Under the pieces are notes generated by a model. That model was not told the DNA's origin and ran no database searches. It saw only the letters and a list, made by a program, of their open reading frames with translations. Position numbers and translations under genes: made by a program. A stretch of DNA of 64,000 bases, from assembly GCA_001574975.1 (NCBI GenBank), contig KQ965736.1, positions 662,910 to 726,909 of the forward strand. The letters run 5' to 3'. Below, in pieces: positions 1 through 64,000 of this stretch (position 1 is the first letter of the stretch; every line of letters begins with the position of its first letter). The stretch is from Gonapodya prolifera JEL478 (lineage: Eukaryota > Monoblepharomycota > Monoblepharidomycetes > Monoblepharidales > Gonapodyaceae).

Positions 1-460
1 CCCTCGCATTGAAACGTGGTGCCTCAAAGGTGGTTCCGGAAGTGAAGACACCCACGTTGTATGCTAACAAGCAACATAAGTAAGTGGTTGGGTGCTAGCA
101 AGCAACAATAAGGGCTTGGGTAAGATCGTCATGGCCAAGGTTAACCGCCTCTCAGAGTTAAGAATGTTGTTTAGGGGTTTTGAACGGAGGGTTTTGTGAT
201 GAAGAATTTGTACCCTGGATTCATCAATAATCTACCCAAATTTCGCATTAAATCATAAGCTGTGCTTTGAAGAAAGTGTGCGTTGTCTCCAAACCACAAT
301 AAAGGCGTCCTCGTAATGTGCACATTCTGATTGAGTTCTAGCAAGCAACATCAGCTATTGTGATTGGAATTGACATGTGTACAATATCGAAACGGAATAT
401 ATCATATGTATATACATGCGTTATGGGACGAGTGCCCATTTCAGTCCGATGCAGTATGGC
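1..460. other. Intergenic sequence at left edge
   Basis: No coding signal is recognised. The only visible structure is a short motif, cta(a/g)caagcaaca, occurring three times near 62, 95 and 337 on the + strand. Its role is unknown. Confidence 0.5.
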
Positions 461-976
461 TCACGCCGACGGAGAGATTTCGACAGTCTGTCCGACCGAT
501 TGTGGCAAGGCACCCGTCCTCCAGTCAACTTTCGTCGATTTAACTGTCACTTTGGAGCGACCCTCTCCTCCCAAAATCGACTTGAGTTCCGACGAGTCCA
601 CCACATACCCAGCGTACGGTCGTTCTCTGGGTGAAACCACTTCCTCCTTCAATCCTGTACTAGCTCCAGGGAGAACCACGACCGCCCGAGCACCAAGCCG
701 CTCCACGACCTTGCCCATGCGGTCGAGAGCAAAGGCTGCATCTCCCGAGTTTGCGACATGCTCGTTTCTCAGAATGTATCGAGATACGAGCGAGGAGGAT
801 TGGTGAGATCGAGATTGGGCAGCGAACGCGGCGTCGCCCGAGTTTGCAGTGTGTTCGTTCCGGAGAACGTATCGACCGACAAGAGAAATGGAGGGAAGGG
901 CAGGTGGAAGTGGAGCGATGGGCTCGATTGGGCGATGCTCCGATTCGGCGTAGATTGGGCGAAAGATGAGCGACAT
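461..976 (-). CDS. Hypothetical protein with an internal tandem duplication
   Basis: A single uninterrupted 171-codon frame reads from a plain ATG at 976 to a stop at 461. It is not recognised as any family. Residues about 30-60 and 61-90 are a degenerate direct repeat of roughly 31 residues: RYVLRNEHTANSGDAAFA is followed by RYILRNEHVANSGDAAFA. The C-terminal third has a hydrophobic strand-like stretch (RAVVVLPG) and a basic, threonine/valine-rich end. No signal peptide or membrane segment is evident. The repeat is also visible in the DNA, so it is a true duplication of about 93 bp. The amino-acid conservation of the repeat, with silent differences in the DNA, argues mildly that the frame is translated. 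Nearby genes give no hint of function. Confidence 0.4.
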   Translation of the reverse strand: MSLIFRPIYAESEHRPIEPIAPLPPALPSISLVGRYVLRNEHTANSGDAAFAAQSRSHQSSSLVSRYILRNEHVANSGDAAFALDRMGKVVERLGARAVVVLPGASTGLKEEVVSPRERPYAGYVVDSSELKSILGGEGRSKVTVKSTKVDWRTGALPQSVGQTVEISPSA

Positions 977-2050
977 TAGGAAGACTGTAACGATTTGGCA
1001 GAATTTGGAAGAATTGGAAAATGCCTTGCATTATTGCGCAATTTCGCTGTGCCGCAAACATAGTCACGTGACCTGGACCTCAATCTGACAGGAAAGCAAA
1101 CGGACTAGACGTTCACTGAGTTTTACAGCTATTTGCGAAAAGGTTGCACCTTCGGTGATTGTATACATGCTTTGTGTCGCGATTTCAAAACGTTGAAAGG
1201 TCAACCTGCCCCCCGACCGTGAATCTGCGTGAAACTTGCAAAATCTTGGACTTGTATCGTCATCCTCTTTGGGACTTCGTCATCATGTTCGATGGATGGT
1301 GCAATTCAGTCTCAGGATCGCAAACAGGCCGAATCACTGAAAGAAGGAAAGCAAAAAACGGATGTCTGTGAGCATTACATAATCCAAGCCCTTCGCTGTA
1401 TGATTTTGGTCATGACCCTCGCGCAACTCAGCTGGCAGTGTTCGGGATGCTTTAACTGCGAAACCTGTCGAAGATCTTCCGAGCTGCATCAATTGTATTC
1501 AAATACAGTACACAGTGCATGAAGAATGTACTAAATGGGCTGAAGGCGTCCTTGTTAGAGGGGGATATGATGACAATCATCCGTGCGAACATGAACATGA
1601 GGGCCTCAATCCCAATCACGAGTGGCCAAATCACGACGATACGAGTCCAAGAGTAGTGATATTGCAAGTTTCAGACGGATTCACGGTCAGGTGGAGCCAG
1701 GGGAACCTTCCAAAGTCACGAACATGCGGCACAAACTACAAAAAAATCAGGCCGAAGTGCGACCTTTCGCAAAAAGCTGTAATCCAGAGGGGGTGTAGAG
1801 AGATGATACGTACTGTGTATTGAAACCCGGAGGCACAATCCTCCAATCACAACGCAGACCATGTCTCGAGTACGAGTACAGGTGTGCGAGTGAAACAATC
1901 TCAATGTCCCTTTTGCCTTTCTTAAATTTAGTCATACTACTGTTTGAGTCTCCGAAGCATGGAAAGAATCGCGTGAAACTGACGTCACTCCAATTGCGGC
2001 GAAAATTTCGTGACAGCGTTTAAAAGCGACGCACACGATTTCTCACCAAA
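977..2050. other. Intergenic, about 1.1 kb, no confident gene
   Basis: Several short frames overlap here. The most protein-like is on the minus strand at 1452-1667, with a hydrophobic run (IVVIWPLVIGIEALMFMFA) that could be one membrane helix of a small spliced gene. No start, splice sites or family could be settled, so it is not called. The part just left of 2050 should hold the promoter of the secreted-protein gene. Confidence 0.4.
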
Positions 2051-2846
2051 ATGACATCTCGCGTCCTCGAGCTCGCGCTTTTCTCTGTCATCTACATCCT
2101 GTCCCTGCGAGTCGCGGCCGCTCCCCCTCCTGCGACTGGAGTGTGTGCCGGCCAGGAGAACCGCGATGGAACGTTAGTGTCATCAACGCATCAGTTGAAA
2201 CGACTTCGCTCGAGCATCGCTCAACACTCTTTTGAAGCTATGCGGCCGTGTGTACGATGGACGCGTCGATGGCCCCCACGGGACAGTTTGTCAAGGGTGA
2301 AACGACCACCAAGCTGTGAGTGATGTGATACGTCCCTCGGATATGTCTTGAAGCGCATTTGACAAACCGCCCACCGCTCTCTCGTATTACTTAGTGCCCT
2401 TACACCTCACGCGGTCGCGCCCAACATGGTCAAGTTCACCAATACCGTGAGTTGCTCAAGCTTTCACTGTTGTTTTTGAAGCGGCGCCAACACCTTCTCT
2501 TACAGGACCTCCAAGGAAGCTGGACCGGCGTTTACGGTCAAAATTATGTACGTCTTCTCCCTTCTTCGCTTCGTATCACCATCCGAACGTCCTATCTTTC
2601 ACGTGGCAGGCTCGTTTCACGCAACTTCTCGTCTACAACGTTCCCTTAATCCCCACCTCGGTGCAAGTCTCCACCAACATACTTCCCCCGGAAGGCTCGG
2701 AGAGCGGCAACGTATCCTGGGCTCGTTGCGCGTATGGAACTGCCGGGTGCCCACCGGCCCCCGCGGGTGGACAGGGCGGCGTGGTGCAGGTGTTGGGACT
2801 GAGGTACGATAACAGGGTGTTCTGGAGTGTGGACCTTTGGTACTAG
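2051..2846 (+). CDS. Small secreted protein, unknown function
   Basis: Five exons join in phase: 2051-2172, 2238-2315, 2395-2446, 2506-2547 and 2610-2846, giving 176 residues. All four introns are 59-79 nt with GT-AG ends. Residues 1-24 look like a signal peptide: a hydrophobic core (LALFSVIYILSL) followed by VAAAPPP as a plausible cleavage region. The mature part has few cysteines, a central segment with NTDLQGSWTGVYGQNYARFT and a C-terminal hydrophobic/aromatic end (VLGLRYDNRVFWSVDLWY). I do not recognise a domain. The size, secretion signal and aromatic-rich mature part are typical of extracellular fungal proteins, including effector-like or wall proteins, but nothing more specific can be said. 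The exon chain is well supported because every junction keeps the frame. Confidence 0.68.
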
Positions 2847-4145
2847 TAGATCTAGAATGAATGGAATGGGTGGGAGGTAACTGAGAGGAGTCTGCTGACA
2901 AACGAGAATTGCGGGGATTAAAATTTGTGTGAAACATCAGAATAAAAATTGTCCTGCACAATTTCTCGTGACGCCGGGGCCATTCATTGCTCGAACGGTT
3001 TGAAAGTGCCATTTTGTTGGTATCCCCCAACCCAATCTCAACACCCCTTCGATATGACTGCTCCCCTTTCTCCCATGCGCAATCGGTGGGAGCACGGACA
3101 GTTGCTTGGTGGAACTCCCTAACGTCGCCTGGGTGTGCGCGGTGCGACAAATGGCGAGGATGTCCGCCGATTGCGTTCCCATTGGGAAGACTTGGAGCCA
3201 CGGGTCACTGCGAAGTTCGGTACCTTTCATGTCGCTCTGGGTGCGTGGACAAATACTTCCTTCCAACGGTCATTGGACGGAGGAACGAGAGGGTCTAACG
3301 AAACTATAAGGCCGAAACCATCAGTACAGTCGCTTGGCTCACTCTGATCACTCTGCTGACCAATTCTCGCTTTACCCATTTTGCTACCTCAACGCTGGGA
3401 GTTTGGGCGGGAGTATTTACTGGATCGGATGGGGGGAAGAAGGGGGAGGGCAACTGGATCTGGAGGATCTGGAGCTCTGGACCGTGGATACGCAGGACCG
3501 CGGATACGCAGGACGGAGTGCGAAGGCGGGCGGCGTCCTCGGCGCGCACTCTGGAAACGTCTCGCGTTGCTTCCATGCTTCGCAGACGGCTAACAGCCCG
3601 CCTCCGCAAAAGAATAGAATATCACAATGGGTTTACATTGGTTACACCTGCAGTTTAGTTCACTAGAAACACGGATGTGCCGTGCCAGTGTCCTCTAACG
3701 AACCAATCCAATGAATTGTGAGTTGGGATGTGTCAGACTCGCAGAGGCGAAGACCTAACTGTGGTCACCAGTGCTCCAAGTCAAAGGGAGTAAGTTGGGG
3801 AGACTGACGAGAGCCGAAGAGAGGCAAAACGGAACGGATGGATGCGGGCAGCAATGTACGAGGTGGTGGAAGTGGAGGTGCAGGCGGGAGAGGAACCAGG
3901 TTTCGGATACCGACACAGAGGGAGTTGTGGGGCGGACAAGCTCCGCAGGAAGGTGGGAGCGGGCGAGCGGCGGTGGGCGCGGGCGGAAACGGGAGTTTCA
4001 GGGGAAGAGGGGGTGCTGGTGGTGGTGGGAGGGGGAGAACCCAGGTGAGCGACGACCTTTCTGTCTTCTGTCTCGAGGCAAGGACCAACACAATGGGAGT
4101 CACCAATAAAAATGTTGCCCGTATTGGGGCTGGCCCTATCTGCTC
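2847..4145. other. Intergenic, 1.3 kb, low-complexity
   Basis: No convincing gene is seen. Positions 3480-3512 hold two tandem copies of a 15-bp unit (ggatacgcaggaccg with one change). Positions 3838-4044 are glycine-rich on + and proline-rich on -, a GC-skewed low-complexity stretch ending in a good donor-like site at 4044. It could be a 5' untranslated or alternative first exon of the ERCC8-like gene to the right, but nothing proves that. Confidence 0.45.
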
Positions 4146-4169
4146 TTGCTACCTGCTGACTCTCCCCCA

Positions 4170-6685
4170 ATGCACCTCCACCAGGTGTCCCACTCTTCCC
4201 ACCTTCGCGGCACCTTTCCCCTTCCTCTCCCTCCTCCTCGCGTACTCTCCCATCTCCACCCACCTCCGCTCTCCCACCGCGCTGCATTCCCCGCTCACGC
4301 TCCCAACAACCCCGCTCGCTCCACCCTCCTCTCCGACTCTCCCGCCATCATTCCCCAATCCACCAGCCCAAACACCGTCCCACTCTCACTGTCTTGTCTT
4401 CTCTCCCTCCGCACGCTCGGCGCGTCCCCTCTTGCGTCACCTGGAACGCAAACGTCCGCGACGTCTCAGATTGCCGCAAGGGTTACAAGACAAGCCGGAG
4501 CGTCGAGATGGCGGAATATGGTGCCACGACCGGTGCAGTTTGCGAGGGTTCACGCCAGAGCTGTGCATGCTATGGATTGGGAAAAGGTTGAATGGCGATA
4601 GTGAGTAAACCGGCTAGTGCGACCCTGAGGCGAGGGTGGAACATGGAGCGGAGCTTACAAAGGAGGCCATTCTCCAAAGATTTACTGGAAAGTGATCGAC
4701 CAGGGATTGCAGAACAGACACGCCCTACTGCGTCGGCACTTCAACTCGGATATGGTCCGGTTTCGAGGAGTTGTATAATTCCTATCATCAAGGAAAGGGA
4801 CTCAACTGCCAAACACCGAAACAGCGAACACGTTGGCGCCCAATATCTTCCTCGCATTCTGTCATTTCATCTACCCCGCACCTTACCGCACCCTAGCCTC
4901 CTCACCGCCAGTGCGGACCCCTCCATCGCCATATGGGACTGCTCTCCGACCACCCTCGACCCTGAGAGGGGGCAAGGTGCCACTGGTACCAGTGGCCGAG
5001 GGAACTCGGTGACACTTCCACGCAACGGTGCAGCGGCCGGCACGTGTAAGTCGATGGATTTTCGCTTTTGGGAGATAAGGAGCTGCGCGCGAGGTGGAGA
5101 GGGGAGGTGTTGGGAGGGCGTGGAACGTGGATCGGGTTTGGTGCTGACAGTGGGGTGCCCACGATCACTACCACGTCATGTGCAAGAATGCGGAAGAGCG
5201 GTGCTCTTGGGCACTTCACGTCCCTTCGCTCTTCCCCGCCGTCCACCGATTTCTTACCTCTCACTCATCAATCCCTCCTCTCCGCTTCCCCACATCCCTC
5301 ACCTCAACCAGCCCAATCCTCCACAGCGCCCACAACGCGCCTATACCCCCTCACCACGACCCCTCCGTCCTCTCACAGCGCCGCCATCACGTCCGTGCTC
5401 TGGTGGCCCGTCGACACGGGAATGTTCCTGTCCTCGGGGATGGACGGGTGGGTCAAGGCCTGGGACACGGAGGAGATCAGAGTTGTCAGGGGGTGGGAAG
5501 TTGGCGAACGGTGCTGGAGTTGCGATGTCGGTGGGGGGGCGGGGGAGGGTGGGATGCCTGTCGTGGCGGGTGAGTGTCTGAGCGGTGGGGAAGTGTGACG
5601 TGCACGATAGTCGCGACGTCTTGCGCGTTTTAGTCCGTTGCGGATGTGCGACGCCGCTTACACCCAGTATCTAACCCACTCTTCACACTCCACCAGTGGC
5701 ACTTCCGACTTGCATCCGACTCCTCGATCTCCGCACTCCCACCCCCGTGCACACCCTGTTAGGCCACACCGCGCCCGTTCACACAGTCTCGTGGAGCCCC
5801 CGAACGTCCCACGTTCTCGCTAGCGGGGGTGCCGACGGATCAGTCCGCCTCTGGGACGTGCGCAAAGGCCGCGCCTGCGTGGCTGTGCTTGACAGAAGGG
5901 ACGAGGATGGGTGGGCGGGAGCACCCGGAGATCCCGCAGCGCGCGCGCAGGGAGGCGCTCATGATGGTACTGTGAATGGGCTGGTATGGTGGGACGATGG
6001 ATCCAGACTTGTGTCGACTGGGACGGACGAGTGCGTCCGGCTGTGGGACGTGAGGAGGGTGGAGGCCGGCGTGGAGCTGGTGCATGAGCAGGGCATTGGC
6101 GTTGGGGACGGAAGGCCGGCCAAGAGGGCCAGAGTGGCAAAGGGACAGCGCAAGTCGCAAGAGCGGACGCTTGTTGCTGCAGGGCCCAGGCCATTACCAA
6201 CCAACTATGGACCACATGTGCGAAACGTGCACCCGTTCCCTGTCCGACCGTACCTGACTCCTTCAGCCGTGTCGGACCCGGTGCTTCTCTTCATGCCGCA
6301 GGACGATGGGGAGGTCTTGGTGTTTGATGCAGCAAGGGGTGGCGTGAAGGGAAGAGTGAGGGGCCACTGGGGTGGCAGATGCAACGTGGTGGTCGGCAGG
6401 GGTGGTGGTGGTGGGCTGGGTGAAGTTGTCACCGGGGGCCAGGACGGGGGGTTGGTGTGGTGGGCGACACTGGAGGATGAGAACGGGGACGAAGGGCCCG
6501 CGGTGGATGTTGAGGCGGTGAGTAGGACTCGTAATTGTTGGGACAACGATATTTGACGGTGTTTTGCTGTCCTCCCCTCGAAACTACCCTTTAATCTTTG
6601 GTCGTCCATTCCATGGATTGGAATGGGTTCACAGCTGCGTCAAGATTCCTGGAGCAGCGACGACGAGGACCAAGCAGACCCTTGA
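4170..6685 (+). CDS. ERCC8: CSA/ERCC8-like WD40 protein (transcription-coupled repair)
   Basis: This is the substrate-receptor WD40 propeller of the CUL4-DDB1 ligase that handles stalled RNA polymerase II. Downstream exons are clear: one ending at 4600, then 4897-5045, 5312 or 5327 to 5569, 5697-6517 and 6635-6685. Joined, they read in the same order as animal CSA: VEWRYLLTASADPSIAIWDC (first blade), SVLWWPVDTGMFLSSGMDGW, HTVSWSPRTSHVLASGGADG with SVRLWDV, then NGLVWWDDGSRLVSTGTDEC. The C-terminus is the serine/acidic tail DSWSSDDEDQADP, matching the SSDEE-type tail of CSA. The large insert around residues rich in KRARVAKG is lineage specific. The true N-terminus is not settled: 4170 is the first in-frame ATG of the first supported exon, which is proline/serine-rich, and an earlier exon may exist. 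Identity is firm, start is not. Confidence 0.85.
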
Positions 6686-7141
6686 TGTTACTATGCTGCA
6701 AGTTAATGCTTTCTGCCTCTGGAGGCGCTCTTTTCCAGGGGAAAGAGCCCGTCAGCTTACGTTTGCTTTTGGCGCTACCTTTTGGAACCTCGTGGGTGAC
6801 TTCGGATGGGCGCAAACCTGTATCTACGCTCCAGATTATGGAGTGAAGGTTTGGTCAAGCAGGGGCGGGAGGGAAGGAGGGCCACTTCCATTTCTACATC
6901 CCAAGTTCGATGATCAAATTTAAAGCCGCATTAATATTCTCATTCATATTGTATAATGCATGTTGTCAAAATGCCGATTAAGCACGTCGGAATCACATAA
7001 GTACGTGGAAGAGTCTCGAATGATGATTAATCAACTCCACCACATGACGTTGTTCAACAGAAATACTTTGTGTAGGGCTGCCTCTTTTCTGCTGTGGGAA
7101 TGTTGGGGCATTAAACAACAATATTATTTCTAAACGGCTTT
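6686..7141. other. Intergenic between convergent genes
   Basis: About 455 bp between the ends of the ERCC8-like gene (+) and the NFX1-type gene (-). No coding signal is seen; the AT-rich stretch around 6920-6970 is suitable for 3' processing signals of either gene. Confidence 0.5.
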
Positions 7142-10100
7142 TTATTTGCCCTTCTTCTTCTTCCCGGCATCTTTCTTTCCCCTTTCCGATTCCATTTCTC
7201 CCATCTTTTCACGAAGTCGCTGCCGCGCAGAATCCCTGTCCTTCTGAAGGCTGGCACCGGGCGCGCTTGCACTCCCTGGACTTCGACGCTCTTTTTCAAT
7301 CGCCCAAGTTGCTTGCAGCTTGTGCTGCGTTTGTGAAGCTAATCGAGTTTTGCGGGCACAAACGTCTGGGGAATGGGCTTCAGCCAGTCTTCACATGTAT
7401 TGTTGGGTAAGTGATGCATCTCTCCAAGCTAATTACGGAGATAAGCGCTTACCTATGTGATGCGCAGTATGTTTTCTCGCAGAAAGTGCATCTCCCTATC
7501 AGACTCGGCTTCTCTCGACACGAAATCACGGCACATTTTGGGGCACCTGATGGCTTCGAGGAAGTGGAGCTCGCTAACTGTCCAATTGGGGTGGGGGATT
7601 CCGCACTGTTGATCGCGGCGACAAGCTCGTCCAATTCTGCTTCTTTCGGTGTTTTCTGCTTTGGAACAGCAGACTTTGAAGGTGGCCTGTTGGTGTCCGA
7701 GCCAAAAACGACACTGAAAGGAGAAGGCGCAGGATACTGTTCGCTTTCATCCTACAACTCTTCCGATTCAGTAATAGCCAAACGATGCAAACAATTCATT
7801 GGTCCTCACCTTTGTTTCATTTCCTGGAAGCAGTTCGAACACGTTGGCTGGTGTCGTCGGCACCACCTCCTTACCCTTTCCTGCTACTCTCACATCTGAC
7901 TGGGGCGTGGAATTGTCTGAAACGCTAGGCCTCTCTGCGACGCTGGGCGATTGTTGAACGACAGGCCCACTGCCTTTCACGTAAAGCAGCTCTACTACGC
8001 CCTGGCGAGCGCTGTTGCCAAAAATTCTGGCTGCAAAACTTGCATCCACGGGTGGGTTCGCGAAAATTATCTTGTGATTGACGAGTTGAGTCTTTTTGGG
8101 GTCACTGGGAGTGTCACGGAAGTTGACGAAGGAGAAATCCGGACGAAGTGGATGTGCACAGCGCCGAATGAAATCGGACAATTCTCGCCGATTGATATGC
8201 GGAGGAATGTCCAAAAAGACTACTCCAGAGACGCCTCGGAACATGGCTGGTGTGGAAGGGGAGGTCGACGTTGGTTCCGCACTGAATGCATTGCGGACTA
8301 TTTTTAATCGGCGTTGAATTTGACATCCTTCTGCTGTCGCTGAAGAGCATTCAACAGTCAACGATGAAGTTTGAGAAGATTTGATGACGAATCCTCGTGA
8401 CTCAATCTCCCCGCACTTCATTGTACGATTGGACAAGTCTCCACAATTACAGCTGACGCGGACTAGGTGGGGACAAGATAAGCTCGGCTCTTCGAGTGGA
8501 ACCTCTTGACTTCCTCCCGAAGAATTTCTTGTCCCAGCACCGCAAGAGGTCTGATGACCGCAACTCATGTCGCACAGGTGCCCCCTCACGCAACCTTGAA
8601 TTGGCTGGCCGCATCGCGCGTTGCACACATCAGCGGTGCAGGGCTCTGAGCGGGGATGGCACAACCGGCGGCACCCATGCCTTAAACAGGCTCCTTCCGT
8701 GGGCAATCCACACAATCTCCCGCAGGAGTATCCCGAGATTGAGACGTTGCATGCCACTGTTGTTGTGACATGGCCAGTATAGCATCGAGTGGAAACTCGG
8801 AAGGAGCAAGGGGGGCAAGGGCCGCTGGGCGCTGTATTTAGAAATGAATGACAAATCCAACCTGACCCGACTCACTGGTGACACCGGTGACCATCCATAT
8901 GTCCGCAATCCCTCGATCGGCGACAGAAGGTTGAGCACACAGGCTCGGGAGTATTGCAGGGTATCGGCGGGAACTTCACGGAGAATACGTTAACGTCGAA
9001 TTGTGACTCATCCCAAAACCCACTTACCACCCTGACGCGACCGCAAGAGCAGATTCTTTCCCCCCAGTCAACTTCCATGCAGGACCCACACGGACCTCGA
9101 TGACAAAGTCTTTGGCATCGATGCAGGCCACACGCAAGCTGTCGACCGCATGGATGCAAACATTGATGCCCTAAAGAAAGCCCATGTCGTTTTGATACCA
9201 GAACTGGGTGCACAAGAAAGAGGAGTCGAGATAAACACACCATCGCCTTCCACACCTTTCTTTGGACAGCACCGTGTCGAGCAGCGGTGCTTCCCACAAC
9301 TCAGGAGGGTATCACACACACGATGACAGCTCACCAAGGAATTGAAGGATGGAGAAGAAATTGCTCTGCAAGGAACCAAGGACGATTCCGTGCCACATGC
9401 GCAGACAACTATGACCTGCCGACACTTTGATAAGGTAACAGGGGAGGAAGCTGCTTATTTTCTCACCGTTCCAGGGCAAGGGGGACATATTCCATCATGA
9501 CAATTAATCTGAAACGGCGACAGAAAAAGTGAGTTTGGCGCCTTTTCGTGTGCCAAGGTCCGGAAGAATAACCTCGCATGTATGAGCTCCAGCACATCCG
9601 AGGCTCTTCTGGCATGGCCGGGCACAAGAGGGCGTAGCAGCAGTGCAATTCGTGCTTCGAGAAATCCCCAATTGTGACAGCGTCATCTTTCCGCAACCAC
9701 ATGTGCCTTTTCGCAATCCCTTAGCGCAAGGGGGACACCCAGACTCTGAAGAGCCCTCCACGTGTCGCTTATGACATGGGAGCTCGCATTTATGATCGCC
9801 GCAGTCCAATTTTCTTCCACATGGTTCTCCGCACGCGAAAGAATACACCTCTTCCCGTACGTTTCGGTCTGAATCCCACAAGCCTTCTTCTGAGACTAAG
9901 GTGCCAGCACCACAGACAAGAGCCTCGATTGTGTGGCTTCCAAAACATTGCTGATTGGTGACGACAGAACAATCCTCACATTTTCCTGCGAAGTGCACAG
10001 GAATGGTGACACGATAAGGAGACGAAATTTATGCACACAAACCTTCGTGGCAAGTGCTTTCACAATAGTGCAAGCCACAATTGAGCTTCTTGCCACAGAC

Positions 10101-10808
10101 ACTGCCGCAGGAAGTGCCGCTGTCCCAAGTGCCACACCTCGCCCCATACTCAAGTTTCCCACACCAACAACGTCTTTTCAACGTAATGACACAAGGAGGA
10201 CATGGACCGGGATGGCATGGATGTGAACAAGTATGGACACATTGATTCGAGGAGAACGTGACGGCGATACCGCTTGGGGGTATTGGAGGGCGATGTGTCT
10301 TTCCGCATGTTTTGGTGCATGTAAAAGGAACGGTTGAGGGATCAAACGTTGGGTTCGGTGTTTGGCCTTGGTGAAAAGTTTGCGCAATGAAAGCCTTCGT
10401 CCGAAAAGCTTGCGCGAAGTGGAAGCTTACGCACCACAAAAACATCTTCCAGTGACATCTTCAATTGGGATAGTGGCCGAAACTTGGCAAGCTGGACAGC
10501 GAAATTGTCGATCGCTTTCAGCTTCATTAAATAACCCAGACTCCGTGGCCCATTTTTTGATGCAAGCGAAATGTAAAATGTTATAGCATGTGGAGCAATG
10601 CCAGATGGGCTTGAGTGTGGGTTTGACGGATCCTTTGCCAAGCGATTTGGCATCAACCACTGGACCGAGACACACGAGGCATTCGAGGGATCTTTTATTT
10701 CAGAGCGGTGAATCAAGTATCGGGAAAATTTCTGTCCATCACCCACCCCGTGTTGAGTTCGTGAGAAAGCGATAAGAGCAACTCTGGCAACAATTGAGGG
10801 GAGGACAT
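7142..10808 (-). CDS. NFX1-type zinc-finger protein with C-terminal AN1 finger
   Basis: Eleven exons join in phase on the minus strand: 10808-10747, 10691-10435, 10366-10043, 9985-9573, 9508-9467, 9415-9256, 9170-9028, 8973-8876, 8824-7810, 7751-7453 and 7388-7142, giving 1019 residues. The N-terminus carries the RING-like module of NFX1/NFXL1 (LECLVC, then WHCSTCYNILHFACIKKWA, then CPACQ and RCFCG). A long series of NF-X1 cysteine/histidine fingers follows, for example QCVHTCSHPCHPGPCPPC. The last two exons add an AN1 finger with ligands at about C911, C916, C926, C929, C934, H937, H943 and C948, then a basic lysine-rich tail. NFX1-type proteins act as nuclear regulators or E3 ligases; AN1 fingers occur in ubiquitin/proteasome stress proteins. 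The intron joining the two halves (7809-7752) has GTGAGG, a branch-like tactgaa and TTGTAG, with phase 0 kept. Confidence 0.9.
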
Positions 10809-11002
10809 GATCCTGAGCTGCGAGACTCGACGCCAAGCGTGAAAAGGAGAGCGCTCGGTGATAGAATGCGCACAAGATAATGTACTGATATGTATTGGAT
10901 TCCAATCGTCGACCAAATAAATTGAGACTCATCGAACCCGAATTTTTCAGTCAAAAATGAGGGAGTTGATATGATAAAAATACTAGATAATAATTATGGC
11001 TT

Positions 11003-14000
11003 TTAATCTTGGTAATCGTCCATGTTAACTTCCACGATTTTCTCAGTGACTTCGAGAGATCCTATCGCGCCTATAACTGGCACTGTATCTGCCTCCGACC
11101 AAGTCGGTAATGAGAGAGGTCACAATTTTGCAAATGTTATGGCCATTTGCGCTATGAACTCACCCCTCAACATGCCCTCCCAGCTTTTCGAGGAACATAC
11201 GTTCAAAAGATGGAAAGAAGAGTAAGAAGAAATAGAAACTTACAGGTTCCAGATTCCCTCCCCTGCTTTGGTTTCCGTCGAATGGACCTTGAGTGCTCTG
11301 CCGTGGACATCAGCCTTCGCCAATGCCTCGAGCACAACCTCATTGAGGACTGAATCGGATGTCCAAGATGTACTGCCAATATTACCCAGAACCTCGGAAA
11401 GTGTCACACCCCGCTGTTGTTTACTGCTCGACATCCCGGATTTTGTAGTAGGTGCGGCGGACAAAGCTTGCTTGACGCATAGCAAATGAATAACACCAAT
11501 CTGAAAAATGCAGAACAAAACCGAGGTTCCCAGGATTGGGATGACAGGATTGGCGTCGAGCAACCCTTGAATGAGTTTCGTGCACGAATTCGCAATCTCC
11601 ATGCAAGGCAGAAAATTGGTACTGCCGACCCTGAACACCGGTTTTTTTGGGGACAGCATGAGCGACATCTCTGCAGAGGAGCTCACCAGGCAACGTCATC
11701 CAAGAAATTGCGTGTTCTCGGGCCAAGCGGTACGATCCAAGTGGAATAAACCATGATCGCCAGCACCGCAACCGGGAAAGACACATTGGAATCACGATCG
11801 TTGTTGGTATTGAACCAACCTTCGTAGATGTGCTTTCGTCCCTTCAAGGAATCGTCTGAAGACATCAATCGCACACAAGCGGGAAAAGCCTACAAGGTTA
11901 GAGCGTGAAGTTACCGGGAAGGACCATGATCAGTGGAGACCCACATCGAGGAGTCTCCTAGAGACTTCGTGTAGCACCATGGTTCCAACTTCATTCGCAA
12001 CCGTCGATCCACCATAAGGTGGGTAACCAATTGTGAGCCCAAGCACAACTCGACACTGCTTCGCCATTCCAATGAAAAGAAGCCAAAATTCGTCACGGGT
12101 GTCTTCCCCCGAAAGAGTCGCCGAATCCAAAAAAAGGGGAGGATCTGCCAAAACAACCCAACTTGGGCGATTCGGAGGAGGAGAGGTCGGTGGGGGTTCA
12201 AGATTGAAGTGTGATTCACGGCAAGGAAGGAAAAGATTGGGTTGTGAGTCCGATAAGAAGGGTGGTGATTTCGAGCCCATGCCAATGATGGAATCCGTAC
12301 ACCAACACCACCTTACCACATCAGATTGATTTTACTTTTCTGGACCTGAACAAAGAAATGTCAGAAGACGTACCACCAAGCTCTGCGCCGTTCTTCCTTC
12401 TCGATCCAATCCATAGAAGATGGGTGATCTACTTCCTTGGCCAAGTTCATCGCCTGTGCAATCACAATTGTACCTTTGAACCACTACCGAGAATGTGATG
12501 TGTTTAGATCATTTGCAACCATAACGCCTGCCAAATAGAGCCCACCGATTGCCCTGTGACACCACGCCCCATATCCCCCATGATGAACGTGGTCCATAGA
12601 ATGATTCCTTGGAGAGAGGCCAGACTTCCCCTTCCACCTTCCTTGACTCTATCAACGGCCCATCCTAAAAGTCGGGACGCCCGTTTCGCAAAAAGTGGAC
12701 GAATAGCAGCACATGCCGGGTGATTTCGGCATCCAATGCAGAGAACACATAGAAGGAGAAACGGATCTGCGTGCCCTGCCGCAAGTCGAGCGAGAAACGT
12801 GGGTTTGTGAATAATGCTGAGTGCTTTCGGGGCAAATTGAAGGTGTAGTTCCCACCAAATAGCACCTATGAGCAATTGCACACTGCTTTGTGAACAAGTC
12901 GAAATGCATACCCACCAAACAGATTTTCTCCAACTTGAGACCTTTTGAATGCCACGCAAATAATATCGTTCATCACATCGGCGCTTGGCAATGGCGGAAG
13001 ATCGTCGAACATTGAAAGTAACGGAGGAATAGAGGTTGCCATATTAAGCACTTGTGCTTTTGGGGTCATTTTAGGTACATGAAACCCTTCTAACAGTGAC
13101 TTGTTTGCAAAAGGGATCCCATAGCCAAGATCGGGCACGCACTCTGGGCGGCTCAGGACGGAGGGTTGGTTGGAAAACGGGGCTGTTGACAAGGATGCGC
13201 CGTGCCTACTGAGCTGAAGTCTTTGGGCCGATTCCGTGTCCCCAAACGCCTGAGCTGGTATGCTTAGTTGAAAAACGTGAGCAGATGGCTCAGTAGGGGC
13301 TACATGAGACTCCGACAATAGGGCATCGATCGAAAGACGGTTGGGACGACTTCCATGCGAGGTTGTGCTGGCTACATTTTCGAGAGGAGAATTGTGGTCC
13401 ATATGGCGGGCCCCGAAAAGAGGTTGCGTTGATGAAAGAATCCGATTTTGCGACTCAGAAGTTGGTATCGCCAATGGAAAACTCGTCCCAGATGGAACGA
13501 GCGCCGCTGCGTTGGAACCAAATTCAGCAGTTGCTCTGTTGACTGGGACGCCGTGGGAAGAATAGCTTGCTGGAGCCCCCCATTGATTGTGTCGATCGAA
13601 TGCATTGCGTGTCTCACCGATGGCTGCTGGATTTGTTGAAAGAGAACTTTGATCGAGGACTATTCCACCATGCATGTAAGGAGGAACGTCCACTAAATGC
13701 GATTGCAGATGATCCGCTCCAAATGTAGCACCGGGTACGATGACGGGGTGATGGAGAACGGAATGAGACGGAGGAGCTTGTAGCGACGTTGGCAATGACA
13801 GGGGATGGAATCTATTGGGTGTTGGATTCCATTCCCCACGGCGGACTCCCGTCGCACCGACTCCAGTGTCCAGATTCGGTGTTCCGTGCGGTGATTCAGA
13901 AGCGGGGCTCGGATACACTCCATACCGCACAGGCACTTCCGGAGACAGCACGGAAGCGGCAGCATACTGTGGGGTCGAACCATAGGGTGAGAAAGGAGTG

Positions 14001-15150
14001 CTATGTTCGTGGAGATGGGGTTGTCGAGAAGTGTGTGAATTCCATGTTGTGTCTAGCTGTCCACCGTGAGAGTAAGGGTGTTGTTGGGGGCTTTCACGAA
14101 AATTGTGAAGTGTGGGAAGGCCCTGAGAAGATATTGTCAGACGGGGATCGTTCAATATCCCACTGGGAACCAAAGGTAGGGAGGGTTGTTGAGGAAGCGC
14201 GAGCGCAAGAGGGGTTGAGGTAGCAGGCAGATTCGGAAGACCATATGAACCATAAGATGATGGAAGGGCTGGATGACTGGGATTTGGAGTGTAGTGTACA
14301 TTTAAAGGGGGGTGAAAGTCTTGCGACACTGGCCCAGATGGAAATGAGTCGGTGTTGTTGTACATCGGTCCTCCATTGTGTGTGTGGGCAAGCGTTGGTG
14401 GGAGATCCTGACTGGAAGGCAAAGAGAACGATGCCCGATCGCCACCGTCATGAGCGTGGATGCTGTTCTGTCTCCGATGGGAGCTCAGCTCCAATGGCGC
14501 AGGCAAGTTCGCTAGATGATAGGGGGGAGGATCTTGGTTTCCGGACGTAATTGGCGAAATCGAGTTCTGAGATCCTTGTGGATTAGCGTCCAGCGTGGTG
14601 CGGTCGTCATAATAGATGGCACGTGCTAGTCGTCGACGCTTTGAAATTGATTCCGACAGTTAGACCAAGCGCAACATTAAGCATCCCTGTCGCAAACCCC
14701 CATCCTGACGACCCTCGGCAACTCCACCTCCTTTTACGCGTCCCCGAATTATTTTGCTAAGCTGTAACGTTCCACAAGCCAAGCTCGACCTTCATTGTAC
14801 TGACCTTCCTCCCGGATCTCTCGGAAAGTGGGTCTGGAGGTGGTCCTCGAGGTTTCTGAACCCATTGATAGTCACAAACGAGGTCCCTCGTTTCACAGTA
14901 CGTGCACCTCGGTTGGCGCGCATCGCATCTGGCACAATGGGTGTAGGGGTTGAACTTGATCATCCACGTTGACCCCCGAGGGCTGCCTCATAGCTCACTT
15001 GGTTTTAGCCCTCCTGCATGTCATACACGCCTTGGACACTTTCTCCGTGTGCCTTCCGTGGGCAGAAATAAACCGCACCGGCAATCCGTCGATAACCTCT
15101 GCTTTCCGCTTTCCAGCTTCTTCTGTGTCGATCGACTCCCGGTCATCCAT
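11003..15150 (-). CDS. Zn2Cys6 transcription factor with fungal-specific domain
   Basis: The Zn2Cys6 cluster near the N-terminus is split by an intron: KVSKACMTCRRAKTK ends one exon and CDARQPRCTYCETRDLVC starts the next, so the six cysteines have normal spacing. A long, mostly disordered exon (Ser/Pro/His-rich, about 14500-12920) leads to the Fungal_trans region: ALSIIHKPTFLARL, ADPFLLLCVLCIGC, then EKEERRRAWWWCWCTDS across a splice, the usual 'RRRAWW' signature. The end is built from short exons finishing with NMDDYQD at 11003. The start chosen is the ATG at 15150 just upstream of the cluster; a longer N-terminus is possible. Exon joints between about 11900 and 11650 are not settled. It is a DNA-binding nuclear regulator; the target genes are unknown. 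Confidence 0.85.
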
Positions 15151-15486
15151 GATCCGATGCTCTATGCCCCCTCGGCTGCGTTCTCCAGTGCTGTCGAATG
15201 TCAACGTTTGCGAAAGTTTAGTCTCGCCACTCCTCAAAAATATATCATACGAATAATTCCGGCATTGATCCAAACCTTGTTCCTCCAAACATGAAGTATT
15301 TCGTCTCGAATCATAAGGAGGAATGGGAGGAAAAGTCCATGATGTGACTTCGTGAAGACCGATGATTCCGCCAATCGGCAGAGAGACCCTTAGTCTTCTG
15401 GACCTGGCGGTACACAGTTCGAGCAAGTACATATGCGGATTGCGCTGGCACATTTAATTCAATGTCAAATGTCACTTTTCAACAAA
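15151..15486. other. 5' region of the Zn2Cys6 gene
   Basis: About 335 bp lying upstream of the regulator start and downstream of the nitronate monooxygenase stop. The frame upstream of the chosen ATG stays open for about 100 codons without resembling a protein domain, so it is treated as leader sequence. Confidence 0.4.
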
Positions 15487-16819
15487 CTATATTTTGGCGA
15501 TAGTAGATTTTTCGGCCCCCCACGTTCCGGCGCCTTGTAGCACTTGCACAGCGCCTCCAACAAGGTCTCTCACTACATCTTCAGCTGACCTGACCGTTCT
15601 CCCAAGCATGCCGGCCCCACCGCCAGCGAACACCACGCCCACGTTGAAGTTCCCCTTCTCCACTTCCTTGGTGTACTGGCGACTCCACGCCTCCAGTTCT
15701 CTCTCACCGTCCCGGCCTGCGGCTCTTGCCGCATCGACATCTTTCGTGATGAGATTTCTCAGCACGCGCCCATTGTACGTCTCCGGCCAGGGGAACCCCC
15801 TCATCCTATCGAACACTTCGGTCCGCACCGTTTCCAACCCGCCGTCCTGCACGCTAAGCAACCGCTGTTTGGCCTCGTCCCGGAGGGCGCTTTCCTCAGT
15901 CGCGCTTAGCACTGTTCCGAGAACGACTCCGTGGGCACCCATAAGGAGTGCAGCCGCGAGTTGCGAGGGAGTCGTGATTCCCCCGGCGGCAAGGAGGCAC
16001 GGTCGTTTCGATTGCAGGCGCGAAGGGAAGCCTAGGGTGGAGAGAGTCGCAGAGAGTTGGGGAACGAGGCAGAAGGTGCTGTTGGAAGCGCGAGCACCGT
16101 GTCCACCGGCCTCTTGAAGGGTTGGGAAGATGGTTCGGTGAAAGTTCTTGTTTGAGACAATAGAAGACTCTCACCGGAGCCCTGTGCCACAACGACATCA
16201 ACCTCCCACCCACCGCCTTCCTTGAGATGTTCCACCGCTTCTGCAACCGTTTGAACCTGGCTCAAGATGACAATGTCTCGCCGCTTCTTGCGAATTTTCG
16301 GCAGGTATCTCTTGAAGTCCCCGAACGAAAACCACAAAGCGCGGATCTCGCGACGTTCGAGTAGAGGTTCGATGATGAGCGATCCGTCCGGGTCCGCCTC
16401 GACGAGTTTCCATGTGATGAACCCGACACCAAGTGCTCCCGCGCTGCTCCCAGTCCCACTGAGGATGATGGCTTGATCCAGTTGTGACGAGATGAAGTCG
16501 AATTTTGTGTTGTAGCCTTAAAGGGATGGGCAATGGTATAAACACCTCAACTTCGGAAGGAGCTGACTCGTGACGTTGCCCACCGACGCCAATGAGTCCC
16601 AGACCTCCCGCACGCACTACTGCTGCCACAAGCTCAGCGTGAGCACTGAAGGCCACTGCGATGGACGGGATGAGTAATGTGCAATTCGGCCATCGGAAGC
16701 ATTGCAATAAGCGACTCACTGGGAGCGAGAACGACGGGCGCGGAGATTCCAAGCCGCTGAGTAAACTGCGTTTCCAGCTTTGCAGCACGGGGCCTTACCG
16801 GCTTCTTGTTGGGCGCCAT
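15487..16819 (-). CDS. Nitronate monooxygenase (2-nitropropane dioxygenase family)
   Basis: FMN-dependent TIM-barrel enzyme that oxidises alkyl nitronates, a detoxification role in fungi. Four exons join in phase: 16819-16720, 16655-16584, 16516-16175 and 16112-15487, giving 379 residues. Recognisable stretches are APVVLAPMAFSAHAELVAAV and GGLGLIGVGGYNTKF at the N-terminus, the FMN-binding glycine region AQGSEAGGHGARAS, then CLLAAGGITTPSQLAAALLM and GAHGVVLGT near the C-terminus. The second intron uses a GTGGGC donor at 16583; this joint alone restores the family GxGYNT motif, which is why it was preferred. Length matches the family. It shares a 126-bp gap with the divergent F-box-like gene to the right, so the two may share a promoter region. 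Confidence 0.9.
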
Positions 16820-16945
16820 GGGAAAGGTGCGTCTTGGGTGGTGGACTGCCGAGATTCCGCTTTGGTCGCAATTTTGCCGGGATTTTGCCCACCATTCGTC
16901 CCATCCCCTCGCCGAGGTGGGATCAGATACCGACGCATCGACCAC

Positions 16946-18416
16946 ATGGCAAAGAAGACGAAAGCAAAACATGCGCCTGTAGAGGCAGACTTGCCTGCCA
17001 AACGAAATTGGGGATCACTCCTGCCAGCGGAAATCTGGAAGCTGGCGTGTCGATTTCTCCGCGCGGAAGACCTCGCTGAGCTTGCGCTTGTCAAGTGAGT
17101 CGATTTTCTCGACTGCCCTGAGCGCAGAGCACTCAAATCAACCAAATCACAGTCGCGCACTCAACAATCACGCAACGGAAGCTCTCAGGTGCGATATCGA
17201 TGTGGACTTGGACGCATGGGGCGATAAAATTCTCGAATGCTGGGAAAACTTGAGGCCTGAGATTCGTGGAATCGTGAAAGCTCACAGACTTCGGTTGCAT
17301 GCATTGCAATCGCCGGAGAATGTTGACCGACTGAATAGGTTGATACGTACGATAGCAAATCATGTTCGAGTGCTAGATGTGGTGGATCCGCCCCTCAGCG
17401 TCCTCAGTGTGGTTGCGGAGCAGCATTGGCCATTGGTGAGCGTCCATGTAAATTGACTCTTAGCAACACTCCCCTAACAATCAGCACACTCAAGTTGCGC
17501 AAGATCGACTTCGGAGATCCGACGTTTTGGGATGCAGAGTACACAGCTGAACAAGTTCCCATGAACGTAATCATACACAACTCCCCAAACTTGCAAGAGC
17601 TCTTTGTCGGCGCAGCCACAATAGCCATCATTGTTCCTCAGGTAAATTTTATCTTGCTGAATCTAAAGGGTTCCATTTCTGGACAATTGTATAAACAAAT
17701 CCTGGACCTCCGTCATCTCCAAACACTGAAATTTGGTGCAAAGGTTGTCAACGCTGACTTTGCCACCGTAGAGTCGACGGCAGTTGTCCCTTGGTCAAGC
17801 TTGCAGAGTTTCTCTTTTACATGCCGCGATGCGCTGCCACCGGCCATCATTCCCCTCACTGTCACGACTCCTAACAACCCTTGAAAACGTCACCGTCGAA
17901 GTCCGTAATGCTGACGTGGATTACTGCGTGTACGACAGAATCGGCAAGATCACACACCTGGAGTTTTTGAAAATCCACGGAGGCACATATGGAACCAGTG
18001 GAGGCGGGAAACTTGACGATTTGCGAAATCTAACCAAATTGCAAAGTTTTGACATCAACCCAGCCACCCCATCACGACACTGTACCCTTGGTGTTATTAA
18101 CCTCTTTGAGACGGTTGGATCGGGACTGACAGATCTGGAACTTAAGAATATGCTGCTGGTTGATGCGGATGCAAAGGGATCTTTCATTTCTCAGATCGGG
18201 AAGTTGTGCCCTTTTGTTAGAACTCTTAAAGTAAATGCTACCTCGGTGCCAAATGCTCTCGCCGCTAGTGAGGTTCTTGTGGCGTTTGACAGACTGAGAG
18301 ACTTCTCGGTATATGGCTGTGATTGGAAGTTTGACAAAAATACAAAAAGATTGGTGGATGCTATTGCGGAAAGGAGACCTGTCGGAGCGAAGCTTAGGTA
18401 CTTCTATTTCAGCTGA
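16946..18416 (+). CDS. F-box/leucine-rich-repeat-like protein, frame uncertain
   Basis: The N-terminus has an F-box-like motif, LLPAEIWKLACRFLRAEDLA, followed across a clean 58-nt intron (17095-17152) by a helical region. Later parts contain leucine-rich segments (TISTLKLRKIDF, HLQTLKFGAKVVNADF, GKITHLEFLKIHGG, LTDLELKNMLLVD), as in fungal F-box proteins that recruit substrates to SCF ubiquitin ligases. Two junctions do not carry the frame with ordinary splice sites: near 17436-17463 and near 17850-17885, where protein-like sequence continues in a different frame. A weak GTTTCT donor at 17809 is one possible fix for the second. The gene may be decaying, may use unusual introns, or the sequence may hold small errors. 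The overall call rests on the F-box start and repeat pattern. Confidence 0.58.
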
Positions 18417-18612
18417 ATTGTCTCCGCCACGTCGTCCAACCGGTTGACAGCAGTCAGTGTGTATCCATAGAAAACGACACAGCTTTTATGTAAACTTTCT
18501 GTACAGTTGCCCATATGTTGCGTCGCGTCATTCCCGCATCTGCCACTGAGGAGCATGTCTGGTCCAACTGGCGGGGGAAATTTCTACCGTCAACCGTCAT
18601 GACTGAATAGGC

Positions 18613-20255
18613 TCACTCCCGGGCTGACGCTTGTTTACTGACCCCCTCCATCCACCGTGCAACCTCCCCCACCCAGTACAAACTCCCCGCCACCACGCAT
18701 ACCCCACTGTCGTCCCACGCCTTTTGGGCAACATCTCGCAGTTCATCCCAGCCTCCAATCTCACCAGACACGGTCGCCCCACAGGTCTCAATGACGTCCA
18801 CTAGAGCGTCTCGCGGGTGAGGTCGTACCCACGGCATTCCCTCAGGAGTGGGGAACGTGCCCAAATGGACCGTGTCACCTCGCCGCACCAAATGTGGGAT
18901 CACTTCTGTTGGAGGTTTGTGCGAGGCCAGAGCGAGTGCCCACGTTACACCTCCACGACCTCCACGACGCAAGGTTCGAGCTCGTTCCAAAGTGTCCACG
19001 AACGCTCCCACCGCCTTCGCGGCTTGTTCGTTGTGTGCACCGTCCAGCAGTATCCAGCCCCGCTGGGAAACGGGGCGTGGAAGTGGAAGCCACTGGAGTC
19101 TTCCGGGCCACTGAAGGAGTGAGAGACCGTGGGAGAGGGTGGAAGGGTCGGTGAGGGGAGAGTATTTGCCCTGCTGAGTGGATGCGGTGCCAGCATTGTT
19201 GGAAAAGTCGGTGGGTGTATTGAGATCCACCCCTGAGCCTCTCTCGGCGAGAACGCGTAGAGCCCATACAGCAGCAGCAGAATTGCCAAGTTGGAAGTCG
19301 CCCGGAAGCACGACAGGATAAGTAACCGCGGGGTGTCGTGATGTGGCGGGAAGGTGTGCCAGACGAGGTGGCTCTGGGTGGTCCGGCGGTATTGCTGTAC
19401 GGCGCTCCAGACCATCTGGTCCAGCCGGACGAGCCATAAGGTTGTGATTCTCTGCACGTTTGACAGCGGCATTGTCGAAGGATAGCTTCGACTGGATCCG
19501 AGCGTCTGCCCATTCAGCTGGCTTCACGAACACAAGCTCAGTGCCAGCCTTCTCCGCTTCTTCCTTGATGACTTCATCCACCTCCGGGAACTCCTGAGGT
19601 GCCACCACGGCTACTGTTGCCTTTTTCAGGATGCCACACTTTTCCTTTGCGATATCCCTCACAGTAGGACCCAACTGTGCGACGTGGTCTAACCCGATTG
19701 CGGAGATTACGCAAACCCGAGGTACACTCGGCGGGTCAAAAACGTTCGTGGCATCCAGTCTGCCGCCCAACCCGACCTCCACCACCGCCACGTCACATCG
19801 CTCGGTGCGGAAAAGGTGGAGCGCGGCGGCAGTTGCGAGTTCGAACGACGTGCACGCCGTGGCGTGCCGCGCGTCCACCGAGGCCACGTGGGTGAGCGCG
19901 CTCGAGTACAGGGAAGGCGAAATGGGGCGGTCATTGAGGCGGAGCGAGTCGGAGGGACGAATAAGATGAGGGGAGGTGAAGAGGCCGACACGGAGGGGAA
20001 GGGAGGACAGCACGGAGGACAGGGAGGCACAGATAGATCTTTTGATGCGGATTGAATGAAATTATTCGGGCGCCATCGATGCCCAATCGTAGGCATCGTC
20101 GTTAACGGTGGTGGAAGAAGAACGCTGAAGATGCGCGATCGCGGAGGAACCAACCCTTTTCCGTTCGTTCCTGCGACATGGATCACATCGTAGGCAAGTT
20201 GGGGGGAGCCCAAGTGGACGAGAAGGCGTCGGATCCGCTCGAGGCCGAGATCCAT
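18613..20255 (-). CDS. Dihydrofolate synthase (FOL3-type Mur ligase)
   Basis: Adds glutamate to dihydropteroate in folate synthesis, with ATP hydrolysis. Two exons, 20255-20155 and 20038-18613, give 508 residues. The ATP-binding loop VIHVAGTNGKG is split by the intron and continues as SICASLSSVL, exactly where the family reads GKGS. Further family markers are VGLFTSPHLIRPSDSLRLND, AVVEVGLGGRLDATNVF, VISAIGLDHV and, late, GWILLDGAHNEQAAKAV. A 90-residue insert with low complexity (around residues 200-310) is longer than in yeast Fol3. The absence of a longer C-terminal domain and the N-terminal layout point to the fungal dihydrofolate synthase rather than the folylpolyglutamate synthase, though the two are close relatives. 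Confidence 0.9.
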
Positions 20256-20664
20256 TTTGTGTATAATTTGGAGATCACCACTTTCAGTCGTTTGCATACA
20301 TTGTACACCCAGTGCGCTAAAGAAAATAAATAAGAAGTCATAAAGACGTGGGCGGTGGTGATCGCCTCACCGCCAGAAGGCGTTGATGTGGTCTCACTGT
20401 GAAGTGCGAATAACGTTGGTGCAAAACGACAACCATTGAATCTGGATCTGAACATGTAATAAAATTGGTGGTACACTTAAGTGCAACACCGAATTCACCG
20501 CAATGCGAGACTACTGAGCTCGAAGAGAGCTGCGCCATGGTCTCCATCCGGGAAATTGGCCGGCCCCGCCGCGGCCGCAGCTCCCAAGTTGACACATCGG
20601 GGCTGACCCCAGGACCCATATCAATACTTCGGGAGAGGATTCGGTGAAGCAGGAGAGGGGAAAG
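20256..20664. other. Divergent promoter region
   Basis: About 410 bp between two genes transcribed away from each other (dihydrofolate synthase and prolyl 4-hydroxylase). No coding signal seen. Confidence 0.5.
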
Positions 20665-22654
20665 ATGAGCGACGGAGTGAAAGTGACCAGAACGGGGAAG
20701 GAAGCCAAACCGGCCCACCTGGGACAACAGGAAGCGGTGCCCTTAGTGCTCGTTGCCCTGGTCGCCTTGTCGTTGCTTCTTCATTTGCCTGCCTACTGGC
20801 CTGGCTTGCTGGGCACTGGGCAGGCACATGGCGGACATGCCGTACACACTTCAAAACCACTTGTCCAGCATTCTCAATCGATTCCTGGCAATCTCCGCGG
20901 AAATGCCAACATCAAGCTCGCGGGACAACCCGTGGCGGCCTATAAGTCCGATGATGGCCTGCTGGGCAAGCCGTGGAAGGACTTTTCTGAGTGAGTCAAG
21001 GAAGGTTGCCAGTTGTGCCTCGTCGTCAATTCATTCTTTGACCTATTTCAGGTACGAGTGCGACACCACATACTCAGGAGTACACATTATCAGCAGGTGT
21101 GTCAGGGCCGCAGCTTACAGTGGCACGACCATTGTCCAACAGCCTCACATTCCAACCCTGGTCAGAGACCCGCTGCTCATGGTCATAGACAACTTCCTTC
21201 GTACGGGAGAGCCTGAACATCTTGTCCAAACAGCGTCAGTGGCTCTGAGCATTTCCTGCCAATGCCGCGAGTGAATGACTTCCCATCGCAATAGCACACC
21301 CCTCTATTCACGCTCCACTGTCGTCTCAACCACAGATGATGAGGAAAACAAAGAGTTTCGAGTAGTATCCGACTACAGAACATCCTCCACTGCTTATTTA
21401 CCGTGAGTTTTTGTCGGGGAACATCATCCACCACGAGTATGAGTGTGAACGAACAGAAGAGGTGGCGACGGTGGCTATTAATATTGACGGGACGCGATGG
21501 GATAATCAGCGCCAAACTCGTGAATTCCTGTATCGCCGTCCTCGGGTTGAACAATTCCCCACCTCACCGCCCCCGCCCTTCTCCCTCCCCTTTCTCAGGC
21601 GAAACGGTGACCCTGTGATCCGTTGCGTTGAGGCCCGTGCCGCGGCTTTCTCGGGGTACCCTGTGCGGAACACGGAGTCGCTGCAGAGCGTGCACTATGG
21701 GGTTGGCCAGCAGTACAAGGTGGGTCGACAAAGTCTGGAGTGTGGGACGTTTCTGTATTCCTCTCCCTCCCGCCGCGCTTGCCGCCGTTTCTTAGGTCCA
21801 CCACGATTGGTTCCCCCCCGAGGACCCTATCTCCGCGCCCCACCTTCTCCGTGGAGGGCAGAGGGTATCAACCTTGTAAGCACCGCGGTGTTTTATTGGT
21901 ACCGAGGGCATCTTACGATGGGAGTCGTTTCTGTTGCAGCTTTGTCTATCTCAACGACGTCCCCAAAGGAGGCCGCACGTGGTTTCCGTCGGTGAACGTG
22001 TCGGCGCTTGCGCCTGGAGCGGGTGGACTAGGATGGGGCGTGGATGATGAAGGGGGGGTCGCTGTGTAAGTTGTCAATGCTTCATTTTGTCTGGCTTCGT
22101 AAGGAGAGATTGCTTGTTGGAAGAGTTGGACTGGATGTGGTGCCCAGAAAGCGATAACGTCGCAAAGTGTATTGCTTCCGTGGTGGCCTCTCCTTCCACC
22201 GGTTCCTTCCACCGGTTCCTTCACTAATGTTTTGTTGGTTCTACTGTTGCCCGTCGTCACTTGTAAATGAATTGACGTCAACGCGTTTAAACTCGGTGCA
22301 CCGCCCTGGATCTCCTCTTTGTGGATCTCAAAAGATGGCCACGGAAGGGGAGGTGGGTTGGCGTGATCTCAATGTGAGAAGGGCAGTGCTCTGATGAATG
22401 TGTCACGACAGGGCGGCTTTCTGGATCAATGTTGACAAAGAGGGCAATGGGGACTCTAGGTACGTGGGGTTAGATTCGTTTGTTTGTTTCTTCCGAAAGC
22501 GTCCGCGGGATCAGATTACAGTGTCTGACACGCTCGCACGAACAAACCCCTTGAATCCCTTGCAAACCACAGGACGCTTCACGCAGGAATGCCACCCCTC
22601 GATGGGGAGAAGTTTGGGTTGAATATTTGGCAGCGTTTTGGCGAGTTTGATTAA
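20665..22654 (+). CDS. Membrane-anchored prolyl 4-hydroxylase-like dioxygenase
   Basis: Fe(II)/2-oxoglutarate-dependent enzyme. Eight exons join in phase (20665-20990, 21052-21234, 21295-21402, 21599-21719, 21796-21875, 21940-22065, 22412-22459, 22573-22654), giving 357 residues. Residues about 25-50 form a single hydrophobic segment (VLVALVALSLLLHLPAYWPG), likely a signal anchor placing the catalytic part in the secretory lumen. The catalytic core reads DPLLMVIDNFL, SDYRTSSTAYL, ESLQSVHYGVGQQYK, then VHHDWF with the iron ligands H248 and D250, FVYLNDVPKGGRTWFP, and TLHAGMPPLDGEKFG with iron ligand H334 and the 2-oxoglutarate-binding K344. All catalytic residues are present. The 346-nt intron before exon 7 is long for this genome and could hide a small extra exon. 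Confidence 0.88.
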
Positions 22655-23366
22655 TGTGATGCCACTATGTATTTTGTGATGAGGTGGGACTTTTCCTTCC
22701 CCTCTCATCAAGAATATTTTAACGATTGAATGATTCCGTCGGTCGGAAATTTAAAGCTCGCCGGAGGTTGTAGAGAAGAGAGTAAGAGATCGAGACTGTT
22801 CTCTTCGGGCGAATTGAGAGAATATTGCTTACTAGGGTGCTTACCAATCTGGTTGCAAGAGCGGGGGTACACGTTCACCCACTCTTTCTATTGTCCATGG
22901 AAATAGACTTGGCCACGAGACGGAAAACTGAAGCCCATCAAACTTATGTACGGCATTTATTAAGCTCTGAGAATTGTGGGGTAGAAGTCCTTCCGTCACG
23001 GTACACCTTTCAGCAAAAGATTGCCCGGCAACCCACCCCGCGCCTCCAAGCAAGCCGAGGTTCAGCATTGGCGGTGTAAATATTGTAGTGTGTCGCATGA
23101 AACTCGGAAACCCAATTTCTGTTTTTCTGTGAATCCGCGGAATTGGATGTTCAGGCACCCGCCAGACCCTTGCCGGACACCAAATCACTTTGGCCCCCTG
23201 ATACCATCACCACCAAAAATCGTGATCGTTGCGAGCGCAGTCTTTCCCTCTTTTCTGTTCTGGCCCAATCAGTGCGTTATTTTGCCAAGCGTGCATCATC
23301 AGGCAGCACAGGCTTCGAGGTAGCGAGGCAGGGCCGGATCGCGGTATCAACCCTCTCCTGATTTAT
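22655..23366. other. Intergenic, about 710 bp
   Basis: 3' region of the hydroxylase gene followed by the presumed promoter of the C2H2 gene. No coding or RNA signal recognised. Confidence 0.5.
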
Positions 23367-26032
23367 ATGATGATATCCTACAGCTCCAAGCCCACATCGC
23401 ATACGCCTATCGAACCGCCTCCCAACCCCATGAGCTCGTCACATGGAGCTCAGGACTCGTCGCTCCAACAGAATTGGCGGGGGATTAAGGTTGAACATGG
23501 CGACGAAGGACACTTTCGGAGGGAGACGTGGCCTTTGGGAACACATACGGGCATCGGAGGTAATGCAGACGCCGGAGGGCTGGTTGGACTTCCTGCCAAC
23601 TACGTGACACGTGAAAACGGAGTGGAATTTGGTGGAGAAGGATGTGCAAACCCCAGCACACAATACGCAGAGCTGAGCGCGCAAGCAGCACACGGGGCCG
23701 CCACCGAAGCTCCCCTCGTCGCTTCCTCCGTGTCGAGCATGGCAGGCCCGACAGCCCGCGCGATCTCCGACATTGAGGAATACTCGCGGGACCCTCAAAT
23801 GGGCCCTGGGTCTGGATCGCAGGCCACCCATTTGGTGGAGTTACCACACAGGCCGACTCGCAGAGGCTCGGAAGCTTTCTACCAGCACTCGCTCTATCAG
23901 CAAAGACAAGGCTTTGCAACTGAAACCCTCGTCCAATCTCCGCAAGCGCTTTCACCCCAACATCATAACCCAACATTCTACAATTTTCGCCCAATGTCAA
24001 TCCCGTTGACACCTGAGACGCAACCCTTCCTAAACTTTTCAAACCCCGAGCAGCGTGCTGTGCCGTTGGGTTCGGCAGATACAGCTCCGTGGACTTTTAG
24101 CGGTCCTCCATCGGTTGCAACACCTCCCCGACAAGGAGAACCCTGGTTTCGTACCGATACACAAGCCGAAAAGCCTTACATCTGCATAAGTTGTGAGAAA
24201 GGTTTCCTTCGAAGAGCCGACTGGTGGGTACAAGTGTCAGTCGAGGGTTCCACTTTGTATTCAAGTACTTTTTCCTTACTCTTATATACAGCATCCGACA
24301 TACGAAAATTCATTCTGGGGAGCGGGTGAGTGAGGGATGGCGATGATCGAATTTGTGAGTCACTGACACTGGACCTTCTCAATCTGACCTCAGAACTTTG
24401 CTTGCACCTGGCCTGGATGTACAAAAGCTTTTATTCAGGTGAGGGATGTTGTTTGTAATAATTTGAGCGCACGGAACTTTAGAAGTAACCGTGCCTTTCT
24501 CATATCAGCGTTGTGCACTGAACATCCATATTCGCACGCACACAGGGGAGCGACCCTTTGCCTGTGATTTTAAGACTTGTGTACGCTCCTTCAGCGATGT
24601 AAGTCATCATTGCTCACAAAGTCTAAATGCAGCCCATGATAATCTTTTACACGGTCCACTCAGCAATCCTCTCTTACCCGGCATCGCCGCATTCATAACG
24701 GTCAACGCCCGTTCCCTTGTCCTTTCCCCTCATGCCCTCGCTCGTTTGGTCGAAAGTTGGCCCGGAACAAACACGTGGAGTTCAATCATCCTGAACTTGA
24801 CCTCTCGACTTTAGACGATAGTGACAGCGAATCAACGCCTAGGACTCAATCCCGATCAAGAAGAACTTCTGCCGCGGCGAGCGTACCGAACACCACCTCC
24901 CCCGATGCCACATCATCGTCTGCGACTTCAGTCAGTGCCAGCCCAGGACAGCCACATGCGCCCGCGCAAGCAATCCTGTTCCTCGATAGAAATAACTCCC
25001 AAAGCGATGATTCTCAAGTCGGATCATTCAAATTGCCCAGCCCCATTGTAGCCAGTCGCGAGCTGCAAGGACCACCAACGCGCCTTCTCCCTCATCCTCA
25101 ACTCCAGCAGCTGGAACGTTCACCGCGGACGCACACATCGCCTGAACTTCCAGTCACACCCCTATATTCTCCCCATCCTGGCAACCTCCCTCAGATAATG
25201 TTCTCCCCAAATCTGGCGCTGGGTGTTTCCCCAGGAGGTGGTCTTCAGGGACAGCAAGGAGCAATGGGCGGCGCGGGCAACGGGATGGCAGGCACCGGGA
25301 TGGGGGGAAGTGATGGCATGGTGCACGTCCGCCCACGCATGATGGTGCCACCCCACGAAGTGATGCCACCGCACGAAGCAATTTCTTTCACGAGCGCGCC
25401 TACCTTCACGTCCATGGATTTTTACCAGGTGATGTCATCTTATCGCGAGCTGATACGACGTGCTTGGTATCTGACACGCTATTCTGCTTGCTTACGGACG
25501 GAATGGATATTTAGGCCCCAGAGATGGTAAGTTGAAGGACGTGAGACTTCCCGCGACGCTGTTCAGACCTCCTGACTCCTTCTTCGCCCCAGCGTCAGAA
25601 CCTAGATTTGATGTTCCGGTACCACCCAATGCTTACTGGAACTGGGGTCATTTTCCCGACCCTAGTCTGAGCTCGTTCTACATCTCTGGGGGAGGGAACT
25701 TCCGGACAACCGAACACCATACCCCTTTGCAAGCACAGCAGTATTCCAATTTTGGTCAATATGCACACTCGCAGCAATCCGCACCTTCTCCAATCCTTCA
25801 GCAGTCACCTCTTTTCCAGCAGTCACCCATTCGTCTCCCTCTGATGCATCAGCCATCCTCAGGACATTCACAAGTGTTGCACTCACCTCTACACAATCTC
25901 GAGTCGTACGTGATTCAGCAAAATCCTCAGAACCTTCCTCAGTCGCCACCTCAGAACCTCGCACAGCTTCAGTTGGCGACTTTAGCGGGATTAACTTGGA
26001 GCCCTCAGGATATGAATCATCCACCGACGTGA
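23367..26032 (+). CDS. C2H2 zinc-finger transcription factor (four fingers)
   Basis: Six exons join in phase (23367-24223, 24292-24325, 24394-24438, 24509-24598, 24664-25428, 25538-26032), giving 761 residues. The N-terminal 270 residues are Ser/Pro/Gln-rich. Four consecutive C2H2 fingers follow: YICISCEKGFLRRADCIRH, FACTWPGCTKAFIQ continuing RCALNIHIRTH, FACDFKTCVRSFSD continuing QSSLTRHRRIH, and FPCPFPSCPRSFGRKLARNKH, joined by TGERP/SGERN-type linkers. Introns fall inside or between fingers and all keep the frame. The C-terminus is glutamine/proline-rich (LQQSPLFQQSPIRLP), typical of an activation region. The last intron (25429-25537) ends at a TTGAAG acceptor, chosen because it alone keeps the long Q-rich frame. 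It is a sequence-specific DNA-binding protein with unknown targets. Confidence 0.9.
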
Positions 26033-26740
26033 AGTGGATGGAGCACCTTGCCCTCACTAGAATATCCGCCATTTTTCAATTTTGTTTGCTTCTTCTTTGT
26101 CTTTTGTCTACTTGTGAATCATTACTCTTGGTGGCATAGAAGGGGACGATGTTCTCGTTGCTCTGCTCTGTTTCATTTGACGCGGGAAAGTTTAATACCC
26201 AGCGTTTTCCATCTGTAGACCGGCATATCCTTCAAATAATAGACTTGTTACTTTTACATGTTGTTCACGCCCTCTGAATTTTCCGTCAAACTAGAGCAAA
26301 TTACAAAATGCGGTGATAAAACTATTCTGACCCATGTGACGAAGAAAATGGAATTGTGCACTCTTTGAGTCATACAGTGTCGTCTGAAAATGTGTTGGGA
26401 ATATACATATACATTTAGTCGTGTTTTGTTCAAAGCTCTTCGTCCACTCTGACACTCACCATGAAATGCCCAATTTGTTTGCTTGGGCGATTTGGCAGCA
26501 TGCGCGACATACCGAGAGTCGTCCGGAGGACGCTCCTTCGGGAAAAGGTTGGTTGAATAAAAGAAACAACGCGAGAAAACATGGGGCGGCTCCGGGTTCA
26601 AAGAAACGCGCAGCTCTACGCTTTTAAAGGTTCACGATCGAAACCCTCCATCGTTTGCAGGTGTAAAACAATGGGGTTGCCCCCCCAGATGATTCCAAAC
26701 TCCAAAAGTATCCCGAGACGGCTCTAAAGTTCCATTCCCT
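26033..26740. other. Convergent 3' regions, about 700 bp
   Basis: Between the ends of the C2H2 gene (+) and the UBE2W-like gene (-). No gene is called. If the E2 uses a GTGGGT donor at about 26752, a C-terminal exon could lie here, with a possible stop near 26618. Confidence 0.45.
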
Positions 26741-27394
<654 letters not shown>

Positions 27395-27842
27395 TGTGAA
27401 CCAGAGTGAGGGGCTCAGGGGATGCTCGCGCGTGGACTGTCTGCGATGCCGTTCGGTCACCAGAAGAATTCCTTTCTCCGGACAATTCAAGCACGCTGGA
27501 AGCTCGGAAGGTACGTTGGCAACGATGAATTGCCGTGCTGTGGCCAGTGTCTTGTGAGGACAACAAGCCGGCAGCTATGCAAGTAGCTAGTAGTTAGTGA
27601 AGAGAGAGATTTTTAGAACGATTTCCTTTGTGATCGAGAGTTCCACGCGGAGATGTGGAAATTTACGAGTCAGGTTGGATCGTACAGTGACTTTTGAAAA
27701 CAATATGTACTAGAGAAAAAAAGAATTTATTTGATGTAACTGAACCTTGGAGTGTTATTTCATTCGGCTTGTCCTCGATCGACGAAGGTGGGGCGGCAAA
27801 GGCTGCAAAAATAAATATTGGCCCATTGCGACTCGAATCACA
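27395..27842. other. Divergent promoter region
   Basis: About 450 bp between the UBE2W-like gene (-) and the coiled-coil gene (+). AT-rich around 27690-27760. No coding signal seen. Confidence 0.5.
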
Positions 27843-28952
27843 ATGCCTGTTGGATCGAACGCGCGGTCGGCCCAGAGAACTACCAAAAAGATCACAGGAA
27901 GTGAGACCTGATACTTGACGTCCTCGAGTGCCCCCTCACCTCTCGATCCCTACTCGAAGGGCAGAAGCCCGTCAGCGCTCTGCGACACACTCTCGCGGAA
28001 GAGCAGTTCGAAGAGGAGGAGCAAGAAGCCGCAGAAACTGATGCAGGGTGAGATATCGGCTTTGCGAAGGTGTCACAGCCCATGTGCGAACTGAATTGGT
28101 TTTGTTTGACCTTTGATGGTACGAAGGGAAATCGCCCAGATGCTGAGTCTATTTCAAGCGTCTCTTCTCAAGAAAAAGAACGAGAAGGTCAAGCAGGTTG
28201 AGACGGCCATCAAGGAGGTGGGATTTGACGTCAGCTGGCTTGATGCCGGAGGTTGTTAACATTGGACTCGATTTCTCGGACAGAAACTTGACGCGAAAAC
28301 GGCGGATCTTCAGGAAAAAATCGAAAACAGTCTCGGAGATGGGTAAGATATCAGTGAACAGTCCCATTGCGATGGCGGGATGTCCGATACAATGACGTGT
28401 TCCGAAATCCCGCGGGCGGGTTCAAGAGAGGTCGTGTCTCAGGAACACAAGCGGAAGCGAGACGAAAAAGTAGACACGGTTGTTGTTAGCGTGAAGAAAG
28501 TGAAAGCGGCGTTTGAGGTTCAAGTGGTAAGTGTGTAATTGCACTGTCCCGTCTGACGAAACGATCGAAGACACACCATATCCGACAGGGTGAACAAATC
28601 GAAGGACTCGAAGAGCTGGAGCGTCAAATAATGCACAACAGTAAAGCTATTCGTACTTCTTTGGGAGCATGGGATAACCTCGGTGTGTCTGAGATCGGTT
28701 TCGGCAGTCGACGAGAACTTGAAATGACGGAGTTCGTTTCTCGAATAGCTGCAGAGCAGAAGGCGGACCTAGACGTCGTTGTTGAGCAGATACAAGAGGA
28801 GCGTAGTCGCTACCGCATGCTCGTGAAGAAGAAGGCAAAGGTAATTGTGCTCCTCATGCAAAGAAGCATTTTCAATTGCCTATCACACTAATCCGCAGGA
28901 GCAGGCAGCCGGCAACATACAAAAAGCATTTTCTCTCGCTCTTGGAGTTTAA
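27843..28952 (+). CDS. Small coiled-coil protein, unknown
   Basis: Seven short exons join in phase (27843-27900, 27960-28047, 28127-28217, 28284-28342, 28427-28526, 28589-28840, 28899-28952), giving 233 residues. After a basic N-terminus (residues 1-20) almost the whole protein is predicted helical with acidic and basic heptads: AEEQFEEEEQEAAETDAG, EIAQMLSLFQASLLKKKNEK, DAKTADLQEKIENSL, EGLEELERQIMHNSKAI and VEQIQEERSRYRMLVKKKAK. It ends NIQKAFSLALGV. No family is recognised. The size, rod-like helical layout and short C-terminal hydrophobic end are like those of chromosome-axis or kinetochore coiled-coil proteins, but this is only a resemblance in form. The agreement of seven splice joints makes the gene itself credible. 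Confidence 0.7.
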
Positions 28953-29012
28953 ATTTGTCAAAGCGTTTAAATTTTACGTTGACGCTTGAAATACATAACA
29001 GATTTCCATACC

Positions 29013-31026
29013 CTACAATTTACCAGCCCCCTTCACCTTTCCCTCAGCAGACACAACTCCCCGCTCCATGTACTGAATGGCCTGCTTGTTCAAGTTGGGA
29101 ACCATGGCAGCGTACGCCTGGGCAAAGGTGCTCGACGCCTAAGTTGAAATTATAATGAGCGTGGCTCCTTCCCATCGACAGGCTAAGACGCCAAATTAAG
29201 ACCCACCTGACCACGAGCTTCACGGACAGCAATGCCCTGCATAATCACCGCGGACTTGAGGCGGGAGAAGCACCTGAGCGCAAATCAAATGGGTGATTCA
29301 GTTTTCACACAACTGCACAAATCACACACTCTTGTGTCAAACCCACATGCAAAAATCCCAAACGCCCCAAACGCCATCAACGCTCCTTCCAGCCTCGTTC
29401 GCGTAGGCCTTCATGTAGGCCACGGCGTCGTGCTCCTCGAATCCAGGCCCCCGGTTCAGGGCAGGCGACGAGGAGCTGAGCGCACCCCCCGCGACGGGGT
29501 TGTTGAAGAATGGGGACAGGAGGGTAGCCAGGTCCGCCAGAGGGTCTGAAAGCGCGCGAGGTGAGACACTGAGGTCGCAAGGTGTGGTAAGGGTGAAGTG
29601 TCACGTGTGACTCACGACCAATGGTGCTCAATTCCCAGTCCAGGATCCCGACGATGCGGGGCTCCGTGTTGTGAACAATGACGTTGTGCAGGGACGAGTC
29701 TCCGTGAACGATGGCAACCTATTTCGAAAACGGATGGAAACGCGAAGACGATCGACATGTGAAATGGCACTCCGATATTATCCAGTCCGGTCCGCAACGT
29801 ACCTCGTCCTTAAGCATGTTCTTTTGCAGCCACGACACAATCTCATCGAACCGCTCGATCTGCGGCACGAGTTTGCCGTTGGGGTACTTAACCGTGCGCT
29901 GGGCGGCGTGGATCTGGGACCACGTTTTGAGCTGGCGCGGGTAAAAGTCGCCTGCGGGCGGGTCACAGTCGCGGTCAGGGCAGGAGGTCATAGGGGTAGT
30001 TGTATCATGGGTAGGTGGGAGGACGCACCGATTTTGTGGAACCCCTTTTGACCTGCAAGTCCGCACCCGCGAGGATCGACCTTGTGCATGCGGGCGAATG
30101 TGCGGGCGCATGAAATGTAGCTGTTCAAGAGAAAGATACGGGTGGGGGAGGGTAGGGCGGGGGCGGTTCCAAAGAGAGTTGGGGAAGTCTACCGCGCTCA
30201 CATTTCGCGTCTGTCCTGGGCCGGCACTTTGAGCAATCTGCTGTCCGTGAAAATCCGGCCTTCGATAAAGTCCATGACGTAGAACTGTGGTACGGAAAGG
30301 AGGACATTTGGTGAAGGGGAAGGGTATCGCTGTTCCTTCAGACGCGACGCGTACCATGGCTCCGGCAACGCTGCGGTCCTCCTCCAAGAAGTAGACTTTG
30401 GGCACGGGAAGTGTTGTGTTGTTGCAGAGGGCGGAAAGGACACGGAATTCACGGTCCACTGTGTGGTTGTGCGAACATTTGCGTTGTCGTTCACCGTCAC
30501 ACGTGCATCAACAACCTTGCAATCTCGCAAACTCACCTTGGTGGGCTGTTTCAGACACAAGCTCTCCTGGCGGCTTCCTCCGCACCACCATGGCGCGGCC
30601 CTTCGCGTCCGTGATTTTAAAAGTTGGGTTGCCTGGAACATCGAACAGGAATTGATTGGTTGAGCGGCGTAACCCGGGTCCCCAATGGGTAGGACAAACT
30701 CACTTTGGCCGCTTGCGAATTTCTTGACTTTCACTGAAAGCGGAAGTCAAAGAGATTGGACAGTGAGATCACTCCGGCAAAGCAAGGAGCTCGTTGCTTT
30801 CCACCCACAAGGAAGCACCAGATCTGGGATTTTGGCCTTGAGAAAGCCCGAGAGAAGGGGAACATTGATGTCTGAGATTGCATCGACGGTTTGCTGTCCG
30901 AGTTCTTTGGGATGGTGAGTGTCACAGGATCCGCGTTATGGAAAGCCAGAGGTCGGAATTTTAGGTCTGTAAAATGTGTGGGCAGGAGAGGGAGCGCGTA
31001 CCAGGGACGTCTGAGAATTCCGCCAT
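29013..31026 (-). CDS. ACAD10/11-type aminoglycoside-phosphotransferase-fold kinase
   Basis: Twelve exons join in phase from the ATG at 31026 to the stop at 29013 (31026-31002, 30904-30809, 30733-30704, 30632-30537, 30458-30355, 30284-30202, 30120-30029, 29951-29803, 29718-29616, 29545-29347, 29273-29207, 29138-29013), giving 389 residues. Family markers in order: [16 protein letters not shown] (nucleotide loop), [59 protein letters not shown] with catalytic D232 and N237, [17 protein letters not shown] with metal-binding D252, then a C-terminal helical bundle ([19 protein letters not shown]). In animals this domain is fused to acyl-CoA dehydrogenase in ACAD10/11, which handle 4-hydroxy acids; here it is a stand-alone protein. 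No mitochondrial presequence is obvious. Confidence 0.9.
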
Positions 31027-31132
31027 TGTAGGGAAGGGAGAAGAGCGGCCGAAACGATTCCGCGGATCCGATTCGATCAACGTTTGCCGCGGTCGACCAC
31101 AGCTACACACACGTCCCTTCACCCCGCGAAGG

Positions 31133-32731
31133 ATGCCGCTGTTGATGATGTGCGGGCTGCCGTGCAGCGGGAAAACGACGCGGGCGCTGCAGATAAAGGC
31201 GCTGCTGGAGGAAGCCGGTGAGGGGTGGACAGTCGACATCGTCAACGACGAGAGCCTGGGAATCAGAAAACAAGAGGGCTTCAAATGTGCGTTTACTCCA
31301 TCACGTCTGCTACCAGTCGTGATTTGCTCATCTTTGCGAAATGGTTGCGGTGTGGGCATCTCCACATTGTTTTCTACAACACCGAATGTACCCCCGATCG
31401 TCAGCTCCAAACGCAGAGAAGCCGACCCGCGCAACGCAATTTTCCACGCTCGAGCGCCAACTGACCTCGGACCCGCGCCGCATCCTCATCTCGGACTCCA
31501 TGAACTACGTCAAGGGATTTCGATACCAAATGCACACACTCGCAAAGAACCATTCCATACCGACAGCCGTCGTTTGGTGCGCAACGGACCAGCCCACGTG
31601 CACGCAGTGGGATTCGTCGAGAGAGGCCGGCTACGGAGAAGAGATGTGAGTTCGAGGTGAGGAGACCAGCCGTCACAGGTCGAGCGACGGAGGCCTGCGA
31701 GCACAGCGAGCCCGAGGCCTAAGCGCTGCTAGGCGCTGACCGAGGAGTCAGCCGGAGGCAAGTGACTTGCGGACAACTCGCATTTCATACTCTCGCGGAG
31801 CGAATGTCGGACCGAGGGACAGGGCGCGCCATGGAATGGAGAATGGCATGGGACCAATGACGGCATGGAAAGTCGTGGGCTCACGGAGGATGCCATGAGA
31901 CCAGTGACGACATGTTGAGTCGCCGGTGTATCTCAACCACTTGACCGACCGACGAGTCTCTCCTTCCAGCCTCACATCCCTCGCCATCCGCTTCGAAGAG
32001 CCCGACGGCCGCGCCCGGTGGGACTCTCCGCTCATCACCATCCTTCCGTCCGACGAATTACATCCCGTCTCCGAGGACCCCGAGGGATCGTTCGCCCGGA
32101 TCGTTCGCGCCATCGCGGGCGGCAAGGCGGTGAAGCCCAACCTCGCCGTCGTTAAAGTGAGTACGGCGCGTCGCACGCGCGCCTGAATGTTTTCTCCTAC
32201 TGATGCTGTGTCACCATTGCATATTCGCTCTCGTTCTGATGTCTGTGTCAATACCCGACTCCGTCCCCGCACAAGAAACAAGCTCCCGACTCCACCCTCC
32301 TCCCCCTCCTCGACCGCGCCACCACCTCCGTCATCTCATCCATACCCGCCTCCCACACCACGCTCTCATCAACACCACCAACAGCCGTTTCCGTCAGTGT
32401 GCCCGGCTCCTCCATCGACCTCGACCTGCCCGACCGCCACGTCAGCATGTCGGAGCTGCGACGATGGAAGAACACGTGGATCGGGCTCGTGGGGCGCGGG
32501 AAGATGCCCGCACGGGTCGCGGACGTGGTGAAAGGGGGGTCGAGCGGCGACGCGGCGTCTGCGACTGGGGCCGGCGGTGGCGGCGGCGGCAGCGGCGCGA
32601 GCAGTGGCAAGCCTGTGCCGATGGACTCGAAACAGGCGGCGGACGAAACTGTTGCGCGCGCGGCCGAGGCGTTTGTGAAGTACCTGAATGACAATTTGGG
32701 CAGTCCTGGGACTAGTGGGGCTGTAGGCTAG
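31133..32731 (+). CDS. KTI12: Kti12-like Elongator-associated P-loop protein
   Basis: Regulatory partner of the Elongator complex, which modifies wobble uridines of tRNAs. Four exons join in phase (31133-31286, 31405-31645, 31970-32156, 32276-32731), giving 345 residues. The N-terminal P-loop is CGLPCSGKTT (residues 7-16). The kinase-like core continues with ILISDSMNYVKGFRYQMHTLAK, matching the DSLNYIKGFRYEL signature. The C-terminal domain shows SLAIRFEEPDGRARWDSPL and SELRRWKNTWIGL followed by a glycine/serine-rich linker and a final helix. A stray GC-rich hairpin cluster lies in intron 2. The gene starts 107 bp from the divergent phosphotransferase gene, so the two probably share control sequence. 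Confidence 0.93.
31690..31770. repeat. Cluster of consecutive hairpins inside Kti12 intron 2
   Basis: Within the 324-nt intron 31646-31969, three stems follow one another: AGCGC 31722-31726 with GCGCT 31733-31737; GCTGAC 31735-31740 with GTCAGC 31747-31752; GCAAG 31758-31762 with CTTGC 31766-31770. The heptamer GAGGCCT also occurs twice (about 31690 and 31714). The first two stems overlap and exclude each other. The origin is unknown: it could be a fragment of a repeat family or a structured intronic RNA. Confidence 0.4.
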
Positions 32732-33001
32732 CAAAGACTTTGTGGCGATTGTGTAAGGACAAGGAATCGAACGAGGTCTAACGCCCGGTGTCGTCATTAC
32801 TTGAGCGGGGAATGCACAAATGGACCACTGTCTCTCCAAATGAATTCCTACATGGTGATCATCGACGCCACCACGTTGGCAATCTGAACGTCGAATTTCA
32901 AACCGTAGACAATGCAGTTCATTCAAAGAGGAATCAAATACAATCTTCACTTTGGGAACGGGTACAGCCCGCTTCCACATCCGTCCAAACTTTAGCTCCC
33001 A

Positions 33002-34406
33002 TCAATCGCACTCGCGCTTCCAGAGCTGAGCCGCTGTACTTCGCCACATGTTTCCCAAACACAAAAGCACCGCATTCCCTTCCTGAGCCCACTGATACGA
33101 ACAACATCCATCGACATTATCCATGTGCGGTGACAATATGCCCGCCCACGTATTAGCTGACGCCCTGCAAACATTCCTGTGCGCTGCCCAGTTCTCCTTC
33201 TGGCACTTTGGCGAGCAGTACCATGCTCTTTTGCACCCCGCGCACGCCTTGAGCCGCGGCGTGTACTCAATCTTTACTTTGGCGCAACTGTTCAAGGCCC
33301 TGTCGTCTTGGCATGCGTTGTTATTGCACATCATGTCAAAGTCACCTCGCGGGTGACCAATCACCATTTTCTCTCGCCGAGTGACCAGTCCCTGAGGTTG
33401 GATGTCTTGAACTCCATTTAACAAGCCAAGGATCATCATCCAGTGTTTAAACATGCCCTTGAAATTTTCCGATGCAATGCAGTTTGATAGAGTACGATTC
33501 CCACGCCCTGGGTTCAGAAAGAGTTCCATTCTCGCCAGGAACCCTGGATCTTAGGGTGTGCGAAAATGGCTTCCTCGTGTTCCCACGCCGTGATTATCAA
33601 AAGTTGACAAATGAGCATGATGATGATAATGCGTTGCGTGGGCTCTTCCTCGGCTGCCCCATAAATCCAACGATCCACAACCTCCACAGGGAGGAGAACA
33701 TAGTCCAGAAGCATTCTTGTACAGTTTAGCGGACTTTCCATCCAGAGTAGTCTCCTCGCAACTCTCGACGCCGGCCAACTTATATCCAAAATTGCGCTTC
33801 GACAGTTCTCTGCATGGGTCGACTCGACAGCGTGGTTGTGAATGTAAGGTGAAAGCAAACACTGGTAAACGGCTTCAGACAGGCCTCTTTGCGCCAGGCG
33901 GAAGGGCAGAGACGATGAGGTGAGAACGTTGAACATCCGGCGACGTCTCAGTTCTTCGCGCGCTGAGACCTCAGGAGGGTCATAGTCTGCGCCTGATCGA
34001 CGGTCCTTACGTCTTGGATAAGCAAGCTTCTCGATTTGAATTTTGAGGTCCAGAGTCCGGTCGGTCTGCAGAAAGTCCTCGAAGTGAGCAATGAGCTCGG
34101 CGGGTTTGTCTGGCGAGAGGGCACAGATGGCGCCGTCCGCACTCCTCCCTAGTGCGTAACGCCATATCATGGTTTCTCATTCGCGTCGCGTTCGGAGAAA
34201 AATGGGTCGTATACTCACAGGGGTCGACCTCATTACCATTCATGCTTCCCACGATACTGGTACGTCGATCGCACACGGCATCCGAGATGGAAGCAGCATT
34301 TGGTATCCAAGACAGAAGGCGCAAATGCTGCTTCCATCTCGGATGCCAACAACGAGAGAATCTGTTGCTCGTCTTCGAAATCGGTGGGCTCTGGTTCGGT
34401 GCGCAT
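33002..34406 (-). CDS. MYND-type zinc-finger protein
   Basis: Read on the minus strand from ATG 34406 (MRTEPEPTDFEDEQQILSLL). The first exon ends near 34245 at GAATG/GTAATG, and the middle part is a helical, repeat-like region (DKPAELIAHFEDFLQ, AREELRRRRMFNVL, CTRMLLDYVLLPVEVVDRW). A short intron probably removes about 33620-33555 (donor GTCAAC, acceptor CCTAAG), after which the frame continues PGFLARMELFLNPG. The MYND finger is near the C-terminus: two CxxC pairs in LKACAGCKRAWYCSPKCQKE, then NWAAHRNVC, preceded by MCNNNACQ. MYND fingers bind proline-rich partners. No SET domain is present, so it is not a SMYD methyltransferase. The exact first and second splice sites are not certain. The first exon contains a perfect 26-bp inverted repeat (separate entry). 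Confidence 0.78.
34277..34347. repeat. Perfect 26-bp inverted repeat, 19-nt loop
   Basis: Left arm 34277-34302 begins ggcatccgagatgg and ends cagcatttg; right arm 34322-34347 is its exact reverse complement. The loop is 34303-34321. The arms stop matching abruptly on both sides. It lies inside the first coding exon of the MYND gene, so the same 26 bp encodes one peptide in one arm and its antisense in the other. Confidence 0.9.
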
Positions 34407-34704
34407 GTTGAAAAATCCCTGATTGATTGGTCGACCACAAAGGAGTCAGAGCAGCATGACATCAGATACCCGAAGAATATCACGATCGCGTTGCCATCCT
34501 CGACACTTACCAAATCAAACGAGAATCTGTGTTGGTTGGGAGCCTGTCACTCAAGCCCATTCAGTAACTTTTATATGAAAAATGAATCAACTTCTACATG
34601 CAAATAAATAAATTGTACTTCTCCTTTGACCTTTCCAGCGCCAAGGCAGCAGTTCACCCATACAATCGCCTGCACCACCAAGACACGTGATTCTCACTGG
34701 GGCC

Positions 34705-37660
<2,956 letters not shown>

Positions 37661-37886
37661 TTGGATTAATGATGGGAAATAAAGACTTCAATTGGGTGTG
37701 GAATGGCGAAAGCAATTGATACAACAGTTGGTGAAAAAATGTATGAAGGCAGTCTGTGGCCATCGCCCCGGCTCAAACAAATCAAGCTTTGTTCGAGCTT
37801 CAGTTCTATGCTATAAGCTCCCCCGGGCATTCTAAGTGCGTTCTCCATTCTGGCCATCCCCAGTGCCACGAAATCGTACTCACACC

Positions 37887-39357
37887 ATGTCTGGTACGTC
37901 TCGCTGCGGACCTGCTGTGCCGTTTCGACATCCAGCTCCTCCACCGAGAGCCCGTCCTTGGACACTACTGCACTCAATCCAACGGTCGAAGAGAACCTTC
38001 AAAGATACTTCATCAGTTCGTTTTCCTGCTCGTCTGGCGAGGTCGAAATGTCTCGAGTGCGGCGCGCGCGCTACCGCTCCTCTTTAGAGAATGTCGCGAT
38101 GCGACTTAACCGGAAGAGTAGAGAGTACCTTGCAAAGATCGAGCAGAAGTGTTCCAACGGTGAGGCGCTCTCTGCTGGTTCCGATTCGGCATTCCACGAA
38201 ACTCTTTGCATCAGTTCAAACCAATCAGTACGCCGCACAACTCCTCACCGATTTGATGAACGAGGCGATACCTCAAGTTTTTGCAGGTGCAGATCCCTGG
38301 ATTGTCAGAGCAATTACGAACGCCGTCAACTGGGCTGGTACCACACCCCATGGGGAGGAGTTGTTTTCCGTGCTCTTTGGATCTGGCGCAGGCGTCATTT
38401 TGGTGACAAACTGCGTTGGATTGCATTGGGTCATTGCAAAGCAAGTAGTCGCTCAAATGATCGTCTACAGCAAAGACTTCTTCGATAAGCTTGAAAGCGG
38501 AGCTTCGGTTGTCATTTCTACAGCAAATTACGACGAGCTGATACAAGACAGACTCAACGGAAGTCGGGTTTTTGTGCTTGCGAAAAGCAGTTTCGGTGGA
38601 ATCTCCTTGAAAGAGTTCGAAGCGGCTGCCTTAAGAAGGTCTTCCTCTACGTTGTCCGTACAGTGTTGCTGGTAGAACTAGGCTTCACGGCCTCGTTACT
38701 CTGGAAGACTAGCCAAGCATTTGGAGAAGTTCCATCTCTCAAATCTGGTACGTCGTTCCCTTTAGGTCTCCGAGATTTAAGCATCACGTGCACATTTTCT
38801 GCAACCCTTCGACGAAATCAAAAAATGGGTGGAGATCTCGTCAAAGATAACGACAGCTTTGTGAAATCAAATGGTAAGCCATTCACCAATGTGTACGACA
38901 TCTCAAACGGGACAGCTCACTCAGCGTACATACGAATATTCCATCGTCGAATCTTGTTTTGAAAGTCTCAGAAATATACCAGGACATGCTTTTGCTCCTC
39001 GACAGAATTCGCCACCAGCACTCGAACGCATCAACCTTGAAAACTTAATTCGGCCTAGGTCTGGGAGTTTCGTGCGTATCGCTGAGTCACACACACCTAC
39101 AAAGCTTGTAACTAACGTTCCTGCTACCTAGAATTGGTCAGCTCGGGATGGCTGCCCTCACACCGTCTGCTTGGGCAACGCTTGGTGCAACGGAACTTGC
39201 CCTGGGTCTCGCAGGCAGCGTGATGTCCGGATCTGGAATGTTCTGGAGCGGGAGTCTCGCTGACAAGTTTACGTGCATGCAGAGGGATCTCTTGGGCGAG
39301 GCCAAGAGGTTGCTCGAAGAACTGGATCTTGTGGATGCGGTGGTGGAAACTTTGTAG
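37887..39357 (+). CDS. Helical membrane-associated protein, unknown
   Basis: A likely start is ATG 37887 (ATG TCT G, then a GTACGT donor), joining at 37990-37991 to ENLQRYFISSFSCSSGEVEM. A 57-nt intron (38160-38215) leads to VQTNQYAAQLLTDLMNEAIP and a long helical stretch with a hydrophobic segment (FGSGAGVILVTNCVGLHWV). Further protein-like pieces in other frames are YVVRTVLLVELGFTASLLW (about 38650), DEIKKWVEISSKITTAL (about 38820), YQDMLLLLDRIRHQH (about 38985) and the last exon LGATELALGLAGSVMSGSGM up to 39357. Exon joints after 38560 are not settled. The pattern is an alternation of amphipathic and two or three membrane-length hydrophobic helices. No family is recognised. Confidence 0.5.
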
Positions 39358-39682
39358 AAGGTGGTTACAGGCCTTCATTCCAGCGTAGATACAAGTATGA
39401 GACCTAATATGCTGTACTGCCTTACTACCATTGTTAAGTGGGACAAAACAGAGCATTGTTGATGCCAACGGGTCGGTGTCACCCACTTGAAGAGTCAAAG
39501 CGTATGATCACTTTGATGTGGCGTTCGATATCCACTACTTCTGGTGGATAAATGATTGGAAATTAACAGTTGGGATGCAAGGGGAAAGCAATTGATTCAA
39601 ATTGTTCGGGTAAAATCTTCTTGGGGTCTGTGGCCACACCAACTCCTTTTGTGGCCAGCATCAGAGAGAAACGGGGAGCCGG
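39358..39682. other. Intergenic upstream of the selenoprotein candidate
   Basis: About 325 bp between two + strand genes. No coding signal recognised; presumed promoter of the ZZ-deiodinase gene. Confidence 0.5.
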
Positions 39683-41121
39683 ATGGAGGCGGAGGCAGAA
39701 AAGGCCCCGCGGCATGTCGGCGTGACCTGCTCACACTGCGAATCGGTGGATTTCGAAGGCGTTCGGTGGAAATGGTGAGTCACAGAGCTTCACATCAGCT
39801 TCACGATCTCAAAATCCCACTCATCCCACAGCCTTGAATGCCCAGCCTACGATTTGGCAAGTTGCTCGCGATTAACTGTAACAGCGCTCCACCACAACTC
39901 ACGTCGTACCCTCATCTCAGTGTGGAACATGCGAGCGATTTTCAAGCCTGCTTCACCCCACGACTCACAGCTTTCTCAAACTTGCCCGACCAGGTCCTGT
40001 TCCCAACTTGGGTGTTTTCCTCCCACAAGCAACGCCATCCGATCCTCCACCGCTCAGTCATGACGACAGCGATGACGGGGTGGACTTTGTTGCTCTACCA
40101 GATACCGCGTCGATCCAACGTATGCCAACAAAGCGTGAGCTCTTTCGTCTTCTGGAGGAGGAGGAACGGAAGCGCTTTTCTCCCCGGATTCAAGCGCTCT
40201 ACCTAGAAGCCGAGTCTGACCCGGGGAAGGGCCGTGACTGGCTGACGGTGACGGAGCAGATGCAAGCAGACCTCGTGAGGGAGTTTGGATTTGGCGTGGG
40301 GGCAGTGCAGCTGCTGCGGCGAGCGGCGATAATGTACAAAGGTGCGCAAGTTTGCATTGTTTCGGAAATTGCAAAGCTCTTAACTCCTGTCCGCAATCTC
40401 AGACGACCCAGCTTTCCAAAACGTGTCAGTGTACGTGCGAGAAAACCGTGCGAGAGCGGGAAACCTCCGAACAGGGGACTTGGCACCGGATGTGCCACTC
40501 CTCACACTCGAACTAGTGGAAACTTCAACGGGAACAGTCTTTGGCACAGGGCAGCGACCTGTGGTTGTTGTTGCCGGGAGTTATACATGACCTCCGTTCC
40601 GAGGCGCGGTGGAGCTCCTTAAGGTTCGTCTCGTGCGTTTAACAAAGCCGCAGCGTCTCACCACTCTTCCCCCTTCTGGGCGACCCCTGAATGAACAGGA
40701 TCTGCGTCACAGCTACCGCGCCTCGTGCGATTTTGCTACAATCTATATCTTGGAGGCACACGCCAACGACGTGTGGCCGAACGGCAACGTGGTTAGCATC
40801 CCGGTAAGTTTTGTATTCCTCCTTTGTGCACTAAGAGTCGGTGCTTACATGCAAGCAACTTACCTCTAGCGTCACCGGACTGCCACGGACCGACAGAAAG
40901 CCGCCCTCTCCTTTATCCACGAGTACCAGTACACCATTCCGGTCTTCCTCGACACACTCACTGACGAATTTGAGAAGCAGTACGCACCGTGGCCGTTCCG
41001 CTTCTATATTGTCCGCGAGGGCAGACTGGCGTTTGTAGGGGTGCCCAAGGAGGGGACCTACGACACTGGCGAGGTGGTGGATTGTCTGGCAGAATTGGCG
41101 TGCTTTCCAGAGGCCCGCTGA
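39683..41121 (+). CDS. ZZ-finger/deiodinase-like protein with in-frame TGA (selenocysteine candidate)
   Basis: Six exons (39683-39774, 39832-39856, 39921-40341, 40403-40623, 40699-40803, 40870-41121) give 371 residues if TGA 40588-40590 is read through. Residues 11-57 are a ZZ zinc finger: C16, C19, C31, C34, C40, C43, H51 and H55, with the typical tail HPTTHSFLKLARP. After an acidic linker and a helical region comes an iodothyronine-deiodinase domain. VVVVAGSYT is followed by TGA (residue 242) and PPFRGAVELLK, the deiodinase active-site context GSxTUPPF, where U is selenocysteine. Beyond it FATIYILEAHANDVW matches the IYIEEAHASDGW motif, then IPVFLDTLTDEFEKQY and FRFYIVREGRLAFVG complete the thioredoxin-like fold. 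Deiodinases are selenoenzymes that remove iodine from aromatic rings; relatives outside animals probably have other redox substrates. Intron 2 is GC-AG. No cysteine alternative or splice that skips the TGA is visible. Confidence 0.88.
39857..39920 (+). other. GC-AG intron within the ZZ finger
   Basis: The 64-nt intron starts GCAAGT, the usual extended consensus of GC donors, and ends CATCTCAG. It is phase 0. Splicing here supplies residues C40 and C43 and the two histidines of the ZZ finger; reading on without it gives no ligands in the right places. Confidence 0.75.
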
Positions 41122-41163
41122 AATTTCTTGGAATTTTTTGGAGAAGGAGAGAAGGAGAGTTGC

Positions 41164-41270
41164 CAACCGCACATGACGGCTTGTCGTCGTTTTAAAACAC
41201 CGTTGCCTATCGCTCGGACGGGACCCGTCGTGGTACCGGAGACGACGTGCCTGAGAACTTTACCGGCTTG
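41164..41270 (+). promoter_or_regulatory. Candidate SECIS element in the 3' UTR
   Basis: Starts 43 nt after the stop of the ZZ-deiodinase gene. A lower stem CAACCG 41164-41169 pairs with CGGCTTG 41264-41270 (one bulge). The SECIS-like core is ATGA 41173-41176 opposite TGA 41252-41254. The upper stem is GGC 41178-41180 with GCC 41249-41251 and GTCGTC 41183-41188 with GACGAC 41241-41246, around two weak central pairs. An AAAA run (41194-41197) lies in the apical part. The apical part (52 nt) is larger than in classical SECIS, and a competing hairpin (CGTCGT/ACGACG at about 41227-41247) exists, so this is only a candidate. Confidence 0.35.
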
Positions 41271-41530
41271 CGTGACACGCTTTTTTCTTGTATCCAGTGA
41301 ATAAAATTGATACTCATGCGATGCAATCTTCAATTGGCGTTTGTCTGAATGAGCAGGCTAGTGTGCTTTCATCGCCATTTCCCAACACTCTTCACCATCT
41401 CTTGCTCCCGGCTCGTCTCCCGATTGTTACATTGTGTTTGAGTCAATGTTTTGTGAAGATGTGATCACAACTTTCACCACAAGAAGCTGTGGCCACTAGT
41501 TCGCCGACATCGAACATCCAAGCTTTTTCG
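41271..41530. other. Intergenic, 3' end and promoter
   Basis: Holds an AATAAA-like signal (about 41301) after the candidate SECIS, consistent with a 3' UTR of roughly 200 nt, then the promoter of the PUB-domain gene. No gene seen. Confidence 0.5.
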
Positions 41531-42506
41531 ATGCAGTCACCGGCAAATGCTGCGCCATCATCCACGCAGACCGCTGCCGTCGCTGTGTCGCTACCTCAAG
41601 ACGGATCCACGCAAACCTCGGCCCAATTTGAACAACTCGTGCGACGGCTGCTTACTTCCACAATTATACGAGACAACCCGCCCGCAGTCTACGCCCCGTG
41701 TCTCGCAACGGTGCTCAAGATTGTCTCCAACATTCTCGAAAACCCCGACGATCCAAAGGTGAGCGAAGGTGTCGGGTTCTTACACTGTTCGGTGTTTCCA
41801 TTGATCGATCGCATTTGATTCCACCTTCCCACCCCCCTCCCAGTTTCGTCTCGTCAAGGCCCGAAATCCCGCGTTTCAACGTGCAGTCGTCGCGTGCCGC
41901 GGAGGAACGGATCTGCTCACACTCACGGGTTTTCTGAAGCGAGTCAAGGATTTTGAGGAGTATTGGACGTGGTCCACCGATGCTGAGTGTGAGTCGATCG
42001 ATGGTTGAAGCATGTGGCTCTCGTTTTGGTGCGGCACGGAGGTAGACGGAAAAGTTGCCTGCAAGAGAGACAACGAGGAGTGGTTGGGCGGTTCGTCTCC
42101 TCTGAGCTCCAGCCGTCTCGTCACAGGTCGGCCCCTTGCCATACCTCCCGCCGCCGAATTACGCCTCGTGATCCTATCCTCACTCCTCGCTCACCACGCC
42201 GTCAAATCGCACAACGAGGCCGAACTCGCCCGCGTGCGCAAGCTCGAGGCCAGCCGCGCCGAGGAGGAACGCAAGCGCCAGGTCCTTGCCCAGATTGACG
42301 AGGATAGAGAGAGGAGGAAGCTCGCAGAAGCAAGGAGAAAGGCTGCGGCGGCAGCAGAGTTGGTGAGGCCTCGAAGTCCGGGAGACCGGTCGGAGACGCA
42401 GACGGAGACGGAGATGATGCCGGGAGAGTTCAAGGAAGAGGATGAGTCGGATTTGGTAGATGGTGGGGCAGGTGGACAGATGGTAAAGGTTGAAATGGAC
42501 GAATGA
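41531..42506 (+). CDS. PUB-domain protein (probable Cdc48/p97 partner)
   Basis: Three exons (41531-41758, 41844-41988, 42127-42506) join in phase to 250 residues. Residues about 30-130 form a PUB/PUG domain: YAPCLATVLKIVSNILENPD then FRLVKARNPAFQRAVVACRG and DLLTLTGFLKRVKDFEEYW. The motif NPAFQ and the hydrophobic VLKIVSNILENP helix are typical. This domain in PNGase, UBXN6 and HOIP binds the C-terminal tail of Cdc48/p97. A short hydrophobic helix (LRLVILSSLLAHHAVKSH) leads into a charged coiled coil (EEERKRQVLAQIDEDRERRK) and an acidic tail (TQTETEMMPGEFKEEDESD). No UBX or transglutaminase domain is present, so it is a short adaptor. The start is the first in-frame ATG; the frame stays open upstream to 41489 without another ATG. 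Confidence 0.87.
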
Positions 42507-42832
42507 CGTGTCCAGATCCACTCCGATCCATGTACAGCATCGCATTTTTTCTAGTTCTGCAAATCTGCAATTTTCTTTTCGTTCTGCTTCGCAATTAAAT
42601 TTTGAGCATTCTGAAAGATCGCACACAAAGTACAGTCATGTGCGTCGGATGTGCCCACATTGTGTCCACATAATGATCCCTCCTTTTTTTTTCTCGCCAA
42701 ACGTGCCTTGCCATCCCAGGACGTTCTCGACGTGACCTTGCGCCCATTTTGCTGTATCCCTGAGGCCGGCGTTTCTCATCAACAGCGCTGTGCCCATCAG
42801 CCCCCGCGCCTCCACTCACCCCTCGCAGCTCC
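42507..42832. other. Intergenic, about 325 bp
   Basis: 3' region of the PUB gene and promoter of the transporter gene. A T9 run at 42686-42694 is the only notable feature. Confidence 0.5.
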
Positions 42833-44875
42833 ATGCCCCTCTCTACACACTCACCTCTCACAGTGGCTAAGTCCGCACTGCGCCCGTTCGCTTCTCGCTC
42901 GACGTACCAAGGCGCCGTCGCCGTCCTCGTCAACCTCGGCGTTTTCTTGATCCCCGCGGTGTTTGCCACGCTGTCCAAGTGAGTATGTGGGCGAGAGATC
43001 AGACATGGTAGGCATCGGGATGTTGGGTCGCGGAGAGCACGGAGGGAAATGCGTGTGTGTGAATGAAGAAGTAAACAAATTCACTGCAAAATGTCGTGTG
43101 CAGACTCTGGATCGCAAATATCGACTCATCAATGGTTGCCACGACGGACGCGTACACCTACGTGAGCTCATCACTGATCACTCCGTGGTCCTTCGCGGCC
43201 CCTGAACACATTATCTCCCCCGTTTCTCAATAGTTGGGCGTGTTCGCAGAAGTCCTGAACGAGGGACTCCCGCGTGCGGCGTACCTCGTAGCGGCGCGCA
43301 GTTCGACAGCGAAACGGGCGAGGCAGATCTCCACCCTGTTGACTTTTCAGGTTGGTGCCCATCCATTCGTGTCTTTGTATCCTGCCCTCACGAGCCTCTC
43401 CGCATGTCACCCACGCCAGATGATCGCTTCCTTTGTGCTCTCAGTGATTTTTGTTTGTACCGCACCAGCAATGACCTCAGTGAGCCAAATCAGCACACTG
43501 GATCCATCCATCACCTAATCTCACGCCCAACAAACCCAGGCCTTCGTCCCCCCGAAACGCGGGCCCTCTCCATCACATACTTCCGCATCAGCAGCTTCCA
43601 CGTTCTTCGTTGCCACATCGTACGCGATCGGAACAGCATTCCGGGCTTACGACCGCCCGGACGTTCCCCTCGTCGTCAGCGGGTCATCCACCTTCGTCAA
43701 TATCGTTCTCGACCTGCTCCTTCTCTCCAGGGTCCGCGTGTACCAGGGCAAACGTCAACACCCAGGCGGCTGTGCGTCTTGCGTGTGACGCCGGGGGTGC
43801 TGCTGCAAGTTTCGCGTATTTTATGTGGGGCCTCGAGCGGGGGACCAGATTGAAGTGGTGGCGGTTCGGGCGGGAGGAATTCAAGGATTTCGTGAAGCCT
43901 GGGTTTATCTTCTTTGTCGAGTCGGCGGTCAGGAATGCGTTGTACCTTTGGTAAGACATCTCGTTTGGAAACTTCGCGTCTGCATGACAAGCTAACTGAG
44001 GTGTTTGCAAAGGTTGATCACGGGTATCGTGGCTCTCGCGTGTGTCCCACACAAATTGCGTCATCTTACACGAGGATCATCTTCACCATCCGCCGTACTC
44101 CGCAGCAACGTTTACGCGACTGCATGGGGCGTTTTCAACACCATCCGCTGGGGCATCGTCATGGTGCCCAGCAACGCCCTGGAAGCGTCCTCCTCAACGT
44201 TCGTGGGACACGCCTGGAGCACCTTTCAGACCAATCACGTCAGCGTGAAGGATGTGCCGGGCACGTCGTCTGTGGAACCTCTTGTCCCATCCGCAATCTC
44301 TGGCGAACCTCAGACTGATTCTTCCCGCGACGAGACGTCACTCTATCGTATTACCTACCAATCACTGTGGCTTGTCGTCAAGTATGCGTTCTACTCCGGG
44401 TGCATCGTCCTCGTGACCGAGCTGGTTCTCTTGGCTGTCATGTCGGCAGGCGTGGCAAAGCAGTTTGCGCTGTACTTGAGCGGTGACTCTGACGCGGCTA
44501 CACTCACTGCGACGATGTGGAGAGCCATGGACTGGTGCCATATCCTCTTTGTTGTTTCGGTCCAGATGGCGACGATTCTTCTGGCGAGCAAACCGATCAT
44601 TTACCTTGTGAGCGGTGATATGCGATCCCGATTGTGGAACTGACGACTTACAAACGCGTGCTCCCATGAAGTTCACCTCGCTCATGTGCAACATATGCTG
44701 GGTTATGCCGTGGTGCATTGCGGTCCCTCACCTCAATCTCACCCCAGAGTCTGCATTGCCCTATCATGCTATTATTTTCGGGGGAAGTCTGGTGGTAGGG
44801 TTCGTGTTCACGGTTGTGAGTCTCGGAGTGTGGGTCTGGCTTGCAAGGCGACAGCACAAAGTGCATGACAAGTAA
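42833..44875 (+). CDS. MATE-like multipass transporter
   Basis: Early exons are clear: 42833-42978, 43104-43161, 43234-43350, 43420-43479, then one starting about 43543. They encode hydrophobic helices such as [20 protein letters not shown] and [19 protein letters not shown], the segment [20 protein letters not shown], and [12 protein letters not shown]. Later parts give [59 protein letters not shown] and two C-terminal helices ending [20 protein letters not shown]. The alternation of about ten to twelve helices, with EALNEGLP-like and [16 protein letters not shown] motifs, fits the MatE/multidrug-exporter superfamily as found in lower fungi. Between 43740 and 43755 the frame changes within a GGG run without a usable splice, so a one-base error or mutation is likely there. 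Exon joints after 44030 are approximate. Confidence 0.73.
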
Positions 44876-45006
44876 ATGGAGGGTGATAGATGAACAAGTG
44901 ACTGGGAGGCAGGGCCGTTGGAGGGGCAGTGGCATGTTACTGGTCTTTAGTCTTCGTGATTCAGAAAAGATTTACAGTTTATGGCGTTGATAATAGATGA
45001 TGACTA

Positions 45007-46662
45007 CTACCCACTCAAGAAAGAAAAGTAGTAGTGTGTTGCGTGACCCATTTCTCCCAATACGACCGAGAAAGGGCGACAGTGGTTGCAGAGAATAGTA
45101 GTCCACATAATAAGTTTACTCTGTTTGGTTCCCAAACCCAATGCGGCCGACAAAATCAGTACCAGTGCACCTCCAAGAAAGCAACCCATGCCTTGTCCTC
45201 TTGGCTTTGCGAGACGACCCGGATTCCTCTTGTGGTTAGCAAAACCAGAGTACCGAAGATCTTGGAGAAAAAGCCCGAGATCTTTGATTAGCGCCACGGA
45301 TCGAACGACCACATAAAAGAAGCTCACCCTCATTCTCCCAAACTCTCCTTCAGATCGTGGCATGATTCTGTCTCTAATGTTGGTCCGAATGAACAGTGTG
45401 ACAACAAATCCAACGCAAATGACGGGCAGAATCCATCTCAAGTTAGCGTTGTATATTTTGGGAGATATACGGGAATAGAGCTGAACTTCTTGATTTAAGA
45501 TGTTGTTGTAAACGACGCCAATGCATCCACCAATCGACCACGTGCACAGGATGACGCTTTAAGCAAAGGAATGTTGTCGGATACCAGGATCACGCACCAT
45601 TTGAAAGCACTCACCCATGGAGAGGACCAACATTTCGCGCTCCAAATTGATCAGACAAGAATGCAGGGATGGCGCCAAACCCAGCCCCGTAGCATGCGAT
45701 AAGTAAGAATATGCACGCGAGAAATGCAGGATAGATCTGCTCCTGGAAAACGTAGGGCAGTGCCGCGCACACTGCGATTTGGACTGCAAGACACAACAAG
45801 TACATCGACTTTCTGCCGAGACGGTCCGAGATGATGGGGATGATGATTCTACCCAACGCCGAGGAAATGGCACTGAGCGCGTTCTATCACAGAACTTTGT
45901 GAGATCGCACCCATTCTCAAAGATTACCAAAAAAGAAACCTACAATTAGAGAGGCTTCGTTTGGGTCCTTGCCGAATTGAAACTTGACCATTTCTTGAAG
46001 CTTCGAAGTGTGCTGAGGCCAAACAACATGATGAACATCATTGCAAACTCGAGCTGCAGAAAAGCATGTCGATTTCATGTCAGCAAAGCGGGCCAAAGTA
46101 GCTCTAAACGCACCGATGTAAGAGAGTCGATTAGGCTGATGGCGCAAAGAAGCCGAAGTGGATTGCTTGGTGGGGCATTCTCAATGGAAGCGTGGGTCCA
46201 CGGCTGGTTGCTGCTTACTCCACTGAAGCTTGTACGGGTAGACTTTCGATCAAAGTTGGATTCGCGCCCAAGGGTGGTGCTGGGAATTAATGGGCTCGCT
46301 GTAGGACTCGCAATGGGAAGGGGTCTCCTTATGATGTTCTCCGTCCCGCGAATTGTGTCCAAGCCGACTCCATTAATGCTGTAGTGAGGGGGTGGATTTG
46401 GGAGTAGGTTCATTGCCAGAAATAGATCGTTTATTTGCAACGTTACTAACTGACTTCCACATGATCTGCAAGAGAGGGAAAAGGTGGAAGACCTCTCCAG
46501 TCCGGTTGGCGTTGAAATCGTAGCCAGTCGGCACATAGATGTCTGAACGATTAGCGAGTAAAAATGAAAATTAATTAGATTACAGATTGATCTAATGTAG
46601 CTCGCGAATGTATCTTCAATGACTGTGCCACACCGCTTGCCCACGTGCTGTTCGCTCGCCAT
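45007..46662 (-). CDS. MFS transporter, OFA-like, C-terminal half only
   Basis: On the minus strand the recognisable part runs from about 46150 to 45007: FAMMFIMLFG, then EMVKFQFGKDPNEASLI, NALSAISSALGRIIIP with SDRLGRKSMYLLCLAVQI (the MFS loop motif), then PAFLACIFLLIACYGAGFGA, WSIGGCIGVVYN and LRWILPVICVGFVVTLFI. This is the six-helix second half of an oxalate/formate-antiporter-type (OFA) MFS protein, preceded by the usual polar central loop (NPPPHYSING, about 46420). The first six helices are missing: between the loop and the divergent MTA-phosphorylase gene only about 380 bp remain and they hold no hydrophobic helices. The nearest ATG is 46662. It is either a truncated gene, a half-size transporter or a remnant. 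Confidence 0.6.
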
Positions 46663-46823
46663 ATTCTTTCCGTCGACAAACTCTCGTTAGCCATCGCGTT
46701 TTTTCCACCTGCCCATTGAATCGCTCTCACCACATCATACACGGATTCCGCACTTTCACCACCCACCTCGTCCCTCTGCCTGCCCATAACAACTGGAAAC
46801 ATTTGGAATTTGGAAGACCTCTC

Positions 46824-48025
46824 ATGGCCACTAACGGTTACAAGGGATCCGTTCCACCGGAAGCTTTCCGTGATGTCAAAATTGCAATCATCGGTTGGTT
46901 GTTCAATCGCTCTTCTTGATTGCCGAATTCGTGATTTCGTTACATGTTCGCAAATCGCCTTCGATCAGGCGGAACTGGACTCTACCAGCTCGACAACGTC
47001 AAACACATTGCCGAATTTGAACCGCTGACCGTGAGTCAGCGCGGATTCATCGTAAACACTCTTACTGATCGCGGTTTTCGAATTATAGCCGTGGGGATAC
47101 CCATCGTCTCCCATCCACATCGTAGAGACCGCTGGAGGACACAAAGTCGCATTCTTGGCCCGCCACGGTCGCGGGCACGCCTACACCCCTACCTCAGTGC
47201 CGGCGCAGGCCAACATTGCCGCGCTCAAACACCTCGGTGTTGAGGCCATCTTGGCTTTCTCCGCAGTTGGCAGTCTCAGACAAGAGATTAAACCCAGAGA
47301 TTTTGTCATTCCGGACCAAATCAGTGAGCCCTGGACAGTCTTTCTCCATGTGTAGGGTGAGAATCCAACGCCTTTTTCAGTCGACCGCACAAAGGGCATT
47401 CGTCCCTCCACCTTCTTCGAGACCGGCCTCGTCGCCCACGCCATGTTTGCTGACCCCTTTGACCACACGGGGATCGGGCAAATCGTATGGAACAAGGCGC
47501 GGGACGTCATGGTTGGAGAGGGAGTGCAGATGCACCTTGGCGGGACCGTGATTTGCATGGAGGTGAGGAACCTCGTCCCACTAGGCGTCGATAACGAAAC
47601 ACATAGTTTACATCCGACATCAACAGGGGCCTGCCTTCTCCACTCGCGCAGAGTCAAACATGTACCGCTCCTGGGGCGGCTCTGTGATCAACATGTCGGC
47701 CATCCCGGAGGCGAAACTGGCCCGCGAGGCTGAAATCGCGTACCAAATGGTGTGCATGTCCACCGACTACGACTGCTGGCACGAGGATGAGGAAGCCGTC
47801 ACGGTCGAGATGGTGGTCGGGAACCTCAAGGCGAACGGAGGGAATGCCAGGAGAGTCGTTGAGGCAGTGCTGCCTGAGCTCGAGAAGGCAGTGTGGGGAA
47901 GGGAAAGTGCCTACACTATTGGCAAAGGGCTCAAGGGAAGCATGAAGTTCGCGTGTGTGACGGACCCGGCCAAGAGGGACCTGGCCGTTGTTCGAAAGTT
48001 GGAGTACATTCTGCCAGGTTACTAG
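46824..48025 (+). CDS. MTAP: S-methyl-5'-thioadenosine phosphorylase
   Basis: Cleaves methylthioadenosine with phosphate to adenine and methylthioribose-1-phosphate, the first step of the methionine salvage pathway. Five exons join in phase (46824-46893, 46969-47030, 47089-47323, 47381-47562, 47627-48025), giving 315 residues. The phosphate site [12 protein letters not shown] is restored by the first splice. Further family stretches: [96 protein letters not shown] and [18 protein letters not shown], the nucleoside-binding and trimer-interface regions. All are intact and the length is normal for the eukaryotic enzyme. It is transcribed away from the MFS fragment. Confidence 0.95.
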
Positions 48026-48232
48026 TGAGTGCCAGTCTTGTTGAATTCTCGCGTGAATCATTGAAACCGATTCTTCAAATGCTACTACAGTTCGTAAAAT
48101 ATTAGAATCGGTCACGGCTATTGACAATCACATGTAGAATGCTCCGCTCCTTTGCATGGAGCAATCGAGAACCGTCTACCAGCCTCAACGTGATGCTCCT
48201 GGTCCATTGTCCCAGTCGGAAACTAGCGCGAA

Positions 48233-49721
48233 TCATATCTTCGCCGTATCTCTCCTCACTGTGGGCTTCTCGACCTTCAGTTGCCTCCGAGCGAGCGTCG
48301 CAACACCAACCTTTGATTCGTTTCGTCGGCCAATCGACTGTGAGATGAATGCGCCAGCGTCAACAAGCTTATCCAAGTCGATTCCTGTTTTGAGACCCAT
48401 TCCGTGGAGCATGTACACCACATCCTCCGTCGCGACGTTACCTTTCAAAAGAAAACACGACAGCCATGCTGGAACAGCCAGGTAGGGAAAGATCGCTTCT
48501 TTAGAACGTACCGGTTGCTCCTGGGCTGTAAGGGCATCCGCCAAGTCCGGCCGCGGAAGAGTCCACGACTCTCACTCCTTCCTCGACAGCAGCGAGAACA
48601 TTAGCCACACCCTGTCCGAACGTGTCGTGGCAATGGGCCGAGAGGCGCTCAACGGGAACACCCGCCGCAATGCACGCTCGCACCAAAGCTTTCATCCCGG
48701 CCGGGGTTCCCCGGCCCGTCGTGTCGCCAAGGGCGATTTCGAAGCAGCCCATGTCGTACATCAGTTTCACCACACGCGCAGCTTGCGCTGGGTCGACGTC
48801 GCCCTCAAAAGGGCAGTTCAAGACGCACGACACGGCGCTGGGGGAAAGGTCTTGATTAACGCGATCCGAATCCGATTGTTCATCTTTGCCTTTTACTTAC
48901 GCCCGCACAGGTACTCCTTCTTCCCGGGCCTTTTGGCAAACAGCGTCGAACCTCTTGATACTTTGCTCGATGCTCATGTTGATGTTCGCCTTGGAGAAGC
49001 TCTCTGTTGCAGCTCCGAAAATTGTCACTTCAATCTTCTTCGGGGGATTCGACGCGCGGGCGGCTGCCAACGCAGCTTCGAATCCTTGCAGATTGGGAGT
49101 GAGCACGTTGTAGACCACGCTTGGGGGGCTGGGAATAATGGAGAGCACTTTGGACGCATCCGCCATCTGCAAGTGAAGTTTCAAAGGTCAACCGGGCAAT
49201 GGCTCCGGGGATAAGAGTGCCTTCCCCCATCGAACTCCGTTCACACACCTGCGGAACCCACTTGGGGCTGACAAAGCTGGTCGCTTCCAAGTGCTTAACG
49301 CCCGCATCGAGTAATTTTTCAATGAAGGCGACCTTGATGTCGGTAGGGACGGGTGTTTTCTCATTTTGCAACCCGTCTCGAGCGCCCACTTCCACGACTT
49401 TGACAGTGCCGGGAGCTGGTGGCGGCGGAGAGTGGATGGAAGACTGAGGTTGGTCCGGTTGGGATGTTTTCGTTGCAGTACAGTCGTTCACCCGTCCAAC
49501 GTGAAGGTGAAGAAGTGAACCACCTACGAAGTGCAGATAGCACTTCCACAACTCACTCGGTCCACTGCCGTCGCTAGTCCTGCTCTCGCCGAGGTTGGAT
49601 TGAATCTGACAGGGGACGCCAGACCGATGTGACTGTGCCGATACCCATGGCCATGCACGGCTCCGTCTTGGGCGATGGAACGCAAACTCCGTGAGGTTGC
49701 ACGAGATACGAATGCACACAT
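48233..49721 (-). CDS. HMGCL: Hydroxymethylglutaryl-CoA lyase, mitochondrial
   Basis: Splits HMG-CoA to acetyl-CoA and acetoacetate, the last step of leucine breakdown and ketogenesis. Five exons join in phase (49721-49557, 49443-49249, 49166-48901, 48837-48512, 48441-48233), giving 386 residues. Exon 1 is a classical mitochondrial presequence rich in Arg/Ser/Ala with no acids at its start (MCAFVSRATSRSLRSIAQDG). The TIM barrel then reads VKVVEVGARDGLQNEKTPVP, HLEATSFVSPKWVPQ, ATESFSKANINMS, CVLNCPFEGDVDP, IALGDTTGRGTPAGM, LSAHCHDTFGQGVANV and the active-site loop AAGLGGCPYSPGATGN with the catalytic cysteine. The metal-binding HCHDT motif is intact. The start was chosen because exon 1 joins in phase 0 to a CCTCAG acceptor directly before the barrel. 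Confidence 0.92.
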
Positions 49722-50117
49722 TTTTTAATTTTCCGGTGGTCGTTTCGACGAACTCTCGTTGCGGAGAACCGGGGGCAATCCGCTCGGTTCCTTTTTGGCT
49801 GTGCCTTAGTTTGGTCAACTCTTGCACTCCAGCGGCACAAACCCGAGCTGTGTCTGAGGCCTGAAGAAAGGGGCAAACACTAGCGTCTCCAAACCTGCAT
49901 CATTGTTGCTGAACGTGCTGTTACCAGGGCTAATGTATGACATTCTAATGCATCGGAATCTGCATATGTATGTATCGTTGCTGTACCTATCGTACATCGA
50001 ATAAACGTTTTTGTGACACAGTCCACTGGCCAACGGGGCGTCGCAGGAATGGGGCGTCGGCAGAAATATTGTAAGTCGGGTGATCGTTGCCGAACTTTCA
50101 CGATCGAACACACAATA
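49722..50117. other. Divergent promoter region
   Basis: About 400 bp between the HMG-CoA lyase gene (-) and the desaturase gene (+). No coding signal recognised. Confidence 0.5.
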
Positions 50118-52170
50118 ATGGCAACGAAGGCACCGAAGACCACGGAGTTCCCTCCTTTGGACAAGTCAGTTAAGTTTGATGATCGCACTGGAAAGGTTGA
50201 TGGCGAAACCTCATGAATCTCATTTTCACGATCCGGTGTCAATAAAGAGTCACAGGTGGACGAAGTCCCGATCTGCTACACTGGCTAGCATCCCGCGCAG
50301 AGTACAATAAAAAAGCTGGTGGACTTTGGAGGGTCCACGATGGCTTGTAGTGCGTATATATAGTCTTCGTCGCCGTCACCCACGGTGCACATTCACCGAC
50401 ATCCCCCACGAAACAGTGATTTGACGGAGTTTGTGCACCGCCATCCAGGCGGCGCGGAATGGCTAGAGCTTACTAAAGGTTCTGACATGTGAGTTGGTCA
50501 CATTCAGATGTGTTGCGCGGAGTGAGTCTTTACAATTACATCTACCAGTACAGAAGCCTTCGAGGCACATCACCCAGATATCGAGGCTGCTAGGGCGATT
50601 TTGAAGAAATACTATATTCGGGACGCGGACTGGCCTCGCGAGTCTCCACTGACATTCGAAAAGGGAGGATTTTACGACACTCTGCGCACCCGCGTCCTCG
50701 CGCACGTGAACAAACTAGGACCTGGCCCGGCTCGGTGGACCAAGTTTTACGGGGACACGCTCGGTATTGCATTCCACGGACTGTTGGGCGTCACCGCTTT
50801 CGTGGGCCCAACTATCCTTGGCCCAGGTAACCCATGGGGGGTTGGCGTTTTGGGTACCGCGGGCCTTGTAGTTGGCTCCGGAATCATTGGAGGGATGTTC
50901 AATGTAATTGGACACAACTTTTTGCATCAGTAAGTTTGTTGGAAGAATTCTTAGATGCAACACATGCTGATTCACATCTCGTATTTGCGTTCGTCGTGAA
51001 ACAACTTTCCCTTGAAAAACGTGTAGGAAAGACTCTTTCCGTATGTACTACTCAAGTCTGGTCGGTGGGGTTGGCTCGTACCGCTACGTAAAAATCCATC
51101 ACGGTGAGCACTCTCTTTTACGACCGTCTGTCCCAGGTCAACTCATGCGCAAATTATTGTCAGCTCTGTCACATCACCTATATCCCAACACTTCAATGGA
51201 TGTCGAGCTCTCTATGCTTGAGCCCAACGGCCTGCACTTCTTCCCCGAACTGCCGCGGCGAAATCCCAAGGAACTCTTGAAGAACATTGCCAGTGAGTTT
51301 CACCATCTTTCTTCGCACTCGCACTCCTCGTTGCTGAACAGTACCCGCAAGACCACAATCTCAGCCTGTTGTCAGCCGGAACGATGATTTTCCTCTTCAA
51401 GCCACTTCTGGCTTTGTCCGGAGAAAAGATATGGCAGCATTGGTCCGACTACCTGGTTTGGTTCTCAACACTCGGCATGACTGCTGTTCGAAGCTACGCA
51501 ATTTCGCTTGTGGAAGGTACGCCCATTCGGGAGATGGATGGCCCCACTCTCGCGTGGACGGCCGCTCGCGCATTTGCGCAGGTGCTTCCAATGCACGCCA
51601 TTATCCAGGGGATCAACACTTGGTATTGGTCGAATGTGGGAGTGAACGCAGGGTGAGCGAGACTCTGCATTATCCCTTCGCTAACCCCGACCTCTCATCT
51701 TGTGTGTTTGTCAGCCATCACGCGGACTTTGTCTGGCGGCAAGGAGACTACACCCCTCCACAAATGCTCGATTTCGGATTGCATCAGCTTGAAACGTGCG
51801 CTGACAGGGTAGAACTTCATGACGTAGGAATCGCTCCTGTCATTACCACGTTTGGTGACCATACCATGCATCATCTATTTCCCACGATTGAGTATGTCCT
51901 GTTGATTTGGAATTCTGACGTGCGCTTGTGACTGACTCCGCCTGTAAATATAGCCACGCGTATCACGGCTACCTTTACGAAGATCTTGCACAAACCTGCA
52001 AGGAATTCGGCATTCGATTTGAATTCACTACCATTTCCGACCTCAATAGTGCGTTCTATCGGATGATGTGCACGCCCGATCGACTTCAGGAGCTTAGGCG
52101 AACAGTCTGGACTGGGCGTGGATATGGGGGCTGGGTCGATCCCAAAATGGGAACGTATGGTCCCAAATGA
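50118..52170 (+). CDS. Cytochrome b5-related fatty acid desaturase (animal Cyt-b5-r type)
   Basis: The protein starts MATKAPKTTEFPPLDK (50118; the first joint is uncertain), followed by a b5 domain: EYNKKAGGLWRVHDGLF, DLTEFVHRHPGGAEWLEL with the haem-ligand HPGG motif, and DITEAFEAHHPDI. The membrane desaturase domain has three histidine boxes: GHNFLHQ, HALSHHLYPNTSMDVE (restored across an intron), and HTMHHLFPTI with HAYHGY. Hydrophobic segments lie between them (GVGVLGTAGLVVGSGIIGG, TLGMTAVRSYAISL). It ends GGWVDPKMGTYGPK. The order and the phrases around the boxes resemble the insect/animal cytochrome b5-related proteins more than fungal delta-6/9 desaturases. Likely located in the ER, acting on acyl chains or sphingoid bases; substrate unknown. 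Introns are at least six. Confidence 0.84.
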
Positions 52171-52834
52171 GGGGAACATATGAATTGACGCGTTAGATGT
52201 AGATTTATCTGTTTAATTTCAAACTTCGTCGGCAGTGAGAGTATTCTATGATAGCGGGGGATAAGCCACTTCTTTTCTGATGCTCAATTGTGAGAGCGGG
52301 GGCGAAAGGAGAAAAGGTGACGACCGACCGGAAGATTCAGTTTTACCTTCCCGACGGACTGAGTGTGTGACTCAGAGTCCCACGGTTGTTTGTCTGGACC
52401 TTTGCACAAGCAATACGAGGCGAGGTTTATTGCTGTTGCAATGTCATAGGTTTGTCCCTGCCAGGCCATCTGCTTCACACTGTTGCTGGTCCCTCCTTCG
52501 AGCGGTCCGGATTGCGGAGGAGGGGTAACAGTGGTGCAGACTTGTGTAGCGATTTTTGTTCGGACGAGTGTTCCAAAGTGCATCACAGTACATAATCGAA
52601 GTGAAGTTGTTTCTTGACTTTTGCTTTTGCTCACGAATTACTCCACACTCATTAAGTGGGAAGTAGGCGATAACTCGATATAATATGCATCTATATGCAT
52701 CTCAAGAAAGAGAAGACGAGCGTTCCACGTTTCCAGGATGCCTTTTGCCATTGAATTTGGTGTGCTTCCAACTCAGGGGCAAGGGTGGGCAGCCCAAAGG
52801 ACACTGCCTTCCATCACATCTCGACCAGGAAAGG
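52171..52834. other. Intergenic, bZIP promoter region
   Basis: About 660 bp between two + strand genes. An ATG at 52685 opens the same frame as the bZIP start 50 codons further on and could be the true start or an upstream extension; a TATA-like sequence (gatataata) lies just before it. Confidence 0.45.
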
Positions 52835-55067
52835 ATGAACCGCCTCCAGGCCATCGCCACCGACCAGCCTGTATCTTTTGGGCGGCGGAGATCCGTCAGC
52901 GCACCGCCAATCTTCATCCCAACGCAGTTTCTCCCTTTGTCACCTTCTTTGTCGGCGTCCTTCTCAAATTCTGACACAGAGATCGACATCGCGGATGGCG
53001 AACTAAGTCTGGGCGATGTAGAAGGATTCTCTGGAATAAGTGGAATTCCGCAGTTCGACCACGAAGGTGGGCGTTTCACCGCCCTCTGTCACTCACAACT
53101 TGACAGATTCACATTTTCAACCTCCCAACGATCTAACCTCATTTTTCTCCTCACTTCATCCTATCGTTGCTACCGCTTTTTGAAAACCGGTCGTTTGTTG
53201 CTTTTATCCCCACAATCTTGGCAACGGCGTTTCACAATGCAGGCTCGTCAAACCTCGCTCTGCCCCTGTCCCAATTCAGCACTTCGGGACCATTATTTAC
53301 ATCACTTCAACGCCAGGGTCCTATACCCATTACTCTTCAAAGAGAAGACTCCATTACATCGTACACATCCAATGCTTCTGGAATGCTCTCTGATAGAGGA
53401 GATTCAGGGGGCGAATCCGCCCCAAGGAAGAAGCGACAGAGGAAGAAAACGCCAGGTGAGATGATTTCTTGATCGAGTGTGGCGTTAAGGAATCCCTCAA
53501 CAATCGTGTCAATTTTCCTGTTCGATATTCAAAACAGCCAAGCTACTCAGTCCGGAGGTGGGCATTGCTATTCCATATATACGCGAAGTTTTAGTCCTGA
53601 CGCTTTTCCATCGATCCTTTTTCTGAACGTTGACCGATCGGCCCATGTCGACGATGTTGCAACACCCTCTTCTCCTTTTGGAACTGTTGACTCGTTTGCT
53701 GTATTCCGCCCTGTCAATCGAATTGCTACCACTGCTGGACGCTCGCAGGCTCTGGCAACACGTCGTGCGCAGAACATTGAGTCCGCCAAGCGAAGTCGGG
53801 AACGCAAGGTATGATGATGATGGCTGCAAGAGCAGAGTCGAACACCCCACGGACAGTACCTTTAACTTTCCTCGACGTCGAATTCCTCTAGGCACAGTCC
53901 TATATGATGCTCCAACAAGAAGTCGTGAGCCTCCAATCGACAACTGCGGCTCTGACAGCGGAGAACGATGCCCTCCGTGCCCAGAATGCAAGGCTCATGG
54001 AAACATCGCAGGATCTGGCCTCTAAGGTGTCCTCCCTTATAGAAGAGAACGAGAGGCTGCGGCGCCTCGAGTCTGATCACATGGCGACCGGCGGGTCCTC
54101 CACGGTGACTGGAAGTCCGGATCCTTTTGCTGTGAGGGTCGCATACCCCAACCAGGGGCAGCAAGCCCAGCAACAGCAACAGCAAGCGCAAGTCGCTCAG
54201 CAGCAGCAGCAGCAGCAACAGCAGGCACAATCGCTCCAGCAACTTTCACACCACAATCATCCTAGTCCATCGTCCGCTCAGCTTCCTTCGCCTTGGCAAA
54301 CATCTGCGCCATCGAATACCGTGTCGCCTCCTCCTCCACGACGCCAGATGTCTGTCAAGCGATCGCACTCTCAGTCTCAGTCTCTTTCCCATATCCACCA
54401 TCCATCTGCACCACCCCAACAGCCGCAACCGCAACCACCCCAACAGACGATGGCAAGTCCCCCACCATCCACCCTCGCTGACCCTCAGGCAGCACTTCAA
54501 ACACTCCTCATTCAGGCGCAGCAACTCCAATCTACCCTCGCAGCGGCGGCACAGGCTGCTGCCGCAGCATCCGGATATGGTCAGTCACCTATGAACAATG
54601 CGGGCGTGGTCGCTGCCTCTCGGTCACAGGAGCAGGATCCGCAGTTGGATGCCTTGGCGAGGCTGCTGCAGTCTGCCCAAGCCAACCAACAACAACCCCA
54701 ACCACCTCTCAACCATCATGGCGCTGCGCACCACAACCACCACCACTCCCAACAACTTTCTCCTGCACAACTCGGGCTCGCGCCGTCCCCTTCAGCGCTT
54801 TCGGCGATGACCCCTGACTCCTCGGACTCGTCGTCAGCCCGCAGGGTCGCGACTCAGGCACTATTGGACCGTGTTGCTGAAGCAATGCTAATGACTGATC
54901 CGAATGCCGCTGCAGAGCTTCTCGGTAGCGTTGGACTGGGTGGACTAGTAAATCTGGGGGACGGCGTTAAAATGGAGGATGTGGCTCTGGCTGAGCAACG
55001 AGGAATGGTCGCAGCTGGTGGAATGGCAACCGGGTATGAGCACGGATACTCCTACTATGGAGATTGA
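52835..55067 (+). CDS. bZIP transcription factor with glutamine-rich tail
   Basis: The first exon (from ATG 52835, MNRLQAIATDQPVSFG) is Ser/Pro-rich and acidic (DTEIDIADGELSLGD). Middle exons carry APRKKRQRKKTPG, a nuclear-localisation-like basic stretch. The bZIP is split by an intron: ATRRAQNIESAKRSRERK (basic region with the N-x7-R core) joins at about 53893 to AQSYMMLQQEVVSLQSTTAA and ALTAENDALRAQNARL, a leucine-zipper of about five heptads. The rest is disordered: polyglutamine (54157-54240), His/Pro/Ser-rich segments, then a helical C-terminus (LLDRVAEAMLMTDPNAAAEL) ending EHGYSYYGD. It is a DNA-binding dimeric regulator; the subfamily is not clear. Exons before 53730 are only partly placed. 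Confidence 0.83.
54157..54240 (+). repeat. CAG/CAA polyglutamine tract
   Basis: Interrupted CAG/CAA runs encode about 20 glutamines with a few Ala/Val breaks (QQAQQQQQQAQVAQQQQQQQ). Mixed CAG/CAA codons suggest selection for the peptide rather than simple slippage. Confidence 0.9.
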
Positions 55068-55666
55068 CTCGCGGCGAACAGGGGAGAGCAGCGAGGAGGT
55101 GTGGATATTGGTGAAGTGAGGAGAGGAGGCCCTGACATCGATTTTGGGAACATTTCGGCACCGACATCACAAATACCCGGTCATGAATGGTGGAGGGACC
55201 AGCCTCCAGTTGAGACGGACAGTGTTCGGGGCTAAGCGGGAGATCTACCTTGACGATTCTTTCACGTCGCCCCCTCATTTGCATGACGACACCCTGTTTT
55301 CACTTGTTTTTTTCAATTTTTTTTTCCCTCCCCTTTGCGATTTCCCTCTGTTTTTGCTCTTCTCAAACTTCATGATAGAGTTTCTACCATTCTCCTACTT
55401 ATTTTCCTCTGTAAACATTTACGGCCTTTGGCGACAAGGCGGCGGGACCGCACCAGCATGGATGGACAGGGATAATGTCTCCAACAGTAACCACTCAAAC
55501 AAAAAATGATGGAGGAATTGGGAGGGTCGGAAGCACTTGAAGTTGAGATGAAATTCTATGTGTTTTTGTGTGGGAGTTTGGGTACCATGTGGTGTAAATA
55601 TTTTCCCCGAAGAAGACACAATAATCAAAGAAATGGAATTCTATTGGCGATGTTGCACTGGAAGTA
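55068..55666. other. Convergent 3' regions, about 600 bp
   Basis: Between the bZIP gene (+) and the hydroxyisobutyrate dehydrogenase gene (-). Pyrimidine-rich on +, including T-runs near 55307-55323. No gene seen. Confidence 0.5.
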
Positions 55667-57124
55667 TTACTCTCGACTGCTGCTGCCTGCGTTGTTGTTC
55701 TCCGAGTGACCAAGCCACTCCCATACCGAGGAAAAATCCTTCCTCGCGTATTTTTCGTCCTTTGCCATTTCCTCGAAGGTTTGCAACGCCGTCTCACCCA
55801 TCCGCGTTCGCATTCCTGATGAGTTGGCAAGAGCCATCGCGCATTGCACTACATCAGCAGCAGAGCGTTAGACGCTCCAACACGGACATCGGTGCAAACA
55901 ATACGTACAATCCTTGATTCCACCCAGGACAGGAAATCCTGGCATCTCGTAGTTTCTAGACGCAGGTAGCCCGGGCACAATACCCGGGACGGGGTGACTA
56001 TGGCGCAACATTTCGGGCTGCTGTTTCGAGGGAGGCTCACACGATGCTTCCGGGGACACATAACTCACTATCCTTCCAAGACCCACGACCTTCCCGTACT
56101 TCTTCCAAAAATCTCGGTCGCGAGCTTTGGGCTCACTCCGTTGGCCTCCGCGATCCGAAGACTTTCAGAGAGACCGACCATGGCTTCGTAGGAGAGCAGG
56201 TTGTTGCAGAGTTTCGCGACCTGGCCAGTGCCCGGTGGACCACATAGGAAGATGTTCTATGGAACGGATCATTGTGCGGAATGAAACGTGTGCAATGTGT
56301 GAGGTATGACGGCAAACCGTGTCCTCACCTTTCCCATCGCTTTTAGCGCCGTCCCAATGTACTCCATGAGTGGGGTGGTGGCATCGAGGGAGCGGCTTCC
56401 AGATGGATCTTTACAAGCGGAATGGTGATGTCGCGTGCCGTGATGTTCCAAGGAGGGGGACGACATACCAGGTTGCGCGTCTCCAGGACCAACCATGAAC
56501 GTCAAAGTTCCATTGTTTGCTCCCGCAACACCTGTTGATAATGTTAACTTTCGATTGTGATGTCGGTGGGGGAATAAGTACACACCACCGCTGATGGGGG
56601 CGTCGACGACGGCACCACCTTTTTCGTTGACGAGAAGCGTCATCTCCCTCACCAGCTCAGGCCCGACTGTGGCACTGCAAAAAGATTGACGGGATGGAAT
56701 ATTGGAGACAATAGAGTGCTGACGCACCATTCGACGAGCACCGTCCCAGCTTTAACCGCGGTTACCACTTCATTCCACACAGCTCTCGATTCTTTCGGGC
56801 CCTTGGAAATAATTGTGATATACGGAATCGGTATGAGCGGGCAGAACAACCAGAACTCACAGGGAGTACCGTGAAGACAACCGCCGCTTGCGCTGCCACC
56901 TCGTGAGCGCTTGATGCCTTTATCAATCGATTCCCCGCATCCGGAAACTGATTGACGAATCGCTCCAGCGACGATGGAAACGCGTCAAAGGCGACGAGCT
57001 TGACGTCAGCTGGGAGTGCTCGAAACAAGTTGCTGGCCATCCCGAACCCCATGGATCCCAGTCCGATGAAGCCGTAGCATGTAGGCGGCGAGGATGGGAC
57101 GGAGAACGTTGAAGTTACGGTCAT
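55667..57124 (-). CDS. 3-hydroxyisobutyrate dehydrogenase
   Basis: NAD-dependent oxidation of 3-hydroxyisobutyrate to methylmalonate semialdehyde in valine breakdown. Read from ATG 57124 on the minus strand through about eight exons. The Rossmann start is CYGFIGLGSMGFGMASNLFR, followed by VKLVAFDAFPSSLERFV. Later exons give TVGPELVREMTLLVNEKGG with GAVVDAPISGG (substrate site), NGTLTFMVGPGDAQP, the catalytic-lysine helix GTGQVAKLCNNLLSYEAMVG, and a C-terminal domain (EANGVSPKLATEIF, GFPVLGGIKD, MALANSSGMRTRMGETALQ). All signature motifs are present. The frame upstream of the ATG is open to 57184 and is Arg/Val-rich, but has no earlier ATG, so a mitochondrial presequence would need an upstream exon. 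Exon joints between 56730 and 56240 were not all fixed. Confidence 0.9.
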
Positions 57125-57745
57125 TACGGAGACAACTGCGAGAAATCGGTTGCGGACTTTTGAATCCGAACATGACCACAACAATGAAAATGGCCGAATC
57201 CTAAATCACACCCTCCTCAGGGGAGACACTTTTCCACGGAAGAGAAGCACTAACAGAATCTTATCATTTTTCAATCTGAAGCTTCCGCGAGGAGTCGACA
57301 AGCATACATAGATGGAAGGGGAAAGCCAATAATATCAAGATCAGAAGAGCTGTTCTAGCATTCATTCCACGCTAAAGTTGAACTGGACATCTCCAAACTC
57401 TCAGAGTAACTCAGAACCGTCGTGCTGCGCCACAGCAGTTGACCTCAGTGTGCTCACGTCGGCACAAAGGATCACAGGCTGCACACACTTGACCGCGTAA
57501 CGTTCATCGAAACGCACGCTCGACTCGAATCAGGACGTCTCGATCGACGCGTCCGACGTCCGGGATCGACGTGCTTGCGTCTGAAACGGTTCTGTCCATC
57601 TCATTATCGAGGCAAAGGAATCCCGTGGGAATCGAGAAACCTCATACATCTGTTTGGTGTGGACGCGTTGAGCGAGCCTCTCTCCTAAGATTGGACTGGA
57701 TTTCACAAGCAAGACCTCACCTTCCCACACTGACCAAACCAATCG
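57125..57745. other. Divergent promoter region, about 620 bp
   Basis: Between the dehydrogenase (-) and the disordered-protein gene (+). No coding signal recognised. Confidence 0.5.
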
Positions 57746-60162
57746 ATGCCTGCTCCCTCTCACTCTCTACGGTCATCGCCGCTCCCGAATAACCCCACTT
57801 CTCCGAACATGATCGCGGACGACTCGCATTTCGTGCATCGTTCCCCAACGGAAAAGACCATCATTAAACGAAAGCCAGTCCCACAAATGACAAGCTCAAG
57901 TTCCACGGGCGAACTGGCGTCTCCTCCCTCCCACACTCCAGCCGGCCCAGCCGTGGCATCTATAGTGCGGAGACAAGAGGGGAAGATCGCGTCTTCTGCA
58001 ATGAAAATACCTCAGAAAATGGCCCCGCCGCCACGGGTGGTGACGGAGGACATACGAGCGCCTACTCCCACAGACCACTTGTCGAGAGCCTATCCAGCGC
58101 TGCCGCCTCGGAGGCCTGCGTCGAGCCAGGAGGAACGTGTGTGCAATACTGGTTGGGGGCGTACCGGACTGGATTCGGCAGCTCCCACGCCAACACTGGA
58201 GTCAACAGACAGGGCGGGACGAGAGAATTTTGGCGAGGACTTTGCCTTAACAGATAGTTCTCAGCCACCACCACCCCGCGCCAGAACAAGAACATTATCG
58301 TCTACCGCCACACGGTCGGCAGCCAATGCTGATCGCCACGCTTCCACCGCCTCTCCATCTCCGACTCCTCTCCCCACCGCCATTCGTCGCGTGCCACCAC
58401 CTTCTTTACCTCCCTCAACCGCACCGCACCCGCTCCACTCCCGCTCCTCGTCCACATCCTCAGCGTCTTCCGCCTCCCTCTACTCGACCGCCACATCCGC
58501 CAGTGCGCCCCAGACGGGCTCTGGCGAAGACACAACGGCCGTCGACTCGGGTGACGAGGCCGACGAACCAAGCGTGCGCGCGACTTTAAAGATGAAAAAT
58601 GGATTTGCCAAACTCAGTGGACGGAGAAACATCACCGCTTTGAGGGCGGGATTGGAAAGCGTTGCTGGGATTACCGGAAAGGCGTCCGAAACTGATCGAG
58701 GTGGGCTGGCAGGAATCACGAAAGGCGGGGGACACGATAAAGGAGGATCCTCTGAAGGCCTCTTTGCTGGCTTCAGACGTGGTGCCACGTCAGAGAGGTG
58801 AGACAACCCTTCCGCATCCACAAAGGTCCAACACGATCAACCCTCCCCTCCGTGCTCTGTTCAGCTCCCGGCCATCCACTCCAACGCACTCCCCATCGAG
58901 TCTCAACCCCTTCACCTCCTCCCGCCTCGCTAGCACAAACCCATCCCGACGCCCCGTTCCGCCTCCTCCGAACATGCCGGCATCTCGCCCACCTCTCCAG
59001 TCCGCACCAACTCCCGCCACGTCGGCGGCGGGACCAGGTGCGGACGAAGCTCCGGCAAATCATCCCTTGCGGGCGAAAGTGGCCAGCTTGGAACAGGAGC
59101 TGGCTGAACACCGAAAGCGCGCCGCAGAGAGGACAAAGGAAGTCGAAGGTTTGAGCGTTTGCTCTCGTCATCCACAACCTGCGCGCGACGTCATTCTATT
59201 CCCTCGTGCCACCCAGCGTCCCACCTGTCTCTCCTCTCTACTCTCCAAACAACCTCCTCGGCTCACTTCCGCACCACGCGCCTCCTCCTTTACCACAAAG
59301 CCTCCCTCGAGGCCCAAGTGGCGGCCCTTGGAGGACGCCCAGTCACCAAATCACTTCTCGCGGGCGACCATAGCGAAGGACCAGAGGTGGAAAGGGCTGT
59401 AGAGGTTGCCAGGAGAGACGCAATCGGCAGCTGGGAGAGCGGACAAGAGTCGGTATCTGGGGAAGAGGGGGAGAGCAAAGAAGGGGGCTCTGGCGAGGTG
59501 AGGCGGAGGAGAGATCTGGAGGTGAGTCGCTGAAAACCAGCTGAGATCGAGATTCCGAAGAAGAGTGGCTGTGGTATGGCAAGGGTGTGTACTCGTGCCA
59601 AGGACGGTGGAAAAGTTGAAAATGTTTGGGGATTGTTGGGAAGTGCGAAACACACGTTCGTTCGAGGCACCCCTTTCTGGTCCCTTTCTTACCCACCTTT
59701 GCCCATTCTCCATCTTCTCACCTTCTGACGCAGGCTCGCCTCCGTGCCTCTCTAAAACTCCTGTCCGACTCCACCGACCGAGCGGATGTGGTTGATTCCG
59801 ATGTCCGTAACCGGCTAGGACGGTTGGAAGAGGCTACGAAAGGTAACTCGAGTGAGGAAATCCCGGCGGGACCAGTGCTACCCACATCAGTCGACGTAGG
59901 GAGTGTTCAACACGATGGAGGCAGCCGTTTGCCCGCATCGGAGCCCGCCCAGCCTTCATTACCACAACTCATCCTCACAACGACCACAACAACAACGACT
60001 GTCACCGTACCTATCACATCTCCACCACTGCATCACACCACCGCACCCTTCGACGGTCCTGCAACGACCACGGGGCAGAGCTTGTCCAAGCTTTCTGAGG
60101 TGTCGAGCGATTTTACTTCATCGTTTGGCGAAGAGATGTTCAGAGCGCTCAGCACTTTCTGA
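57746..60162 (+). CDS. Large disordered protein with coiled-coil segments, unknown
   Basis: From ATG 57746 (MPAPSHSLRSSPLPNN) a long frame rich in Ser, Pro, Thr and Ala runs to about 58797. It holds one better-ordered block, TLKMKNGFAKLSGRRNITAL (about residues 282-301). After a short intron the next exons remain Pro/Ser-rich, then give a coiled coil (LRAKVASLEQELAEHRKRAA). Another helix-forming exon starts YHKASLEAQVAALGG (about 59293), and the last exons carry ARLRASLKLLSDSTDRADVV and a Thr-rich run (TTTTTTTTVTVP) before the end SFGEEMFRALSTF. No enzymatic domain is recognised. The layout (basic disordered front, short coiled coils) is common in cytoskeleton-linked and polarity proteins. 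Exon joints between 58797 and 59750 are approximate. Confidence 0.58.
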
Positions 60163-60373
60163 GGCTGTCGGTTTTGAAGATAACCGTTTTTTTGTTTCGT
60201 GAAATCTTGCTATGACGGTAAACGCTACATTATTCAATTCAGCGCACGGTATAAATGAAAGTAAAGCAATAACACGAAGCGCTACAATAACTACAGAAAC
60301 GGTACATCGACCGCTGACCACAAACACCAATAGCGACCAAAATTGTTTAATCAGATCGAACCAACCGTTGCAA

Positions 60374-63300
60374 TCAAGCATCCCCACGGGCACCACTAGT
60401 CCGAGGTCCCGGCACAGTCCTCGGGTCCCGTTCAAATGACCTGTTCTCACGATCTAGCGATGACGCGGATGCACTCCTTCCGAACAACGTGAATGGCCGT
60501 GCCGTCCCATCGTAAGAAGGGTCCGGGTCGACGCCTCCCTCGGCTTCAGCGGCTCGTTTGGCAAGGAATGCCCGTCCCGCCCGAGACATAGTTTTTGTTA
60601 GCATGGCTGCACGGCTTGCATCAACAGGGATGTGAACAGTTTTGAGTGAATCAATGTCCCGCTCGAGCTTCATGATTTTAATGCGAGATTTTTGGGACGT
60701 GGATGTAAGCTCAACATTGTCCTGGTGGGAGACTTTCAGTCCTGGAGCAGGAGCACTGAACCCATCTCTTTTACGTACCTTTTTCAGCTTTAGATTCTCA
60801 CGCTTCAAGTTATCCACGTACCGAATCTTCTGCTTGAGGTTCTGGTGGCCCATCAGCTTGGCATAAGACTCGGCAGCCTCCCGCGCCTCGTTTTCGGCGA
60901 GGTTGTTCTTTTGGAGCAGAAGAGCGAGGCGGTCAGAAAGGCTATCCTCGAAGTTCATCCGTTCCTCTTCGATCTCCCTAATCTTTGCATTGAGACTGTG
61001 CGACAGAGTATCAGACAACAGAATATATGAGCTTAAATATGAATTCAATCTGAAGGGGATTTAGGCTCACCTTTCTATCTCCTGGTGCAACTGAATGTTC
61101 TGTGTCTCCAACTGCTCAGCCAGACGCATCGTTGCCTCAACCGCAGCTGCGTCTCTCGCTCGAGCCGTCGCTTCGTGCAACAGAGCTGCTATTTCGTCCT
61201 GCAACTTTCCTTTCTCAGCCGCAATCTGTTCGTAAGCATGGTTGAGGTTATTGTATGCCTCATTCAGCTCCTGCAACTGCCTTCGAAGCTCATCATTCAG
61301 CTGCTCCAACTTTTGAATTTGCTCTCGAATACCATCCTGACCCGCCTGTTTTCCGAGCGACTCCTTTAGTTGGTCACGTTCGCGAGAAACTCGGGTCAGC
61401 TCCAAAATGAGCCTGGCACTCGTCTCCTTTTCGCCTTTCAGGGCATCGTCAAGTTCTGCGTTCTTGGCGATCAGATCGTCCAGCTCCCGCTCTAGTTGCT
61501 GTCGTTCCTCCTGAGCCTTTGTCTTCTCCGCCTCCAATTCGGCCAAAATCTGGTTGAGACCCGCTTGATCCTTCTCCAGGGCATTCTGAAGCTGACGGAT
61601 TCGCGCATCACGGTCTGCAATTGCCTTTTCCGCCTGTTGAAGCCTGTTGACTAATTCTTGTAACTTTCGTCGAGCTGAGTCAAGATCTGGCTCCAATGCC
61701 GATCGACGAGTCTCAGAAGATCTCAAAGCTTCTCTTAACTTTGCAACTTCCTCTCCCGAAATCGCTCCCGCTTTTGAAATAGCTTCATCCCTCGCAAGCA
61801 GTGCATCTTTAAGTTCGAACGCAAGGTTCGCCAGCTCGTCACGTAATCGCTGAATGTCATTGTCCTTTTCGGTGAGAACCTTCGTCACTTCATCTGCTAG
61901 TTGACTCATCTCGGAAGTGAGATTTGCGATTTCTGCGTCCTTCGCGGCAAGATCGGCTTGCGAATGTGCAGAAGCTCTCTTAAGTTCCTCCGCAAGCAAA
62001 TCCCGCTTGGAGGCAGCTTCTCGGAGAGCTCCCTCAATATCTCTCAATCGTCGTCGGAGATCTTCCACTGTTTCGTCACGGTCGCGAAGGGCTGCTTCTG
62101 TATCTCTGAGGCGGGATTGCAGAGAGGCAATTGTTTCGGAATGAGCCTTCTTCGTGGCAGCAAGAGCCGCCTCAAGCTCCCTGATGCGTCGTTCCATATC
62201 AGCTAAGTCATCAGCGTGGGCTTTGGCATCCCGTTCTCTTCCTGAATGGGACTCCGACAGGAGACGTTCGAGACGGACAACAATTTCCTCCTTCTGCCGA
62301 GCTGTGTCGCCAGCTTCTCCAGCAGTTGCCTCCAGATCTCGCAGTTGGCGTTGAACAATGCTTACTGTTTCTTGATGTCGTCGAGAGTTGGCGTCTGACC
62401 GATCTAGAGCAAGCTTATACTCCGCAGCGGCATCTTCAGATTCTCGTCGAATGCGGCGCAATTCATCCTCCAAAGTGTGAGTGCGACTTTCTGAGCCACG
62501 TAACGCTCCTTTCAGCCGAGTAAGTTCAGCTTCCAGTTCATGAATGTGAGCGTTCGACGAATCTAGGTCAGTGGCAGCCCGATTAGCCGCGTCTTTTAAC
62601 TTTGCTTCCGTGGCAGACAAATGGCGCCTTAATGTATCCAGCTCTGCAGTTGCCGCAGCAAGACGAGCGGAGAGATCCGCCATTGCCGACTGTTGTAGTC
62701 GCGCGCGTTAAAATCCATATTTACAATACAGAATTAAAATTCTCACCTCGTTTTCATGGAGCACCTGCTGCCTCTCCACTGTCACTTTCTCAACAATTTC
62801 CCTCGAGTGTCGATTGACCTTCTCGACGACCTCTCTCTGTTCTGTCCTCGCCTTATCTGCCTCCTCTCTCGCTTCCCTGAGACCTTCTTCCAAATGAGCG
62901 ACCCGCTCACCGGCCTCTTTTGCAGTGCCTTCCATTCTCCCACGAGCAGCATCCAGGTCTCTTCGAATTGCAGCAATGTCCGAGTCACGTTCGGCCAGCA
63001 ATCTCTCGACTTCGATCTTTTCGGCATTTGCCTGCTCTGCTTTGTCCAGCGCCTCCTGTGCAAGCTGATTTACCTCTTCTAAGCGAGACTGTGTAGAAAT
63101 TTGTTCTTCTTCTATCTTTTTAATGAATTCGTCTCGTTCATCGAGAGCAACATCTTGCTCTTTGATGTGCTCGTCCCGGGCACTCACTGCAGCCTGCATT
63201 TCGTCTGAACGACCGAGAGCCTCCTCGAGTTGTGCCTCAAGATCCCTGTGCTGTAGCGTTGATTCCTCCAAAGTGCTTTCAAGGTCCCTTATTTTAGATT

Positions 63301-64000
63301 CCGCATCTTCCAAAGCTCCTTCAAGTTCACGAAGTCGAGACTCTTTTTCTTCCGACACAGGGAGAGCCTCACTAAGCCGTCCTTCCGCCTCTTTCAAGGA
63401 CGCCTCAAGTTCGCCAATGCGCTTGGAACGGATACGCAATTGCTCGTTCAAGTTTGCAAGTTGACTCTCGCCTTTGTGGATGACAGCTTGCAGTTCCGCC
63501 ATCAGAGTATCACGTTGCGAAACATCATCCTGTAATGTCTTGACTGTTCGGCTCCGATCTTCTAACGCGGGTGTGAGTTTCTTGACATGACCTTCCAGAT
63601 TTTCCAAGGCACTTTCAAGCGCCTGAATGCGGGTATCTCGCTCATCGAGTCCATGGGTGAGGTCGTTGACGTGAACGCCATGCTCTTGTAGGGATGCATT
63701 GAGTCGCTTGATGGATGAATCCTTTTCATCTAAATCGTGCTTAAGTTTCTCCATCTGGACATTCCGATCTTCTAAGAGCAATTGCAGCTCCTTTGTCTGA
63801 CCCTCCAAGTCTTCAATGGTGCTACTTTGCGATTTGATGGAGTCCTCTTGTTGATCGAGGGTCTCCTCTAGCTGCTTCATAATGGAATCACGTTCCGTAA
63901 CAGCCGCCGAGAGCTCGGCGATACGGCCTTCCAACTGGTCCAACTCGCCTTCCAGTCTTGCGATGATTCCATCTCTTTCAACCAAAGCGTCTTCCAGCTC
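60374..64000 (-). CDS. HMMR/RHAMM-like long coiled-coil protein (partial)
   Basis: The gene enters from beyond the right edge, so the N-terminus is missing. On the minus strand: exon to 62748-62747, then 62689-61071, 60995-60779 and 60721-60374, all in phase; about 1130 residues are in the window. Nearly all is continuous heptad coiled coil. The part nearest the edge is a degenerate repeat of about 28-37 residues, each unit opening (D/E)xRDxxI (for example ERDGIIARLEGELDQLEG, DERDTRIQALESALENLEG). Near the C-terminus AAESYAKLMGHQNLKQKIRY and VDNLKRENLKLKK match the HMMR C-terminal domain of RHAMM, which binds centrosomes, microtubules and dynein partners. A Ser/Arg tail follows. The intron at 60778-60722 is a multiple of three, so it could be retained. 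In a zoosporic fungus a centriole/spindle-pole role is plausible. Confidence 0.82.

Follow-up and report, generated by a model that had tools for sequence, protein, structure and literature searches.

Homologs of the membrane-anchored animal deiodinases (PMC9141512) that contain selenocysteine (Sec) are known from algae (PMC7539508) and bacteria (PMC13188914), and Dictyostelium encodes a deiodinase-like selenoprotein, likewise a Sec-containing homolog in a non-animal eukaryote (PMC2375036). Fungi were earlier reported to have no selenoproteins (PMC2375036), and most are described as not using Sec (PMC10778597). Mariotti et al. 2019 reported that nine species of early-branching fungi use Sec, as cited in PMC12611240, PMC10778597, and PMC7988114, and for Zancudomyces both the Sec machinery and its expression have been reported (PMC12611240). 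A survey of annotated fungal proteomes that found no Sec residue disputes the report of Mariotti et al. (PMC7988114), and Gonapodya is listed in the same source as a Sec-using fungus. Annotation, however, would be expected to treat UGA as a stop.

Here we describe a gene in a 64-kb stretch of DNA (64,000 nucleotides; the window) that very probably encodes a fungal selenoprotein, in which a ZZ zinc finger precedes a deiodinase-type enzyme with Sec at residue 242 encoded by UGA. Selenoproteins of this kind are already known, in that Sec use in early fungi has been published; the ZZ fusion is unusual. Among the literature matches listed there was no ZZ-fused fungal deiodinase, which is weak evidence, as the gene may be reported elsewhere. 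The coordinates of the gene, its protein domains, the candidate RNA element downstream, and one neighboring gene are collected in Table 1.

Table 1. Features of the gene with the in-frame TGA, of its 3′UTR, and of a neighboring gene, in window positions.
Feature	Position	Strand	Basis
KTI12 gene, relative of the Sec kinase PSTK	31133-32731	+	hand-spliced, 3.4e-60
Six-exon gene	39683-41121	+	CDS 1116 nt, 371 residues, splice sites picked by eye
Exon 1: start codon plus the initial part of the ZZ zinc finger	39683..39774	+	gene model
ZZ-type zinc finger, residues 11-45, spanning two introns	39713..39938	+	Pfam PF00569, 3.7e-9
Exon 2 (25 nt)	39832..39856	+	gene model
GC-AG intron, second of the gene, 3′ of exon 2	39857-39920	+	gene model
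Exon 3: remainder of the ZZ finger, then the linker	39921..40341	+	gene model
Exon 4: GSYT-TGA-PPFRGAVELLK	40403..40623	+	letters and gene model
Deiodinase (thioredoxin-fold) domain, residues 201-361	40465..41088	+	Pfam PF00837, 9.1e-26
In-frame TGA, residue 242 of 371, predicted selenocysteine, next base C (UGAC)	40588..40590	+	letters, gene model, alignments
Exon 5: deiodinase active-site residues Y269, E272, H274, W279	40699..40803	+	gene model and alignment
Exon 6: H290, R296, end of deiodinase domain	40870..41121	+	gene model and alignment
Terminal TGA stop	41119-41121	+	gene model
Candidate eukaryotic SECIS	41156..41261	+	letters, pattern scans, folds; no Rfam match
SECIS candidate: possible helix I, AGAGUU/AACUUU, six pairs	41156-41161/41256-41261	+	letters
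SECIS candidate: AUGA	41173-41176	+	letters
SECIS candidate: helix II, 10 of 11 pairs, one U-U mismatch	41178-41188/41241-41251	+	letters
SECIS candidate: AAAA, in apical bulge	41194-41197	+	letters
SECIS candidate: mini-stem	41200-41207/41232-41239	+	letters
SECIS candidate: UGAG	41252-41255	+	letters
AATAAA polyadenylation-like signal, 3′ of SECIS candidate	41300..41305	+	letters

An initial annotation of this DNA had pointed to a TGA lying between AGSYT and PPFRGAVELLK and to IYILEAHANDVW downstream of it; the letters and our gene model contain both as described. The frame does stay open for 129 codons past this TGA, and the 371-codon model holds zero further stops or frame damage. Its introns are 57 to 75 nt long. 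The two introns that follow the TGA had both been called clean, a description that fits the one at 40804-40869 (GTAAGT...TAG) but not the fourth intron, 40624-40698, which has a weak donor (GTTCGT) and whose retention would keep the frame open. We took this fourth intron as spliced because of the spacing to Dio3 and Dio2 and because the Pfam score is higher with the intron spliced (61.8 bits) than with it retained (56.8 bits). An intron removing the TGA itself was rejected by reasoning: in homologs the site is flanked directly by GSYT and PPF, and an intron of normal size would take this conserved motif too. GC3 is 0.564 before the TGA and stays high after it, at 0.729, compared with a GC of 0.498 for the introns and 0.487 for the 3′UTR, a pattern that would be expected if translation covers both sides.

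Homology likewise extends across the TGA. With the TGA codon written as C, the protein matches PF00837 at 91 bits (cut-off 27); the ZZ finger matches PF00569 at 36.7 bits (cut-off 21.4), and its nearest solved structure is the HERC2 ZZ domain. The 129 residues after the TGA (243-371) match PF00837 by themselves at 7.8e-17, in keeping with the earlier claim that the active-site half is conserved past the stop. The best solved-structure matches of the protein are Dio3 (4tr3, 1.5e-15) and Dio2 (9h48, 7.6e-11), and in this structure-sequence search residue 242 falls on the catalytic Sec/Cys of both, so the TGA does stand at the deiodinase selenocysteine position. Nine residues of Dio3 discussed in PMC7506546 (S167, T169, Sec170, Y197, E200, H202, W207, H219, and R225, with numbers assigned by counting from Sec170) have as counterparts S239, T241, TGA242, Y269, E272, H274, W279, H290, and R296. 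The eight mapped besides Sec170 are identical in the window protein and in Dio2. The alignment used for this active-site comparison combined the window protein, Dio3, and Dio2 with 79 prokaryotic relatives and one plasmid protein. "Deiodinase" should be read here as a family name drawn from sequence likeness, not as thyroid-hormone activity.

Genomes of bacteria and archaea were scanned with a profile, which yielded 259 relatives, and we kept the best 80; one locus without a readable site (L055) was dropped, and a spurious GAT match in another (L060) was ignored. Homologs were to be checked for U or C at residue 242, as the initial annotation had proposed. Among the 79 readable loci of these best 80 of 259, the active-site codon is TGA in 67, TGT in 8, and TGC in 4, such that the column holds TGA or Cys throughout. 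Any bias of the scan would run against TGA, since one of its two patterns demanded Cys at the site and the tblastn query also carried Cys there. Among plasmids one relative turned up, a Mycolicibacterium protein that is 28% identical to the TGA protein and has Cys at the site. We also searched viral contigs and phages for relatives of the TGA protein; none was confirmed in the former and none found in the latter.

We then compared these codons with the presence of the Sec synthase SelA in 40 of the 80 kept loci, hand-picked to take in all 12 Cys loci along with 28 TGA loci. SelA was found in 31 of the 40 genomes, comprising every one of the 28 with TGA and 3 of the 12 with Cys (Fisher p 8e-7, a guide only, as the test treats related genomes as independent). 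Incomplete assemblies may account in part for the lack of SelA in Cys genomes; still, TGA at the active-site codon accompanies Sec synthesis in the deiodinase-like family. One Cys deiodinase-like gene (L067), on a contig titled Euryarchaeota, is very close to two planctomycete genes and is perhaps misbinned or transferred.

The same observations bear on three other ways of explaining the TGA. In a recently broken gene, an ancestral Cys (TGC or TGT) or Sec codon would now be a stop, the Sec machinery would be lost, and the remainder would be decaying. Such a history would suit the lack of Sec use in most fungi (PMC10778597), and Rfam makes no call on the SECIS candidate considered below. However, the model shows neither a second stop nor frame damage, the domain score, GC3, and every mapped catalytic residue are kept past the TGA, and the stop falls on the exact Sec codon. 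In the model CDS with Cys at 242, 123 single substitutions would create a stop, 32 of these TGA, so a chance stop at precisely this codon is unlikely. We consider a broken gene very improbable on these grounds.

It is even harder to believe that a sequencing or assembly error has altered a real TGT or TGC codon of an ordinary Cys homolog. Cys forms do exist, in 12 of the 79 readable prokaryotic relatives and in the Mycolicibacterium plasmid protein, but a single error would have to strike the one codon where TGA has meaning, and TGA is the majority form among the best prokaryotic matches (67 of 79). Equally far-fetched is a UGA that does not encode Sec but is read through by insertion of a standard amino acid, or that deliberately truncates the product to a short ZZ protein. 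The tetranucleotide at residue 242, UGAC, is a leaky stop context and speaks for read-through, yet any standard amino acid except Cys would strip an otherwise conserved catalytic set of its chalcogen, and all 79 readable prokaryotic relatives have either TGA or Cys at this position. We conclude that the proposal of a recoded TGA in a fungal selenoprotein is very likely correct, being supported by the domain past the TGA, the relatives with TGA at the same codon, the link to SelA, the intact catalytic residues, and the fungal marker domains described below.

Downstream of the terminal stop, a stem-loop in the 3′UTR recalls the form given in a general definition of the eukaryotic SECIS (PMC11227280). 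On the mRNA its AUGA begins 444 nt past the Sec codon. The AAAA follows the AUGA by 17 nt, a spacing that exceeds that of typical SECIS elements; most fungal selenoproteins reportedly lack consensus SECIS elements. With search criteria that were set after the candidate had been seen, a strict SECIS pattern matched only once in the 64 kb, both strands included, and matched in 31 of 20,000 shuffled versions of the UTR, and looser settings gave 8 to 82 matches in the window, with 0.013-0.134 expected in the UTR. Rfam returned no SECIS match at gathering score, nor with E up to 10 over 41100-41400. The 3′UTR folds are not stabler than those of shuffled sequences (z of +1.23 for 136 nt and +0.25 for 98 nt). 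The minimum-energy structure of the 98-nt fold has helix II and the mini-stem, along with a further small hairpin at the AAAA, and those of the 136-nt and 106-nt folds differ from the SECIS shape; in the 106-nt stretch, a SECIS-shaped fold without helix I lies 1.3-2.1 kcal/mol above the minimum. We regard the stem-loop as a fair SECIS candidate and not as a finding. According to the description in PMC2375036, the SECIS of the Dictyostelium deiodinase-like gene combines a very long mini-stem with U-U mismatches that lie away from its core, and every Dictyostelium SECIS has an unpaired AAA. Compared by description, the candidate has a counterpart of each of these features: a U-U mismatch, a long mini-stem, and the AAA. 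The frame itself runs open for 60 codons past the terminal TGA (41122-41304, plus strand), to a TAA that overlaps the AATAAA, which we take as chance.

To survey the genes of the window, 50 single ORFs, drawn from 159 stop-to-stop ORFs of at least 120 residues, were compared with Pfam. Fungal-type domains occur on the minus strand at about 12350-15100, where Zn_clus matches at 1.8e-8 and Fungal_trans at 2.9e-8 on exons joined by hand, one join being approximate; before joining, Fungal_trans scored 21.5 bits, below its cut-off of 23. These Zn2Cys6 and Fungal_trans domains probably belong to one transcription factor gene, and because of them we read the window as fungal. The remaining nameable neighbors of the TGA gene are ordinary eukaryotic genes, and window GC is near 53%, which would be compatible with Gonapodya. 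PSTK was considered as a neighbor on the strength of a KTI12-type match (first seen at 30965-31657) and rejected, as the hand-spliced protein is KTI12; the NCBIfam PSTK models score 40.1 bits (cut-off 290.5) and 24.6 bits (cut-off 382.35) on this gene, far too low for a match. ARAGORN found zero tRNAs over the 64-kb window, which says little about Sec machinery. The next gene downstream of the TGA gene, from about 41531 on the plus strand, begins with a PUB domain, matched at 3.9e-16 after splicing by hand. Coiled-coil ORFs occupy 60377-64000 on the minus strand, one of which (60377-61060) matches the HMMR C-terminal at 6e-10.

The active-site alignment also bears on where the gene came from. 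At the position of Dio3 His219, the window protein, Dio3, and Dio2 all have His, which occurs in none of the 79 prokaryotic relatives (Pro in 71, Ala in 7, Thr in 1). This pattern suggests that the gene belongs to the eukaryotic branch of the deiodinase family and leans against a recent bacterial transfer. We also built a tree of 80 rows (the window protein, two Dio fragments, and 77 prokaryotic loci), omitting L055, L068, L069, and also L001. The window protein groups with the Dio pair (support 88/74) on a branch of 2.98 that carries a long-branch warning, and the tree consequently decides nothing on bacterial origin. We set a bacterial origin aside, with the residue at the His219 position pointing the other way and the tree too long-branched to prove the matter.

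In the mechanism that we propose, ribosomes most likely decode UGA 242 with Sec-tRNA and eEFSec, directed by a 3′UTR RNA element for which the stem-loop would be the candidate, and the terminal UGA would stay a stop. The U242 selenolate, together with S239, T241, Y269, E272, H274, W279, H290, and R296, would catalyze a two-electron reduction, either a reductive dehalogenation or a peroxiredoxin-like reduction of a substrate that is probably non-thyroid. The ZZ finger would probably bind a protein N-terminus or a histone-like peptide and thereby position the enzyme. A fuller picture, which we put forward tentatively as something a little short of probable, is that a ZZ finger acting as an N-degron or histone reader has been fused to a deiodinase that keeps every catalytic residue of the animal type, with decoding through a SECIS of eukaryotic type whose mini-stem is long. 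In this picture the protein would be a relic of the Sec system and deiodinase of opisthokonts, which most fungi have lost, and would act on something other than thyroid hormone.

A fungal gene whose TGA is surrounded by a complete deiodinase active site makes a clean test case. It points to the genome in which Sec machinery should be sought, supplies a candidate fungal SECIS, and poses the question of what role a deiodinase has in an organism without a thyroid. Ordinary annotation would be likely to shorten the gene, and selenium-containing enzymes, of which this is very probably one, are known from few fungi only.

Set beside the known systems, the window protein shares with animal Dio3 and Dio2 the PF00837 domain, the GSxT-Sec-PPF motif, the Y, E, H, and W residues of the active site, and the His219 position; it differs from them in being fungal, in the ZZ zinc finger and linker that stand in front, and in sequence, with 30-31% identity. 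The Dictyostelium protein is amoebal, and its description in PMC2375036, which is the basis of this comparison, mentions no ZZ finger. The bacterial deiodinase-like selenoproteins (NF038285) share the TGA codon, which is present in 67 of the 79 readable relatives from the best 80 of 259, and the window protein matches the NCBIfam model at 8e-22 and 78 bits, below its cut-off of 250; in the deiodinase domain, where the two were compared, they are unlike the window protein in having no His at the His219 position (0 of 79). With the selenoproteins of early-branching fungi, as reported from Mariotti et al. 2019, the predicted protein would share the use of UGA for Sec in a fungus.
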